A stretch of DNA of 63,584 nucleotides, taken from assembly GCA_018607135.1 (NCBI GenBank), contig JABBCA010000052.1, positions 1 through 63,584 of the forward strand, read 5' to 3'. Shown one piece after another: positions 1 to 63,584 of this stretch; position 1 is the first letter of the stretch, and every line of letters begins with the position of its first letter. A program made the translations under genes and the position numbers. The DNA comes from Opitutales bacterium. GTDB taxonomy: Bacteria; Verrucomicrobiota; Verrucomicrobiia; Opitutales; Coraliomargaritaceae. The notes beneath the pieces were generated by a model. The model was given only the letters and a program-made list of their open reading frames with translations, made no database searches and was not told where the DNA came from.

Positions 1-51
1 AGCAAACGCCTGAAAACTGCCCTTATTGCCAGTAAAAGTTAAGCGGTGGTA

Positions 52-1245
52 TTAGTATACAAAGCTCGCAGACGAGGCATCTCCAAAATTCGGATTATGC
101 AGAGGGCTGACCTTACCCGTTTCTGTATCCACTAGCATCAAACGTGTCTTACCACCAGTCCGCTGGGTAAACACCAAATGGCGACCATCATTCATCCAAG
201 TAGGCTCAACTGCAGAATCAGTTACCGAGGTCACAAGATCACTTTTGCCCTTATTCGCATCATACACAGCGATTTGGAAGCCACCCCCTACTGCTGCCGT
301 AAAGGCGATGAGGTGCTGGTGCACTGGGTTCCAGGTAGGCTCTGAGCAATAGCGACTGACATTCGTAGGTAATCGACGCATCGGCCCACCATTTGCTGAA
401 ATTTCATACAGCTGTGGTTTACCGGGTGCATCGGATGTAAACACCAAACGGCGGCCATCTGGCGACCAGCTAGGGCTGGTCTCTAAGCTTTTGTTACTTG
501 TCAGGCGCTTCGGGCTTTTACCCTGTGAATTGGCAACGTATATTTCAGAGCTACCCGTTCCAGATAAGGACATGGCGATGCGGCTGCCATCCGGACTGAA
601 AATGCCCCCCGTGTTTGCACCTTTGTAAGTCGCGATTGGCTCTTTCCGGCCAGTGGACAAATTCACCATATAGATGTCGGGGAACCCAGTTTTATAATAA
701 GTGGTGTATAAAATACGACGCCCATCAGCAGACCACTTTGGCCCAGTCAATAATGAGCGGTCACGAGTCAAAGGCTGCACACGATTGAACAATAAATCAC
801 TGGTGTAGAGTTCAGAAACTCCGCGCTGCTTGCCCACAAAGGCAAGCTTACCTGCAAAAAAGCCTTTAGTGCGAAGCGTCGCCTCGACCGCTAAATCACA
901 AGCACGAAGCACCGCATTTTGCTGATCACTACCACTCACCTTGCGTCTTAACTTTTCTTGACCGCCGGAACCGATACTAATCTCAGTAGAACTACCGCCT
1001 GCTGATTCAATTTTGAAAATGAACGTCGCATTCGCTGGCGTTGTCACTTTGTAGCCGCCGTGGAGATTAAAAGCGCGACGCGCAAGCTTCGCAATTGCAG
1101 GATCGGAGCTCTCGATCGCAACAGCAAACTGGCCTTCCCCGAGCTGACCGGTTACGGTTCCAGCATCAATGAGATCGGCATTCAAGCAACTTGAATGAAA
1201 AGAAAAAGAAACCGCAGCTAACAAAAAAAGTGTAATCAATCGCAT
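52..1245 (-). CDS. TolB-like beta-propeller protein, exported
   Basis: Encodes 397 residues, starting at the ATG at 1245; an in-frame start 24 codons upstream (1317) would put a charged stretch ahead of the signal peptide and is less likely. The N-terminus (MRLITLFLLAAVSFSFHSSC) is a signal peptide. The first ~150 residues resemble the TolB N-terminal domain. They are followed by at least five PD40/WD40-like blades, seen as repeats of the form PxWSPDGRRLVFTSD. TolB is the periplasmic propeller of the Tol-Pal envelope system, where it binds Pal. Only 51 bases lie downstream in the window, so a pal gene next door cannot be checked. Family is clear from the repeats; assignment as the true Tol-Pal TolB is inference. 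Confidence 0.8.
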   Translation of the reverse strand: MRLITLFLLAAVSFSFHSSCLNADLIDAGTVTGQLGEGQFAVAIESSDPAIAKLARRAFNLHGGYKVTTPANATFIFKIESAGGSSTEISIGSGGQEKLRRKVSGSDQQNAVLRACDLAVEATLRTKGFFAGKLAFVGKQRGVSELYTSDLLFNRVQPLTRDRSLLTGPKWSADGRRILYTTYYKTGFPDIYMVNLSTGRKEPIATYKGANTGGIFSPDGSRIAMSLSGTGSSEIYVANSQGKSPKRLTSNKSLETSPSWSPDGRRLVFTSDAPGKPQLYEISANGGPMRRLPTNVSRYCSEPTWNPVHQHLIAFTAAVGGGFQIAVYDANKGKSDLVTSVTDSAVEPTWMNDGRHLVFTQRTGGKTRLMLVDTETGKVSPLHNPNFGDASSASFVY

Positions 1246-1348
1246 AATAAAGAAGTAGTCGGAAGCCGAAAAAAATCGCAAACGAAAATCACGTTTGTGA
1301 ATAAAATGATTCGTCAAATGAACGAATCAGAAGTTCCAAAACAGAAAA

Positions 1349-2416
1349 CTACGTAGCTCTGATATCTTTAAAGCGTATTAACTTCTTTGTATCCTCATCC
1401 CAAAGTCGTAAATTGAGACTTTTTAAACTCTCGCGCAGCGTCAGTTCCGGCACTTTTTGAAAGTAAGTTTCAGCTTCGTGGCAGGCCTTCAAATTGTAAT
1501 TCGCAATACGCGAACTCAAATGATGGATATGATGATAGCCTATATTGCCTGAAAACCAATTCAACACACTAGGCAACCGGTAAAAAGAACTGCCCTGCAT
1601 GGCAGATAACGTATAATCCCATGTGCCGCCTTCACTCCAATAAGTGTCTTCAAACTGGTGCTGAACATAGAAGAGCCAAACACCGAGACCAGAAGATACA
1701 AAAGTCACAATAAACTGGATCCAGACAAAATTCCAAAAGCCAAAAATTAAAGACATCGAAACTGCATAAATCGCTATAGCTGCGTTCATCCAATAAACAG
1801 AAGCCTTGTCTTTCTTATTTGCTTTCGAATAGGCGAAGCGTTGATACACCCAAAACAGACCAAGCGGAATCAGACCAAATAATACAATTGGATTCCGCAT
1901 AAAGCGATATTGCAGGCGAGTATACCATGGCGAGGCCACATATTCTTCAACTGTCATGGTCCACACATCGCCTATGCCCCGTTCGTCTAAATTACCCGAG
2001 CAACCATGATGCACAGCATGCTGCCAGCGCCAGTGACGATACGGAGTCAATGTGCATAGGCCGCTTATGAAACCGAGCACATCATTTGCCTTTTTAGATG
2101 CGAAGAAGGACCCATGCCCGCAATCGTGAAAAATAATAAAAATGCGGACCAAAAACAAAGCCGCCAGGATTGCGCAGAGGCTCGTCAATATCCAAGAAAC
2201 CGATACCGTAAAATACATGCCGACCCACAGTGCAACATATGGAATAAATGTATTACAAATCTGCCAAATAGCCTTTGAGCGGTCCGGTTTCGTATATTGC
2301 TTCACTATTTTACGCCAATCCTCTGAATGAAAATCAGGTTCAGATTCGTTAACAGGTTTCAAGCCTGAGCTTGGCATCATAGTAGCCATGTTTGGCTGAG
2401 GTAATAATTGCGTCAT
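1349..2416 (-). CDS. Membrane fatty-acid desaturase
   Basis: A 355-residue integral membrane desaturase of the acyl-lipid/omega-6 (FADS-like) family, which introduces double bonds into membrane fatty acids using a di-iron centre and O2. The three histidine boxes are present: HDCGH at 97-101, HAVHH at 133-137 and HHIHH at 295-299. Hydrophobic segments surround about residues 55-95, 175-190 and 210-255. It stands alone, with no ferredoxin or reductase neighbour. The regiospecificity (delta-9, delta-12 or other) cannot be read from sequence. Confidence 0.9.
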   Translation of the reverse strand: MTQLLPQPNMATMMPSSGLKPVNESEPDFHSEDWRKIVKQYTKPDRSKAIWQICNTFIPYVALWVGMYFTVSVSWILTSLCAILAALFLVRIFIIFHDCGHGSFFASKKANDVLGFISGLCTLTPYRHWRWQHAVHHGCSGNLDERGIGDVWTMTVEEYVASPWYTRLQYRFMRNPIVLFGLIPLGLFWVYQRFAYSKANKKDKASVYWMNAAIAIYAVSMSLIFGFWNFVWIQFIVTFVSSGLGVWLFYVQHQFEDTYWSEGGTWDYTLSAMQGSSFYRLPSVLNWFSGNIGYHHIHHLSSRIANYNLKACHEAETYFQKVPELTLRESLKSLNLRLWDEDTKKLIRFKDIRAT

Positions 2417-2881
<465 letters not shown>

Positions 2882-3041
2882 ATACCAAAGGTGATGAAGC
2901 AATTAACTAGTCGACCGCTTTGCAAGCCTTGACTGATACAGTCACAGATTCCGATTCACTTCGTGCTCGGTCATGTTGTCGCGATATGCCTCGAAACGGC
3001 CACGCTTCTGCTGCGATGTCCCCAATACCCTAAGCTCTACC

Positions 3042-3073
3042 AAAAAAAGGCGCCCCATTCTGGGACGCCTTTT
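3042..3073 (-). terminator. Rho-independent terminator of greA
   Basis: On the minus strand the hairpin GGCGTCCC-AGAAT-GGGGCGCC (one G-T pair) is followed directly by seven T. It lies about 20 bp after the stop codon of the long greA and between that gene and the tRNA. Confidence 0.9.
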
Positions 3074-3091
3074 CGAATACAATTGAATGGA

Positions 3092-4954
<1,863 letters not shown>

Positions 4955-5014
4955 AATAGTTTGCGAACGTGGTTTTTATTCGTAAACGATGAACTATGCA
5001 CAGTTTCTACACGA

Positions 5015-6322
5015 ATGAGAAGTATTAAGTTAAATTTATCAAAACAGTCGGTAACAGGTTGGGACGCAGCCGTTACACTCGTCGATGGCTACTTCTCAGG
5101 AAACCTGAAAGCGAACCAACTACTGGACGGCTTACCTCAGGATTTTAGCGGTGAGCGACGAGCCATTTGCCAGTCACTCTTTTTAGGCGCACTACGCCAC
5201 GGACACCGTGTTCAAGCGGGTTTACAGCCATTATTGCGCAAAAATCCGCGTTCCTTGGTCCAAGCAATCCTCCTAGTAGCTGGGTATGAAATGCTTGCGG
5301 CTGATACCGAAAAAATGCCAAAGATCGTGCACCATGCAGTCGAAAGAGGCAAAAAAATGGTGGCAAAATCGGAGCTCGGATTCCTCAATGCAGTGCTACG
5401 TCGCCTCCCGGATTCTCTAGCAACGCTCTCCCCAGACAGTGAAATCGCCGATTTCTATAGTCATCCTAGGTGGTTGGTAAAGCGCTGGCAAAGCGAATTT
5501 GGTTTAGAGAACACCACCCGACTGCTCAAATGGAACCAAAACATTCCCGCCACCTACCTAAAACTCTACAGAACCCTAGAAGATATTCCAGCTGGTTTAG
5601 AGGCGACCCAGTGGCCACAATTCTACAAAGCCTCGGCCGAAGCCTCATGGAGTGATGACCTCCGCCCTCTCCTAAACAACGGCGACGCCTACGCTAAAGA
5701 CCCTTCCACCCGCATCGCGCCAGAGCTGCTCGCACCACAAGCTGGCGAAAGCGTGCTCGACCTCTGTGCGGCTCCAGGAGGTAAAGCCTTCGATCTTGCA
5801 CATGCCATGCAACAACACGGCACTATCATTGCGGTTGACCTCCCAGGGAAGCGAATCGCTCGCCTGCGAGAAAACCTCTCTACATTAAACTCCGACAAGC
5901 TCTTTTGCAAAATCGTAGAAAAAGATGTGCTGCAACTCACACCTACGGATTTCGTGAAGCAGAAACTGCCCGAGACCTACGACGCAGTGATGCTCGACGC
6001 GCCCTGCTCCAATACAGGCGTGATTCAGCGTCGCACAGATGTGAAATGGCGCTTAGAAACCACCGACATTGAAGACTGCGCGGCACTACAAGCAGAGCTG
6101 CTCCAAGCCGCTGCTCAATTTGTCAAACCGAGCGGCCGACTCGTCTACAGCACTTGCAGTATCGAAGATGCAGAGAATACAGAAGTCGTTGAAGCCTTTT
6201 TGAACACAGAAATAGGTCAGGCATTCGCACTTACAAAAAGCCACCAGAGCCTTCCATGGGAAAGCGGACACGATGGCGCTGGTGCGTTCTTACTCATTCG
6301 CGAGTGTTCACACAGCCAATAA
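5015..6322 (+). CDS. rsmB: 16S rRNA (cytosine-C5) methyltransferase, RsmB/Sun family
   Basis: Encodes 436 residues from the ATG at 5015. A TTG at 4961 would lengthen it by 18 codons but lies only 6 bp from the divergent greA start, so it is less likely. The N-terminal ~130 residues are a NusB-like RNA-binding domain. The Rossmann methyltransferase domain has the SAM-binding motif LCAAPGGK (about 250-257), motif IV LDAPCSNTGV with C331, and motif VI YSTCSIED with catalytic nucleophile C381. The two-cysteine layout is that of m5C rRNA methyltransferases. The E. coli enzyme modifies C967 of 16S rRNA. Confidence 0.92.
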   Translation: MRSIKLNLSKQSVTGWDAAVTLVDGYFSGNLKANQLLDGLPQDFSGERRAICQSLFLGALRHGHRVQAGLQPLLRKNPRSLVQAILLVAGYEMLAADTEKMPKIVHHAVERGKKMVAKSELGFLNAVLRRLPDSLATLSPDSEIADFYSHPRWLVKRWQSEFGLENTTRLLKWNQNIPATYLKLYRTLEDIPAGLEATQWPQFYKASAEASWSDDLRPLLNNGDAYAKDPSTRIAPELLAPQAGESVLDLCAAPGGKAFDLAHAMQQHGTIIAVDLPGKRIARLRENLSTLNSDKLFCKIVEKDVLQLTPTDFVKQKLPETYDAVMLDAPCSNTGVIQRRTDVKWRLETTDIEDCAALQAELLQAAAQFVKPSGRLVYSTCSIEDAENTEVVEAFLNTEIGQAFALTKSHQSLPWESGHDGAGAFLLIRECSHSQ

Positions 6323-6379
6323 AAACGTTCCATAAACGCGTGTTGACCTCCGGCTATGCGCTAATTTTGGTTCCATTAG

Positions 6380-7453
6380 ATGAAGAAAATACTCGTAGCC
6401 CTCTCTGGTGGTGTGGACAGCGCCGTGGCGGCCCTTCGCTTGAAGGACCTAGGCTACGACGTGTCGGGAGCCTACATCCGCACATGGATGAACGAGGAGA
6501 TGCCCTTTGCCGACTGTCCTGCGCAGCAAGATATCGAAGACTCCCGAGCGGTCGCTGAGCACCTTGGAATCGATTACGAGATCGTCAATTTGGTCAACGA
6601 ATACCGCGAACATGTCGTCAACTACCTCGTCGCTGGCTACAAAAACGGCATCACGCCCAACCCAGACATGATGTGTAACCGCGAGATGAAATTCGGCATC
6701 TTTCAAGATTACGCACTCAACAATGGATTCGAAGCCATTGCCACTGGCCACTACGTGCGCAAATGCACCAACGACGACGGCAGCCACGATCTATTCAGCG
6801 GCATGGATCGCAACAAGGATCAGACCTACTTCTTGGCAATGGTTCGGCAGGAGCAAATACGCCAAGCGCTCTTCCCCGTCGGTGAGCTCACCAAGCCCGA
6901 AGTGCGCGAACTCGCACTCGAAAGCAAGCTACCCAATGCCACCAAAAAGGACAGCCAAGGTATTTGTTTCCTAGGGGACATGAATATCAATAATTTCCTC
7001 GAGCACTACATCGAAGACACGCCAGGCGATATCATTCGCGCAGGTGATGGCAAATGGCTCGGCCGCCATCGCGGTCTCCATCGCTACACCATGGGCCAAC
7101 GTCGCGGTATCGGCGTGCCGTCCAATACCGACAACGAATTTTACGTCGTCACCGGCTTCAATATGGAAAACAACGAGCTCCTCGTCGCCTTCGACAAGCC
7201 CGACTCCCCGGGACTCTTCACCAGCGAAGTCGAAGTCTACGGCCTCAGCTTCGTCAACAAAGCGCTCACACAAGAGTGTCGTATCGAAGCACGCCCACGC
7301 TACCGGGACGTCTCACAAAAAATCACCTATACCCCAACGGGTGAGGACTCCGCAAACGTCGTCTTCGACGAACCCCAACGCGCCCTCGCAGCAGGGCAGA
7401 TCCTCGCGCTCTACGATGGTGATAAACTACTCGGCGGTGGTTTTTATCGGTAG
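6380..7453 (+). CDS. mnmA: tRNA-specific 2-thiouridylase
   Basis: A 357-residue MnmA, which thiolates U34 of tRNA-Lys, -Glu and -Gln using ATP and a persulfide. The PP-loop SGGVDS lies at residues 9-14. The two active cysteines are C99 (in [10 protein letters not shown]) and C196 (in DSQGICFLG), with the conserved DQTYFL motif at 147-152. Length matches the family (about 360). It follows rsmB by 57 bp on the same strand, so the two RNA-modification genes may be co-transcribed. Confidence 0.95.
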
Positions 7454-7495
7454 CCTAAGAGGCTGAGCGCTAAATAAGTGGATAGCTGCGACTGG

Positions 7496-7945
7496 TCAAA
7501 AGGATGGGAAGTCGATTCCGAGTGCGCCTAAGACTAAAGCCACTAGTATGAAAAATATAATTACGCCTGCGATCAATAGAGACCACTGAACAATCGCAGC
7601 TGTAATGCCTAGAGTCATGGCTCCTCCAGAGATATTTTTATTCTCTCCTCGAATTAAGGAGCCAAGACCACAACCAGTCCCAATCATCCCGAAGGCAATC
7701 ACCGCAGTAAATAAATGAGCTGATGGATTTTTTTCTACTGGTTCAACTTGGTATTCTTCACCCTTCATTTTGGCCTCTGCGACTGCTTTCAACTTCAATG
7801 CAAAATCAACAGCACTTTCCTCAATTGGTTTTGCTGGTGGATCAATCGCTTCTGCAATTTGTGGGGATAGAAATGCTGTAACCAGTGCAATGAAACCGAT
7901 TAAGCATCCGACGATGCCGAGTGTATTCTTTTGCTTTGTTTTCAT
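7496..7945 (-). CDS. Small membrane protein of unknown function
   Basis: Encodes 149 residues from the ATG at 7945; the frame is open upstream but that extension is charged and looks like non-coding leader. I do not recognise the family. Hydrophobic segments lie at about 9-28, 77-97 and 107-143 (probably two spans). A soluble stretch rich in Lys/Glu lies between the first and second. Glycine-rich GTGCGLGSLIRG sits at the end of segment two. It is convergent with mnmA (42 bp apart) and lies downstream of pta with a 178-bp gap, so it probably has its own promoter. Confidence 0.6.
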   Translation of the reverse strand: MKTKQKNTLGIVGCLIGFIALVTAFLSPQIAEAIDPPAKPIEESAVDFALKLKAVAEAKMKGEEYQVEPVEKNPSAHLFTAVIAFGMIGTGCGLGSLIRGENKNISGGAMTLGITAAIVQWSLLIAGVIIFFILVALVLGALGIDFPSF

Positions 7946-8123
7946 TCTGCTTTCTTCAAACATTAAGGTTATGCGCGGACTCTCGCACGTAGATTTGCTC
8001 GGAGTTCTCATCTCCCTTCTTGTTAAATCTTTGTTTCGCTGGAATAAAGGCAAACCGTAAGTCAGCCACTCTTGTCTAACTCTTCTCATCTAAGTGGTCT
8101 GGCAAGAGTGCCTCACCTACGCT

Positions 8124-10286
8124 CTAAATATCTGCCTGGATAGCGGTGATCGCGATGGTGTAGACAATATCGTCAACCCATGCGCCGCGTGACAAATCAT
8201 TCACCGGCTTGCGTAGGCCTTGGAGCATCGGACCAATACTAATCACATTGGCGGAACGCTGCACCGCTTTGTAGGTGGTGTTGCCTGTATTCAAATCGGG
8301 GAAGACGAAGACGGTGGCTTGACCAGCAACTGGGCTATCGGGTGCTTTGGTGCGGGCGACATCCATTTGCGAAGCGGCATCGTATTGCAGTGGTCCGTCA
8401 ATTATAAGTTCTGGGCGTGCTTTCTTGGCTAAACGTGTCGCTTCGCGAACCTTATCCACCCCAGCGCCAGAGCCTGATTGACCAGTGCTATAACTGATCA
8501 TGGCCACCCTAGCAGGAATACCAAAACTCTCTGCCGAAGCTGCACTTTGAATCGCAATGTCGGCGAGGCTTTCAGCGTCGGGATCAGGATTCACCGCGCA
8601 GTCACCATAGACTACCACTTGATCAGGTAGGCACATAAAGAACACAGAAGAAACCACCTTGGCATCAGGCGCCGTTTTGATCAATTGCAACGCGGGACGA
8701 ATCGTATTGGCGGATGAGTGAACCGCTCCCGAAACGAGCCCATCGACTTCGTCGAGCGCTAACATAATTGTGCCCAGCATGACAGTATCTTCGAGTGCTT
8801 CGCGGGCTTCTTTTTCACCCATGTTTTTATGCTTTCGCATTTCCATCAGCATAGGCACGTAGCGTTCGCGCACCGCGTCTGGATCGATGATTTCAATACC
8901 CGTGAGATCCACATTGATATTGCCTGCCACACGTTTCACATCCTCGGGTTTACCTAGTAAGATACACTTCGCGAGGCCACGCGCTTGGCAGAGCACTGCC
9001 GCTTCAATGGTGCGTGGCTCATCTCCCTCTGGTAGAATAATGCGCTTCTGCGCCTTACGTGCCCGTTTGGAAATTTGATGGCGGAATGCGGCGGGCGACA
9101 TTCGTATCGGCAAATCAGTTTCAACCCGCGACTGCAGCGCGTCTACATTCAGATGACGTGCCACAAAATCAAGTGTCACATTAAAGCGCTCGATATCATC
9201 ACCGGGGATGTAGTTTCGCATACGAGAAAGTGCCGTCGCAGTTTCAAAACTGTCTGTTTCCACCCTCAAAACAGGGAGTCCCTTTTTGAATGCTGGATTG
9301 CAGAGTTCGATTACTTCGTCGCTCAGTGACAAGCCTCCAGTCAGCACTAGGCCTGCGAGTGGAATCTTATCCATGGTCGCCAAAGCTGCGGTCACCATAA
9401 CATCAATACGATCCCCAGGAGCCACGATGAGACGTCCAGGATCAAACACATGCAAAATATTTTGAAGATGTCGCGCGGTAAGTGTCACTGATTTTACACG
9501 ACGTGTGTTGCTGTCACCGACGTTGATGAATTCAGCGTTTAAGTGACGCGCTACATCGCTCACACGAAACGACGGCAAGTCCGTGTTCCATGGCACACAA
9601 CCAATCAGCTCAAAGCCCTTGCGCGCAAACATAGGACATTCAGATTTAATCTTCTCACGTATGGCCTTTAAGTCCTCACCAGTGAGGTGCTCATACTTCT
9701 CAATTAGATCGCCAGCACCATGCACTGGCATCGCACCACCCGATTGATCAGGCTTGCTGACCTGCACCTTGTTCAAAATACACCCAATGATGTTTTCACT
9801 CTGCCAGCCTCCATAAAGTGACGCAGCAGTTTCGAGCTCATCTTCAAGCTCCTTGGTTGTAATGCCACGCATCGAATTCACTAAAATGACTTCGGCGCTC
9901 AAAGCGGTCGCGACAGAACGGTTGATTAAACTTGGAAAACTCTGACTCTCCGTTGGAAGTAATCCTTCCACAATCATCACATCTACCTCATCGACATGAG
10001 TGCGCACTTTTTCCACGACCTGCTCCATTAAATCCTCCATCCGGTCGTTACGCACATAGCCTTCTGCAACTTCAAGCGACAAGGGTGCTACGGGTTTGAA
10101 ACCTGTAGTCTTTGCCACCAAGCTAATAGAGGGGTCTTCTTCTCCCTCGGCAAAAACCTCTTGGCTGATCGGCTTACAGAACCCGACTCGAATACCGCGA
10201 CGATCCAAGGCACGAAAAACACCTTGTGAAATGGAAGTGAGACCACTCTCAACACCTGAGGCAGCAAGGAAAAAAACGTGTTTCAT
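8124..10286 (-). CDS. pta: Phosphate acetyltransferase
   Basis: A 720-residue long-form Pta, converting acetyl-CoA + Pi to acetyl phosphate + CoA. The N-terminal ~220 residues are a BioD-like P-loop domain (MKHVFFLAASGVESGLTS), a DRTGG regulatory domain follows (about 220-340), and the catalytic PTA_PTB domain occupies about 390-715 (for example GAVHSSANTIRPALQ and GPLQYDAA). Its ATG overlaps the ackA stop by ATGA, so the pair is translationally coupled. Together they form the reversible acetate/ATP pathway. Confidence 0.96.
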   Translation of the reverse strand: MKHVFFLAASGVESGLTSISQGVFRALDRRGIRVGFCKPISQEVFAEGEEDPSISLVAKTTGFKPVAPLSLEVAEGYVRNDRMEDLMEQVVEKVRTHVDEVDVMIVEGLLPTESQSFPSLINRSVATALSAEVILVNSMRGITTKELEDELETAASLYGGWQSENIIGCILNKVQVSKPDQSGGAMPVHGAGDLIEKYEHLTGEDLKAIREKIKSECPMFARKGFELIGCVPWNTDLPSFRVSDVARHLNAEFINVGDSNTRRVKSVTLTARHLQNILHVFDPGRLIVAPGDRIDVMVTAALATMDKIPLAGLVLTGGLSLSDEVIELCNPAFKKGLPVLRVETDSFETATALSRMRNYIPGDDIERFNVTLDFVARHLNVDALQSRVETDLPIRMSPAAFRHQISKRARKAQKRIILPEGDEPRTIEAAVLCQARGLAKCILLGKPEDVKRVAGNINVDLTGIEIIDPDAVRERYVPMLMEMRKHKNMGEKEAREALEDTVMLGTIMLALDEVDGLVSGAVHSSANTIRPALQLIKTAPDAKVVSSVFFMCLPDQVVVYGDCAVNPDPDAESLADIAIQSAASAESFGIPARVAMISYSTGQSGSGAGVDKVREATRLAKKARPELIIDGPLQYDAASQMDVARTKAPDSPVAGQATVFVFPDLNTGNTTYKAVQRSANVISIGPMLQGLRKPVNDLSRGAWVDDIVYTIAITAIQADI

Positions 10287-11491
10287 AATGCAATTATAGC
10301 TAAAGTTTCACGAGCAATCATCAGCTCTTCGTTGGTCTCCACGACCAGGCAAAGCAGACTGCCCTCTTTTGAAATACGGCCTTGTTCGGCATCACCATTT
10401 TGAGCGTTCAACTCATGATCAACCTGAACCCCAAGCACTCGAAGATGCTCCAATGCACGTGCTCGCACCTGATGAGAGTTTTCTCCGATACCACCAGTGA
10501 ATACGATTGCATCTAACTTCGAAAGTGCGGCTGTTAAGCCCATGATTGCTTTCGCCAGTCGATAGGCAAACACCTCAATCGCTAACTTGGCACGATCATC
10601 GCCCGCCTCCATCGCACTCACCAGTGTGCGCATGTCATTACTCTGCCCCGAAATCCCGAGTAAACCACTCTCTGTGTTCAGTGCGGTCATCACACGATCC
10701 AAGGACCATCCAAGGGATTTCGAAATAAATGCATGTATCGACGGATCCACATCGCCACTACGGGTGCCCATAACCAAACCTTCCAGTGGTGTAATACCCA
10801 TAGTTGTATCCGCACTCTGACCCGCCTCAATCGCGCACGCGCTACAACCATTTCCTAGATGTGCAATAATCAGACTGGTTTCCCCTAGTGGCTTGCCCAG
10901 TCTACGGGCCGTCTCACCAGCGACGTAACGATGGCTGGTTCCATGAAACCCGTAGCGACGCACCCCTTGCTCCGTATACCAACTATAAGGCACGGCATAT
11001 AGGTATGCGTGCGGTGGTATCGTCTGGTGAAAGGCCGTATCAAACACAGCCACTTGTGGCAACTTAGGAAATACTTTTTGCGATGCACGCATGCCAGCAA
11101 TATGCGCCGGATTATGCAAAGGCGCCAAATTAGAGCAGCGCTCTAAGCCTTCCAATACATCCGCATCAATTTTTACACTACTGGTAAATGCCTCGCCACC
11201 ATGCACTACACGATGCCCCACTGCGATGACTTCTACGTCGCTAGGTAGCACCTTAATCACCTCACCTAAGCAGTCTACCAAAGTCGCCTCAGGCAATGCC
11301 TTGGTAAACTTGTCTTTACCGACTTTCCAAGTAAGCAAGGTATCCAAACTGTTCACGCATTCCGCAAGCCCTGTAATTAACAATTCTTCACGCATCAAGT
11401 CTATCAAAGCAAATTTGACCGAGGAACTCCCACAGTTGATGACTAAGACTGCTTTGGATTGGTTACTTTGTTTTTCAACGGAATCATTCAT
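10283..11491 (-). CDS. ackA: Acetate kinase
   Basis: Encodes 402 residues from the ATG at 11491 (MNDSVEKQ); an upstream in-frame start at 11548 adds 19 residues with no family counterpart. Family signatures are VINCGSSSVKFALID near the start, the GFHGTSHRYV motif and IVFTGGIGENS near the C-terminus. It phosphorylates acetate with ATP or makes ATP from acetyl phosphate. First gene of the ackA-pta pair; the PPTase gene ends 82 bp upstream. Confidence 0.96.
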   Translation of the reverse strand: MNDSVEKQSNQSKAVLVINCGSSSVKFALIDLMREELLITGLAECVNSLDTLLTWKVGKDKFTKALPEATLVDCLGEVIKVLPSDVEVIAVGHRVVHGGEAFTSSVKIDADVLEGLERCSNLAPLHNPAHIAGMRASQKVFPKLPQVAVFDTAFHQTIPPHAYLYAVPYSWYTEQGVRRYGFHGTSHRYVAGETARRLGKPLGETSLIIAHLGNGCSACAIEAGQSADTTMGITPLEGLVMGTRSGDVDPSIHAFISKSLGWSLDRVMTALNTESGLLGISGQSNDMRTLVSAMEAGDDRAKLAIEVFAYRLAKAIMGLTAALSKLDAIVFTGGIGENSHQVRARALEHLRVLGVQVDHELNAQNGDAEQGRISKEGSLLCLVVETNEELMIARETLAIIAL

Positions 11492-11573
11492 TAGGTAAAC
11501 TTCTGATACATATTTTAATGCATTAGTTAAGCTTAATGTTAATTTCACATGAAATTAAGCAAAGTTTACACAC

Positions 11574-12272
11574 TCAACTCAACCAGCAAAGCGTCATCAC
11601 ATATTCCCCAACATATTGATATCGAATGTGTAAGCGATCCAAATAGCGCTTCATCTCAGAAGGAAACTGCTCACCCAGATACAATGCCTTAGCCGTTTGG
11701 CGCTCCTCATCAATTTTCAGCGCTAAATCATGAAAACTTCCAAGGCAACGCGATCGCACATACTGTGCCTTATAAAAGGCTTCCTTCGCACTGAATAACA
11801 GGCTCGCCCGAATACGATTCGCACCCACCCAATCCGTCTCTAAAGAATGCACCACACGTAGCATTGCCGCTGGTGAGAGTCGTGTCGTCTTTTCTATATC
11901 GATCCCTAAGATTTGAATACTGCTTGTGGACGCAGCAACCGCCACGCACAGCCCACGCGAGTGAGAGAGTGATGCCAAGCTCCCCTCTGGAATTATAGGC
12001 ACTCCATCGCTATCGCTAGAGATGACTAAATTAAAGAACCCACACTGCTCCAGTGCGCTACGTAAACAATGGCGACCTGTCGCAAATTCACGGCGACGGT
12101 GTTCTGTAGCCGCTTCAAGATGCGCCCCCTCTTCGTCATTAAGCGCAAATGCATCAGACGCCCACTCCGCGTGGTAGCTCACGCCATTCGGACACAATTT
12201 CCCCAGCGCCTGACGAACTGCATCCACTGAAACCGGGCTCTCCATCTCAAAATGATGCTTACTTAAAACCAA
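11574..12272 (-). CDS. 4'-phosphopantetheinyl transferase, EntD/Sfp-like
   Basis: A 232-residue PPTase that would transfer phosphopantetheine from CoA to carrier proteins. The EntD-type motif RRREFATGRHCLRSAL is at 60-74, the Mg-binding D125 and E127 lie in LGIDIEK, and the catalytic KEAFYK begins at K163. The start at 12272 overlaps the M23 gene by 14 bp; an alternative ATG at 12245 starts just after that stop. No polyketide or nonribosomal synthase is in the window, so its target is elsewhere. Confidence 0.9.
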   Translation of the reverse strand: MVLSKHHFEMESPVSVDAVRQALGKLCPNGVSYHAEWASDAFALNDEEGAHLEAATEHRRREFATGRHCLRSALEQCGFFNLVISSDSDGVPIIPEGSLASLSHSRGLCVAVAASTSSIQILGIDIEKTTRLSPAAMLRVVHSLETDWVGANRIRASLLFSAKEAFYKAQYVRSRCLGSFHDLALKIDEERQTAKALYLGEQFPSEMKRYLDRLHIRYQYVGEYVMTLCWLS

Positions 12273-13278
12273 AGATTTTTTTCAGTGAAGTAATCGTTCC
12301 TGAACTAATACTTGGAGTGCGACCACCCATATTCAAAACGTTCCTACAAGTTTGTTTTTCTAACAACTTAGGGCTGTAGGCTAGGACTTTTACATCTCCG
12401 CGTCGACCACTTAAGCCTTCATCTATAAACCTTGGTGTCCACTCCTTAGGCACTCCGTATTGGGTAAATGCGATGTCCCATGCGATCAGTTGCTGCCCCT
12501 GATAGGACCGCGTTACCAAAGCGGGATAGTTCCGCACAAAGCTAGGCACTTGAGACGTATGCACTCGAATACGAGCGGCAGCTGGAATTGTTTTCAAATA
12601 CTCATTCAAGTTACGCACTCTGCCACTGCGTATGGCCTCATAAAAGGGCAGCGGATCGATGCTCACCATGTTCATCCCGTTCCAATTTCCATGGCGATTC
12701 TTACTGCCATACTTTTGGCGATCATAATAGCGCTGAAAATCATCCGTTAAACAAAAACCAATCTCAAAGTGCAGATGCGCACGATCCTTAGGAATACGAT
12801 ACCCTGCAGAGGAGCGCCCCATTCGACCCAAAACACTGCCAGCTTCGACGCGCGCGCCGACCTGTATGCCTTCACCAATCTTAGCTAAGTGTGCGTATAA
12901 AGTATGAAAGGCAGGCGCTTCGCCATCGTGCTGAACCACCACATAACGCCCGTAGCTACTATGCCCAGCCACCGCGCTCACGTGGACCACACGCCCCGGC
13001 AAGACCGAGTAAATAGCATCGAGCGCTTCCCCTTGACGATCACGTTCAACGGGCAGCAAATCCAAGGCCTCATGGAAACGACTGCCTCCATTTCGAACAC
13101 ATCCAAACAAGCCAGACTCAGTCACTCCAGACGATGTTGGCTGAATAAAATCTAGAATCGGTCGCCCTTCCTGAAAGGCGCGATTTGGCGTAGGCCAGAT
13201 CAGGTTTGCTGAAGCGATTAAACTCGGGCCAGACAAACAGACCAGTAGCAATATTAATTGAATTCGTGTCCTATGCAT
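12259..13278 (-). CDS. Secreted M23 (LytM-type) metallopeptidase
   Basis: A 339-residue exported protein with signal peptide (residues 1-24) and a LytM/M23 domain at about 60-175. The zinc-binding H69xxxD73 (RFHEALD) and HLHFE with H168 and H170 are present, and HTLYAHL lies at 125-131. Such enzymes cut peptide cross-links in peptidoglycan or, when degenerate, activate amidases; here the metal ligands are intact. The C-terminal ~160 residues match no domain I know. It sits in a tight minus-strand run with the lipoprotein upstream (28 bp) and the PPTase downstream (overlap). Confidence 0.88.
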   Translation of the reverse strand: MHRTRIQLILLLVCLSGPSLIASANLIWPTPNRAFQEGRPILDFIQPTSSGVTESGLFGCVRNGGSRFHEALDLLPVERDRQGEALDAIYSVLPGRVVHVSAVAGHSSYGRYVVVQHDGEAPAFHTLYAHLAKIGEGIQVGARVEAGSVLGRMGRSSAGYRIPKDRAHLHFEIGFCLTDDFQRYYDRQKYGSKNRHGNWNGMNMVSIDPLPFYEAIRSGRVRNLNEYLKTIPAAARIRVHTSQVPSFVRNYPALVTRSYQGQQLIAWDIAFTQYGVPKEWTPRFIDEGLSGRRGDVKVLAYSPKLLEKQTCRNVLNMGGRTPSISSGTITSLKKIFGFK

Positions 13279-13306
13279 ACGCTCCTAAGTGGACGAGACG
13301 GCCTCT

Positions 13307-13804
13307 TTATTTTTCTGCCTGCAATTGTGTGATCGTATCTTTCACATCCAGCACAAACTGCTCCAGCTCGTCATCTGGAAGTTCAACAAAGGTATAGAAT
13401 TTACCGTCTTGTATCGCACCATCTATGCGTCGTGCGCCTACAGGATTTCCATTGATCATGAGCACCATTCGATTGCCGTTATTAGTAACCGATGCTCGAT
13501 ACAATGCGCGGGCACCTCGCTCCGTGGTATAAATCAAAATGGCCATGCCCATTTCAACTTTCACCAAATCGATATTGATAACCTCAAACTCATTCACCAC
13601 GGGTTCTTGGTGCAAATTAATCTTCGTGCGACTTAGGGGTAACACCACCAAATCACTTGATAAATTACCGTAACTGACACCACGAGTTTCGATCATGAGT
13701 CGAGGCACTTTCATGTTCGAAAGATCCTCCTCTTTTTTACAAGCAGCCAATAGGCATAAACTGCTGCACAAAATAACAGCGATAAATTTGAAACGTATAT
13801 TCAT
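13307..13804 (-). CDS. Small lipoprotein of unknown function
   Basis: Encodes 165 residues from the ATG at 13804. The N-terminus MNIRFKFIAVILCSSLCLLAAC ends in a lipobox (LAAC), followed by a Lys/Glu-rich tether, so the protein is probably lipid-anchored. The rest is predicted beta-rich with no recognised domain. It starts 10 bp after the stop of the upstream unknown gene and precedes the M23 peptidase, so these are probably one operon concerned with the envelope. Confidence 0.72.
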   Translation of the reverse strand: MNIRFKFIAVILCSSLCLLAACKKEEDLSNMKVPRLMIETRGVSYGNLSSDLVVLPLSRTKINLHQEPVVNEFEVINIDLVKVEMGMAILIYTTERGARALYRASVTNNGNRMVLMINGNPVGARRIDGAIQDGKFYTFVELPDDELEQFVLDVKDTITQLQAEK

Positions 13805-13814
13805 AAAGCGTAGT

Positions 13815-14312
13815 TTAGAGCATGATATCACCAATGGTATCTTGGATCTTTATCATAAGCTCAGTGGAAATATCAACGACAGGCACTTGCAGCTCTTGTT
13901 TCGTTTTTACGTGGCGATAGGTCTGCTGACCTTCACTTTGGCGAGAACCCACAGCTCGTAGCACGCGTTTACGTTCAAGCATGAGCGACAATAAGTGCTT
14001 CAACATATCGGACACCTCTTTTGCTTCAGGCTCTTCCACCTCAAACAACGAAAAGAAAAAATCCTCCGCTGAAGACATTAACTCCGTTTTATTGACACTT
14101 TCGTCGTCCGGATCCTTGACCACGCGGGTCCAACGCCCAAGAACCTCGCCCGAGATCTCGAACTCGCCCAACTCGGATTCCAGCAAATCCGCACGGCCCA
14201 ACTCCTCTTCTCCTGAGACCTTGAAAATTAAGCAAGTAACACGTTCGCCGGGGTTAAAGCGCGTGCCGGACAACGAAGATTTTCGAGCAATGGTTTTTAT
14301 CTGCCAATCCAT
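13815..14312 (-). CDS. Conserved-looking cytosolic protein of unknown function
   Basis: Encodes 165 residues from the ATG at 14312 (MDWQIKTIARKSSLSG); 16 codons of open frame upstream are probably not translated. No signal peptide or membrane span is present. The N-terminal half (TCLIFKVSGEEEL) looks beta-rich. The C-terminal half, from FFSLFEVEE to LMLERKRVLRAVG, looks helical. I do not recognise the family. It is first gene of the run leading to lipoprotein, M23 peptidase and PPTase. Confidence 0.65.
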   Translation of the reverse strand: MDWQIKTIARKSSLSGTRFNPGERVTCLIFKVSGEEELGRADLLESELGEFEISGEVLGRWTRVVKDPDDESVNKTELMSSAEDFFFSLFEVEEPEAKEVSDMLKHLLSLMLERKRVLRAVGSRQSEGQQTYRHVKTKQELQVPVVDISTELMIKIQDTIGDIML

Positions 14313-14497
14313 AGTGGTAAAAGTTAGCGCATAGCGTGCGAAGACCTCGCCACGATGCAACTAAAACTCCCGCCTCAAACAAAACTAGCTACGCGCTTCA
14401 AATTACGCTATCAATACTCGCTCCACTCTATACACTTACTGGTAAACAAGGAGAGCAACTTCCTAATAAGCACGCCTAACAACCACAACGATCTTTT

Positions 14498-15178
14498 ATG
14501 GCACGAACCATTGCTATTGGCGACATTCACGGTTGCGCAGACGAATTTGAACAGCTCTTAAATACTTTGGAGTTAACGAAGGACGATCGCGTCATTCAAG
14601 TTGGCGATCTCATCAATCGCGGCCCAGACAGCCATCGTGTCCTAGAACTCGCTCGCCACTACAAAATCGAGGCCATTCTCGGAAATCACGAGCATCGCCT
14701 CCTCATGTCCCATGACCAAAACGACATGAGTATTCTGAAAGACTACGATTTCGACACGCTCGACCAACTCACCAAGGAGGACTGGACCTATATTCAAGGA
14801 CTCGGTAAGTCCATCTACGACGAGGCACATTCGACCCTTTTCGTGCATGGCGGCTTTATTCCACATCTGCCTTGGAAGGAACAAACCCTAGAGGTCATCA
14901 CTACCATTCAAGTGCTCGATGAAAATGGCAATGCCGCCAAACGCTCTGATTGCCCAAATGGAACACCATGGGCCGACTCGTGGCAAGGTCCTGAATTCGT
15001 CATTTACGGTCACACCCCACGCCCAAAAATCTTATCACGCTCTCATTCCATTGGCATTGACACAGGCTGCGTCTATGGAGGTCATCTCACCGCTTACATT
15101 GTTGAGGAGAAAGCCATCGTCCAAGTCCAAGCGCACAAGACCTACGCTTACAGCAGCCGACTCCCCAACCCAGTGTAA
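14498..15178 (+). CDS. PPP-family metallophosphatase (ApaH/PrpA-like)
   Basis: A 226-residue calcineurin-like phosphoesterase of the bacterial PPP branch, which includes PrpA/B protein phosphatases and ApaH. Metal-binding motifs are GDIHG (8-12), GDLINRG (36-42) and GNHEH (62-66), with VHGG near 110-115 and GHTPRPK later. The second motif has Asn where GDxxDRG usually has Asp (N40); the metal ligand D37 is kept. It may dephosphorylate proteins or Ap4A. An isochorismatase-like gene follows on the same strand (48 bp). Confidence 0.87.
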   Translation: MARTIAIGDIHGCADEFEQLLNTLELTKDDRVIQVGDLINRGPDSHRVLELARHYKIEAILGNHEHRLLMSHDQNDMSILKDYDFDTLDQLTKEDWTYIQGLGKSIYDEAHSTLFVHGGFIPHLPWKEQTLEVITTIQVLDENGNAAKRSDCPNGTPWADSWQGPEFVIYGHTPRPKILSRSHSIGIDTGCVYGGHLTAYIVEEKAIVQVQAHKTYAYSSRLPNPV

Positions 15179-15226
15179 CTCTATCTGAATTCTAAACACT
15201 TTTCACTAACCACTTCTCACTCCTCT

Positions 15227-15781
15227 ATGTCCGATCCAATCAATCACCTCGGTATCCTCTTCATTGACTTTCAAGATGCCTTCTTAAAGGCCATTCCAGA
15301 CCGCGAGCGCCTGCTCAAGCGCACCTGCTTTGCCGCTGAAGCCGCGACGCTACTGGGCTGCAATATCGCATTCACCGAACAAATGCCAGAGAAGCTCGGC
15401 GCAACCACTGAGGTGCTTGGCAACTGCTTACCAGCGACCACTCCCGCTTACAGCAAAAGTAGTTTCTCCGCCTTCGAAGCTGAAGGCATCGATCGCTGGA
15501 TCGAGAGCAACCAAATTGAACACCTACTGATCGCTGGCATCGAGACCTCCATTTGCGTCTATCAGACCGCAGTCCAAGGCCTCGGCCAAGATGTCGGCGT
15601 CACCTTGCTTTCCGACTGTATCAGCGAGCGCCGCGCAGAGGATCGCGAACCCATCCTCAAACAGCTCCTCTCAATGGAAGCCCACGTGCTCCCATCAGAA
15701 ACCATCTTCTACAGCCTACTCGGCAGTGCAGAGCACCCAAAGTTTAAAGCCTTCACGGAACTCGTTAAAAAATACAGCTAA
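15227..15781 (+). CDS. Isochorismatase-family cysteine hydrolase
   Basis: A 184-residue cysteine hydrolase with the family's triad visible as D14 (LFIDFQ), K77 (YSKSSFSAF) and C110 (GIETSICV). The cis-peptide/cysteine region reads AGIETSICVYQTA. Members include nicotinamidase, isochorismatase and YcaC-like proteins; the short length fits the YcaC/hydrolase branch better than nicotinamidase. The substrate cannot be told from sequence. Probably co-transcribed with the upstream phosphatase. Confidence 0.88.
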   Translation: MSDPINHLGILFIDFQDAFLKAIPDRERLLKRTCFAAEAATLLGCNIAFTEQMPEKLGATTEVLGNCLPATTPAYSKSSFSAFEAEGIDRWIESNQIEHLLIAGIETSICVYQTAVQGLGQDVGVTLLSDCISERRAEDREPILKQLLSMEAHVLPSETIFYSLLGSAEHPKFKAFTELVKKYS

Positions 15782-15975
15782 AAGCCGAGGCGAGCACCTC
15801 CACGAAACGGTCTCCAATCGGGTGCGGTGCTGAAATATGACGAATTCGAATACTGCGCTTGTAGCTGTTCGAATCGTAATCCTGATCTCAATCGATACGT
15901 TGACCGTTAAAGGCTAACAAGGCATCACTTGTGAGTTGCACCCGCTCACTAGCCGTCCGTATATCTAGACGCTTC

Positions 15976-16812
15976 ATGGCAACCATCGACAGCTACTGGG
16001 TGCATGACCTCAGCCCATTTCTAATCGAATTTCCAAACAATCCACTAGGCTTGGACGGCATTCGCTATTACGGGCTGTCCTATCTGCTCGGTTTTATCGC
16101 AGCATGGTGGCTGCTTCGTGTTTATAATCAGCGCGGGAAATTCGCAATTGATGCCGACGCACGCGCAAGCTTGATGACCGCAATCATACTCGGTGTGCTC
16201 GGGGGTGGACGACTGGGCTATATGCTACTCTACGATTTAGAGGCCTTTCTCTCAGACCCACTACTCATCCTGCGCGTGCAAGACGGAGGCATGGCCAGCC
16301 ATGGTGGATTTGTTGGCGTCCTAATCGCCATCATCTGGTTCGCGTGGAAGCAAAAGATCCGCGTCCTCGCACTCAGCGATGTGCTAGTCACCGTCGGCCC
16401 CCTCGGTTTATTTTTCGGTCGCGTCGCCAACTTCATCAACGGCGAACTATGGGGCAAGGTCACCACAGTCTCATGGGCAGTCATCTTCCCAGGCAGTCCA
16501 GAAAAGTATACTGCCGCAGTCGGCGCGTTTGTTCCTGAACCGCGCCACCCTTCGCAGCTCTATGAAGCCACTCTCGAAGGCCTACTCCCTTTTCTGTATT
16601 TGCAATGGCGCTACTGGAAAACAAAGCCAACCATAGGACAACTCAGCGGAGAATTCCTCATCTCTTACGGCGTCACACGAATCATTTGCGAAATCTTCAG
16701 AGAGCCCGACGCCGACTTAATCTTAGGCCTCAGCCGTGGCCAATTCTACTCAATCTTCATGATCCTAGCAGGCGCAGCAATCATCGCCATCGTTCAACGC
16801 AAAAAAGCATAA
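15976..16812 (+). CDS. lgt: Prolipoprotein diacylglyceryl transferase
   Basis: Encodes 278 residues from the ATG at 15976; a GTG at 15931 would add 15 residues but removes the typical short N-terminus. Lgt transfers diacylglycerol from phosphatidylglycerol to the lipobox cysteine. Family motifs present are GGRLGY (77-82), GGMASHGG with H109, and GRVANFINGELWG (148-160) with R149, N152, N155 and E157. Seven or so membrane spans are visible. Its clients in this window include the lipoproteins at 13.3 and 40.2 kb. Confidence 0.95.
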   Translation: MATIDSYWVHDLSPFLIEFPNNPLGLDGIRYYGLSYLLGFIAAWWLLRVYNQRGKFAIDADARASLMTAIILGVLGGGRLGYMLLYDLEAFLSDPLLILRVQDGGMASHGGFVGVLIAIIWFAWKQKIRVLALSDVLVTVGPLGLFFGRVANFINGELWGKVTTVSWAVIFPGSPEKYTAAVGAFVPEPRHPSQLYEATLEGLLPFLYLQWRYWKTKPTIGQLSGEFLISYGVTRIICEIFREPDADLILGLSRGQFYSIFMILAGAAIIAIVQRKKA

Positions 16813-16816
16813 AGGA

Positions 16817-16838
16817 GGACAGACATTCCTGTCTGTCC
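16817..16838. repeat. Perfect hairpin after lgt
   Basis: Arms GGACAGACA and TGTCTGTCC enclose a 4-nt loop 4 bp after the lgt stop. There is no T-run on either side, so it is either a weak terminator/mRNA-stabilising hairpin or a small repetitive palindrome. Confidence 0.65.
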
Positions 16839-16870
16839 ACAACAGCATCGCCGCAAAGCGCTAATGACCT

Positions 16871-16980
16871 TCAACGACTCGATTAGGATAACGACAACGA
16901 ATACGATGATGGCAGCAACAATCTCAGAATGAGAATTCGCACTATTTCAATATTGCAGCGCATTTTTGAGACAGTCTCTT
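16871..16980 (+). repeat. Dispersed intergenic repeat family 1, copy A
   Basis: About 110 bp that reappear in inverted orientation at 50477-50575. Shared blocks, in the same order, are CAACGACTCGATTA, ATGAGAATTCGC and TTTTGAGACAGTCTC, with more divergent sequence between them. Both copies are intergenic. Confidence 0.8.
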
Positions 16981-17118
16981 AGCGCGGGACGACATATGGT
17001 CTTTTAGAGAAGTGTGGCTTGTCTTCTGGGGCGCGAGCAAGCTCGCACACTACTTTAGTCAGCAACTTTTCACCATAAACAAGTTATGGGCAAAGAACAG
17101 GACGGAGTCCGACGCGAC

Positions 17119-17700
17119 CTAAGCCAAAGCCTTCTCAATCAAAGTCATCGCCGGCTCCGAATACTTCAACTTCAATGCAGCCGCATGCCCCACTTCACTC
17201 ATCTTGCCCCAAGTTTTTTTAAGAATGCGAACGATCTTCTCATCATCCCATTCGCCGACGTAGCCTTCATATTGAAGCTCTAAAAAGACGAGGCAGAGTG
17301 CGTCCTCAATCATCTGCACATCAGGATTCGTTTTTAATCCCTTCTTTAAATTGATTTCAGTGACCGCAGCCAGCATGTCATCGCCATACCCAACTGAGCG
17401 TAAAACCTCCGCACTCCTATCGGCGTGAAACTGTTTTAAATCACTCCGCCATTTCAAATACCCAGCCCGCCCTTCTGGATAACTATCGCGGGGCCTCTCC
17501 CAACGACAGAGGTGCTGACAACGCGCGGCTAAGTGAACAGCTTCAGTCGCATTCGGATACAACGCGTCCACCCAAAGAGTCATTGCTTGAGCGTCGCGAA
17601 GCTCCTTTGGCAAGTCATCCACCAAGTTCGGGTCTTGTGAATTAAGGCCATCAAAGGTCTCTATCGCTTTCTGGAAGCGTGCATCTGTCTTAAACGTCAT
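17119..17700 (-). CDS. DUF4202 family protein
   Basis: Encodes 193 residues from the ATG at 17700 ([20 protein letters not shown]). The sequence, including [22 protein letters not shown] and [13 protein letters not shown], matches my recollection of the DUF4202 family. That family has conserved His/Asp residues suggestive of an HD-like metal site, but no established function. No signal peptide or membrane span. It precedes the MBL-fold gene in the reverse direction by 47 bp; both are on the minus strand. Confidence 0.75.
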
Positions 17701-17747
17701 ACACACGTATTGTATGCACACCCTAGAAGCTGCAAGACGGAGTTTAA

Positions 17748-18722
17748 TTATAATAAAAATTCCAGCTGGTCATCTTTCGACAGCGACCAAGCCGCATAGC
17801 CCAACTGTCGAAGCGTCGCGGCAAACTCACGCTCGGAGCCATGCGTTGTATAAACTGCTTTAGGGGCCACCGCCGCCACAAACTTCAGTAGGTCCGGATA
17901 GTCGGCATGATCTGAAAGCGGAATCACCTCATCCACTCCATAGCGATACTTCGCCGACTCATTCATTCCCCAGCCGCTCACCATCGCCACTTGGCAATCT
18001 TTACGTGGCAGTTTCTTTAATACCGTCGGCGGCATCACCACGACACAGCCGCGCATATTCAAAAAATCGAGCGGACGTGTTTTCGGCATCTGTATGCCAA
18101 AAGACTCATACACTTGGTTCAACTCGCCAATCACTCGATGCACCATTAATTGTTGCGAGCGCTCCTCTACTATTTTCAACACCTCTTGCGCCTTACCAAG
18201 TGAATACGCAAGCAACACTGGAGTTTGATCCGCCCCTAGGACTCGGTCACAAAATGCATGCACCTGCTCGCAAGTCTCTGCAAACGGCGGAAACACAAAG
18301 TCCGGTTTACCAAAGGTCGTTTCCATCACCAGTGTCTCAGCTTGTGGAATCTCAATTCGCTCAGCGGACAAACCACTACGAGTTTTAAAGTCTCCAGTAT
18401 AAAGAAAAGTCTCACCCGCATCGGTTTCGATATGCGCCATCGCCGAACCGAGCACATGACCCGCAGGATAGAAACGTAAACGGTAACCCTTGCCTTGATA
18501 GGTCTCGCCAAAGGCTAAAGCCACCCCTCGGTCGGCAAGTGCATTGCCATTACGCACGCGTATCAGTGCAATCGTTTCTGGGGTCGCGATAAAACACTCA
18601 TGCCGCCCTACATGGTCGCCATGCGCATGCGATACGATCGCAAAGGGCTTGCGTTTCTGCGGATCGAACCACAACCCAAGTTCGGGAAGCAGCAGACCGC
18701 CTCTGTAGATCGGTTTGAGCAT
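17748..18722 (-). CDS. Metallo-beta-lactamase-fold exonuclease-like protein
   Basis: Encodes 324 residues from the ATG at 18722 ([21 protein letters not shown]). The MBL metal motif HAHGDHVG lies at 32-39, further ligands are in AGHVLGSA and [10 protein letters not shown], and the C-terminal half has the YTTHGSE motif near the end. This resembles the mRNA 3'-end processing (CPSF-73/YSH1-like) exonuclease group, often linked to DNA repair ligases; here no ligase is adjacent. It probably hydrolyses phosphodiester bonds in nucleic acid. Confidence 0.82.
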
Positions 18723-18934
18723 GAAAAACCTTGTGACCAAAGATATTAAAATGCAAATGCTTCATACCGCTTTGTAATCAGTCGCATATGCGACTAACAC
18801 GCACGATACCGTTTTTCATATCTTTTGCTCATAAAGAATTCCCCCTCCGTCTGAGCAACCGACTTCGCTCCAAGAGCGATGACGGCCATGAGCTCCTCCA
18901 CTTCCCCTTAGCAGGTGGAAGAACTTTCTTTAAA

Positions 18935-19203
18935 ACTCCCCTCCTTGACGAGCATATCCTTATACATAAGTCGGAGGGCCTGAGCACTATCAGGCAAGTT
19001 CAGGATTTTAGAGTTGCTTATGTGTAATGTTGTAGGACGTGCCTCTCGAAGAGGGCGCGTTATGGCATGCGCAGGGAATCAACACGGCCTTTACTGCGTA
19101 AAGAACCGCGCTCTACACCAGAAAATATCTCGATTATTGGACTTACTCGCGTAAATTAAATCATACAAAAAGGTGTATAAGGATATGCTTTTTAAGGAGG
19201 AGT
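18935..19203. repeat. Inverted-repeat-bounded unit, possible MITE remnant
   Basis: The left arm 18935-18966 and right arm 19174-19203 are imperfect inverted repeats of about 30 bp sharing GCATATCCTTATACA exactly and CTCCTT near the outer end. They enclose about 207 bp with no gene. The layout is like a small non-autonomous element; no target-site duplication could be confirmed by eye. Confidence 0.5.
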
Positions 19204-19260
19204 GGTCGGCTTGTCCGACCGAGGTGGTTAATTACTAGGTAATTCGATGTGCGCGCATTA

Positions 19261-19294
19261 TTTTCATTCGGTATTATATAATACCGAATGAAAA
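19261..19294. repeat. Perfect 34-bp palindrome
   Basis: Two 17-bp arms (TTTTCATTCGGTATTAT and its complement) meet with no spacer. It is AT-rich and intergenic. It could be a dimeric-protein binding site or a cruciform-forming repeat; there is no following T-run typical of a terminator beyond the arm itself. Confidence 0.85.
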
Positions 19295-19310
19295 AATGTT
19301 TGATCGGGTA

Positions 19311-19431
19311 GCGTTGATTGGCCCATTCAGCACGATTGAAAGCTGCAGGCTCGTCGGATGAATGCGGTGTGGGCCACACCGCGCTACCGAATACGAAAGT
19401 ATGAGGATCAAACTTTATTGAATTTGGTATA
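19311..19431 (+). repeat. Dispersed intergenic repeat family 2, copy A
   Basis: About 120 bp nearly identical to the reverse complement of 63419-63536. It includes the perfect inner palindrome GCGGTGTGGGCCACACCGC (19365-19383) and ends with a stretch matching AGGATCAAACTTTA. The two copies are 44 kb apart and inverted. Confidence 0.88.
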
Positions 19432-19484
19432 ATTCAATGACCATCCAGAATACTTGGGGCTCTACTGGTAGCTATAATTCACAT

Positions 19485-19518
19485 AAAAAAAGACCGCGAC
19501 TTAAAGTAGCGGTCTTTC
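19485..19518 (-). terminator. Rho-independent terminator
   Basis: On the minus strand AAAGACCGC and GCGGTCTTT form a 9-bp stem with a run of T after it, about 20 bp past the stop of the minus-strand PEP-CTERM gene. Confidence 0.88.
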
Positions 19519-19538
19519 AGGAAACTTGATGTCAGTAA

Positions 19539-20324
19539 TTAAACTCGACGACGTAGCATTACGAAAGCCAAGGCAGCAAGCCCCGCGAGCAATCCATATG
19601 CGCTAGGCTCTGGAACGACAGATACATCGAGGTTATTAAAGTATAGATTGTTTTGAGCTGAGCCGTCGTCCGTGCCCGACACATATAACTCAAAATTATC
19701 AATCGAACCTGTGATTCCAGTCACACTACCAGTAAATAAATCTCCTTGTGCACCCTGCCCTGAAACTCTTCGTATCAAATAGTTGATCGAACTCGGTGAG
19801 ATCACAGTGAGGACAGCCTCTAACATCGCGTCTCCACCACCGTAATCATATGTAGCTAACGTCGCATTCAATGTTGCATTTGCAGAACTTACGGATGCGC
19901 CAGAGCCCACATTGAAATTAAAAATCGAATCACCAGCAGTTCGTAGATTAAACCCCTTGTTCCCATTATCAAAATTCACCGCAAAATTAAATGAAAATTG
20001 ATCATTGGTTGTCAGTGCACTTGAAAACGAACGAATTGCTGTCGAGAATGCAGCACCTGGATTGGCATACAACCCAAACGATTGACTCGCACCCGTATTG
20101 ATATCTCCAGCACCTGCAGTTGAATCACCGATAAAGTTACCAGCAAAGGGAGCAATTCCACCACCGTCGTTGTTATTCAAACTCCAAAGCCCAAAGCCAG
20201 AGCCTCCATTAGAGCCGTCGGTCCAACCGCTTCCGTAATTCGAAGCATCATCCGAAGCAGTTAGGGCGAATGCACCTGTTGAAGTCAGCGCAATAAACGA
20301 AGCAAATAAGAGTGTCTTTTTCAT
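19539..20324 (-). CDS. PEP-CTERM sorting-domain protein
   Basis: A 261-residue exported protein. The signal peptide is MKKTLLFASFIALTSTGAFA. The body is Gly/Asn/Ser-rich and beta-sandwich-like. The C-terminus has the PEP-CTERM tripartite signal: VVPEPS, a hydrophobic span (GLLAGLAALAFVML) and the basic tail RRRV. PEP-CTERM proteins are processed by an exosortase (EpsH/XrtA type) and are usually tied to exopolysaccharide; no exosortase lies in this window. It is divergent from the next PEP-CTERM gene, with two operator-like sites between them. Confidence 0.9.
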   Translation of the reverse strand: MKKTLLFASFIALTSTGAFALTASDDASNYGSGWTDGSNGGSGFGLWSLNNNDGGGIAPFAGNFIGDSTAGAGDINTGASQSFGLYANPGAAFSTAIRSFSSALTTNDQFSFNFAVNFDNGNKGFNLRTAGDSIFNFNVGSGASVSSANATLNATLATYDYGGGDAMLEAVLTVISPSSINYLIRRVSGQGAQGDLFTGSVTGITGSIDNFELYVSGTDDGSAQNNLYFNNLDVSVVPEPSAYGLLAGLAALAFVMLRRRV

Positions 20325-20391
20325 AAGGGTATGGAAGCTTTAGGTAACGACAGTAGAACGCCAATAAACATAGAGCGAAATGCCTGCCACG

Positions 20392-20404
20392 GTCAACAGT
20401 TGAA
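20392..20404 (+). promoter_or_regulatory. Operator-like motif, site A
   Basis: GTCAACAGTTGAA lies 68 bp upstream of the minus-strand PEP-CTERM start. It shares the invariant WGTTGA half with five other sites near the LacI-type gene and its likely targets. Confidence 0.55.
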
Positions 20405-20431
20405 CTGCCAATCCCAACTCTCATCCAGTCA

Positions 20432-20444
20432 TTTAACTGTTGAA
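20432..20444 (+). promoter_or_regulatory. Operator-like motif, site B
   Basis: TTTAACTGTTGAA lies 65 bp upstream of the plus-strand PEP-CTERM start at 20509 and 27 bp from site A. It is near-palindromic around ACTGT. Confidence 0.6.
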
Positions 20445-20508
20445 TCCGCACGAAGTTCACACAATGCTTGAAAGCTACATTGTTCAGTTAACTTAAACAC
20501 CACCCCAT

Positions 20509-21258
20509 ATGAAAAAGTTAATCCTTCCGTCCCTTCTCTCGCTGGCTTCACTCACCACAGTAAATGCCACTCTATTCAACGGCAATGGTCTCACTGGTTT
20601 CGGCGATGTTATCGGAAATGGCAGTCTTGAACTGACTGATAACGGCACAACTCTGAGCGGAACCATTACACGTGGCGCCTCAAACTTCAATGACGCTGTA
20701 GTCATCTACATAGACTCAGTAGCTGGAGGCTTCACTGGCACTGGAGGCATGAGCGATACCGCCGACAAGCTTCGTTCTTCCATTTCCTACGGAACCGGAG
20801 GCGCGATCAACTTCACCTCAGGTTTTCAAGCCGACTATGCCATTGCACTGGCACCAAATGGTCCAACTAATGACATTAACTTCGGCGGCCTATGGCAACT
20901 GGATGCGACCAGCCACAGTTTTGTTCAATCCGTGAACCTAAATTCTTCGCCGAATACTGGAAGTGACCCAGGTGGAGTCCCAGGTGACGCAACCTTTACC
21001 TTTGACTTCGATTTCTCAGAAATCGGCCTCGGCGGCCCAAGCAGCTTCAACTTTGTCGCGGTTTACATGAACCCAGATAATCAATTCCTTTCCAACGAAG
21101 CAATTGGTGTCACCGGTGGTTTCACAGGTGCCAATCCTGGTTCAGATGCAACGGTCAGTCTAGAAGGGTCGGCAACCTATGTTCCTGAGCCTGGCAGCTA
21201 TGCCCTTCTTTTAGGACTCTCAGCGGTCAGTTTTGTGATCATTCGCCGCAAGCGATAA
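20509..21258 (+). CDS. PEP-CTERM sorting-domain protein
   Basis: A 249-residue exported protein with signal peptide MKKLILPSLLSLASLTTVNA. The mature part is rich in Gly, Asn, Asp and Thr and looks beta-stranded; no catalytic domain is recognised. The C-terminal sorting signal is YVPEPG, a hydrophobic segment, then IIRRKR. It is transcribed divergently from the preceding PEP-CTERM gene and followed by a third one, so the three form a small cluster. Its role is probably structural at the cell surface or in extracellular matrix (inference). Confidence 0.9.
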   Translation: MKKLILPSLLSLASLTTVNATLFNGNGLTGFGDVIGNGSLELTDNGTTLSGTITRGASNFNDAVVIYIDSVAGGFTGTGGMSDTADKLRSSISYGTGGAINFTSGFQADYAIALAPNGPTNDINFGGLWQLDATSHSFVQSVNLNSSPNTGSDPGGVPGDATFTFDFDFSEIGLGGPSSFNFVAVYMNPDNQFLSNEAIGVTGGFTGANPGSDATVSLEGSATYVPEPGSYALLLGLSAVSFVIIRRKR

Positions 21259-21323
21259 TCAAGTCCCCACAAACCAGCTTTAGTAAGCACCTCAACACCC
21301 GTCGTTACTGGGTAGATGCGCTG

Positions 21324-21336
21324 TTAAACTGTTGAA
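21324..21336 (+). promoter_or_regulatory. Operator-like motif, site C
   Basis: TTAAACTGTTGAA is identical to site F before the giant amylase. It lies 92 bp upstream of the ATG at 21428, almost the same distance as site F from its gene. Confidence 0.65.
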
Positions 21337-21427
21337 TTCAAAAAGCTTTTCAAATCTGAGCTTATTGTTCACCATAAATATTCTGATTTTTATACCACTT
21401 AGTTTAAACCTCACTCATACACAGACT

Positions 21428-22063
21428 ATGAAAAAATTATCCTTACTTATTGCTGCAACCACAGCATCGATATTACACGCAGACCAAGGCTACTTCAACA
21501 ATGCTTACGTCGTCTTAGACAAAGGCAGCGGAGATCAATTCCATCAAATCGTAACAGGCACTACGCCAGGGGCTAATGCTGGCGGTGGAGTCAATCTCGA
21601 CACCTCTTCGGATCTTGGAAATCCAGACTTTACAGCACTTGGAAGCTTTTCGACTGTCACCGATACCTTCAATCTTGCTGGTTTTGAGGTGACGACATTT
21701 AGCAATGGTTCAGACGAAGCTTTTGATGCAGAACTTTACTATCGTGTCTTTAAAGACGGCGAGACGCCAGGCGCCTACACCTCTGCATTCGTTGACACTA
21801 CACAAGAAGATCTTGGCAGTGATAATGAAAAGTGGCAAGTTACTGGTGGAACAATAGACCTGCTAAGCGGAATCACTACGACTGGAAATTATAATTTGGA
21901 AATCTACATCGAAAATGGCTCTAACACTACAGGGGCATTTTACGCATTCGGAACAAATCCGATTGGAACATTCACTATTTCCGCTGTTCCAGAACCTAGC
22001 AGCTTTGCTCTTTTAGCAGGTATTGCGGCTTTCGGCTACATCGCGATTCGTAAACGTAGATAA
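21428..22063 (+). CDS. PEP-CTERM sorting-domain protein
   Basis: Encodes 211 residues from the ATG at 21428 (MKKLSLLIAATTASILHA signal peptide). The longer open frame begins with a TTG inside an operator-like site at 21332 and would put a second hydrophobic stretch before the signal peptide, so I reject it. The body resembles a beta-sandwich with AELYYRVFKDG. The C-terminal signal is AVPEPSS, hydrophobic AGIAAFGYIAI and RKRR. Followed by a good terminator at 22123-22157. Confidence 0.88.
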   Translation: MKKLSLLIAATTASILHADQGYFNNAYVVLDKGSGDQFHQIVTGTTPGANAGGGVNLDTSSDLGNPDFTALGSFSTVTDTFNLAGFEVTTFSNGSDEAFDAELYYRVFKDGETPGAYTSAFVDTTQEDLGSDNEKWQVTGGTIDLLSGITTTGNYNLEIYIENGSNTTGAFYAFGTNPIGTFTISAVPEPSSFALLAGIAAFGYIAIRKRR

Positions 22064-22092
22064 TTTAAGCCGCGCATGTAGCTTCTCTGTAA

Positions 22093-22779
22093 ATGCGAAT
22101 CAACATCCGCAAACTATTTAATAACGCAGCATCCATATTGGGTGCTGCGTTTTTTTTGCAAATAATAGCGCCACTTGCGTTTGCTCAGCGGGCATATGAA
22201 GATCCCAGCATAAAGATTCACGGGCAGATTTCCATTAATACAGACTTCGCATTTTCGTTCATGTCAACGGGCCCCAAACGTATCAGATCAAGCTTAACGG
22301 ATGCCTCAGCTGGTTCAAGAATCACACTCTACTGCTGGGACAACAAACTGATCATGAAGTCCAAGCTTAACGGCACAATTCATTATAAAGAAATTGAAAA
22401 AGAAGACAGTGTTTCGCACTATTTAGACTTAACTGCGACCTCGCCTTATTTTTTCAACGTAACAGAGGCTCTAGAAGAGTTTATCGATAAGCTTGATACA
22501 AAGTTCTCAATTGAGATCGAAATTTCTGAAACAGCTATTATTGATACTGAAATCTACCCAATAAATCGTATAAATTTATTTAGAGATGAAGATGACAAAA
22601 AAACCTTAATAAGAAGCATACAATATTTAGATTACATGCCGGAACTTGAACCATTCCTTCAGCCTAAGCGACTGAAATTCAAAAATGAAATCAGCGGTGA
22701 GTCGGGCACTATTACCATCGATAAAGTTGAGTTGAATTCTGGGCTTCCAAACTTTCTCTTCGAGTTACCAAACCAGTAA
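22093..22779 (+). CDS. Exported protein of unknown function, possibly LolA-like
   Basis: A 228-residue protein with signal peptide (residues 1-31, ending PLAFA). The rest is beta-rich. The closing GTITIDKVELNSGLPNFLFELP resembles the end of LolA/LppX-type lipoprotein-carrier folds, where a strand leads into a 'LPxxLFxxP' tail, but overall similarity is weak. The gene is more AT-rich than its neighbours (for example 22560-22640), suggesting a different history. A terminator hairpin for the preceding gene overlaps its signal-peptide codons, 30 bp after the ATG. Confidence 0.65.
   Translation: MRINIRKLFNNAASILGAAFFLQIIAPLAFAQRAYEDPSIKIHGQISINTDFAFSFMSTGPKRIRSSLTDASAGSRITLYCWDNKLIMKSKLNGTIHYKEIEKEDSVSHYLDLTATSPYFFNVTEALEEFIDKLDTKFSIEIEISETAIIDTEIYPINRINLFRDEDDKKTLIRSIQYLDYMPELEPFLQPKRLKFKNEISGESGTITIDKVELNSGLPNFLFELPNQ
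22123..22157 (+). terminator. Terminator embedded in signal-peptide codons
   Basis: Arms AACGCAGCA (22123-22131) and TGCTGCGTT (22143-22151) are followed by a run of eight T. It is 60 bp after the stop of the PEP-CTERM gene ending at 22063 but lies inside the first codons of the gene starting at 22093. Confidence 0.82.
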
Positions 22780-22789
22780 AAATTTACCA

Positions 22790-23824
22790 CTACTTCACAC
22801 TAGGCCCATCCACCCAGACGCTTTCGATTTGAACAACCTTCGGAAACTCCTGTGCACCATATTCGTTCTTCTGCAATTGTCCAACGACTAGATCGACACC
22901 CGCACTACCCACGACTCGATTGTTCTGCCGCATCCCAGCGAGATGATCAATCGCGTCGTGCCAGTCAATGTGCACGACCCCAAGATCATTAGGCACATTC
23001 ACGCCTGCATCGATAAGCGCTTGATGGAGCTCTACCTTGTTCGTGAGCACGACATCTGGCTTTTGCTTTCGAATTGCGGCAACGGTAGCGGGCAAATCTC
23101 CCATATCGATCGGCAATAAATCAAGCTGATCCTTTTTCGGAAGCTGCCTAGTCACACTATAGAATCCTGCACTGAATTTTGCATCTAAAAGTGAATCGTC
23201 TTCGGCGGGCACCGCCATCAATGGACGCTTATAACCGAGCTCCAGCACTTTCTCAGTCGCTCGGCGCGTGGTCAGATATTGATCGTTAGACGAACAATTT
23301 AATTGATTCTTCAAATGCGTCACACCAATCACCGCACAGGCGAAATTATACCAAAACTTTGAGTAACTCGCGTGTATCGTATCTGGGCTCAGCGCCGCGA
23401 TCAAAATCAAGCCGCGGATGCCTCGCGTCTCTACGATTTGCTTTAGCCGTTCGGGGCGCATATCGGGCTGCTTTAGCCAAAACTCCTCGATTCCATAGCC
23501 CAACTGCTCCGCGCGATTCATCACACCTTCTCGGAGTCGACGAAAGGTATGGTTCTGTCGCAAATCTTGAACAGGAGAGCAATTGATCAGCCCCAAATTG
23601 GCTTGAAACGTCGGTTGTCGCCCCGCGCGTAATTGCGTCATTAGTGAATCCACCACCGGATTGCGACGATAGCCCATTTCGTCGGCGATCTTCTGAATTT
23701 TGATACGCGTCGCCTCTGGAATGCGTGGATCATTTCGCAGCGCCAGTGACACTGCAGACTTACTCACACCCGCAGCATTCGCAATCTGCTGCATATTGGG
23801 GCGTCTATCGGGGGATTGGGGCAT
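22790..23824 (-). CDS. LacI-family transcriptional regulator
   Basis: Encodes 344 residues from the ATG at 23824; a TTG at 23869 would add 15 residues ahead of the normal N-terminus. The helix-turn-helix lies at about 11-30 (MQQIANAAGVSKSAVSLALR), followed by the hinge region (GYRRNP) and a periplasmic-binding-protein-like ligand domain from residue ~75. It is divergent from the giant amylase gene. Operator-like sites D and E lie directly upstream of its ATG, suggesting autoregulation, and site F faces the amylase. The ligand is probably a malto-oligosaccharide or related glucan (inference from neighbours). Confidence 0.92.
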   Translation of the reverse strand: MPQSPDRRPNMQQIANAAGVSKSAVSLALRNDPRIPEATRIKIQKIADEMGYRRNPVVDSLMTQLRAGRQPTFQANLGLINCSPVQDLRQNHTFRRLREGVMNRAEQLGYGIEEFWLKQPDMRPERLKQIVETRGIRGLILIAALSPDTIHASYSKFWYNFACAVIGVTHLKNQLNCSSNDQYLTTRRATEKVLELGYKRPLMAVPAEDDSLLDAKFSAGFYSVTRQLPKKDQLDLLPIDMGDLPATVAAIRKQKPDVVLTNKVELHQALIDAGVNVPNDLGVVHIDWHDAIDHLAGMRQNNRVVGSAGVDLVVGQLQKNEYGAQEFPKVVQIESVWVDGPSVK

Positions 23825-23825
23825 G

Positions 23826-23838
23826 TTTGACAGTTGAG
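23826..23838 (+). promoter_or_regulatory. Operator-like motif, site D
   Basis: TTTGACAGTTGAG begins 2 bp upstream of the lacI ATG. It is the weakest match of the six (last base differs). Confidence 0.45.
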
Positions 23839-23872
23839 CATGCTCCCAAGGCACTCGCAAGTCGAGCAATTA

Positions 23873-23885
23873 GTTGACAGTTGAA
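23873..23885 (+). promoter_or_regulatory. Operator-like motif, site E
   Basis: GTTGACAGTTGAA lies in the lacI-amylase intergenic region, 49 bp from the lacI ATG. The TTGACA inside it could also act as a -35 element for rightward transcription. Confidence 0.55.
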
Positions 23886-23978
23886 TAGGCCCCCGTAATG
23901 GTCTAGACCACAGATTAACATGTAGTTATGGAATTTCTGTAGAAACTGGGGCCTCGCTATGTTTTGCCAAATTTCGAT

Positions 23979-23997
23979 GAGTTAAACTGTTGAACTC
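23979..23997 (+). promoter_or_regulatory. Operator-like palindrome, site F
   Basis: GAGTTAAACTGTTGAACTC is a near-palindrome of 19 bp ending 88 bp upstream of the giant amylase ATG. Its 13-bp core equals site C before a PEP-CTERM gene. Confidence 0.7.
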
Positions 23998-24085
23998 TAC
24001 ACACCGTTTCGCTCGGCTAGAATTCGTTCTACAGTGCTTTCCATCCCACCTATTTATGCCTATAGTGAACTAGGTGCTTATCCCC

Positions 24086-27000
24086 ATGCTCCATACATTT
24101 TCATCTACCCTACGCGCGCTGAGTCAATCAGCACTCCTCCTAGTCACCCTCTTGTGTGCCCACACCGCGCGAGGCGAGGCCATGTTGCAATATTTCAACA
24201 CGGACTGGGCGGAGATCACTCGCAAGATGCCAGAGCTCGCTGAGGCAGGTTACTCGTCTCTCTGGCTGCCGCCCCCTACCAAAGGTAGTGGCGGTCTCTC
24301 TGTCGGTTACGACATGTGGGATCCTTACGATCTGGGTAGTCTTAATCAGCGCAATACGATCCGCACACGCTACGGCACCGAAGCGGAGCTCTTAGAGCTG
24401 GTCAAAACTGCCCACCGTTTCGGTATCCGAGTTTATTTTGACAACATCATGAATCACCGGGCTTTCGATATCCCTGGATTCAATGAAGACACGCCAATCG
24501 ATGTCTACCCAGGCATGGTTCCTGAAGATTTCCACCTACGCACCACACAAGAAGGTTTCTATCGCAAATGGGATAACACCCGCGACTGGAACAGCGCTTG
24601 GCAGGTGCAAAACCTCGGCCTCGCTGACTTGATTGACATCGCACAAGAGCCAGGCACGACCAATCAAAACTTTGGCCCCAATGAAGGGGACACCTTTCCT
24701 AAAATTAAATTCATCCGTGATCTGGATCGTCCACATCAGTATGCCTACGACAAAGATGGCAACTACGTCGGGTTTGGCGGCTTGCTAACCATTGCGGAAG
24801 GACTCCTCAATGGCGAAGGCAGCCCCACTCCTAGTGAGGCTCAAATCAAAGCACGTGCCCAACAATATCTCCAAGACAATGCAGGCGTTTACGAGGAATA
24901 CGTTGAGGACTATCTCAATCGCGCCGCTCGCTGGTTGATGGATCGCACAAAGGCAGACGGACTACGCCTGGACGCCGTGAAGCATGTGCGTGCCGATTTC
25001 TTTGGTGCGACCTTCGGCGTGGATAAGGATACCAGCGATTACGGCTACCATGGCCAAATTCAACGTCAGTTTAACATTACGCGCGGTTTCAGTGACCCTA
25101 ACCATCGCGACACTGTCTTCGATACCGAAGCACCGCGCGATGACGCCATGCTCTTCGGCGAACACCTCGGAGAGCCTCCCGGCTATGGCCCCTACTTCGA
25201 CTCTGGCATGCGTCTAGTGGACAACCCACTCCGCCAACAATTCAACGACCGTCTGGGCAGCCCGTTTAATGGCCTTAACGGCTTCGACAATCCAGGCGCT
25301 GGAGGATTTGATCCAGCTCTCACTGTCATGCATGCTCAAAGCCATGACAATGATTACGCCGCACGCCGCGAACTCCAGCACGCGATGTATTTCACACGAG
25401 CTGGGCTCGGCCTTCTTTACACTGATGGCAACTATCAAGCTGAAACACTCGGCGAGTCAGGCGGCGCGTTTCCACGTCACGCCAACACTTCCTTTCTGGG
25501 TCAATGGGACGACGCACGCGTGCCGAACCTACTCTACATCCACGAGCAATTCGCACGCGGCTATCAACAAGGCAAATGGTCCGACAGCGATGTCGTGATC
25601 TACGAACGTGTCGACAAACGCGAGAACGGTAGCATGACCGACGCTGACGGCGTCACCATGCTCTTCATGCTCAATGACAACTACTCCGCAGGTCAGGGAC
25701 GAAACTTCGGCACGAGCTTCCCAGCAACTGCTGGTGGCAGCGATGCATACCTCTACAATTACTCAGACTATGGCGGCGGCTTCTACACTTACGCTTCCAA
25801 CATCGTAAATGGCAGCACCGTCATCCCTGAAGGTGGTTACTTTGTCTTTTCTTGGAAAAACCCAGACCCCTCCATTCTCTGGTCAAACTCCGGCGGACGC
25901 CCAATCACCATCTATCAAAATGGTGTGGAAGTCGACACCGTCGATGTCTTACGCCGCGATGGCCCGAATGGAGATGCCGATTTCCATGGCGACACCCTTC
26001 CCATCTCCAGCCAGCCAATCATCAGCAATCCACAGAGCGACGACTTTGCATATACAGCGACCGTGCCACGCATCACTGATGGCACCCAAGTAAACTTCGT
26101 CGCACGGGCTGATGGATCTGCCGAAAATATTCTCTTTAAACTCGACGGTGGCATTGATCTAAACGGCATCAACCACTCTGGTGGTGACCCCCGTGACAAT
26201 CCACCAGCGCTCGCCACCGATACCTTTCTCGGCTATGAGCAACCCACTTTCGTAGATCGAATCGGCCCAGAAAAATTCGCGGCGATTGATACCGCTCGCT
26301 GTATTTTTGGATCTGCGGGCGCTGAGACCTACACTGCGGGCGCTCCAACCATTGATGGCTTCGGCAGCAACCCGCAAGAAGCCGCTGCAGCGACCTTCGT
26401 TTTCCACGACCCAATCGGTGGCTTTGATGGCTGGACACCTCAAGACGGCTCACTCGCCACCGCCACACAGCTCGACCAAACCGGTGCCTCGACGATCCTT
26501 TGGGCCAAGACCAATAGTGTCGGTGCTGGTTTCAGGGCATTCATTTACTACACCACCGACGGCAGCAATCCCGAAGGTGCTGGAGGATGGGGTCGTGGCA
26601 CCACACAAGCCGCAGAGGCTTTTTATGTGACGCCCAATACAGCAGGCGGCGACAATTGGTGGCGTGCAGAGATCGACCCGACTCCCGCAGGCACACTTAA
26701 ATACAAAATCGGAATCTATCAGACATCACAATCTAGCATCTTTCCAACTGGCGCAACAGAGGTCGCACTCAAGACAAAGATGATGACGACCTTTCAAACC
26801 AGCGAGCGTGACCTGACTACTGTGAGCGTGCGCCCACACAATGACTACGGTGTCACCGAGACTGGCCTCGAAGAAGGCATGCACATGATCGCCGCACGCG
26901 CATTCCTTGAGCGCCCTGGTAAAGCATCGATTTATAACACCTTCAAGCAAACCTTCTATTATGATGCACAACGCCCTCAGGGCGAAGTTCGCTTCCCTGA

Positions 27001-30000
27001 AAACGACAACGACACTATCGGCGGTTCCAGCTACGGAGTAGTCGTTCGCACCGACGCGACCGTTGAGGAAGTATGGTATTGTATCACCGATTCCGATACA
27101 GCCAACGACGACATCAACACAGGCGGCAGCAACGGCAACGGAGTCGGCTTCGAGCCCTACATCGACACCAACCAAAACGGAACACGTGACGCAAATGAAG
27201 CTTACGAAGACCTCAACAACAATGACACATGGGATAACAACATCACCGACAATTGGGTGCGCGCTTCCGAGCTCACACCAAGCCTCGCCTTCGAGCCCAC
27301 AAATTCTGCCTACCGTAAAGAGTGGCGCTTTGATTACGTCAACGTCCCAGCCACCGGAACTGCCGACATTAAAATACGCCTGCGTGAACTCTCATCTGCA
27401 GACTATGAAAACTTCTCACTCAGCGATGCCAATGGTCACTACACCACCATCACTCGCACTGTGAATACCGCAGGTCCAAATGAGCGCATGTTCATCGCAT
27501 TTCCCTCACAGGACCGTCAAATTGTCGACGACAGCTACATTATGAAGGTCTATTTCAGCAAGTCGCTTGCGGGTGGATTGACCGAACAAGCGCTCATTGA
27601 CCGTTTCTTAATAAGCATAGGCTCTAACGAAGAAGGAGACGCTGGCGAACCTCAAAGTCGCGACAACTACAGCATCGTTTATGACGAAACCAGCGACTAT
27701 CACTCCCTCGCTTATCAGCTTCCAAATCTTTATAACGATCTACCGAGCTACGATCACAAGATCACTGTCACACACGACCGCCCTTCCCCTGCGACTGACT
27801 TCGAAACGTGCCGCATCGTGCGCGCGCTTCCAGTCACCACACCTCGTGTGCTCATTGTCAATCCGCCTGAACTCGACTCAGATGGTCGCCCTTTTGAAAT
27901 CATCCTACCCGATGTGCCCACACCCGCAGCTGAAGATCGCCAGTTTACGATTCAAGTAGCAACCAATCTCAATGCCACTAACGTCACCTTAAGCTTCGTG
28001 GACTTACGTGGTTCTAGTGTCGCGGTGCCCACCACAAGCGAAGCAGGCAACAGTAAGTTCTGGAACTTCATCTGGTCCGATATCGCAGAAGGCACTTACC
28101 GTTTCACTGCGACTGTCACCTCACCGAGCGGCAACAATACCGCGGATCGTAACACCAAGATCCTCTACCGCGAGATCGTCGACGAAGACGATACCGATGC
28201 AGACGATGACGACGACGGCCTATTAGATAGCGACGAAAACACCGCGCAATTCCTACCCAATCAAAGCCCAGATGGCGGCATCACTCCGGCACCCAAGCCA
28301 AATCCTGAGCAGTGGACCAACGGCGAAGTGCATGTGCATTACGCCTACGGCAAGTCCAGCCCGACCTCTCCAGACACCGACGGCGATGGGCTCCCAGATG
28401 GACTTGAAGTCGGTTGGCGCAATGCCGCTGGCGATCCTCCTACCGATCTAAGCGCAAACACTGATGGTGATGCCTTCCCTAATTTCATCGGCGACCTCGA
28501 CCCTCCATTCTACAACACACTCGACAACTTTGGCAATGTGCCCGATGTCGACAGTCAAAGTCTAGGTGGCGACCGCGCACGCCAGTCCGCTGGCTCCGTG
28601 ACTGACCCCGCAGATCCTGACAGCGACAACGATGGCCTTCTCGACGGTGTCGAAGATGCGAATCGCAACGGTTGGGTCGATGGTGACGGCGAACTCATTC
28701 CTGTAACATTCGATCCATGGGCAGGTCGTGATTGGCCCGATGGCATTATCCAACCGAGCGAAACATGGGTGGAAACCGACCCCAACAATGCCGACACCGA
28801 CGGCGACGGAGCGACGGACGGCTTTAGCGAAGATAGCAACTTTGACGGTGTCATCGAAGGCGACACCAACACCGACCGCGCTTACGATACCGGTGAAGAA
28901 TGGTCAGAAACTGATCCACTCAACGCCGACACCGACGGCGACGGCCTCCCCGACGGATGGGAAATCGACAACGGCCTCGATCCACTCGATAACGGTGTCG
29001 ACAACTTGCGCACCACTGCAGCCAGCGACCCGCAAACTTACGTGCACTCGACTCAAGGCGCTCTACCGCGCAATGGTGGCAGCGACGACCCCGACGAAGA
29101 CGGCTTCACGAATCTCCAAGAACTCGCCAACGGCACACGCCCGCTCGAAGACGATAACGTGCCCCCTCCTCCTGCGAACTCAATCATCATCGGCCCAGGA
29201 AATGACGACACAGTGGGCAACGCAATCAATCTCAATGAGTTCACCGACTGGACGATTGACGACCTGCTCGTGCTCGATGAATACGATGGCAACGGCACCA
29301 ACAACCAAGGCACCGACATTTATAAAGCCTACGACGGCTTTGACGAATCTCGCGACATCGTCGCCTTCTACTTCCGCGATGGTGGTGGTGATGGCAAAGT
29401 CTATTTCCGCTTCGATTTCCACGACCTGCAAGCTTTTGCCGAGGAAGGAAACTTAGACGCTTACGTCGTTATCGATACGGGTAACACGTCCGTAGGTGAA
29501 TCCGCACTACCTGAGGATTTAGATACGCGCACCGAGATGAAATGGGAAGTGCTCGTCGCGATCTACCAAGCCGACAACGGAGCCGTTTACATCGATACCG
29601 ATCCGGGTGACAATACCACAGCCATCGGCGAAGATGTATTCACTAAGGGTGTCGTGCGCCGCACGCAGGCAAACGCCAATGGATTCGGTCAGGCCTATTT
29701 CAATTCCGACCTCGACTCAATGGAAGCCTCAATCAGCAGACAAGCGCTGCTGGACGCAGGTTGGAACGGAAACGCCGACAACCTCAACTTCCAAGTCTTC
29801 ACCACCCGCGATGGCACCAACAATTCTCCGACTCCAGGACTCGGCGACATCGGTGGACGTAGCGACATCCGCGACGCCGTGTATGATGACTTTATCGCAT
29901 CCGCCTACTTCCGCGATCAAAGCAGCATAGCTGGCGACAAGAGTATCCTTTACAGCTGGTTCAGCCGCACAGGTGCCAACGATCGCGGCAAGCGCGCCAA

Positions 30001-32494
30001 GGTTGCCCTACTCGCACATGGCAACCAGCCCATACGTTCCGCAAACGAGATGCACGATCGTATCAACGACGGCGCAGGCGCAGGTTACTTCCGTCTGATC
30101 GATACGCACGAAGCCTTCAGCGCTCCAGTCAATCTGCACATCACACCCACGCTCGCATCCGCACTACAATGGGCAGTCGTTGCCCCCTCCGCCAACAAAC
30201 CATGGCGTGATGGCCCGACGCTCAATACGCGCATCAGCACATTATTACTCAACGATCAAGCCATGCTCTTCGGCACCACATTTGCTGACCAGGTCATTCC
30301 ATACGCCAGCACCGCATTTACCCAAGACAGTGTGAACCTTGCCGATACCGTGTTGAGTGAAGTGTATAGCACCTCTCCATCGACCAGCGTTTTCTGGCCC
30401 GCCGAACGCGTAGTCGATGACGGCGTGCTCGGCACTATCCAATCCATGGGCTACACCCACACAGTCGTGGATCAAATGCGCCATTTCTTCAAATGGTTTG
30501 GGCGCACACAAGCGCTTGGACAAGCAGGTTATCAGATCAACGAAGTTAACAACGTCGGACTGTTCCCGATACATGATTTCGCCAGCACCTTCCGCTTCGA
30601 AAATAATGACAGCGGGCTCAACATGTCCTTGCGAGAATTACTCAATCGCCGCGCACGTAGTGACACGCAAGATCAAGTGCTCAGCCTCCTCAGTGATTGG
30701 GAAGACTTCCGCACAGGCACCCAAGCCGATGCCTACGACATTAACCTTCGCTGGCTCGCCAACCGCCCTTGGATCGAACTCGTCACCCTTGAAGACGTTG
30801 CCAGCGGTGACATCGATTTATCCGAACCCGCAGACGGCACAGGCGACAACTGGAGCACCGTTGATCGCGGCACAGGACAGTCCCTACAAACGACTGCTAA
30901 GGACTTCATCGACCATGCCACACAAGAAGATTACGGTAACTGGTATGACGGCCAAAGCGGCCGCGAAGAAGGCCTCAAAGGCAAGACCTTTGAGATACGC
31001 CCAGGCATCAGCCTCCCTGACAGTTTTGGCGAAGTCGGCGATACAGGCATCGCAAATACCACATGGAATCAAGTCAATGCGATCAGCAACACGAGCACCA
31101 GCGAGCTCGGTCGCTCCGCAGCTCACGCCGCGATGTTTGTCACCGCATTCCATGACCAGCAAAACAACGACCTCAGCAAGTTCTCCACTGGCACCTACAT
31201 CTACCCAGATACCGACTTCAACAATCTAGCCGAGTTCTCCAAACTCGCTCAGTCGCAAATGCGTTTTGCCGCACTTTACAAGCGTGTCGACACATGGGCA
31301 GCCGCTGCGCCGGTTGTCGCAACAGCAAGCACGGAAGACGTCGACCTAGATGGCGAAGTTGAATACCTACTCTACAACGAGACCTCCTTCGCGGTCTTTG
31401 AAGCCATCGGCGGACGCTGCGTCGCGGCCTTTGCACGCAACGCAATCACTGGAAGAGTTTACCAAGTCATCGGCACACAACTCACTTACGCAGGCTTCGA
31501 AACCGAAGAAGAAGGCACCGCAAACGTCGACAACGGCGAGATCGGCGCACGCAGAACCTCAGCCTTCAAAGACTGGTTTGCAGATGGAACCGGTGGCGGC
31601 ACCACTGGCTATGTCAATTCACTCTATACAGTAACTGCGAGCGGCAGTGGCACTGGATGGACATTCACTGCACCTGGAGGGCACATCGTCAAGACCATCA
31701 CACTCGACAACACCCTACCCGAACTCCAAGCCGACTATAGCCTCAGCGGCGATGTCAATAAGCTCTTCGTCCGTCATGGTCTGTCACCCAACTTGTGGAA
31801 TTTGATCAGCCGCGGTCAATACGACCTCGACCCACTCAGTGTATCCACAGGACGCATACGCCTCGCTAACCGTGGTGGTGCCGAGCCAGTCGTCGCACAA
31901 GTCACTTACGACGCGAATACCGACTTTGTCGGCGGAGCCGTTGACGACGAACTGGGTGTCACCGAATGGGACGCGCTCAACATGCGCAACCAAGCGCTGA
32001 TACAACAAGTCGAACTCACCAACGTGGACGGACAAAGCAACTTCTCGATGAGCCTGAGCCTCGAAAGCGGCACTACCGACAGTGACGGCGATCTGTTACC
32101 CAACTGGTGGGAACTCGACAATGGCCTCGATCCTAATAGCGCTGTAGGCGGCAATGGCACCACTGGTAACGACGATGGTGATGCATTCACGAACTACGAA
32201 GAATACGTCTTGGGCCTCAACCTAGGAGTGGCTGAGTTCAACGGTCTACCGCAAGGCCTCATTGCGAAGAATGTCACAGGCGGCTTCACTGTCACCTTCC
32301 CTGTTCTTGCAGGCAGAAGCTACCGTGTCTGGTATACCGATGATCTCAGCGATACATGGGATCCAGCAGGCGGCAGCTTCAGCATCAGTGAGAGCGACAG
32401 CGCCTACGTCTGGACAGACGATGGCACCAACACTTCACCTGCCCCCGACACCGTCGATAACCGTTTCTACAAGATAGAAATCACCCGACCCTGA
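24086..32494 (+). CDS. Giant secreted GH13 alpha-glucan hydrolase with GH57-like second module
   Basis: Encodes 2,802 residues from the ATG at 24086 (a GTG 12 bp earlier is possible); signal peptide is about 1-31. Residues ~35-500 are a GH13 barrel with all four conserved regions: DNIMNH (D119), LRLDAVKH (nucleophile D296), LFGEH (acid/base E359) and QSHDND (D421). A beta-rich domain C follows (~500-650), then sandwich modules including YYTTDGSNPEG with WWRAEID. DxDxDG thrombospondin-3-like calcium repeats span ~1366-1690 and a DOMON/CBM9-like sandwich spans ~1720-1950. From ~1968 a GH57-like part starts (ALLAHGNQP), with FWPAER at 2103-2108 placing a candidate nucleophile at E2107. The C-terminus has another DSDGD repeat and a strand-rich tail. 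Usual amylases are 450-700 residues. The GH57 assignment rests on motifs by eye. Confidence 0.88.
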   Translation: MLHTFSSTLRALSQSALLLVTLLCAHTARGEAMLQYFNTDWAEITRKMPELAEAGYSSLWLPPPTKGSGGLSVGYDMWDPYDLGSLNQRNTIRTRYGTEAELLELVKTAHRFGIRVYFDNIMNHRAFDIPGFNEDTPIDVYPGMVPEDFHLRTTQEGFYRKWDNTRDWNSAWQVQNLGLADLIDIAQEPGTTNQNFGPNEGDTFPKIKFIRDLDRPHQYAYDKDGNYVGFGGLLTIAEGLLNGEGSPTPSEAQIKARAQQYLQDNAGVYEEYVEDYLNRAARWLMDRTKADGLRLDAVKHVRADFFGATFGVDKDTSDYGYHGQIQRQFNITRGFSDPNHRDTVFDTEAPRDDAMLFGEHLGEPPGYGPYFDSGMRLVDNPLRQQFNDRLGSPFNGLNGFDNPGAGGFDPALTVMHAQSHDNDYAARRELQHAMYFTRAGLGLLYTDGNYQAETLGESGGAFPRHANTSFLGQWDDARVPNLLYIHEQFARGYQQGKWSDSDVVIYERVDKRENGSMTDADGVTMLFMLNDNYSAGQGRNFGTSFPATAGGSDAYLYNYSDYGGGFYTYASNIVNGSTVIPEGGYFVFSWKNPDPSILWSNSGGRPITIYQNGVEVDTVDVLRRDGPNGDADFHGDTLPISSQPIISNPQSDDFAYTATVPRITDGTQVNFVARADGSAENILFKLDGGIDLNGINHSGGDPRDNPPALATDTFLGYEQPTFVDRIGPEKFAAIDTARCIFGSAGAETYTAGAPTIDGFGSNPQEAAAATFVFHDPIGGFDGWTPQDGSLATATQLDQTGASTILWAKTNSVGAGFRAFIYYTTDGSNPEGAGGWGRGTTQAAEAFYVTPNTAGGDNWWRAEIDPTPAGTLKYKIGIYQTSQSSIFPTGATEVALKTKMMTTFQTSERDLTTVSVRPHNDYGVTETGLEEGMHMIAARAFLERPGKASIYNTFKQTFYYDAQRPQGEVRFPENDNDTIGGSSYGVVVRTDATVEEVWYCITDSDTANDDINTGGSNGNGVGFEPYIDTNQNGTRDANEAYEDLNNNDTWDNNITDNWVRASELTPSLAFEPTNSAYRKEWRFDYVNVPATGTADIKIRLRELSSADYENFSLSDANGHYTTITRTVNTAGPNERMFIAFPSQDRQIVDDSYIMKVYFSKSLAGGLTEQALIDRFLISIGSNEEGDAGEPQSRDNYSIVYDETSDYHSLAYQLPNLYNDLPSYDHKITVTHDRPSPATDFETCRIVRALPVTTPRVLIVNPPELDSDGRPFEIILPDVPTPAAEDRQFTIQVATNLNATNVTLSFVDLRGSSVAVPTTSEAGNSKFWNFIWSDIAEGTYRFTATVTSPSGNNTADRNTKILYREIVDEDDTDADDDDDGLLDSDENTAQFLPNQSPDGGITPAPKPNPEQWTNGEVHVHYAYGKSSPTSPDTDGDGLPDGLEVGWRNAAGDPPTDLSANTDGDAFPNFIGDLDPPFYNTLDNFGNVPDVDSQSLGGDRARQSAGSVTDPADPDSDNDGLLDGVEDANRNGWVDGDGELIPVTFDPWAGRDWPDGIIQPSETWVETDPNNADTDGDGATDGFSEDSNFDGVIEGDTNTDRAYDTGEEWSETDPLNADTDGDGLPDGWEIDNGLDPLDNGVDNLRTTAASDPQTYVHSTQGALPRNGGSDDPDEDGFTNLQELANGTRPLEDDNVPPPPANSIIIGPGNDDTVGNAINLNEFTDWTIDDLLVLDEYDGNGTNNQGTDIYKAYDGFDESRDIVAFYFRDGGGDGKVYFRFDFHDLQAFAEEGNLDAYVVIDTGNTSVGESALPEDLDTRTEMKWEVLVAIYQADNGAVYIDTDPGDNTTAIGEDVFTKGVVRRTQANANGFGQAYFNSDLDSMEASISRQALLDAGWNGNADNLNFQVFTTRDGTNNSPTPGLGDIGGRSDIRDAVYDDFIASAYFRDQSSIAGDKSILYSWFSRTGANDRGKRAKVALLAHGNQPIRSANEMHDRINDGAGAGYFRLIDTHEAFSAPVNLHITPTLASALQWAVVAPSANKPWRDGPTLNTRISTLLLNDQAMLFGTTFADQVIPYASTAFTQDSVNLADTVLSEVYSTSPSTSVFWPAERVVDDGVLGTIQSMGYTHTVVDQMRHFFKWFGRTQALGQAGYQINEVNNVGLFPIHDFASTFRFENNDSGLNMSLRELLNRRARSDTQDQVLSLLSDWEDFRTGTQADAYDINLRWLANRPWIELVTLEDVASGDIDLSEPADGTGDNWSTVDRGTGQSLQTTAKDFIDHATQEDYGNWYDGQSGREEGLKGKTFEIRPGISLPDSFGEVGDTGIANTTWNQVNAISNTSTSELGRSAAHAAMFVTAFHDQQNNDLSKFSTGTYIYPDTDFNNLAEFSKLAQSQMRFAALYKRVDTWAAAAPVVATASTEDVDLDGEVEYLLYNETSFAVFEAIGGRCVAAFARNAITGRVYQVIGTQLTYAGFETEEEGTANVDNGEIGARRTSAFKDWFADGTGGGTTGYVNSLYTVTASGSGTGWTFTAPGGHIVKTITLDNTLPELQADYSLSGDVNKLFVRHGLSPNLWNLISRGQYDLDPLSVSTGRIRLANRGGAEPVVAQVTYDANTDFVGGAVDDELGVTEWDALNMRNQALIQQVELTNVDGQSNFSMSLSLESGTTDSDGDLLPNWWELDNGLDPNSAVGGNGTTGNDDGDAFTNYEEYVLGLNLGVAEFNGLPQGLIAKNVTGGFTVTFPVLAGRSYRVWYTDDLSDTWDPAGGSFSISESDSAYVWTDDGTNTSPAPDTVDNRFYKIEITRP

Positions 32495-32513
32495 TTTTCA
32501 GATCACTTTACCC

Positions 32514-35500
32514 ATGAGACATCTATTTTCCGTTTTCATTTTTCTCATAGTTACTCTACATGCGAGCTATGGTGCAGCGTCAGGTGACCTTTGGCATATC
32601 CCTTTTAATCAAGAAGTGCCTGAAAATAATGGAGGCACCTCCAATTTTTATCGCATGCGCACACCGTATGTCGAAATCGACCCCGTCGGCACTTTCACAG
32701 TCTACCAAGGTTTCTTTAAAGACGGAGGCACGAATGGCGATCAAGACGGCGGCACGCTTTACTACCGGAACGCAACCGCTGCGGGCGCATGGCAATCCGA
32801 GGCACTCGGCTTCCACGCCAACGAAGGTGGCAATCAATTCTGGAAAGCATCTGTCGATCTCGGCCCTACCGGACTCGATGCAGCTGATACAGACATCATT
32901 GAATACTACATTTTAGTCACTTTTACAGGTGGCACTCCGGACAATACCTACATCTACGGTGGTGATCTTGATCCCGGTTCAGGCAATCAACTCTTCACCG
33001 ACACTGAAGCCACCGCACAAGCCGCCCCCTACTCTTTCCGTAACCGTCCAGCATGGATTTTCCACGCTGACAATCGAGTCATCAACGGCGACGACCTAGA
33101 ATTCTGGGCAAAAGTGGGCTATATCATCGACATCAACGACAACACCACACGCTGGGCCAATGCGGGTGCTGTTTACTACACAACCGACGGCACAGATCCG
33201 GAAGGATCACTTGGCACAGCCAGCGGAAACAGCAATGCAGTGGCATTTACCTACAGTCATCCTGAACAAAATGAAATCGACAGTGGCAGCACCACTGGTG
33301 GTCGTGGAATGTGGTGGCGTGCAGATGTTGACGACCTCTTGCAAGGGCTCTCGCTCGGTTCGACAATTAAATATCGTATCGGTTTTTGGAATACAGGAAC
33401 AAACGAAGAGAAATTTGCCGATCATAATGCGGGCACCAACAATCAGACTTTTTCATTTAGCAACGGCGCTCTCGGAGACCCAGTTCTCACAGTATCGACG
33501 GCAACCACTGGCACTCTCAATGGCGACTACACAACAACTAAACTCTATGTAGATGAAATCGCCAACGACAGTATTCCGGTAACCATCTTGTTTGAACCGG
33601 GTCAGTCCAATATTACAGCGGGTAGCGTTCAGGTCGTCACCAACTTGAATCAACGTCACCGCGCAGATGCAGACAAGAATTCAAACAACATTTCAGATGG
33701 CCAAGAATGGAATCAAACCGAAGCCATCATCGGATCTTCCACTGACGACACTTACTACTATCAGACGCATACAATGACAGCGACTGGAAACCCTGGTGAA
33801 TATTCGGTAGTCATCAATGCCACGAAAACTGGTGCCTACCGCTTATCAGCACGCTGGAAAGTCGATGGAGACCCAGACTGGCGTCAATACACCGCATTTG
33901 GACGTCGAGACCACGCGCTCACCGTTGCGCCTACCGATGCACGCAACATCAATCTCTACGAAATTAACACGCTCACTATCGAGGCAAATGGCGGCGGCTA
34001 CGCCAATCGCTCTACCTTTGAGGATCTACACGACGCAGCGGGCGCACTGCGAACTGGCGACGGCAAAGGATTTAACTTAGGCTACTTACAAGGCTTAGGA
34101 GTGAACTGGCTCTGGTTCCAACCAGTCCACCCTCCTGCAATCGAAGGCCGTGAAACCGACCCCGCCACGGGATTCGCCTACGATCACGGCAGTCCTTATG
34201 CGATTAAGAATTTCTTCGAAATCGACCCAGCGATGAGCATTGCCAACACGCGCACCGCAGCGAGAACTGCATTCAAAGACTTTGTCGCTGCTGCCGATGG
34301 CGCCAATGTCGAGATCATGCTCGATGCACCATTCAACCACACCGCTTTCGACGTCGAACTCGGCCAACCAGGTGTCGACCTCTTTCAACCAGATGGACAA
34401 GCATGGTCCGACACTGATGAAATTCGAAATCGAGATGCCCGCTTCTTCTCGAAAGGAAACATCTTCAACAGCGACGACAATAACTACGGCGAACGAGCCT
34501 CAAATTCAGGCGAAATGACCAATGCCCCCGACCGTGGCGATTTCGGTAAATGGGGAGATGTTGTCGATGTCTTCTTCGGCAATTACGACTCACTAGTCAG
34601 ATCTAATGTCACCGAAAACTCACGCTACCTCAACGAAGGAGACCAATTCTACTACACCGACCCAACCTGGATATCGAACGACTTCGTCCAAGGTAGCATC
34701 GATCAGAACACGACTCGCAACGTCTGGAAATACTTTAGAGATTATGCACTCTATTGGCTAGACGAGACAGGCTACCCAGCTGGCACTGCACACACTGAGG
34801 CGAATCGAAATATAGGTATCGACGGCCTACGCTGTGACTTTGGCCAAGGGCTTCCACCCCAAGCATGGGAATACATCATTAACACCGCGCGCACTCGGAA
34901 GTGGAATTTCGTGATGATGAGCGAATCGCTTGACGGTGGCGCAGTCACCTACCGCTCGAATCGCCACTTCGATATCATGAATGAGAATATTGTTTTCCCA
35001 CTCAAAAGCGCAGGTGATGCATCCGCATATCGTCAAATCTTTGAGGACCGCCGCAACTCTTACGGTCAAGGTCTAGTGCTTCTCAACAATACCTCACACG
35101 ATGAGGAAAACTACGTCGATCCGTTCGAAGCACTGGTTCGCTACTCCGTTGTCGGAGCTATGGACGGCGTGCCACTCGTGTTCATGGGCCAAGAACTCGG
35201 CATTTCACGGACGTTCGGCTTCACCTTCTACGAAACCAATTTCGGCAAACAGATTGGTCACTTCAAGAAGTATAACTCCATCGATCCGATCTGGGATGAT
35301 GGTGACTTCGGCAACGATCAAATCTATCAAGTGTATGCAGGCATTAACTCCGCGAGATTGTTCAGCCCTGCATTACGTAGTAACAACCGCTGGTTCCTAG
35401 ATGGAAATGGATTCAACAATCAAATCTTCGCGGTGGCCAAATACGAGGAGGCCAACGCGTCTCCAGCTACCAGTGATGTGGTCATCGCGCTCACCAACGT

Positions 35501-36404
35501 AGACCGCGACAACAATCAATCCGATCAATTCGTGCTCCCCTCTGCCTTAGCCGACCTAATGGGCATTCAAGACAGCCGCATGTATAACGTGAAGAACATC
35601 GCCGCTTACACAGGCCAAGATCCAAACCGTAGAAATTATTGGCTCTGGAATGGCAGTGCGGGCTTCAGTGGCGCCGCGCTCAAATCGACTGGTTTCTTTG
35701 TGCAACTTTGGGAGGTGCCTACCGAACCAGCTCTTTGGACTGCTGGCCCCTACGAGGCGCAATACCTAAAAGTTTACGATGTCACCGCACCATCCGCGAC
35801 ACCGACGCAACCGACGCAACCACAAGTTTACAATTACGCCATCGGCGACACGGTCACCTTTGATTGGGCAGACGTTCCGGCAGATGCAGGAGGCGTGATT
35901 CCGCATTACCAAGTCACTGTTACCATCAATGGAAATACACAAGCTCCCGATACGGTTTCGATCAGTGAATACACCGTCAACGCTTCAGAAGACGATGAAA
36001 TCTCTATCACCGTTAAAGCAGTGAACCCAGAAGTGACCAGCAATGCCGGCCCTAGCAGCTCTGCCAGTGCGACCGTTAAACTACTCGCCGAAAACGACGA
36101 CGAAGATGGCGACGGCGCAAGCAATGCCGCTGAAGACAGTGCTGGAACCAATCCGCTCGATTCTAGTTCAGTGCTTTCTGTAACGAATCTAGACAAGGCA
36201 AGCAATACTGCGACCGTGAGTTGGAATAGCGTAAGTGGCATCTTTTACGTAGTGCAAACGCGCGACTCCCTCAGCACGGGTGACTGGGCAGACATCGCAG
36301 GATCGGGAACATTTGGCACTGGAGGCGAACTCAGTTATGAGCATTCGATTGCTCCAAGTGATGATCAACAGTTCTATCGTGTCCGTATTGCAACCGCTCC
36401 TTAG
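32514..36404 (+). CDS. Secreted multidomain GH13 alpha-amylase-like enzyme
   Basis: A 1,296-residue exported protein (signal peptide ~1-21). Residues ~25-450 are N-terminal beta modules, one with YYTTDGTDPEG and MWWRADVDD, homologous to a module in the upstream giant enzyme. The GH13 barrel (~475-1000) has LDAPFNH (D604), LRCDFGQG (nucleophile D775), MSESLD (acid/base E804) and NTSHDEEN (D863). Cys replaces the usual residue before the nucleophile. The end carries a fibronectin-III-like domain (~1100-1180), an acidic EDGDG calcium-type motif and a FYVVQT sandwich tail. It starts 19 bp after the giant gene, so both are probably one operon. Substrate probably starch or a related alpha-glucan. 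Confidence 0.9.
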   Translation: MRHLFSVFIFLIVTLHASYGAASGDLWHIPFNQEVPENNGGTSNFYRMRTPYVEIDPVGTFTVYQGFFKDGGTNGDQDGGTLYYRNATAAGAWQSEALGFHANEGGNQFWKASVDLGPTGLDAADTDIIEYYILVTFTGGTPDNTYIYGGDLDPGSGNQLFTDTEATAQAAPYSFRNRPAWIFHADNRVINGDDLEFWAKVGYIIDINDNTTRWANAGAVYYTTDGTDPEGSLGTASGNSNAVAFTYSHPEQNEIDSGSTTGGRGMWWRADVDDLLQGLSLGSTIKYRIGFWNTGTNEEKFADHNAGTNNQTFSFSNGALGDPVLTVSTATTGTLNGDYTTTKLYVDEIANDSIPVTILFEPGQSNITAGSVQVVTNLNQRHRADADKNSNNISDGQEWNQTEAIIGSSTDDTYYYQTHTMTATGNPGEYSVVINATKTGAYRLSARWKVDGDPDWRQYTAFGRRDHALTVAPTDARNINLYEINTLTIEANGGGYANRSTFEDLHDAAGALRTGDGKGFNLGYLQGLGVNWLWFQPVHPPAIEGRETDPATGFAYDHGSPYAIKNFFEIDPAMSIANTRTAARTAFKDFVAAADGANVEIMLDAPFNHTAFDVELGQPGVDLFQPDGQAWSDTDEIRNRDARFFSKGNIFNSDDNNYGERASNSGEMTNAPDRGDFGKWGDVVDVFFGNYDSLVRSNVTENSRYLNEGDQFYYTDPTWISNDFVQGSIDQNTTRNVWKYFRDYALYWLDETGYPAGTAHTEANRNIGIDGLRCDFGQGLPPQAWEYIINTARTRKWNFVMMSESLDGGAVTYRSNRHFDIMNENIVFPLKSAGDASAYRQIFEDRRNSYGQGLVLLNNTSHDEENYVDPFEALVRYSVVGAMDGVPLVFMGQELGISRTFGFTFYETNFGKQIGHFKKYNSIDPIWDDGDFGNDQIYQVYAGINSARLFSPALRSNNRWFLDGNGFNNQIFAVAKYEEANASPATSDVVIALTNVDRDNNQSDQFVLPSALADLMGIQDSRMYNVKNIAAYTGQDPNRRNYWLWNGSAGFSGAALKSTGFFVQLWEVPTEPALWTAGPYEAQYLKVYDVTAPSATPTQPTQPQVYNYAIGDTVTFDWADVPADAGGVIPHYQVTVTINGNTQAPDTVSISEYTVNASEDDEISITVKAVNPEVTSNAGPSSSASATVKLLAENDDEDGDGASNAAEDSAGTNPLDSSSVLSVTNLDKASNTATVSWNSVSGIFYVVQTRDSLSTGDWADIAGSGTFGTGGELSYEHSIAPSDDQQFYRVRIATAP

Positions 36405-36527
36405 AGTAACCGAAATTGTAGGGCCTTTGCCTTGCAAAGCGCCGCCGCATCCTAAGGTTCAATTCCATACACGACGCTTCACAAACGAAGCCCCACGAAA
36501 TAACCTCTAAACTATCTGTGTCCATCC

Positions 36528-38255
36528 GTGGCTAAATTACATCACTTCGCACTCATAGCCATGCTCGCGTCTGCAGCATATGCTGCCCCGACCGTTCCAG
36601 ATTGGGCGAAGGACGTGGTCTGGTATCAGATATTCCCAGAGCGATTTAATAATGGCGATCGGTCCAACGATCCCACACGTGCATCCCTAAGTGAGCCACA
36701 GTATGTAACGCCCAATTGGCAAACCACTGCATGGGAGTCTGAATGGTTCGACCGCGCGGATTGGGAAAAGGAAATGAGCCCCCACTTTGATGCGACCTTA
36801 CACCACCGTCGCTATGGAGGCGACCTGCAAGGTGTCATCGATAAACTCGACTACCTCAAAGAACTTGGAGTCACTGGCATTTATTTCAATCCGATCTTCT
36901 ACGCGGACTCTCTGCATAAATACGATGGCAACAGCTTTCATCACATCGACCCTCATTTTGGCCCCGATCCAGAAGGCGACCTAAAAATCATCGAAGAAGA
37001 GTCGAGCAACCCAAGAAGCTGGCAATGGACAGCCGCCGACAAACGCTTCCTCGAACTTCTTAAAGAAGCCAAGGCTCGCGACATCCGTGTCATCATCGAC
37101 GGCGTCTGGAACCACACCGGGCGCGATTTCTTTGCGTTCGCCGACATCCGCACACGTTTCCAAAAATCACGCTACGCACGCTGGTATGACATCAAGCAAT
37201 TCGACGACCCACGCACTGCCCGTAACGAGTTCGACTACAATGGATGGTATGGCTTCAAAAGCCTTCCCGAATTTGCCAACGATCCATCAGATCAGAACTT
37301 AGCTTCGGGCCCTAAACGCTATGTGTTCAATGCTAGCAAGCGCTGGATGGACCCAAACGGCGACGGCGATCCAAGTGACGGTATCGACGGCTGGCGCCTC
37401 GATGTCGCCGAAGAAGTGCCCCACGGCTTTTGGCAAGAGTGGCATGCTTACATTCGCGAAATCAATCCAGAGGTCTTTACCTCCGCCGAGATTTGGGGAA
37501 GCGCGGGACAGTATCTACGTGAGACACACTTTTCCTCGGCAATGAACTATCGCGGCTTTGCCATTCCTTTAAAAGGCTGGCTCATTGATGGGAAAATAAC
37601 CGCGAGTCAATTTGCCGAACGTCTCAACAACGAACGCAATAGCCATGGCGACAACGCTTACATCCTGCAGAACCTAGTCGACTCGCACGACACCCAACGA
37701 ATCGCCTCAGCAATCGCCAATCGCAGCAGCTTCGATCACTACAAAAACTCTGACTGGTTCGACTACGACGATGGCGAACGCGTCAACGCTCGAACTCCAG
37801 GTTATAACAATGGCCCACCCGACGAAGACGGTTATCGCATCTGGAAAATGCTCGCACTCTTTCAAGCCACCTATGTCGGCGCGCCAATGATTTACTACGG
37901 CACCGAAGTCGGCATGTGGGGAGCAGACGACCCCGAGGACCGTATGCCGACATGGTGGCATCGGATGGACAAGGCGATCTACAAAAGCTACCAAGCCGCC
38001 TTTCAACTACGACATACACACACTGCCCTTCGACGCGGAGATTTCAAAGTCCTCGAAACCCGCGATGATGCGCAAGTGTTTGCCTTCGAGCGCACCTATA
38101 GCGATGAGCGCCTAGTAGTGACCTTCAATCGAGGTAATGGTGACGCCACGCTCGATGGCGACTACCTAAAAGGTCTGAAGTTGATTCACTCAACTGACCC
38201 CAGCGCCAACACACGCCGTCTGCCAAAACTAAGCGCAGCAATCTTTGGACAGTAA
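36528..38255 (+). CDS. GH13 neopullulanase/cyclomaltodextrinase-like enzyme
   Basis: Encodes 575 residues from a GTG at 36528, chosen because it gives a complete signal peptide (MAKLHHFALIAMLASAAYAA). The barrel begins VVWYQIFPERFNNGD, typical of oligosaccharide-acting GH13 enzymes. Conserved regions are DGVWNH (D191), WRLDVAEE (nucleophile D292), TSAEIWG (acid/base E321) and VDSHDTQR (D388). The protein ends with a short beta domain and has no extra modules, so it probably acts on oligosaccharides released by the two larger enzymes, in the periplasm (inference). It follows the 1,296-residue gene by 123 bp. No transporter is next to the cluster. Confidence 0.92.
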   Translation: MAKLHHFALIAMLASAAYAAPTVPDWAKDVVWYQIFPERFNNGDRSNDPTRASLSEPQYVTPNWQTTAWESEWFDRADWEKEMSPHFDATLHHRRYGGDLQGVIDKLDYLKELGVTGIYFNPIFYADSLHKYDGNSFHHIDPHFGPDPEGDLKIIEEESSNPRSWQWTAADKRFLELLKEAKARDIRVIIDGVWNHTGRDFFAFADIRTRFQKSRYARWYDIKQFDDPRTARNEFDYNGWYGFKSLPEFANDPSDQNLASGPKRYVFNASKRWMDPNGDGDPSDGIDGWRLDVAEEVPHGFWQEWHAYIREINPEVFTSAEIWGSAGQYLRETHFSSAMNYRGFAIPLKGWLIDGKITASQFAERLNNERNSHGDNAYILQNLVDSHDTQRIASAIANRSSFDHYKNSDWFDYDDGERVNARTPGYNNGPPDEDGYRIWKMLALFQATYVGAPMIYYGTEVGMWGADDPEDRMPTWWHRMDKAIYKSYQAAFQLRHTHTALRRGDFKVLETRDDAQVFAFERTYSDERLVVTFNRGNGDATLDGDYLKGLKLIHSTDPSANTRRLPKLSAAIFGQ

Positions 38256-38269
38256 TTTGTAGAGCAGTG

Positions 38270-40201
38270 CTACTCAGCAACCGGCTCATTTTCCTTGATT
38301 GCATTCATCAATGCGCCCGAAGTAGCTTCGATGCCTAAACGAGACAGACGACTCGCTGGATATACATCCTGAGCCGCTAAGTATGCAGCCAAAGCACCCG
38401 CATAGTGACCAGATTCAAGCTGGCGATCCGCACGAGTTAAATGGATCACAAAGTCTGCCACTTGCGGTGCGAGATCCGCGCGCGCCCGATTCATTGGCGC
38501 GTCGTCTGGATTAATCTTCGCGGCTTCAACCAACAGTTCCCATGCCGCATAGTCGTTGCTTTGCTTCACTAACTCTTCAGACTGCTTTACCAGAAGATCA
38601 ATACGTGCCACTTGGTCAATGACTTCCATGAGCAGGGGCTGACGAACCTCGTCATCGGAAAGTGCAAAGCCCAAGTCCATGCGCCGCTCATAAATCGCGC
38701 GCGCATCTTTGCGGGCGTATAAATCATCAAAGACCTGCACTCCTTGTGAACCGGCTGTGGCGAGCTTAGTCGTCTCTTGTTGAAACTCACGAATCGACGG
38801 ATTCGAAGGCCAAATATCGATTGCATTTTGAAGCTCTGCACGGGCCTTATCAATGTCACCCAAATTACGATACTGAGACGCCGCAAACACTGCCATATCA
38901 CTCATACTCTTCGCGGTTTCCAAACTAGAAAGAATACGAGCTTCAGGAAAATCCTTAGCGAGTTTTGAGATTTCCGCGACCAAATCGGCGACACCATTAT
39001 AGTCCTTTGCTTCCGCTAAGTCGCCCGCTTCGATCATACCACGATACAAGTCCAATAAGTGGCGACGTTGCTTCACCGGGATCAAATTCAGCTCAGGAGA
39101 ATATTCTCCAAGGAAGAAAGTCTCTTGCAAGCGCTCCAGAGCGATCAAAGAACGCTCTTCAGCATAGGCAGTATTGACCGCGACCACACCTTTGTTAATG
39201 TCGTTAATCGCCTCACGAGAAACAAAGGCCATAGTATCGACTGTGAAGGTTAAATCCGTATTCGGAAAAAACGCTGACAGCTCATCTTTACCAACTTCCA
39301 ACTGCTGCTGAGAGCCCTTAAAGATCAACTGATAAAAGCTTGAAAGCACCAATGCATGCTGAAAACGGCGCTGCATAAAGAAGCTGACGATTTGACTCTG
39401 AAACTGGATTTTGGCCTGTAAGCCGTTCATCGCAGTCTGAGTTTCTAGCGCTATGATTTTCGCTTCGGTTTCAGCCAAATCAAGGGCTCGAAATGCGTCT
39501 TCAGCAGTTAGCGCACCTTCTGCGGAGTCGCCTTTTTTGACTTCGTCTTTATCACGCTGACGCTCACTGGTTTCGCGGAGTCGTTTTTCGCGTATACGAC
39601 GAAGAGTCGATTCACGATTCGCAACAATTTCCTGTTGAGTCACACGCACTAGCTCCAACTCGCGTTGAGACATTGAGATCCCACGACTCTCCTTGCGAAT
39701 ACGCCATGCATTAAAAACTTGGTTTGCGACGATGGTGCTGTTGCCACCATCCGCATCAAATCGAGAGGCACGAAAGAGCAACTCCCAGGTCTCAAATATT
39801 GCTTCATCACTGTTATTATTTTCAACTGACAATCGATCCATAATGTCAGTCATTAATAAAGCATACTCACGCTCGTCTGCGGTCGGAGATGTGAGTAAAA
39901 AGCGCTCAAAGCGCGCACGAAATGCACGTTGCTCAGAAAGGTTAAAACTGCGGCCCTTCCAAACGAAACTCCCCTCTTCAAAGTTCATCGAATCACTGGT
40001 CGGATCAAAAGCGCGATTGGCTGATTCTAGAAATGTGTTGCTTTCGAAAAAACCACTCGTGGGTGCCGAGCCACCAGCTTGTGCATTGGAACTGGGTGCC
40101 GCTGCTGACTGCTGAAACGCATTGGAAGGAACTCCCTGCCCCACTGATGTCGAGCTCAGAGCAAGCGCCCCGAGGCTAATATTTACGTAATGCTTCAACA
40201 T
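38270..40201 (-). CDS. Large exported protein of unknown function with TPR-like C-terminus
   Basis: Encodes 643 residues from the ATG at 40201 ([22 protein letters not shown] signal peptide); open frame upstream overlaps the lipoprotein gene. After an Ala/Ser/Gln-rich linker there is a helical body with a strongly charged coiled-coil-like stretch (about 190-260, [20 protein letters not shown]). The C-terminal third has helix pairs like TPR repeats (for example [22 protein letters not shown]). I do not recognise the family. It overlaps the lipoprotein by 26 bp, so the two are co-transcribed, probably with the ABC transporter upstream. Confidence 0.72.
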
Positions 40202-40565
40202 AAACGAGCCCTCCTTCTTCAATGCGAACGCGCAACTCAAAGCGCTGCCCAATATGTATGTTATTTCCAACAGCATCTGGCACAAATACAGGCAAACGAA
40301 TCGAACTACCTTCAGGTATCACGGCCAAAATACGACCGACTTCTTTTTCCCATTTTATTTGTGAGTCAATCTGAGCTTTAACCGAATAGGTGTTGCCCAG
40401 AAAATCCACAGGATTCTCGAGATACTGTTTAGTGGGTAAAGTCTCCAAATTTGAAAAGTCACCATTGCTACAGCTAATAAACACTGAGGAGATGACCAAG
40501 AGTATCACGCAAAGCAGAGCTGACTGCAGCGACTTAGCGGATTTCTGACTGTTTGGGGGAATCAT
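40176..40565 (-). CDS. Small lipoprotein of unknown function
   Basis: A 129-residue protein. Hydrophobic residues 16-31 lead to a possible lipobox ending at Cys32 (VFISC), followed by SNGDFSN. The mature ~95 residues are beta-rich, with [17 protein letters not shown] and [21 protein letters not shown], giving an OB-fold impression. It lies between an ABCG-like transporter gene (43 bp upstream) and a large exported protein (overlap), so a shared envelope role is likely. No function is assigned. Confidence 0.68.
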
Positions 40566-40608
40566 GAATAGGTATCGGAAAAACGGAAAAGATGTTTCGG
40601 CAAAAGGG

Positions 40609-42270
40609 TTAGACCCAGCGTTTCTTGTGGCAACCCCAAAAGACCATCACAGAGCCAATCAGGAAATGCACCAGCAAGACTGCAACGGCCAACATCGGAA
40701 CTGGCACTAAATCGGTATTTTGCATACGATAGGCATCGTAAAAGCGCGTATCGATCATCGAACCGAAATAGCCGCTCCACCCCCAATAAGCGTTAATAAA
40801 GGGACGGCATACCCAAACCAGTGTTTCTGGAAGTGCTAAAACGATGCCGGATAAGGGCAATTGAAACCCGACGAGATAGACCGAGAGCAACGATGCCTTT
40901 TCGGCAGACTTAAAAATAGCCGAAAATCCGAGACATATCGCAGTCATAGAAACACAACTTAAGACCAGCACAATTGATTGAGGCACCCAAGGACCCGGAA
41001 AATCGCAAACACTTTTGACGAAGAAAGTCATCCAAAGCCCCTGCCCGATGGCAATGGCAGAGGTGAAGAGTAATTTACTAATCGCGTAGGCCTTAGGGCT
41101 CAGACCAGCAAACCGCTCTTTCTCGTAAAGATTTCGTTCTGCAGCAATTTCTCGCGCACCATTATTGCTGCCCATCAAGGTCAGTAAAATCACTTGAAAG
41201 AGTATCAATCCAGTGACTAAGGAAGCCGTCTCCAAAGCATCAATGCGAAAGCGGAGATTGTCCTGCATCTGCTCTAAAAAACCTGCACCAGAATTCATCG
41301 CCATCCCTCGTAACTGCGGCAGACCATCCAATGCAAAAATCGCAACCAATAAGGGGAATCCTAAAGTGATTCCAAGTGTAAGCAACCAATAGCCGCGATC
41401 ACGTTTAAAGAGCACCGCTTTACGTTTTAACAGCGTGTAGGTTTGACTGACTGCACTAGGAATCTGTGTCGGAACCACGTCGCCCCCTACAGCATCCACT
41501 TGCTGCAACTCGTCAAGCACCTCGGGATCCCAACGCTCCCGCCAAAATGCGAGAGGATGCTCGTTTAGTTTATCATATAAATGTAGTGCATCTGGTATCT
41601 CGAAATATGCATTTAATGCGTCAAGCGAACCTTGAAAGACCACTGCACCCGAATAGACGACAGTGATCCAATCAAAAAACTCCAGTTTCGCGAGATTATG
41701 AATGATGCAAATAAAACTTTTAGCACGCTCATCGCGTAAGCGCTGTAAAACCGTTAAAATCTGGTCTTCGGAGCGAGGATCCAAGCCACTAGTCACCTCG
41801 TCACAGACCATCGTCTCTGGATCACCGACCAGCTCCAAGCCGAGCCCTAAACGACGCAATTGCCCACCACTCAAGCTATCCACTCGCTTAGTCCGATGCT
41901 CGCCGAGGCCGATGCGCTTAAGAATCTCCTCAAGTCTTTCAATCTTGGCCGCTTTGTCCACGACACAAAGATCCAGCGCATAGCGCAGCGCTTCTTCCAC
42001 TCGTAGCCGCTCATGAGCAATACTAAATTGCGGTGCAAATGAAAGCTTACCCTGCAAATCGGCACTATCGCGAATCGGCTTATCTCCATAGTGAACATCC
42101 CCCGTGCTCGGCAAAATACCCAACATCGCCTTAACCAGTGTGGTCTTACCGCAGCCAGATGGACCAATCACGGCATTCAAAGCATTTCCCTTAAATCCAG
42201 CATTGGCACGATCCAAGATACGCGTTTTATTCGCACCCACTTCAACCGACAACTCCTTACAAGATAACAT
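40609..42270 (-). CDS. ABC transporter, ATPase fused to ABC2-type membrane domain (ABCG-like)
   Basis: Encodes 553 residues from the ATG at 42270. The N-terminal ATPase has Walker [10 protein letters not shown] (36-44), signature LSGGQ (133-137) and Walker B MVCDE (154-158). The C-terminal ~270 residues carry about six membrane spans of the ABC2/ABCG type. The nucleotide-binding-first order is that of ABCG half-transporters, which work as dimers and usually export lipids or hydrophobic compounds. It leads a minus-strand run with a lipoprotein and a large exported protein. The substrate is unknown. Confidence 0.88.
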
Positions 42271-42321
42271 TCGCGACAAATTAACTTTGCGCACGATGTA
42301 ATGGCTAGCATTTTAATTTTT

Positions 42322-42960
42322 ATGTCACCTTTATTTAAAAAAACTGCCCTCGCACTCCTTTGCACCGCCAGCACCTCATTGAGTGCTGTAACTGTAGATT
42401 CAAAAGGTATTAATAACAAATCAATCTTCGGAATCAGCTTTGCCGACCAAACTCGTGACTATATTGCTCAAGAAAAATCGATTTCCTCCATTTCGACACA
42501 ACAATACATCACTACCAGTTTTAACGTCCTTGAGCTGAATATCGTAACCGACGGTGCCGCACTCGTGCGTATCTATCACAGTCGAGCTATTAAGCCCGGC
42601 GAACTACAAGAAGCACTCGGCAATGGCGTCAGTGCAGCGGGTGCTCCTGGTAGTAGTATCATTCAACGACCACTTCCTCCCCGAGTGCAAAAGCTAGCGG
42701 ATCGCGCCAATGGGGTGCAAGAAGCTGTGACGAGTTCAACTGTGATTAAGGACTATCCCCACGCAACACATGCGCACACCGTAGAATATAGAGTCTCCAG
42801 TCGTATCGAACTGCTGGACCTTTATAATAAATTAAGACAGCACTGGCTGAAAGAGCCCGCTTTTTTCGAAGACGGTCAAATCGTCAGTCAAGAGAACGCA
42901 ATCGATAAAGAAATGAAGCCACGCAGTTTGGGCGGCACCTTGTTTAAGGTGGAGAAGTAG
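42322..42960 (+). CDS. Small exported protein of unknown function
   Basis: Encodes 212 residues from the ATG at 42322, giving the clean signal peptide MSPLFKKTALALLCTASTSLSA; an ATG seven codons upstream (42301) is an alternative. The mature protein has no recognised domain. It is polar, with a basic middle (RPLPPRVQKLADRANGV) and no membrane span. It is divergent from the ABC transporter gene with only about 50 bp between starts, so they share a promoter region. Confidence 0.65.
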   Translation: MSPLFKKTALALLCTASTSLSAVTVDSKGINNKSIFGISFADQTRDYIAQEKSISSISTQQYITTSFNVLELNIVTDGAALVRIYHSRAIKPGELQEALGNGVSAAGAPGSSIIQRPLPPRVQKLADRANGVQEAVTSSTVIKDYPHATHAHTVEYRVSSRIELLDLYNKLRQHWLKEPAFFEDGQIVSQENAIDKEMKPRSLGGTLFKVEK

Positions 42961-43076
42961 AGCGGATCATCAATCGATTAAAAGGAAGGCCAACTGCATG
43001 CCAAGGCATCGCTTCAGCGGCAGCTGGTTCACAGTTTCCGTATCCTTGCGGCACTTTAGCATAAGCACTCATCCAA

Positions 43077-43556
43077 ATGGATACTAATAGGCCAAATCGA
43101 AAACATCCATCTCGACTTGAGCTTCTCGATAAAGGCAACCGCTCAAACATTATTTTCGTTACTGTCTGCACGAAGCAACGCACACCACAACTCAACAATC
43201 TAGAATTTCAACAAGCACTAATCAATGCGTGGGATACATCCGACCACTGGAAAGTCGGTAAATATATGATCATGCCAGATCATATTCACTTCTTCTGTTC
43301 TCCAAATTCACATCCACCAAGTTCTTTGCGAAATTGGATTAAATTTTGGAAACGCAAAACCTCACAAGAAATAGGTAGAACTAACCATTCCTCTCTATGG
43401 CAAACCGACTGCTGGGATCGACAGGTCCGAAACGGATCTGCTTATACCGAAAAGTGGGCTTATGTTTTACAGAATCCTGTCAGAGCAGGGTTAGTTTCAA
43501 ATTCAGATGAGTGGCCATATCAAGGCGAGTTAAATTCATTAGTCTGGCATGACTGA
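43077..43556 (+). CDS. RAYT, REP-associated tyrosine transposase (Y1/IS200-like)
   Basis: A 159-residue single-copy HUH transposase-type protein. The metal-binding HUH motif is MPDHIHFF (H69, H71), and the catalytic tyrosine is probably Y123 or Y129 in the stretch before LQNPVRAGLV, a hallmark of RAYTs. Residues WDRQVRNGSAYTEKWAYVL fit the family. RAYTs act on REP hairpins rather than as free insertion sequences, and two REP-like hairpins lie directly downstream (43565-43633 and 43765-43829). The final codons (SLVWHD then stop) are repeated as SLVWHE then stop in a tandem duplication further on. Confidence 0.9.
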   Translation: MDTNRPNRKHPSRLELLDKGNRSNIIFVTVCTKQRTPQLNNLEFQQALINAWDTSDHWKVGKYMIMPDHIHFFCSPNSHPPSSLRNWIKFWKRKTSQEIGRTNHSSLWQTDCWDRQVRNGSAYTEKWAYVLQNPVRAGLVSNSDEWPYQGELNSLVWHD

Positions 43557-43564
43557 GACAACGT

Positions 43565-43633
43565 GCGGCAGTTGGGGACAACCGCCCTCCAAACTTGAAG
43601 CATCATGGGAGGGCAACTGTCCCCAGTTGCCGC
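43565..43633. repeat. REP hairpin 1
   Basis: Imperfect 26-nt arms (43565-43590 and 43608-43633) sharing GCGGCA/TGCCGC ends, GGGGACA/TGTCCCC and GCCCTCC/GGAGGGC pairs around a 17-nt loop. It starts 8 bp after the RAYT stop. Confidence 0.85.
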
Positions 43634-43635
43634 GC

Positions 43636-43710
43636 TACTTGGGCAATTGCTAGCCTTACGAACGAGCTTGGTAAATCCTGAACGACAACCACCAGAGTCT
43701 TTCCGTAAAC
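43636..43710 (-). pseudogene. Duplicated, decayed 3' tail of the VWA gene
   Basis: Minus-strand translation gives RKDSGGCRSGFTKLVRKAS, matching the true VWA C-terminus [20 protein letters not shown] one-base indel just before the stop puts it out of frame. It is a fragment of about 25 codons with no start and is not expected to be translated. Confidence 0.8.
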
Positions 43711-43764
43711 CACCGATAGCTAATCTCATTAGTCTGGCACGAGTGATCATCCTACCACGCACAC

Positions 43765-43829
43765 GGCGGTTGGGGACAACCGCCCTCCCAAAATAAAACA
43801 ATTGGGAGGGCCACTGTCTCAGTTGCCGC
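43765..43829. repeat. REP hairpin 2
   Basis: Arms at 43765-43790 and 43803-43829 share GGTTGGGGACAACCGCCCTC-type sequence with hairpin 1, though the loop is shorter and AT-rich. It ends 1 bp before the stop codon of the VWA gene and may act as its terminator or mRNA-stabilising structure. Confidence 0.83.
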
Positions 43830-43830
43830 G

Positions 43831-46095
43831 CTACTGACTGAGCTCGCCAGCCTTGCGAACCAGATCAATAAACTCTGAACGATGACCTCCGATATCCTTG
43901 CCTTGAGCTTTCAGAGCCAACTCGCGGATTTCACCAAATCCATAGTCTTCAGCAGACTCAGAACTGGAAAGCTTCAAACCAAATGCTGCAACTGCAGCTG
44001 AGAAGCGTAAATCCTCACTGGACTGATTCATCTCATTGATTTCATCGCTGCTCACTGCGTGCGTGATCAATTTGCTCACATCCCCATCGGGTTGCTTGTA
44101 GCGAAGTTTCACTGTCGCGACTTCACTTGGGACGAGTTCAGTTTCAGCAGCTGCTTGGTAGCGTAGTGTATCCACACCCGGAAGTTCTATATCGGCACTT
44201 GGCGGAACAATCTCATAGAGTGCCACCACGGTATGCCCGGGGCCAATATCGCCGGCTTTCTTGGCATCGTTGTTAAAATCCTCAGCTTTCAGCCGGCGAT
44301 TCTCGTATCCAATCAAACGATACGCTTTCACCTGAGCAGAGTTAAACTCCACTTGAATTTTCACATCCTTAGCAATTTTAAAGATATTACTCGCAAGGTC
44401 TTCTAGAAAGACCTTACGTGCCTCAGTTTGACTATCGACATAGGCATAGGTGCCCTTCCCTTTATTGGATAAGGTCTCTAACATACCGTCTTTGTAGTTC
44501 CCCATACCGAAGCCAAGCACTGTTAAAGAGACACCTTCGTCGGCTTGCTCTTCAGCAATCGTTGCTAAATCACCACGGTGGGTAGTGCCGACATTAAAGT
44601 CACCATCGGTGCAGAGAATCACTCGATTATTACCACCTTCGATGAAGTGCTTACGAGCAGTCTTGTAAGCGAGTTCAATACCTGCACCTGCATTCGTCGA
44701 GCCACCAGCCTTTAGGTTATTCAAGGCATACTCAATGGTTTCGTGATTATTGGCAGTCGTGGATGGAAGCACCAAACCAGAAGCACCCGCATACACAACG
44801 ATTGCAACGCGGTCACGCTCGTCGAGTCGGCGAATCAAAAGACCCATGGCTTCTTTCACTAAAGGCAACTTGTTCTGCTGATTCATCGAGCCCGATACAT
44901 CGAGTAAAAACACCAAGTTCGACGCAGGACGTTCTTCCCAAGGCATTTCGTAGCCCTTCAGCGCAATCCGTAGCAGGCGATTCTCAGAATTCCATGGAGC
45001 ATAGCTTTGCGCCATATGAACCGCAAACGGATCGCCGCCCTCTTCAAGCGACTCTGAAGGTGCGGCATCACTGTAATTGAAGTAGTTAATCAACTCTTCG
45101 ATACGCACTGCATCCGCAGGGGGTAATTGACCTTGATTTAAGAAGCGGCGCACATTCGCATAACTCGCGGTATCGACATCGATTGAAAAAGTCGAAAGTG
45201 GAGCCACCAAGGGCGAACGGAAATCAGTTTCTTCAATTACATCGTAGGTCTCAGTGTTAAACTTAGGATCTAACTGCGGTTTTGGCTGTAGTTCAGGGAA
45301 GCAGCCGCCCTCGGCTATGGAGAAACGATCCACCAATGCTGGCGATGCGACTTGCTTCGCCAATGAGACTCGGCCTGCTGTGGCCTGCTGGGATCCTCTC
45401 GATAGCGTCACTCCTGTTCCTGTAACCAAGTTGCTATAACCTGATGATGACGCAGAAGCGCCCAATGCAACACTATCGGCTAACTCCTCATACTCCACGG
45501 CAGATGCCTCAACTGTAGGTGCTTGTTGCAGGTCTAACTTAAGTTTAGTGGACGCTGAAGCGACCGCACTATCCTCATCTTTTGGTGCGTTCATTTCCAT
45601 GATCATTCTTGGCGCGGCTGTTGGAGCTGGCTCAAGGTTTTTTGCATTGATCGGCATTGGAGTGCCTTCGATGAGCTCTGCAGGAATAGAGACGTCAACT
45701 TCACGGTATTCCTTCGATCCCTGAGCATCTGCACGTTCTGGAGCTTGAAAGGTATAGTCCTCTTCCTTCTGTAGGAGTTGTGGCACGAGTAAAATAGCCA
45801 GCAATGCAATCGCAGCCGCACTGCTCAAAACAGGCCAACTCAATAAGCGACCAACGGGCTTTTCATTACGAGGCTCGACCTCCATAGCAGCCTTTTCAAA
45901 CTCACTCAATTCTGGAGCGACTTCATCGGCAAAGCTCGCGCCAAGCAGGTCACCCATTTCTTGAATCGCTGCAACGGCTTGCTGTAATTCGGGCGATTCC
46001 TTGACGGCTGCTTCGATTTCTTTGCGCTCTTGTTCATCTGCGATTTCACCGAGCGCGTAAGCGGTGATGCGTGGGTCTTCTGGTAAAAGTTTCAT
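43831..46095 (-). CDS. VWA-domain (YfbK-like) protein with anti-sigma-like N-terminus
   Basis: A 754-residue protein. Residues 1-85 look like a cytosolic anti-sigma-type domain ([18 protein letters not shown]). One membrane span follows (~88-107). Then comes an Ala/Pro-rich linker, the YfbK N-terminal region ([17 protein letters not shown]), a VWA domain with MIDAS motif DVSGSM (D399, S401, S403), and a DUF3520-like C-terminus. It starts 23 bp after the ECF sigma gene and has a real Shine-Dalgarno (AGGAG, about 10 bp before the ATG), unusual here. The pair looks like sigma factor plus membrane-bound controller sensing the envelope. The substrate or ligand of the VWA domain is unknown. Confidence 0.88.
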
Positions 46096-46118
46096 TGTAT
46101 TACTATCTCCTGGTTGAA

Positions 46119-46640
46119 TTACTCTCCTACAGCAGCGACTCGCGTGCGGAGGGTTTGGATGGCGGTGTGCAGTAGAAAGCCAACATTGGTGACGGATAGC
46201 TCGGTCACGGCGGCGATTTCTTTATAGCTCATTCCATTTTGGAATTTAAGGCGCACGACTTCTTGCTGATTCTCGGGCAACGACTGCATCATTTGCACAA
46301 TGCGCGCATGACTATCGTGTTGCTCGGCTTGAACCTGTGGACTCGGCGACTCGACTGGAGTCTGCTCTGAGATGGCATCGTTCATCGGTTGCATGCGGCC
46401 CCCCTTCCGATAGATATCGAGAGATCGATTGCGGCAGACTTTAAAGAGCCAAGCTCTTTCATGGCCTTCGATGGTCGCGCGCGGTTCCTTCCAAAGCTTG
46501 AGGAAGACATCCTGGACAACATCCTTCGCGAGATCTGGATCGCGAAGAATGGACGTCGCATACCTAGTAAGGTCTGCGGCATGGGTGTCCACGAGGGAAC
46601 GCACCCATTGAGATTGAGAAATCCGTTGTTCATTTTTCAT
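46119..46640 (-). CDS. ECF-type RNA polymerase sigma factor
   Basis: A 173-residue sigma-70 family ECF factor. Region 2 covers about residues 12-80 ([16 protein letters not shown] and [20 protein letters not shown]). After a linker, region 4 covers about 115-170 ([37 protein letters not shown]). It is immediately upstream of the VWA gene whose N-terminus resembles an anti-sigma domain. The promoter of this pair probably contains its own recognition sequence, which I could not define. Confidence 0.93.
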
Positions 46641-46737
46641 TGTGATTTTATTGAGTCAGCCGGCAGCGCTACCAAGCGGTTTCACAAGAACTACGCGCCA
46701 GAAAAACTTTTATTAGAAAAAGTTTTTCGGACACGGA

Positions 46738-46820
46738 ACGTTGAACATCGATCGTCCAACTTTGAATTTTAAACTGAATTGCACTCAACATTGCACGTTC
46801 GATGTTCAATGTTGGACGTT
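46738..46820. repeat. Short intergenic repeat modules
   Basis: The modules TTGAACATCGA and CGTCCAAC occur at 46741-46760 and again, inverted and in swapped order, at 46799-46818, in the 183-bp gap between the ECF sigma and ligase genes. Related GTTCGACCTTCAACG-type text appears at 50654-50670. Probably a decayed repetitive element. Confidence 0.45.
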
Positions 46821-46823
46821 CCC

Positions 46824-48473
46824 CTACGATTCGAGTGCTAATTGTTGAATCGCCTTCAAATCGAGCTTCCCGGTCACCAAAGTCGGGATGAGGTCTATCT
46901 GCTTGAGTTCCTTGGGAATCCAAAGATTGGGTAAACCTGCTTCGGTCAACCGCTGACGAACATCGTTGAGATCGATCGCCAACTCTTCGGCAGCAATTAA
47001 GACCAGTGCTTCCCCTTTCGACTCATCGGGCCTACCTGCCACAGCAAGCATTGGAAACTCAGATTCCAACAAATCGTAGGCTTCAAAAAGCGCTTGCTCA
47101 ATTGTTCCGTGCGGCACCATTTCTCCACCAATCTTTGAAAAGCGAGACAAACGACCTTCAATATACAAAAATCCATCTGCATCAAAACGAGCGAGATCAC
47201 CAGTAATAAACCATTCGTCCTGCTTTACGGCGGATGTGCGCTCACTATCGTCTAAATATCCGCAAAAAATATTCGGACCTTTCAGAATCAATAGACCCGT
47301 CTCCTCGACCGACAACTCTTCACGAGTTTCGGGGTGTAAGAGCTTAGCGCAATGCCCAGGCATTAGACGCCCAACCGAGCCACGACGATTCCCCTCATTG
47401 GATTCTCCTGGATACGTGCCTCCACGTGGCGCATGCGGCAGATTCACACTGACTACTGGTGCGGTCTCAGTGAGACCATAGCCCTCTAAATAAGTGCTAC
47501 CAAATGTCTGCTCCCAAAGATCTGCAAAGCCATCTGGAGTCTTTTCAGCACCTGCGATGACATATTTCAGCGACTTCAATTGCTCGGGCTTCACTCGCTT
47601 CAAGTAAGGCTTAAAAAAGGTCGGTGTGCCGAGTAGTATGGAAGCAGACTCTTGCTCTATCGCTTCAGCTGTCTTCTTCACCTCTAGCGGTGAAGGTAAG
47701 GTCACTACGCCGCACCCACGCAGCAGCGGATACCAGAGTGCTACGGTAAACCCAAAACTATGAAAGATCGGAAGGTTTGCGATCAGCTTCTCGTCAGTCG
47801 GCAACAGTCCTGAGGCATCAATCTGAGCACAATTACCAAGAATATTTCTATGAGAGAGCACCACGCCTTTCGGTTCGCCCGAGCTGCCACTAGTAAAGAG
47901 CAACGCCGCTTCATGCTTATCTCCCACTGAAGGCACCTTCAGGCACTTAGCCAAAAACTTCGCTGGAAGCAGATATATTGCCGCTAACATGCCCACCGCC
48001 TTGACTCGTGGTAAGGACTTTAGCTCTTCGACAATATCGACCACACCTGTCTCGGGCCACGGAAATGCCGGCATTTTCATCTGCACCCGCTCGGTCGACA
48101 AAATACAATCGATATCTGCTTTTCGCATGCAAGCTTCAGCACTCGTATGTCCGAGCGTGAAATTCAGATTTACAGGCACTTTGCCTGCGAGCACGACCGC
48201 TAGATTTGCAATATACCCACCAAGCCCCGGCGGAAAAATTATCCCAACACGTGGTTTCTGAGTCCATGTTTTGACGCGTTTCGAAATCAACCAAGACGCT
48301 GCCAGTAAGAAGCCAGACTTCATCTCGCGCCGCTGTAGGGTGCGGTCAACAATCAACACCCGGCCCGGCTGACGCGCCAGCGCGATAAAACTTTGTAAGG
48401 CTAGGTGGCTCTTCAGTTCTGGCTGAGTTTGAAAAGCCTGTTCGTTGATGTCTAAAATTTTCGGGGCAGTCAT
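46824..48473 (-). CDS. Acyl-activating AMP ligase, Aas-like
   Basis: A 549-residue ANL-superfamily ligase. ATP motif [13 protein letters not shown] is at 191-203, the A5 motif is [15 protein letters not shown], and the C-terminal hinge reads [31 protein letters not shown]. These resemble the ligase half of E. coli Aas, acyl-ACP synthetase/lyso-phospholipid acyltransferase, more than a medium-chain CoA ligase. No acyltransferase half is fused. It probably activates fatty acids for membrane lipid recycling. It starts 2 bp after the upstream SHD1-like gene stop. Confidence 0.85.
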
Positions 48474-48475
48474 GA

Positions 48476-49267
48476 CTACTGCACGAAATAGGAATTCGGC
48501 CTCGCATTCAACTTATGATTCAAATCTTCGTCGTAGATTTCGCCAGCCTTACAATTCATAATCATCTTCATATTAGACAGATATTTTGTCTTTGAGGCAC
48601 GTGTGTGTGTAATCTCTCCTTTAGAATTTTTAATCACGACGATATACCCTTCATACTCATAGCCATAAGCATAATCGTAATTACTATAGTCACTGTCATA
48701 TTCATAGACCCGCAAACGAAACGCATCACTCTCTAAAATGGTATCACCGCGATCCAAAAAATCAGATTTCATCGTGGATGCTGAAACGATCAACTTTTGG
48801 TGTTTGTATTCTAAATCTTCAGCAACAATCACTACCCGTATCGTATTCCCCTTGAAGGTCAGTAATTCATCATTACGGATCAAAACTTCTGGAAAGAAAG
48901 ACTTTGTTTTATCATCCACACGGTAATACCAATCGTAGCGAGCATTGTCGCGGGACTTGCGATTCATTTTCGCACTGATTTCTATTCGTGAATCTGGCTG
49001 CAATAGCAACTTATCAGCCTGAACGCCCTTCCACCATTTGCGAATACGCTTTCGATCATCAATACTGAATGCATCGAGCCGCGCCTCAATTTTATTGCCA
49101 GCACGCATACGGAGCGTCACGACCTGCCCCGCCTTGTCCAATTCAAGCAATTCTGCCTCTAGTGACTGACCAGCTTCATTGGTAAACGTCTCGAACTCAG
49201 CAAACACCAAATGCGGCAGCAAAAGGCAGAAGATGAAAATGACGGGAGCGATTAGAAGCTTTACCAT
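48476..49267 (-). CDS. Exported protein with SHD1-like N-terminal domain
   Basis: A 263-residue protein with signal peptide (1-23, ending LVFA). Residues ~25-80 ([43 protein letters not shown]-type text, with KRIRKWW) resemble the SHD1-like domain common in Verrucomicrobia and Planctomycetes exported proteins. The remaining ~180 residues, including a Tyr/Asp-rich patch ([19 protein letters not shown]), match no family I know. It sits between obg (42 bp) and the AMP ligase (2 bp) on the same strand. Confidence 0.7.
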
Positions 49268-49309
49268 AACTCGTTAGTTAGATGGCTCCTCCGTATAAAT
49301 CAAATGAAA

Positions 49310-50344
49310 TCAATCGTCTTCGTCAACTTTCTCCAGTTTGGCTTCAGCGGCTCGGACGGAAAGCACTTCTCTGAGTAGCGCCTGCTTGAGTTCTTCGAAT
49401 CCCTCATCGGAAACACAGGAAATCGGATAGATTTCCTCTTTCACTTTCTTTTTTAAAGCCTTCAAATTGTTAGGTGCATCGGGCTCGTCCATTTTATTGG
49501 CAGCGATTAAGACTGGTTTTCTGACCAAGCCCGGCATGTAGAGCTTCAGTTCATTCACAAGCACACGGTAATCTGCAATCGGCTCACGGCCATCAGTGCC
49601 CTGCGTATCCAGCATGATCAGCAACACCTTGCAGCGCTCAACGTGCTTCAAAAAGCGATGACCTAACCCACGATTTTCGCTCGCGCCTTCAATTAGGCCC
49701 GGAATGTCGGCAACGGTGATCCGCTCATACTGCTCTGGAAATTCGAGCACTCCCACCGTTGGAAACATGGTCGTGAATGGATACGCACCGGTTTTGGGAT
49801 GCGCATTGGTGACCATGTTTAAAAGAGTGGATTTTCCTGCATTTGGAAAGCCGATCAAGCCTACATCTGCGATGGTTTTAATCACTAAACGGTAATCACC
49901 TGTTTCACCGAGCTTTCCGGGAGTGAACTGACGTGGTGCTTGATTCGTAGAAGACTTGAACACCATGTTGCCTTTACCACCCTCGCCTCCTTCAAGGATT
50001 TGAACTCGGTCACCATGTTCAAGCACTTCAGCAACAGGATCTCCCGTCTCGCGGTCCACAAGAATCGTGCCCACAGGAATTTTCAGGATAATATCATCCC
50101 CATTCGCGCCGTGCTGATCCGAGCCACGGCCTGGCTCACCATTCTTAGCCTGCCAACCAGGCTTGAAGTGAAAGCGCGTCAAATCCGCGACATTGGTATC
50201 ACCCTCAATGTAGACATTTCCTCCTCGTCCCCCATTGCCGCCATCTGGGCCACCCTTGGGTTCATATTTAGCGCGGCGAAAGCTGAAACAGCCGTCACCA
50301 CCATTGCCTGCTTTAAAGCTGACCTTTACCTCGTCATAAAACAT
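49310..50344 (-). CDS. obgE: Ribosome-associated GTPase Obg/CgtA
   Basis: A 344-residue Obg. The Gly-rich Obg fold is at 1-158 (for example [19 protein letters not shown]), then the GTPase with P-loop GFPNAGKS (165-172), switch region TTMFPTVG, G3 [16 protein letters not shown] and G4 NKMD. It is an essential factor in 50S maturation and stress response. It is divergent from the Ppx/GppA gene, which links to (p)ppGpp metabolism; both facts together are suggestive only. Confidence 0.97.
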
Positions 50345-50694
50345 GCCACTTTTTCATCTGTGCACGCAGGTATTGCAACTTCAAAGCACCACAGGGGTGA
50401 ATCTGTATGAAATCTTGATTACATCGATCCGATGACACTCACAAAAGTCCCAGCTAGAGACGGCATCGGCGTTTGAAAGGAGACTGTCTCAAAATACGCG
50501 GAGAGGCTAAAATGTAGCGAATTCTCATACTGAAATGGTTGCTATCTTACTCTTAATCGTAATCGAGTCGTTGGAAGATAGTGACTTATAGATAATGGAG
50601 AGGATTAAGATTACAGTTAAGCAACTGATAAAAACCCTTATAAATTCATAATTCTACGTTCGACCTTCAACGCTTGACCTTCAAAGCTGAACTA
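50345..50694. other. Intergenic stretch between divergent obg and ppx/gppA
   Basis: These 350 bases hold copy B of dispersed repeat family 1 (50477-50575) and a module GTTCGACCTTCAACG near 50655 reminiscent of the repeat at 46.74-46.82 kb. Promoters of both flanking genes must lie here, but I cannot place them. No convincing gene. Confidence 0.7.
50477..50575 (-). repeat. Dispersed intergenic repeat family 1, copy B
   Basis: Reverse complement matches copy A at 16871-16980 in the blocks CAACGACTCGATTA, ATGAGAATTCGC and TTTTGAGACAGTCTC. The copies are 34 kb apart and inverted. Confidence 0.8.
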
Positions 50695-51636
50695 ATGTCC
50701 AACAATGAAACCGTTGCTGCAATCGATGTCGGTAGTAATTCAATCAAACTACTCGTAGGTAGCCGTGGAAGTAGCACCCGTGTGATTCAGACCGAATTCA
50801 CAGAGACTCTGGAAACACGGATCAGCTCAGGAATCAGTCGTAAACTGCCGAGTCTAACTGAGGATGCCATCCAAGCTGGAACCGACGCCATTGCCGAGTT
50901 GGCACATCTGGCAAGAGTGTATTCGCCTGTAGATATTCAAATTGTAGCAACCAGTGCCGTTCGTGACGCACTCAATGGCCATGATTTTGTTGAATCGGTC
51001 CTGGATGCAACTGGTTTGAAGATTCGAATTCTAAGTGGAACCGAAGAGGCCACACTTATCGGTAAGGGCTTACGTTGCGACCCAGAATTACCCAGCACGT
51101 CTAAATTTATTCAAATGGATATCGGCGGGGGCAGCCTAGAGTTGATTCGTTTTAGCCAAGGCCAAATCGAGAACGCGATCTCTCTGCAACTCGGAGCCGT
51201 GCGATTGACAGAACGTTTCATCGAAAATCGAGACACACCCGTAGGCTCGGATATTGAAGCGCTCATTCAATCCCATGTCGTCTCAGAGCTGGTCAAAAGC
51301 GAGTTTCCCTTCGCCCCTTATGAAGATCCGCTGATCGCAACTGGTGGCGCGTTTTCCGTCACACGCGCCGTGCTCGCTGCAGAAGCTGGGACCGACATCG
51401 AGCATTTCCGCGCAAGGCTCAATATAACAGATATTCGCACATTAAAATCAAAACTAGCGGCAATGCCACTACATGAACGAATGTCGGTGCCACACCTACC
51501 GGCTTCGCGTGCAGATATTGTGCCCACTGCTCTAATGACCATTGAAGCGCTGCTCAATCACGCCAAACGAGACGAATTAACACACTCGTTTTACAATCTA
51601 CGTTACGGCTTGGTCGCTGAGATGCTCGGCCTGTGA
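50695..51636 (+). CDS. Ppx/GppA-family exopolyphosphatase/pppGpp phosphatase
   Basis: Encodes 313 residues from the ATG at 50695 (an in-frame TTG at 50674 is rejected). Family motifs are AAIDVGSNSIKLLVG at the start (phosphate loop) and MDIGGGSLELIRF in the middle, with EEATLIGKG before it. The size (about 310) is that of the short Ppx/GppA forms lacking the C-terminal HD domain. It degrades polyphosphate or pppGpp; which one cannot be decided from sequence. Confidence 0.92.
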   Translation: MSNNETVAAIDVGSNSIKLLVGSRGSSTRVIQTEFTETLETRISSGISRKLPSLTEDAIQAGTDAIAELAHLARVYSPVDIQIVATSAVRDALNGHDFVESVLDATGLKIRILSGTEEATLIGKGLRCDPELPSTSKFIQMDIGGGSLELIRFSQGQIENAISLQLGAVRLTERFIENRDTPVGSDIEALIQSHVVSELVKSEFPFAPYEDPLIATGGAFSVTRAVLAAEAGTDIEHFRARLNITDIRTLKSKLAAMPLHERMSVPHLPASRADIVPTALMTIEALLNHAKRDELTHSFYNLRYGLVAEMLGL

Positions 51637-51742
51637 TAACTGGTTAGCAAAAGAGCAAATGCACTTTCAGCCAGCATAGCTAATTCAAATAGCGCAGGCC
51701 GAACGAACTACGTTGTTTCGCTCACTAAAAATAAACGCTTCC

Positions 51743-53038
<1,296 letters not shown>

Positions 53039-53077
53039 AAGGTGCAAAGGGAATGGGTCAATAGGCAGTCTGCAAGT

Positions 53078-53815
53078 CTACGGACTTACTTTTTTCTTCT
53101 GCCCCTTCGGGATGTCAAAGATGCCTTCTTGTAGAGGCTTATTTGTGCGAATTGATGTAAGGAATACTGTATGCAACAGTTCACCGTCTACATAATACTC
53201 GATCGCCTCAGGAAAACGAATACCGCCAATGTTTTGCACGCCGATACTGACGCTCTCCAAATTCATATCAGTTATGGTCGAAATTAGCTTATCATCGTTG
53301 ACTGAGAAGTAGCGAATCGTCCTCAAGCCATCTGGATACGCATACAACAATTTGTGACAACGAATACCGCGACGCTGCTCAATTCCTTCGTATGTAACCA
53401 TTTCACCGTTCTTGAAATCAGGACGATAGAAGCTAAAAAACTGCCGAGTGCTAAAGGCTACGCGCGCTCGCTCTGGCGGGGTCAAAAGACGCATTTGCGA
53501 GGCACCTTCTTGTAGGTTGGAACGAATAATGCACGCATCATCTCCATTTAAAATGTGAGTTTCCACGATGTCATCAATGCGTATTTCCATACGCTGAGAA
53601 CTGGGTTTACGAGCAATAATCACAACCGTCGCTGGCGGAACCTGAGTGCCCGCTGGTTCCAAACGTCCAGAAATCTGTAGAGTCACCAGACCATCTAAAT
53701 GATCATCCGTGCTGACTGTAGCCCGTGCACGGTTGATAACATCCTTCACGTCGGCAATTTGCGCCATTACAGGTGCAGTGATCACCAAAAGACAGAGTGA
53801 AAATAATAACTTCAT
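53078..53815 (-). CDS. Outer-membrane lipoprotein-sorting (LolA-like) exported protein
   Basis: A 245-residue protein with signal peptide MKLLFSLCLLVITAPVMA. The mature sequence is a run of antiparallel strands and the end LLHTVFLTSIRTNKPLQEGIFDIPKG is typical of the LolA/outer-membrane lipoprotein-sorting fold family. True LolA is about 200 residues; this one is slightly longer. Its role is probably carrying lipids or lipoproteins in the periplasm, but family members vary. Neighbours are guaA (51 bp upstream) and hisD (39 bp downstream). Confidence 0.75.
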   Translation of the reverse strand: MKLLFSLCLLVITAPVMAQIADVKDVINRARATVSTDDHLDGLVTLQISGRLEPAGTQVPPATVVIIARKPSSQRMEIRIDDIVETHILNGDDACIIRSNLQEGASQMRLLTPPERARVAFSTRQFFSFYRPDFKNGEMVTYEGIEQRRGIRCHKLLYAYPDGLRTIRYFSVNDDKLISTITDMNLESVSIGVQNIGGIRFPEAIEYYVDGELLHTVFLTSIRTNKPLQEGIFDIPKGQKKKVSP

Positions 53816-53866
53816 AGCTTAAACATTCGGACAGACTGAGTTAAAAGAGGTTCATTTTGAGCAAAA

Positions 53867-55414
53867 TTACTCCCACTCAATAGTGCTTGGTGGTTTAGAA
53901 CTAATGTCAAGAACCACACGATTACATCCTGAGACCTCATTGATGATACGGCTAGAAATGGTGCGCAGCACATCGTAGGGAACGCGTGCCCAGTCGGCAG
54001 TCATGGCATCGACACTTTCAACAATGCGCAGTGCAACCACATTTTCATAAGTGCGCTCATCCCCCATCACGCCCACAGTTTTCACTGGGAGAAAGACACA
54101 GAACGATTGCCATACTTTGTAGTAAAGGTCCGCAGCCATCATTTCTTCATGCAGAATCGCATCTGCTTTGCGTAACACTTCAAGGTCTTCTTCTTGGATT
54201 GATCCCATGACTCGAACACCTAAACCTGGCCCTGGGAACGGCTGACGCCAGACCACTTCTTTGGGTAGCCCCAATTGCGTGCCGAGCTCACGCACTTCAT
54301 CCTTAAAGAGCTCACGTAGCGGCTCTAAGAGTTTAAGGTTCATCTTCTCAGGAAGACCTCCGACGTTGTGGTGGCTCTTAATGAGAGCGGCTGGATTGCC
54401 GTCAATGGCAACTGATTCAATCACGTCTGGATACAAGGTGCCCTGCGCGAGAAAAGTGTAGTTCCCCTTCTCTTTAAGTTCAGTGACCGCCTCATCAAAG
54501 ACTTCAACGAAGGAATTGCCGATAATCTTGCGCTTTGTTTCTGGATCAGAAACACCCGCAAGGCGATCGAGGAAAAATTTAGATTTTGCTGCGACCCGAA
54601 CATCTAAGTCAAAGTGGTCTCCGTAGAGTTTTTCCACTTGTTCACGCTCATGTAGGCGTAGCAAGCCATTATCGACGAATACACAAGTGAGTTGCTTGCC
54701 GATTGCTTTGTGAATCAATGCAGCCGCCACCGAGGAATCCACACCACCGGAGAGTCCCAAAATCACGCGCTCATCTCCAACCGTATCCCGAATCTTCTGC
54801 ACAGTTTGCTCAATGTAATTTGCCATCGACCAATCCGATGCACATCCGCAAATCTTAAACAAGAAATTTGCAATGACTTCGGTGCCCATTTCCGAGTGTG
54901 CCACTTCTGGGTGAAACTGCATGCCATAGAAATCGCGTTTGGCGTCTTGAATGGTCGCATACGGTGAATTTTCAGTCGAAGCAACCGCTTCGAATCCATC
55001 GGGCAATGACTCTAGGCGATCTCCATGTGAGTTCCACACGCGCAGTGTGTCAGGCAAGCCTTCGAACAGTTTCCCTTTGATAGTAATTGTTAATGTGCCA
55101 TGACCAAATTCACGTTCGTCGCTCTTAGCAACCTTACCACCTAGCATATGAGCCATTAGCTGCTCACCATAACAGATACCTAAAATAGGCACCCCCATCT
55201 CAAATACAGCAGCATCTGGGCGTGGCGAGCCTTCGATCAATACGGATGACGGCCCTCCAGATAAGATCACACCACGCACACCAGCATCTTTGAGGACGCT
55301 TGCTTGTGTATTATATGGATAGATTCGTGAGAGAACATTCGCTTCACGAATACGACGGGCGATGACCTGCGTATACTGAGAACCGAAATCGAGAACTGCG
55401 ATGTGTTGTGGCAT
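53867..55414 (-). CDS. guaA: GMP synthase (glutamine-hydrolysing)
   Basis: A 515-residue enzyme making GMP from XMP, ATP and glutamine. The class I amidotransferase domain has C81 (GICYGEQ), H168 and E170 (FHPE). The ATP-pyrophosphatase domain has SGGVDSS at 222-228. The C-terminal dimerisation domain ends in the conserved KPPSTIEWE. All catalytic residues are present. Confidence 0.97.
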
Positions 55415-55455
55415 GGTATAAAAACTGAAATGTGGAAAAGCGTAGATGCTAAAAT

Positions 55456-55689
55456 TTAGAAGCGCAGCCTACCATTGGTAAAGCCGCATTGAGGGCAATC
55501 GCATTCTTCGCTACCATACGGCCCTGTGTAAATTTCGCTACATTTAATGCAATGGTAGATCACTTTAGAGCGCTGTGCCGCGTGTAGATGCTTGTCTCGC
55601 CAATCATAGTAGAACCATAGACCGAAGAGCAGCACAAATCCAGCTCCCAAATAGAGCAGGAAAAATACATCTACATCCAGTCCGATCAC
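55456..55689 (-). CDS. Small membrane-anchored zinc-ribbon protein
   Basis: A 77-residue protein. One N-terminal membrane span (about 7-28) is followed by a zinc-ribbon: CIKC near residue 47 and CDCPQCG near residue 63. The family is not known to me. It starts 12 bp downstream of smc and ends 41 bp before guaA, so it is probably co-transcribed with them. Short, but the span-plus-ribbon layout and tight spacing support a real gene. Confidence 0.72.
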
Positions 55690-55701
55690 GTGAACCTTGC
55701 T

Positions 55702-58700
55702 CTAAAACGGTTGGCCATCCCCAGCATGAGCCAGATCGGGACGATTGGTATCTTTATTAAAGCGCATGGAAAGCAGTGTGGAAACACCCTTTTCAGGCAT
55801 CGTGACGCCAAATACGGTGTCCGCATTCGAGATGGTGCGCTTGTTATGGGTCACGATGAGGAACTGCGACTTATCTGTAAAGCCGTGCAGCGTCTCACAG
55901 AATCGACCAATGTTTGCATCGTCTAAGGCCGCATCAATTTCGTCGAGCACACAGAAGGGACTTGGTTTAACCATGTAGATTGCGAACAACAGTGCAACCG
56001 CAGCCATGGTGCGCTGACCACCAGAAAGCAAGGTCACGCTCTTCAGGCGAGTGCCTGGAGGGCGGGCAATGATATCGATACCAGATTCTAATGGATCTTC
56101 TGAATCCACGAGTAGAAGGTCCGAATCTCCACCACCCGATATCTTTTCGTAGGTGAAAGCGAAGTTCTTACGAACCTGTTCGAAGGTATCTTTGAACAAA
56201 GTCTGTGAAGTCTCGTTGATCTCGTCGATTGTCTTCACCAACGCATTCTTAGAGTTCCAAAGATCCTCACTCTGCCCCTTTAAGAAGTCATGACGGTCTT
56301 TTAGATCTGTGTATTCACTAATCGCGTCAAGATTCACAGGTCCCATGTTGGAAATACGCCCTTTGAGCTCATGAACTTCGCGCTCGATCTCTTTCCAGTC
56401 CGTAGTGTCCATCTCGACGAGTTCTTCTTCAGTGGGATCGCGACGCTCGTGCTTTGGCTGTGCTGCGAGCTTATCGGGATCATCCATATCGTCTAGATTT
56501 ACACGCTTTTCGAATTCAACATTGCCTTCCCACAACTCAGATTTCCAAGAAATCGAGCTCAATTCTACCTGATATTCATCTTCGGCAGAAGACTGAATGA
56601 AACCGATCTGTGAGCGCTCCTCAGCAAGGCGAACCTCAAGCTTTGTTAGTTCTTGATCAAAGGCACGGCCCTCATTTCGGCGTCCCGTCAGTCCTCCATC
56701 CACTTGAGTAATCTCAGCATCCAAAACCTTGAGCGCTTCACGGTCTTGATCCAATTGCTCAGTGGAAACCTTTAAAGTTCGTTCGAGTTCCAAACTCTTT
56801 TCGCGCTCAGAGGCACCACTTCGATTTAACTGAGCGATCTGCTCTTCAATTGTGTCAATTTCTTGGTTACGGCGTAGGATACGATTTTGTAAGTTAGCGG
56901 TTTCGCGCTGCACTTCACCGAGCACACGGTCAACAGATTCTAAGCGCTGTTTCTTCTCAGCGAGTTCCAAGCGCACGTCCGCCAGAGATTCACGTTTGAC
57001 ATCACGCATCTCGCGCGCACGCGCAATCTCGTCTTCGAGATCCGTGCCACTTTGACGTGCTTCATTCAGTCCGAGTTCAGCTGCGGCCAACTCCTGCTTG
57101 GCTTCTTCAAGTTCTTGCACCGAATCACCATGCTTCGCATCAAGCTTAGCCAACTCTTCTTCACTATTAAAATGTGAGCGAGTATTCTGTTCTACCTTCT
57201 GAGTTTGATTACGCTCCTCAGCAACGAGTCCTGATACTTCACTCGCGAGCTCGCTCAACCGTTGTCGTTGTTCCTCAACAGTCGCTTCCGCAGCATTACG
57301 ACGGTCATCTAAATCCGCTGCATCTCCACGCAGTGCATTCAAGGCCTTACGTTCTGCTTCGATCTCACCTCGAAGACGACGAATCTCCGCTTCACGCTCC
57401 AAAACACTCGATGATTTTTTACCCGAAGTGCGGCCCCCATGAATCAAGCCACGGCAGTCAATAATCTCACCATTTTGAGTCGCAACAAGTAAGAAATTAA
57501 AGTTCGGATTCGCTTTCCAAAAAGTAACAAAGGCTTCCAAAGTATCAACGAAGTAACAACCACCTAACAGGCGATCTACAGCACCTTGCAGGGAGCCATC
57601 GCGCACTTCGACTACGGAGCCGGCAGCGACAATATTCGCGGGCAAATCCACGTTTTCGGTGTGCTTGGCGGCATCAATTTCGATTTGTAAACAGGCACGT
57701 CCGAGTCGGCCTTCATCCAGCTTTCCGATAACAGACAGTGCAGTATCAGGCTTACCCAAATACAGGGCCTCCGCAGCCGACCCCAATAGAGTCTCTATCG
57801 TAGCTGTATACTCAGATTGAACTTTTAACTCTTTGGAAATAATCGACACGTCGTTCTTGGAAATAACGTCACTGAGTCGATCTCCTAAAATAGCTTTCGC
57901 ACCTTCGCCAAAACCTTCAAACTTAGCCTGCAGGCCTTCGAGCACATTCAATTGAGCCGTCTTGCGAGCGATGCCGCGATCCTGCTCCTGAATACGCTCC
58001 TGCATGGCACGGAACTGGCCCAAGATTTCACGGGACTCAGTGCGCGCCTGTTCCACTGCCGCTTCACTCATGCTCTGCTCGTCGCGGCGCTTTTCAAGCA
58101 AACGCTGAATATCTGTAGCTCCTTTTTCAAGTGCAACGAGTTCCTCTTTTAAAGTCACTACCGCTTCAGTCAGCGAAGCATGTTTCACTTGGTAAGTCTT
58201 TAAATCGACTTCCAAAGTGGTGCAGCGCGAACGTGCACGATTGATTCGATTTTCCGCTTCAAGAACCAACTGTCGGCGCTGCTGAAGTTGCGCTTCCATT
58301 TCACCGAGCTGCTCTTGAGCCGCGACCAACTCACTACTACGATCACGGAAAATACGATCAGAATCATCCACCACGTCCAGTTGCATCTGCTTATTCTCAG
58401 ACTCACTCTCCGCGCGCTCAGCAAGCTGACGTTGTTGGCTTTCGAGATCGGCGATCTCCTTTTTATATTCCTCAATACGACCATTCAAATCTTTGGTGCG
58501 AATGTCGGAAAATTCAGCCTGATTCTCAGAGTTTTCTTTTTCAGAGCGCAGGTTGTAGACTAATTGCTGAAACTCCTGCATCTTATCGAAGAGTTCGCCG
58601 CGCTTCGCCTTCTTCTCGGCCAAAGCCGTTTCATCAGATTCCAATGATTCAGTATGGACTTCGAGCTTCTTGCGCAGCTCCAAAGCACGAGCTTCAACTG

Positions 58701-59427
58701 CATCAATTGAACCCTTCAAGTCCGCATAACGATAGGAACTAAACGCCAGATCTAAGTGTGTCAGACGGTGCTTGATACGCTGGTAACGCAGCGCCTTGCT
58801 GGCTTGTCGTTTGAGTGAGCCAATCTGACGGCTCACCTCTTCGATCACGTCGGTCACACGCGCTAGATTGGCATCGACCAACGACAACTTGTTTAAGGCC
58901 TCTTTGCGCTGCGCTTTATACAAGGTAATACCCGCAGCCTCTTCGAAAATAGTGCGACGCTCGGCAGCGTTGGTCGAGAGTATCTGGTCAATCTGCCCCT
59001 GTAGCATGAATGAATAAGAAACGCGCCCGACCCCCGTATTCGCAAATAAGCGCTGTATGTCTTTCAAGCGGGAGACTTTGCCGTTGATAAAATAATCACT
59101 CCCACCATCCCGAGTCACTCGGCGAGAGATTTCCACCTCATTAAAGGCTGTTCCTAGATCTGCCTCGCAATCCGTAAATGTAAGCGAAACTTCGCACGTT
59201 GGCAGTGACTTACGCTTGTCCGTGCCTTCGAAAATCACGTCCTGCATGGACGCACCCCGCAGCGCTTTAGCACTTTGCTCGCCTAAAACCCAGCGTATGG
59301 CGTCGACGATATTACTCTTACCGCAACCATTCGGGCCGACTACCGCGGTCACACCACGACGAAGATCTAAGCGTGTGCGATCTGCAAAACTTTTAAAACC
59401 ACTGATGACGATCTCTTTGAGATACAT
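55702..59427 (-). CDS. smc: Chromosome segregation ATPase SMC
   Basis: A 1,241-residue SMC. The N-terminal head has Walker [10 protein letters not shown] (31-39). Two long coiled coils flank a hinge at about 500-670, and the C-terminal head has signature [11 protein letters not shown] and Walker [14 protein letters not shown]. Length is typical of bacterial SMC (about 1,150-1,250). With ScpA/B it organises and segregates the chromosome; those partners are not in the window. It opens a minus-strand run smc, zinc-ribbon protein, guaA, LolA-like, hisD. Confidence 0.97.
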
Positions 59428-59582
59428 ATGAAAACTGAGGAATGGGTGCTGTTGAAGGCTAGAAAGTGGCTAAGAACAAGCGTCGAAAGCGTAGCTCGCA
59501 ACCATAAAACAACAGCTAGAAACAGTTGCTACTCAAGAATAGTGCCTTATACTCAGCCACCCACCTAAAACTTCTACACATT

Positions 59583-60431
59583 ATGTCCTTACCCAGAGAT
59601 TGTTCGCGAGATGAGTGGCCACTCAAAGCCTATAAAAACCTCGATTTTTTAAATAGTGATGACGCTCGTAATATTCGGGTGCTATGCGAAATGACCGAAC
59701 CAGGTCTTCGCTTTGCAGAGGAGAATATTCGAGATACCATCGTGCTCTTTGGCTCTGCCCGCACGATACCTGTGGTAGAAGCCAAAAAAAATCTTGAAGC
59801 TGTGAAATCAGCAATCCAAGACCCCAAAAAACCAACTAGCGAAGAAGCAAAAGCGCTTCACAAAGCCGAAGTTGACATGCGCTCCGCCCCCTACTACGAC
59901 GCGGCAGTGCAACTCGCAGAGGAATTGACTGAATGGTCGATGAATTTGCCAGAATCTGCCAAACGCCGTTTTTTCATCTGCTCTGGGGGCGGTCCAGGTA
60001 TCATGGAAGCCGCAAATCGTGGCGCGCATCAAGCCGGTGGAAAGTCGGTGGGCTTAGGCATTAGTCTCCCTTTCGAGCAGGGTGTGAACGAATACATTCC
60101 AGAGGACCTTAAATTCGAGTTCCACTACTTCTTTGTGCGTAAGTATTGGTTTGTCTTACTCGCAGAGGCCCTAGTCGCATTCCCGGGTGGATTTGGCACG
60201 CTTGACGAGCTCTTTGAGACCTTGACCTTGATTCAGACTAAAAAAGTGGAACAAAAACCTCCAATCGTGCTCTTTGGTAGCGATTTCTGGAACAGTGTAG
60301 TCGACTTCGACTCCCTCGTGAAGTGGGGGACGATCTCCCCCGAAGACGTTCATTTATTCAAAATTATCGACACCGTCGAAGAGGCTCGCGATTACATCAT
60401 CGAGAAACTCACCGAGAAATTCCTAAAGTAA
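59583..60431 (+). CDS. LOG-family (TIGR00730) Rossmann-fold protein
   Basis: Encodes 282 residues from the ATG at 59583 (MSLPRDCSRDEWPLKAY). The two hallmark motifs are SGGGPGIMEAANRGA (134-148) and PGGFGTLDE (201-209). Family members include cytokinin phosphoribohydrolase LOG and bacterial PpnN-type nucleosidases, which cleave nucleoside monophosphates. The length (about 280) is longer than plant-type LOG (about 200) because of an N-terminal extension. Substrate unknown. Its stop is 3 bp from the convergent kdsD stop. Confidence 0.9.
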   Translation: MSLPRDCSRDEWPLKAYKNLDFLNSDDARNIRVLCEMTEPGLRFAEENIRDTIVLFGSARTIPVVEAKKNLEAVKSAIQDPKKPTSEEAKALHKAEVDMRSAPYYDAAVQLAEELTEWSMNLPESAKRRFFICSGGGPGIMEAANRGAHQAGGKSVGLGISLPFEQGVNEYIPEDLKFEFHYFFVRKYWFVLLAEALVAFPGGFGTLDELFETLTLIQTKKVEQKPPIVLFGSDFWNSVVDFDSLVKWGTISPEDVHLFKIIDTVEEARDYIIEKLTEKFLK

Positions 60432-60434
60432 GCA

Positions 60435-61421
60435 CTAAGAAAAGCTTGGTTGGTAAGCATCGTGCAGACGAAGCAGTCCGAGAAACTGTGAACTACCCTC
60501 TTCAAGCACAGGGAGCACCGAAATTTGCGAGGGGCGATCTTCCATGATGCGAAGCGCCTGCCCGAGTCCCACATTAGAGTGCGTCGAGATGGGGCTCTGC
60601 GTCATACAATCGCCTACAAGCTTGCTAAGTATGTCACCATCGCCTGAAAGCAAACGACGGATATCGCCATCTGTAATGATTCCTTGAAGCTTATTGTGAC
60701 TGTCCACGACACATGCTGCGCCTAGAGGGAAACGAGTCATCAAAATAACCACCTCCCGCAGAGTATCTTCAGCACTCGCACAGGCAACTCGATCGCTTGG
60801 ATGCATCACATCTCCCACCTGCATGGTCAGATTACGCCCCAACTGCCCTCCAGGATGGAAGGCCGCGAACTCCTCTGCAGTGAAGCCGCGTGCCTTCACC
60901 AACGCAGCCGCCAGCGCATCACCCATGGCTAGGCTCACGGTAGAACTTGTGGTAGGCATTAAATTGAGTGGGTCGGCCTCTTTTTCGACACTTGCGTCCA
61001 AAACCACATCTGCCGCCTGCGCGATCGGGGAATCCGTATTCCCCACAATTGCAATTACCGGCGACTCAAACTTCTTGAACATTGGCATCAAACGCATCAC
61101 CTCAGCCGTGCTGCCACTCTTTGAAAGCACAATGGTAGGATCACCTGGCTGATAGACTCCTAAATCGCCGTGAATTGCCTCCGCTGCATGCAAAAAAACC
61201 GACGGTGTTCCAGAACTTGAAAACGTAGCTGCCAGCTTTCCCCCAATGTGTCCCGACTTTCCGATCCCACAAATCACCAACTTACTATTTGCGGCTAGGA
61301 TAATTTCCAAAGCACGCTCAAATTCCACACCTAGACGTTCAGCCGCGATCTCAATAGCAGTGGCTTCAGCCCGCATTGCTTGACGACCAATCTCGAGTCC
61401 TGAAGAAGCATTCTCTGTCAT
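60435..61421 (-). CDS. kdsD: D-arabinose 5-phosphate isomerase
   Basis: A 328-residue protein with SIS domain (about 35-175; CGIGKSGHIGGKLAATFSSSGTPS and VLSKSGSTAEV) followed by two CBS domains (about 205-325). This is the architecture of KdsD/KpsF, converting ribulose 5-phosphate to arabinose 5-phosphate for Kdo in lipopolysaccharide. It indicates an outer membrane with LPS-type core. No other Kdo genes adjoin it. The rhomboid gene lies 39 bp upstream on the same strand. Confidence 0.94.
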   Translation of the reverse strand: MTENASSGLEIGRQAMRAEATAIEIAAERLGVEFERALEIILAANSKLVICGIGKSGHIGGKLAATFSSSGTPSVFLHAAEAIHGDLGVYQPGDPTIVLSKSGSTAEVMRLMPMFKKFESPVIAIVGNTDSPIAQAADVVLDASVEKEADPLNLMPTTSSTVSLAMGDALAAALVKARGFTAEEFAAFHPGGQLGRNLTMQVGDVMHPSDRVACASAEDTLREVVILMTRFPLGAACVVDSHNKLQGIITDGDIRRLLSGDGDILSKLVGDCMTQSPISTHSNVGLGQALRIMEDRPSQISVLPVLEEGSSQFLGLLRLHDAYQPSFS

Positions 61422-61460
61422 ACACTACAGCTAACCCCCGAAGCTTCACAGGTAAAGCAA

Positions 61461-62408
61461 TTAGGCAGCCGAAAATGCAAGCCACCATGCCGTGGCGAGA
61501 CACGCAAAAATAGACCCTGCCACCCAAATTCGCTGACGCTGAAGGCAGACAAAAATCGACTGAAAGACGGTTCCGATCAAGCCGAAGACAAAGCCGCACA
61601 AAAAACCACTGATATGCGCGGCAACATCGACCAGACCATCTCCAACTCCAATCAACCCAAGTAATGTGAAGCCACCAAACACTGGAACCAACCACCGAGG
61701 CAAGGTCCACCGCTGCTGAGGCTCGGTTAAGGCCACGCACACACCAATACCCGTTAATAGACCCACCGCCCCGAAAACCGCCGTCGAAGCACCTATCGAG
61801 AAATGAGAGCTTGGATAATAAACCCAAGCATTGAGTAGATTCCCACCAGCACCGCTGAGTAAGATCAAACCCCACCCCGCAGTCGCACCAAAAAACCGAG
61901 CCACGAAAAAGGCAAAGCCCATCCCAGCTACCAGGTTCGACACCAGATGCACCACATCTGCATGCAAAGTCAAAGCGGTTACACAGCGCCACCATTCAGC
62001 GGCGTTACAAATGGCCAAGGAATCGACTCGACCGAGGTCGGTCAGACCATACCGAGCCTGAACCGAAAAGATGCCAATCACTAAGAATAGATACGCAAGA
62101 AATGAACCCCATCCGAATTGAAACTCTTGATAACAGGAATGCTCCACCACAGCTTTTTTAGATTCCAATAATGCACAAGCCTCCAACTCTTCTCGAATGA
62201 CTTGGGCTCGTGCATCATGAACGCACAGCACATAGACATCCCCGTGCACCAGAGTCCAATAAGCCTCTCCCATCGCAAGAATTACAAGCCCTGCTTCACT
62301 CGATTTTTTAAAATCCTCATGAACGGCAACTGGAGCCAAGCCATCGGGAGTTTCAAAACCCTCCTCCTTTAAACGATCTTTGATCTCACTTGCTTTCAAA
62401 CTCGCCAT
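61461..62408 (-). CDS. Rhomboid-family intramembrane serine protease
   Basis: A 315-residue protein. Residues 1-95 form a soluble N-terminal domain. The rest has about seven membrane spans with the rhomboid catalytic pair: S208 in GASTAVFG and H265 in DVAAHISGF, plus the HLVSNL motif (154-159). Rhomboids cut transmembrane segments of other proteins. The N-terminal domain (residues 1-80) is unlike the E. coli GlpG cytosolic domain by eye. Whether kdsD downstream is functionally tied is unclear. Confidence 0.9.
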   Translation of the reverse strand: MASLKASEIKDRLKEEGFETPDGLAPVAVHEDFKKSSEAGLVILAMGEAYWTLVHGDVYVLCVHDARAQVIREELEACALLESKKAVVEHSCYQEFQFGWGSFLAYLFLVIGIFSVQARYGLTDLGRVDSLAICNAAEWWRCVTALTLHADVVHLVSNLVAGMGFAFFVARFFGATAGWGLILLSGAGGNLLNAWVYYPSSHFSIGASTAVFGAVGLLTGIGVCVALTEPQQRWTLPRWLVPVFGGFTLLGLIGVGDGLVDVAAHISGFLCGFVFGLIGTVFQSIFVCLQRQRIWVAGSIFACLATAWWLAFSAA

Positions 62409-62463
62409 TCATCGCCATGTTCCTAGCTTTTCCACTGTAAGCAATCTCTTAACCTAAACGTAT

Positions 62464-63255
62464 ATGATAAAAAAAATACTACTTGTCCTAGTCCTACTCG
62501 CAGTCATCGCGGCTGCCGCGGTTTACTTCCTCGGCTCTGCTGCGCTAAACAAAGGCATTAAACACGGTGTTGAAACTGTTGGCCCTCAAGTCACTGAAAC
62601 TTCGGTCACACTTGCTGACGTTAATATTTCAGTGCTTTCTGGTAAAGGCACGCTAAAGTCTCTCAACGTTGGAAATCCTGATGGTTTTAAAAGCGCTAAT
62701 ATCTTTGCCCTCGGCCAAATTGATATCGAAGTCGATACAAGCACGGTTTTTAGCGATAAGATCGTAATCAACAAAATCCACATTCGACAGCCAGAGATTA
62801 GCTACGAAAAGAAACTCACGGGTTCAAATGTTAAGAAGCTACTCGATAGTATCGAGAAATTCACGGGACCTAAAAGCGATACACCCGACGATGCCCCAGT
62901 TGAAGACAGTGGCGCTAAAAAGCAAATCGTCATCAAGCAACTTATTATTGAAGACGGTAAAGTTTATGTGGGTGCTTTGGGAGTTGGACAAGAAGTGCCA
63001 CTCCCACGCATCGAAATGAAGAACATCGGCGAAGACGGAAATGAAACCAGTATTGCTGAAGTCCTAGACGTAGTCCTATCCAAGGTGCTCGCATCGATTG
63101 GCCCAGCCATCGCAGATGCAGGCCAACTTCTCAAAGGCGCTGGCGACGATGCGCTCAAAGCAGTGCAAGAAAGCACCACTGATAAAGTCGGAGAAGCTGC
63201 TGGCGATGCGCTGAATAAAGCAAGCGAAGGCATTAAAGGTCTCTTCGGAAACTAA
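62464..63255 (+). CDS. AsmA/DUF748-like membrane-anchored protein
   Basis: A 263-residue protein with one N-terminal membrane anchor (residues ~4-24). The body is beta-rich: GVETVGPQVTETSVTLADVNISVLSGKGTLKSL-like text resembles the start of AsmA-type envelope proteins that carry or position lipids. The last ~80 residues are helical (GAGDDALKAVQESTTDKVGEAAGDALNKAS, amphipathic). It is far shorter than full AsmA (about 600 residues). Followed by a clear terminator. Confidence 0.75.
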   Translation: MIKKILLVLVLLAVIAAAAVYFLGSAALNKGIKHGVETVGPQVTETSVTLADVNISVLSGKGTLKSLNVGNPDGFKSANIFALGQIDIEVDTSTVFSDKIVINKIHIRQPEISYEKKLTGSNVKKLLDSIEKFTGPKSDTPDDAPVEDSGAKKQIVIKQLIIEDGKVYVGALGVGQEVPLPRIEMKNIGEDGNETSIAEVLDVVLSKVLASIGPAIADAGQLLKGAGDDALKAVQESTTDKVGEAAGDALNKASEGIKGLFGN

Positions 63256-63278
63256 ACGATTGCATTTCTTTCAACATT

Positions 63279-63311
63279 AAGGCGTGGCTCTTTAAGAGCC
63301 GCGCCTTTTTT
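63279..63311 (+). terminator. Rho-independent terminator
   Basis: Arms AAGGCGTGGCTC and GAGCCGCGCCTT (one mismatch) enclose a short loop and run into T residues, 24 bp after the stop of the AsmA-like gene. Confidence 0.9.
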
Positions 63312-63584
63312 GTATGGACTTTTAAATACTGGAACGAGCGCATGTGCACAGACTACTTTTAGAAAAGTCTCTGCTAGCGAGCACAAGCGTGTTCTTTTGG
63401 ATCAGTTGGCTAGTGGCTTATACCAAATTCAGTAAAGTTTGATCCTTATACTTTCGTATTCGGTAGCGCGGTGCCCACACCGCATGCATCCGACGAGCCT
63501 GCAGCTTTCAATCGTGCTGACTGGGCCAGTCAGCGCTAGTGTGATCATGACTATATACCATCCAATCAGTGCAACTCTGAAGGC
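63312..63584. other. Gene-free end of the window
   Basis: These 273 bases contain copy B of dispersed repeat family 2 and the perfect palindrome GCTGACTGGGCCAGTCAGC (63516-63534). No gene is seen up to the window edge. Confidence 0.65.
63419..63536 (-). repeat. Dispersed intergenic repeat family 2, copy B
   Basis: The reverse complement is nearly identical to 19311-19431, including AAGCTGCAGGCTCGTCGGATG and CGCGCTACCGAATACGAAAG blocks. Copy B keeps a perfect palindrome (63516-63534) that has decayed in copy A. Confidence 0.88.

Follow-up and report, generated by a model that had tools for sequence, protein, structure and literature searches.

GH13 and GH57 modules joined in one probably secreted protein of Verrucomicrobia and relatives, with a plausible GH57 catalytic dyad

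The window, a stretch of 63,584 nucleotides from an Opitutales bacterium (contig JABBCA010000052.1, forward strand), encodes a protein in which a GH13 alpha-amylase domain and a GH57 module are joined. GH13 and GH57 are separate alpha-glucan families with different folds. The single chain of 2,802 residues that the first-pass annotation had described holds: the frame translates so and both families match. The assignment of the second module to GH57 is supported by family profile and by predicted fold, and many Verrucomicrobia and relatives share the fusion. With moderate confidence, the protein is read from its sequence and model as a secreted enzyme of modular build that degrades alpha-glucan with two catalytic barrels, each from a different, unrelated family; E2107 and D2204 would form the GH57 dyad. 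The gene, its parts and its neighbours are as follows.

22790..23869, minus strand: LacI-type regulator, divergent, upstream (PF00356, 1.3e-12)
24086..32494, plus strand: fused gene, 2,802 residues plus stop; the open reading frame may start four codons earlier, at the GTG at 24074
24086..24178, plus strand: N-terminal hydrophobic segment, residues ~1–31, a likely Sec signal peptide from inspection of the sequence
24179..25885, plus strand: GH13 alpha-amylase domain, residues 32–600 (PF00128, 1.6e-11; PDB amylases to 3.4e-25)
24971..24973, 25160..25162 and 25346..25348, plus strand: codons of the GH13 triad D296, E359 and D421, kept in relatives
25886..28285, plus strand: spacer of all-beta Ig-like domains, residues 601–1400 (AlphaFold2 pLDDT 84.3, pTM 0.67; generic matches)
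28352..29170, plus strand: Asp/Gly/Asn-rich TSP3-like linker, residues ~1423–1695 (PF18884 below its cut-off)
29183..29977, plus strand: glucodextranase-C/CBM74-like beta domain, residues 1700–1964 (1ug9 and 7uwv)
29987..31276, plus strand: GH57 barrel and helical part, residues 1968–2397 (PF03065; 9jlu)
30404..30406, plus strand: E2107, the GH57 nucleophile position in FWPAERV
30470..30472, plus strand: D2129 in VVDQMRH, at the end of the fifth barrel strand
30695..30697, plus strand: D2204, the proton-donor position in LLSDWEDF
30704..30706, plus strand: D2207, a position acidic in most of the family
31316..32065, plus strand: C-terminal beta-sandwich, galactose-mutarotase-like, residues 2411–2660 (3mwx; 1k1x aligns through the sandwich)
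32066..32491, plus strand: second TSP3-like stretch and C-terminal tail, from the sequence; other proteins have similar tails
32514..36404, plus strand: second GH13 protein, 1,296 residues (PF00128, 4.9e-6; 4gkl, 6.8e-9)
36528..38255, plus strand: third GH13 protein, 575 residues, with a maltogenic-amylase C-domain (PF00128, 6.7e-48; PF16657, 2.1e-6)

The complete triad that had been noted in the GH13 domain is in place. D296, E359 and D421 sit in GLRLDAVKH, LFGEHLG and QSHDND and are invariant among the rows of a 65-row alignment that carry a residue at these positions (61/61, 63/63 and 64/64, respectively). D296 lies within a segment that aligns with DGFRLDAVKH in the solved amylase 4uzu, and the solved sequences nearest to the domain are mostly alpha-amylases; the domain has both the PF00128 match and the Asp/Glu/Asp triad. 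Residues 601–1400 were predicted as a chain of beta-sandwiches with generic Ig- or cadherin-like matches (best Z 9.7, in a structure comparison that barely covered model residues 1–361), and linker residues 1423–1602 are CglD-like with a score far under that model's cut-off. Judged by its N-terminus, the protein is probably secreted.

The GH57 nature of the second part had been proposed from motifs; the N-terminal pattern ALLAHGNQP was located at residues 1974–1982, and both the profile search and the structure prediction returned GH57. Against the whole protein PF03065 scored 2.1e-4 and 21.1 bits, just below the curated cut-off of 21.2, and against residues 1958–2660 alone it was significant at 2.6e-5 and 24.1 bits. 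The same profile matched 10/10 close orthologs and, at E ≤ 0.01, 39 of 42 more distant relatives (the Sumerlaeia row being among the three misses), which had been hand-picked from the 78 loci of the pattern scan given below to cover other clades. When solved structures were searched with two sequence profiles, one matched nothing and the other gave weak matches only (two GH57 structures, 7e1y at 0.14 and 1k1w at 1.4, and one unrelated hydrolase, likewise at 1.4). Profile–profile probabilities were 38.6% for a third GH57 group, 3.35% for the branching-enzyme group and 0.31% for the amylopullulanase group, the last being no better than the GH13 control (0.25%).

An AlphaFold2 model of residues 1700–2660 was built from 72 sequences (pLDDT 94.7, pTM 0.92). 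The predicted fold is an incomplete (beta/alpha)7 barrel followed by a helical bundle and a C-terminal sandwich. The best structural match, 1k1x (Thermococcus litoralis 4-alpha-glucanotransferase; Foldseek E 6e-21, Z 29.3, 499 residues), covers barrel, helices and sandwich with an rmsd of 9.5 Å spread over several domains, and the Aquifex GH57 amylopullulanase 9jlu aligns at 3.3 Å over 333 residues (Z 27.9). All 18 top rows of the ranking are GH57 (Z 22.9–29.3); below them stand polysaccharide deacetylases (≤19.8), one further GH57 (18.1) and GH38 mannosidases (≤16.2). Model residues 1–265 come about equally close to two known folds, CBM74 (7uwv, Z 14.4, 3.4 Å over 207 residues) and the region at the C-terminus of glucodextranase (1ug9, Z 15.1). 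The sandwich-like region that had been suspected downstream corresponds to model residues 712–961 (residues 2411–2660), which match the galactose-mutarotase-like sandwich 3mwx (Z 15.9). The presence of GH38 mannosidases among the Foldseek matches raises the possibility that the GH57 module is catalytic on a glycan unlike starch, such as an alpha-galactoside or alpha-mannoside; GH57 also includes alpha-galactosidases, and the CSR-4 fingerprint fits no specificity given in the excerpted PMC6037648. Such a substrate appears very improbable, however, as the 18 GH57 rows outrank both deacetylases and GH38, and the surroundings contain three GH13 domains as well as a domain of starch-binding type.

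The distribution of the fusion was followed in three samples. In a kinship sample 28/57 genomes match the whole protein somewhere, many of them via linker or tail repeats alone; a near-full-length single match (71–100% identity) is present in 7/57 genomes, the window's included, three genomes (G014, G019 and G053) match in pieces within one frame of 2,804–2,905 residues, and partial copies occur in G009, G034 and G035. When genomes at least 90% complete were drawn evenly from the phylum, 13/144 genomes and 11/81 genera gave a match. A scan with two short peptide patterns over one genome per species (84,980 species), which relatives without the patterns escape, returned 78 loci, some from genomes also in the kinship sample; 77 lie on records of Verrucomicrobiota, Kiritimatiellota, Lentisphaerae or unassigned bacteria and one belongs to Candidatus Sumerlaeia. 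Among 79 open reading frames with the GH57 part, 63 also carry the GH13, middle and CBM-like parts. An assembly chimera or frame accident was considered and is ruled out, because 53 of these frames, closed at both ends and 2,696–3,009 residues long, carry the fusion. The 16 remaining frames comprise 13 whose 5' part lies beyond the contig, L077 (the GH13 part lies in a separate overlapping frame just upstream, a probable frame break), L104 (beginning 430 bases from the contig end, without GH13) and L115.

Relatives that do not contain GH13 are the stand-alone L115 (Sumerlaeia, 3' end cut) and L127–L129 (1,140–1,197 residues). The latter three are stand-alone paralogs of CBM-like–GH57 type, with an insertion past the nucleophile and an FDDWE motif, and their genomes hold fused copies too. 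A second GH57-profile match is found in the same genome as L001/L042 (G000:C78:9304-9912; E 3.2e-13, frame of 1,178 residues), and similar matches in other genomes of the phylum lie in frames of 1,298–1,411 residues.

At the locus itself both downstream GH13 proteins show D, E and D motif residues when their translations are inspected by eye. A homologue of the 1,296-residue protein starts at most ~350 bases past the end of the fused frame, or overlaps it, in 24/78 pattern-scan loci, and a divergent LacI gene is present at 12/78; both counts were made by eye over loci many of which end too early to judge, while others, long enough, lack both neighbours. Three adjacent small proteins with PEP-CTERM ends (19539–22063) are encoded near the LacI gene. 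Elsewhere in the window, a GreA/GreB-type factor (3092–4954) is extended at its N-terminus by ~460 residues, to which no Pfam family matches at E ≤ 1e-5.

For the GH57 active site 86 fused or truncated rows were aligned, including L077, L104, L130 and L131, whose GH13 part is either detached or lost to truncation. E2107 in FWPAERV, the candidate nucleophile of the first-pass annotation, stands up well: Glu occupies the position in 84 of the 85 rows that are not gapped at this point, and profile–profile alignments with three further GH57 groups each pair E2107 with the nucleophile Glu. R2108 is Arg in 84/85 rows, and D2129 and H2133 are constant (85/85). In one row, L051 (Puniceicoccaceae isolate AG-457-L13), position 2107 is Asn and D2204 is retained. 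The conserved regions CSR-1 (HxNQ), CSR-3 (WxxER) and a CSR-5-like NWYxG were seen in the GH57 part and CSR-4 is kept in part. E79, which is the glutamate of CSR-2 in the T. litoralis enzyme, maps to residue 2060, which is Met in the window protein and Glu in 3/85 rows.

By our count the barrel strands of the model comprise residues 272–280, 316–320, 360–362, 403–404, 426–430, a hairpin at 452–463 and 500–505. E2107, in the motif W2104-P-A-E2107, is model residue 408, four residues past the fourth (two-residue) strand 403–404. D2204 is model residue 505, the last residue of strand 500–505, which is the seventh strand if the hairpin counts as one. In GH57 the nucleophile Glu is located on strand 4 and the donor Asp on strand 7, according to the excerpted text of PMC6037648, and the strand order of E2107, D2129 and D2204 fits this rule. 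The FDDWEA of the stand-alone relatives aligns gap-free to SDWEDF of the window protein, so that D2204 takes donor position 20 and residue 2207 position 23 of the fingerprint as set out in that excerpt. In profile alignments to other GH57 groups the donor segment meets a gap or an unrelated stretch; these alignments fix the nucleophile only, and the donor register is therefore drawn from the within-family alignment and the strand order. D2129 was considered as the acid and dropped as first candidate: it is invariant, yet as model residue 430 it ends the fifth strand, not the seventh. The likely proton donor, from sequence and model, is D2204 rather than D2129, and the window protein has a plausible E2107/D2204 Glu/Asp dyad.

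Position 23 bears on specificity. The excerpt of PMC6037648 assigns T/S/A to amylases, K to 4-alpha-glucanotransferases, L to branching enzymes and F to alpha-galactosidases, and D/E at 2207 fits none of these classes. Amylopullulanases are absent from the list as excerpted; amylopullulanase-like rows of this phylum, read by eye, show LDGEN, that is Asn at position 23. As 81/85 rows have D/E and not Lys at this position, the GH57 fold is assigned to the module and not the specificity of a 4-alpha-glucanotransferase.

The donor position varies across the family. D2204 is Asp in 42/85 rows and absent in 43/85, E2206 is Glu in 48/85 and missing in 37/85, and among the fused or truncated rows an acid (D/E) occupies 2207 in 81/85, while all four stand-alone rows read D-W-E-A. 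A quick tree of 87 rows (residues 2190–2215 excluded, midpoint root, without bootstrap) was calculated; three of the 90 rows (L113, L114 and L118) were omitted as too short, and L115 and L136 sit on long branches. The minimum number of changes on this tree is at least 7 for D2204, 9 for E2206 and 4 for acidity at 2207. In one clade of 30 rows (support 86, under the tool's 95 mark), which includes 7/9 of the tree rows named Kiritimatiell- or Pontiellaceae, D2204 is found in 0/30; the position holds N in 12, M in 8, R in 3, H in 3, A in 2 and S in 2, Glu2107 is present in 30/30, an acid at 2207 in 29/30 and Glu at 2206 in 27/30. The window's clade (14 rows, support 100) retains D2204 in 14/14, and so does another clade (support 100), made up of Verrucomicrobiia/Chthoniobacter-type rows, in 17/17.

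This pattern bears on two further explanations. The GH57 module may be a non-catalytic or decaying glucan-holding domain, so that GH13 cuts while the GH57 barrel and the CBM-like domain grip the chain. The repeated loss of the donor Asp, which reaches every row of the clade of 30, speaks for such a domain, but the nucleophile is kept even in that clade, a dead site being expected to lose E2107 as well, and the window's own clade retains D2204 throughout; we regard it as possible, though on the unlikely side. Less probable still is a GH57 module that is catalytic throughout, its donor having shifted in the fused lineage from 2204 to 2207 (or 2206), a step of two or three residues on the loop of strand 7. 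The near-constant acid at 2207 of the fused or truncated rows, against Ala in the 4/4 stand-alone relatives that retain DWE, and the acids at 2207 and 2206 in the D2204-less clade would be explained by such a shift. On the other hand, two (L078 and L136) of the four rows without an acid at 2207 also lack D2204, and 2207 is the specificity-marking position 23 in the excerpted PMC6037648, so that it may set specificity instead. Taken over the whole family, where E2107 is constant while D2204 drifts, the GH57 part would be either decaying, a binding module or the user of a shifted acid; that the module is always catalytically active across the family is doubtful.

For the window protein we prefer a two-barrel enzyme. 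In the proposed scheme the GH13 domain would cut alpha-1,4 glucan internally, and the Ig-like and TSP3-like chain would space it from the starch-binding-type domain that is joined to the GH57 module. There E2107 would attack the sugar and D2204 would donate the proton, and the module may trim, transfer or debranch the GH13 products, on which the two neighbouring GH13 enzymes would act next, under LacI control. The domains, the fold, the conserved fusion and the gene order are shown by the data, whereas secretion, catalysis by the GH57 module and the precise reaction, control by LacI and the succession of steps are the parts of the scheme that we infer. It is supported by the conserved GH13 triad, the GH57 profile and fold, E2107, the presence of D2204 in the window's clade, the starch-binding-type domain and the GH13 and LacI neighbours, and weakened by the losses of D2204 and E2206, the rarity of the CSR-2 Glu and the profile alignments that miss the donor.

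GH13 and GH57 were reported to be jointly over-represented in Lake Mendota Verrucomicrobia genomes (PMC5615132, in excerpt), and it is our guess that the fusion helps to explain this. The retention of both families in a single, probably secreted protein across Verrucomicrobiota and relatives provides a natural test of concerted action. Members that have the donor, that lack it or that carry an acid three residues further on form a series that bears on the loss or displacement of the acid in a retaining glycosidase, and a shifted donor, if true, would mean that some members perform GH57 chemistry with a new catalytic pair.

Double-GH13 amylopullulanases, such as those of Bifidobacterium, are secreted and also combine two catalytic domains for alpha-glucan in a single chain. 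Both of their domains are GH13, whereas the second domain of the fused protein belongs to an unrelated family. A description of a GH13–GH57 fusion was not found in the open-licence literature, nor in the excerpt of PMC11046441; GH57 appears as a single-domain protein in the portion of PMC5010890 used, and a search of PMC9582752 for catalytic residue names found none. The Pontibacter PUL likewise combines GH13 and GH57 in one alpha-glucan locus but as separate proteins, its GH57 being suggested to be a 4-alpha-glucanotransferase (PMC11206854, in excerpt). The GH57 'like' proteins of the excerpted PMC6037648 lack catalytic residues, and some members of the fused family likewise have a substitution at a catalytic position; unlike them, the fused family keeps the nucleophile, varies at the donor position and has the long GH13 fusion. 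An unclassified Opitutaceae GH57 on its own branch, outside the known GH57 groups, represents a related group for which the same excerpt mentions no GH13 fusion, and this sequence may belong to the fused family. The Aquifex aeolicus amylopullulanase (9jlu and others) shares the barrel fold, but its chain of ~480 residues has no GH13 and aligns to model residue 698, the sandwich being excluded. The T. litoralis 4-alpha-glucanotransferase (1k1w/1k1x) resembles the window's GH57 in the order barrel, helical part and sandwich and in the WxxERV motif. The two differ in the CSR-2 Glu and the CSR-4 fingerprint and share 14–15% identity, and the window's GH57, unlike the T. litoralis enzyme, is fused to GH13 behind a secretion-type N-terminus.
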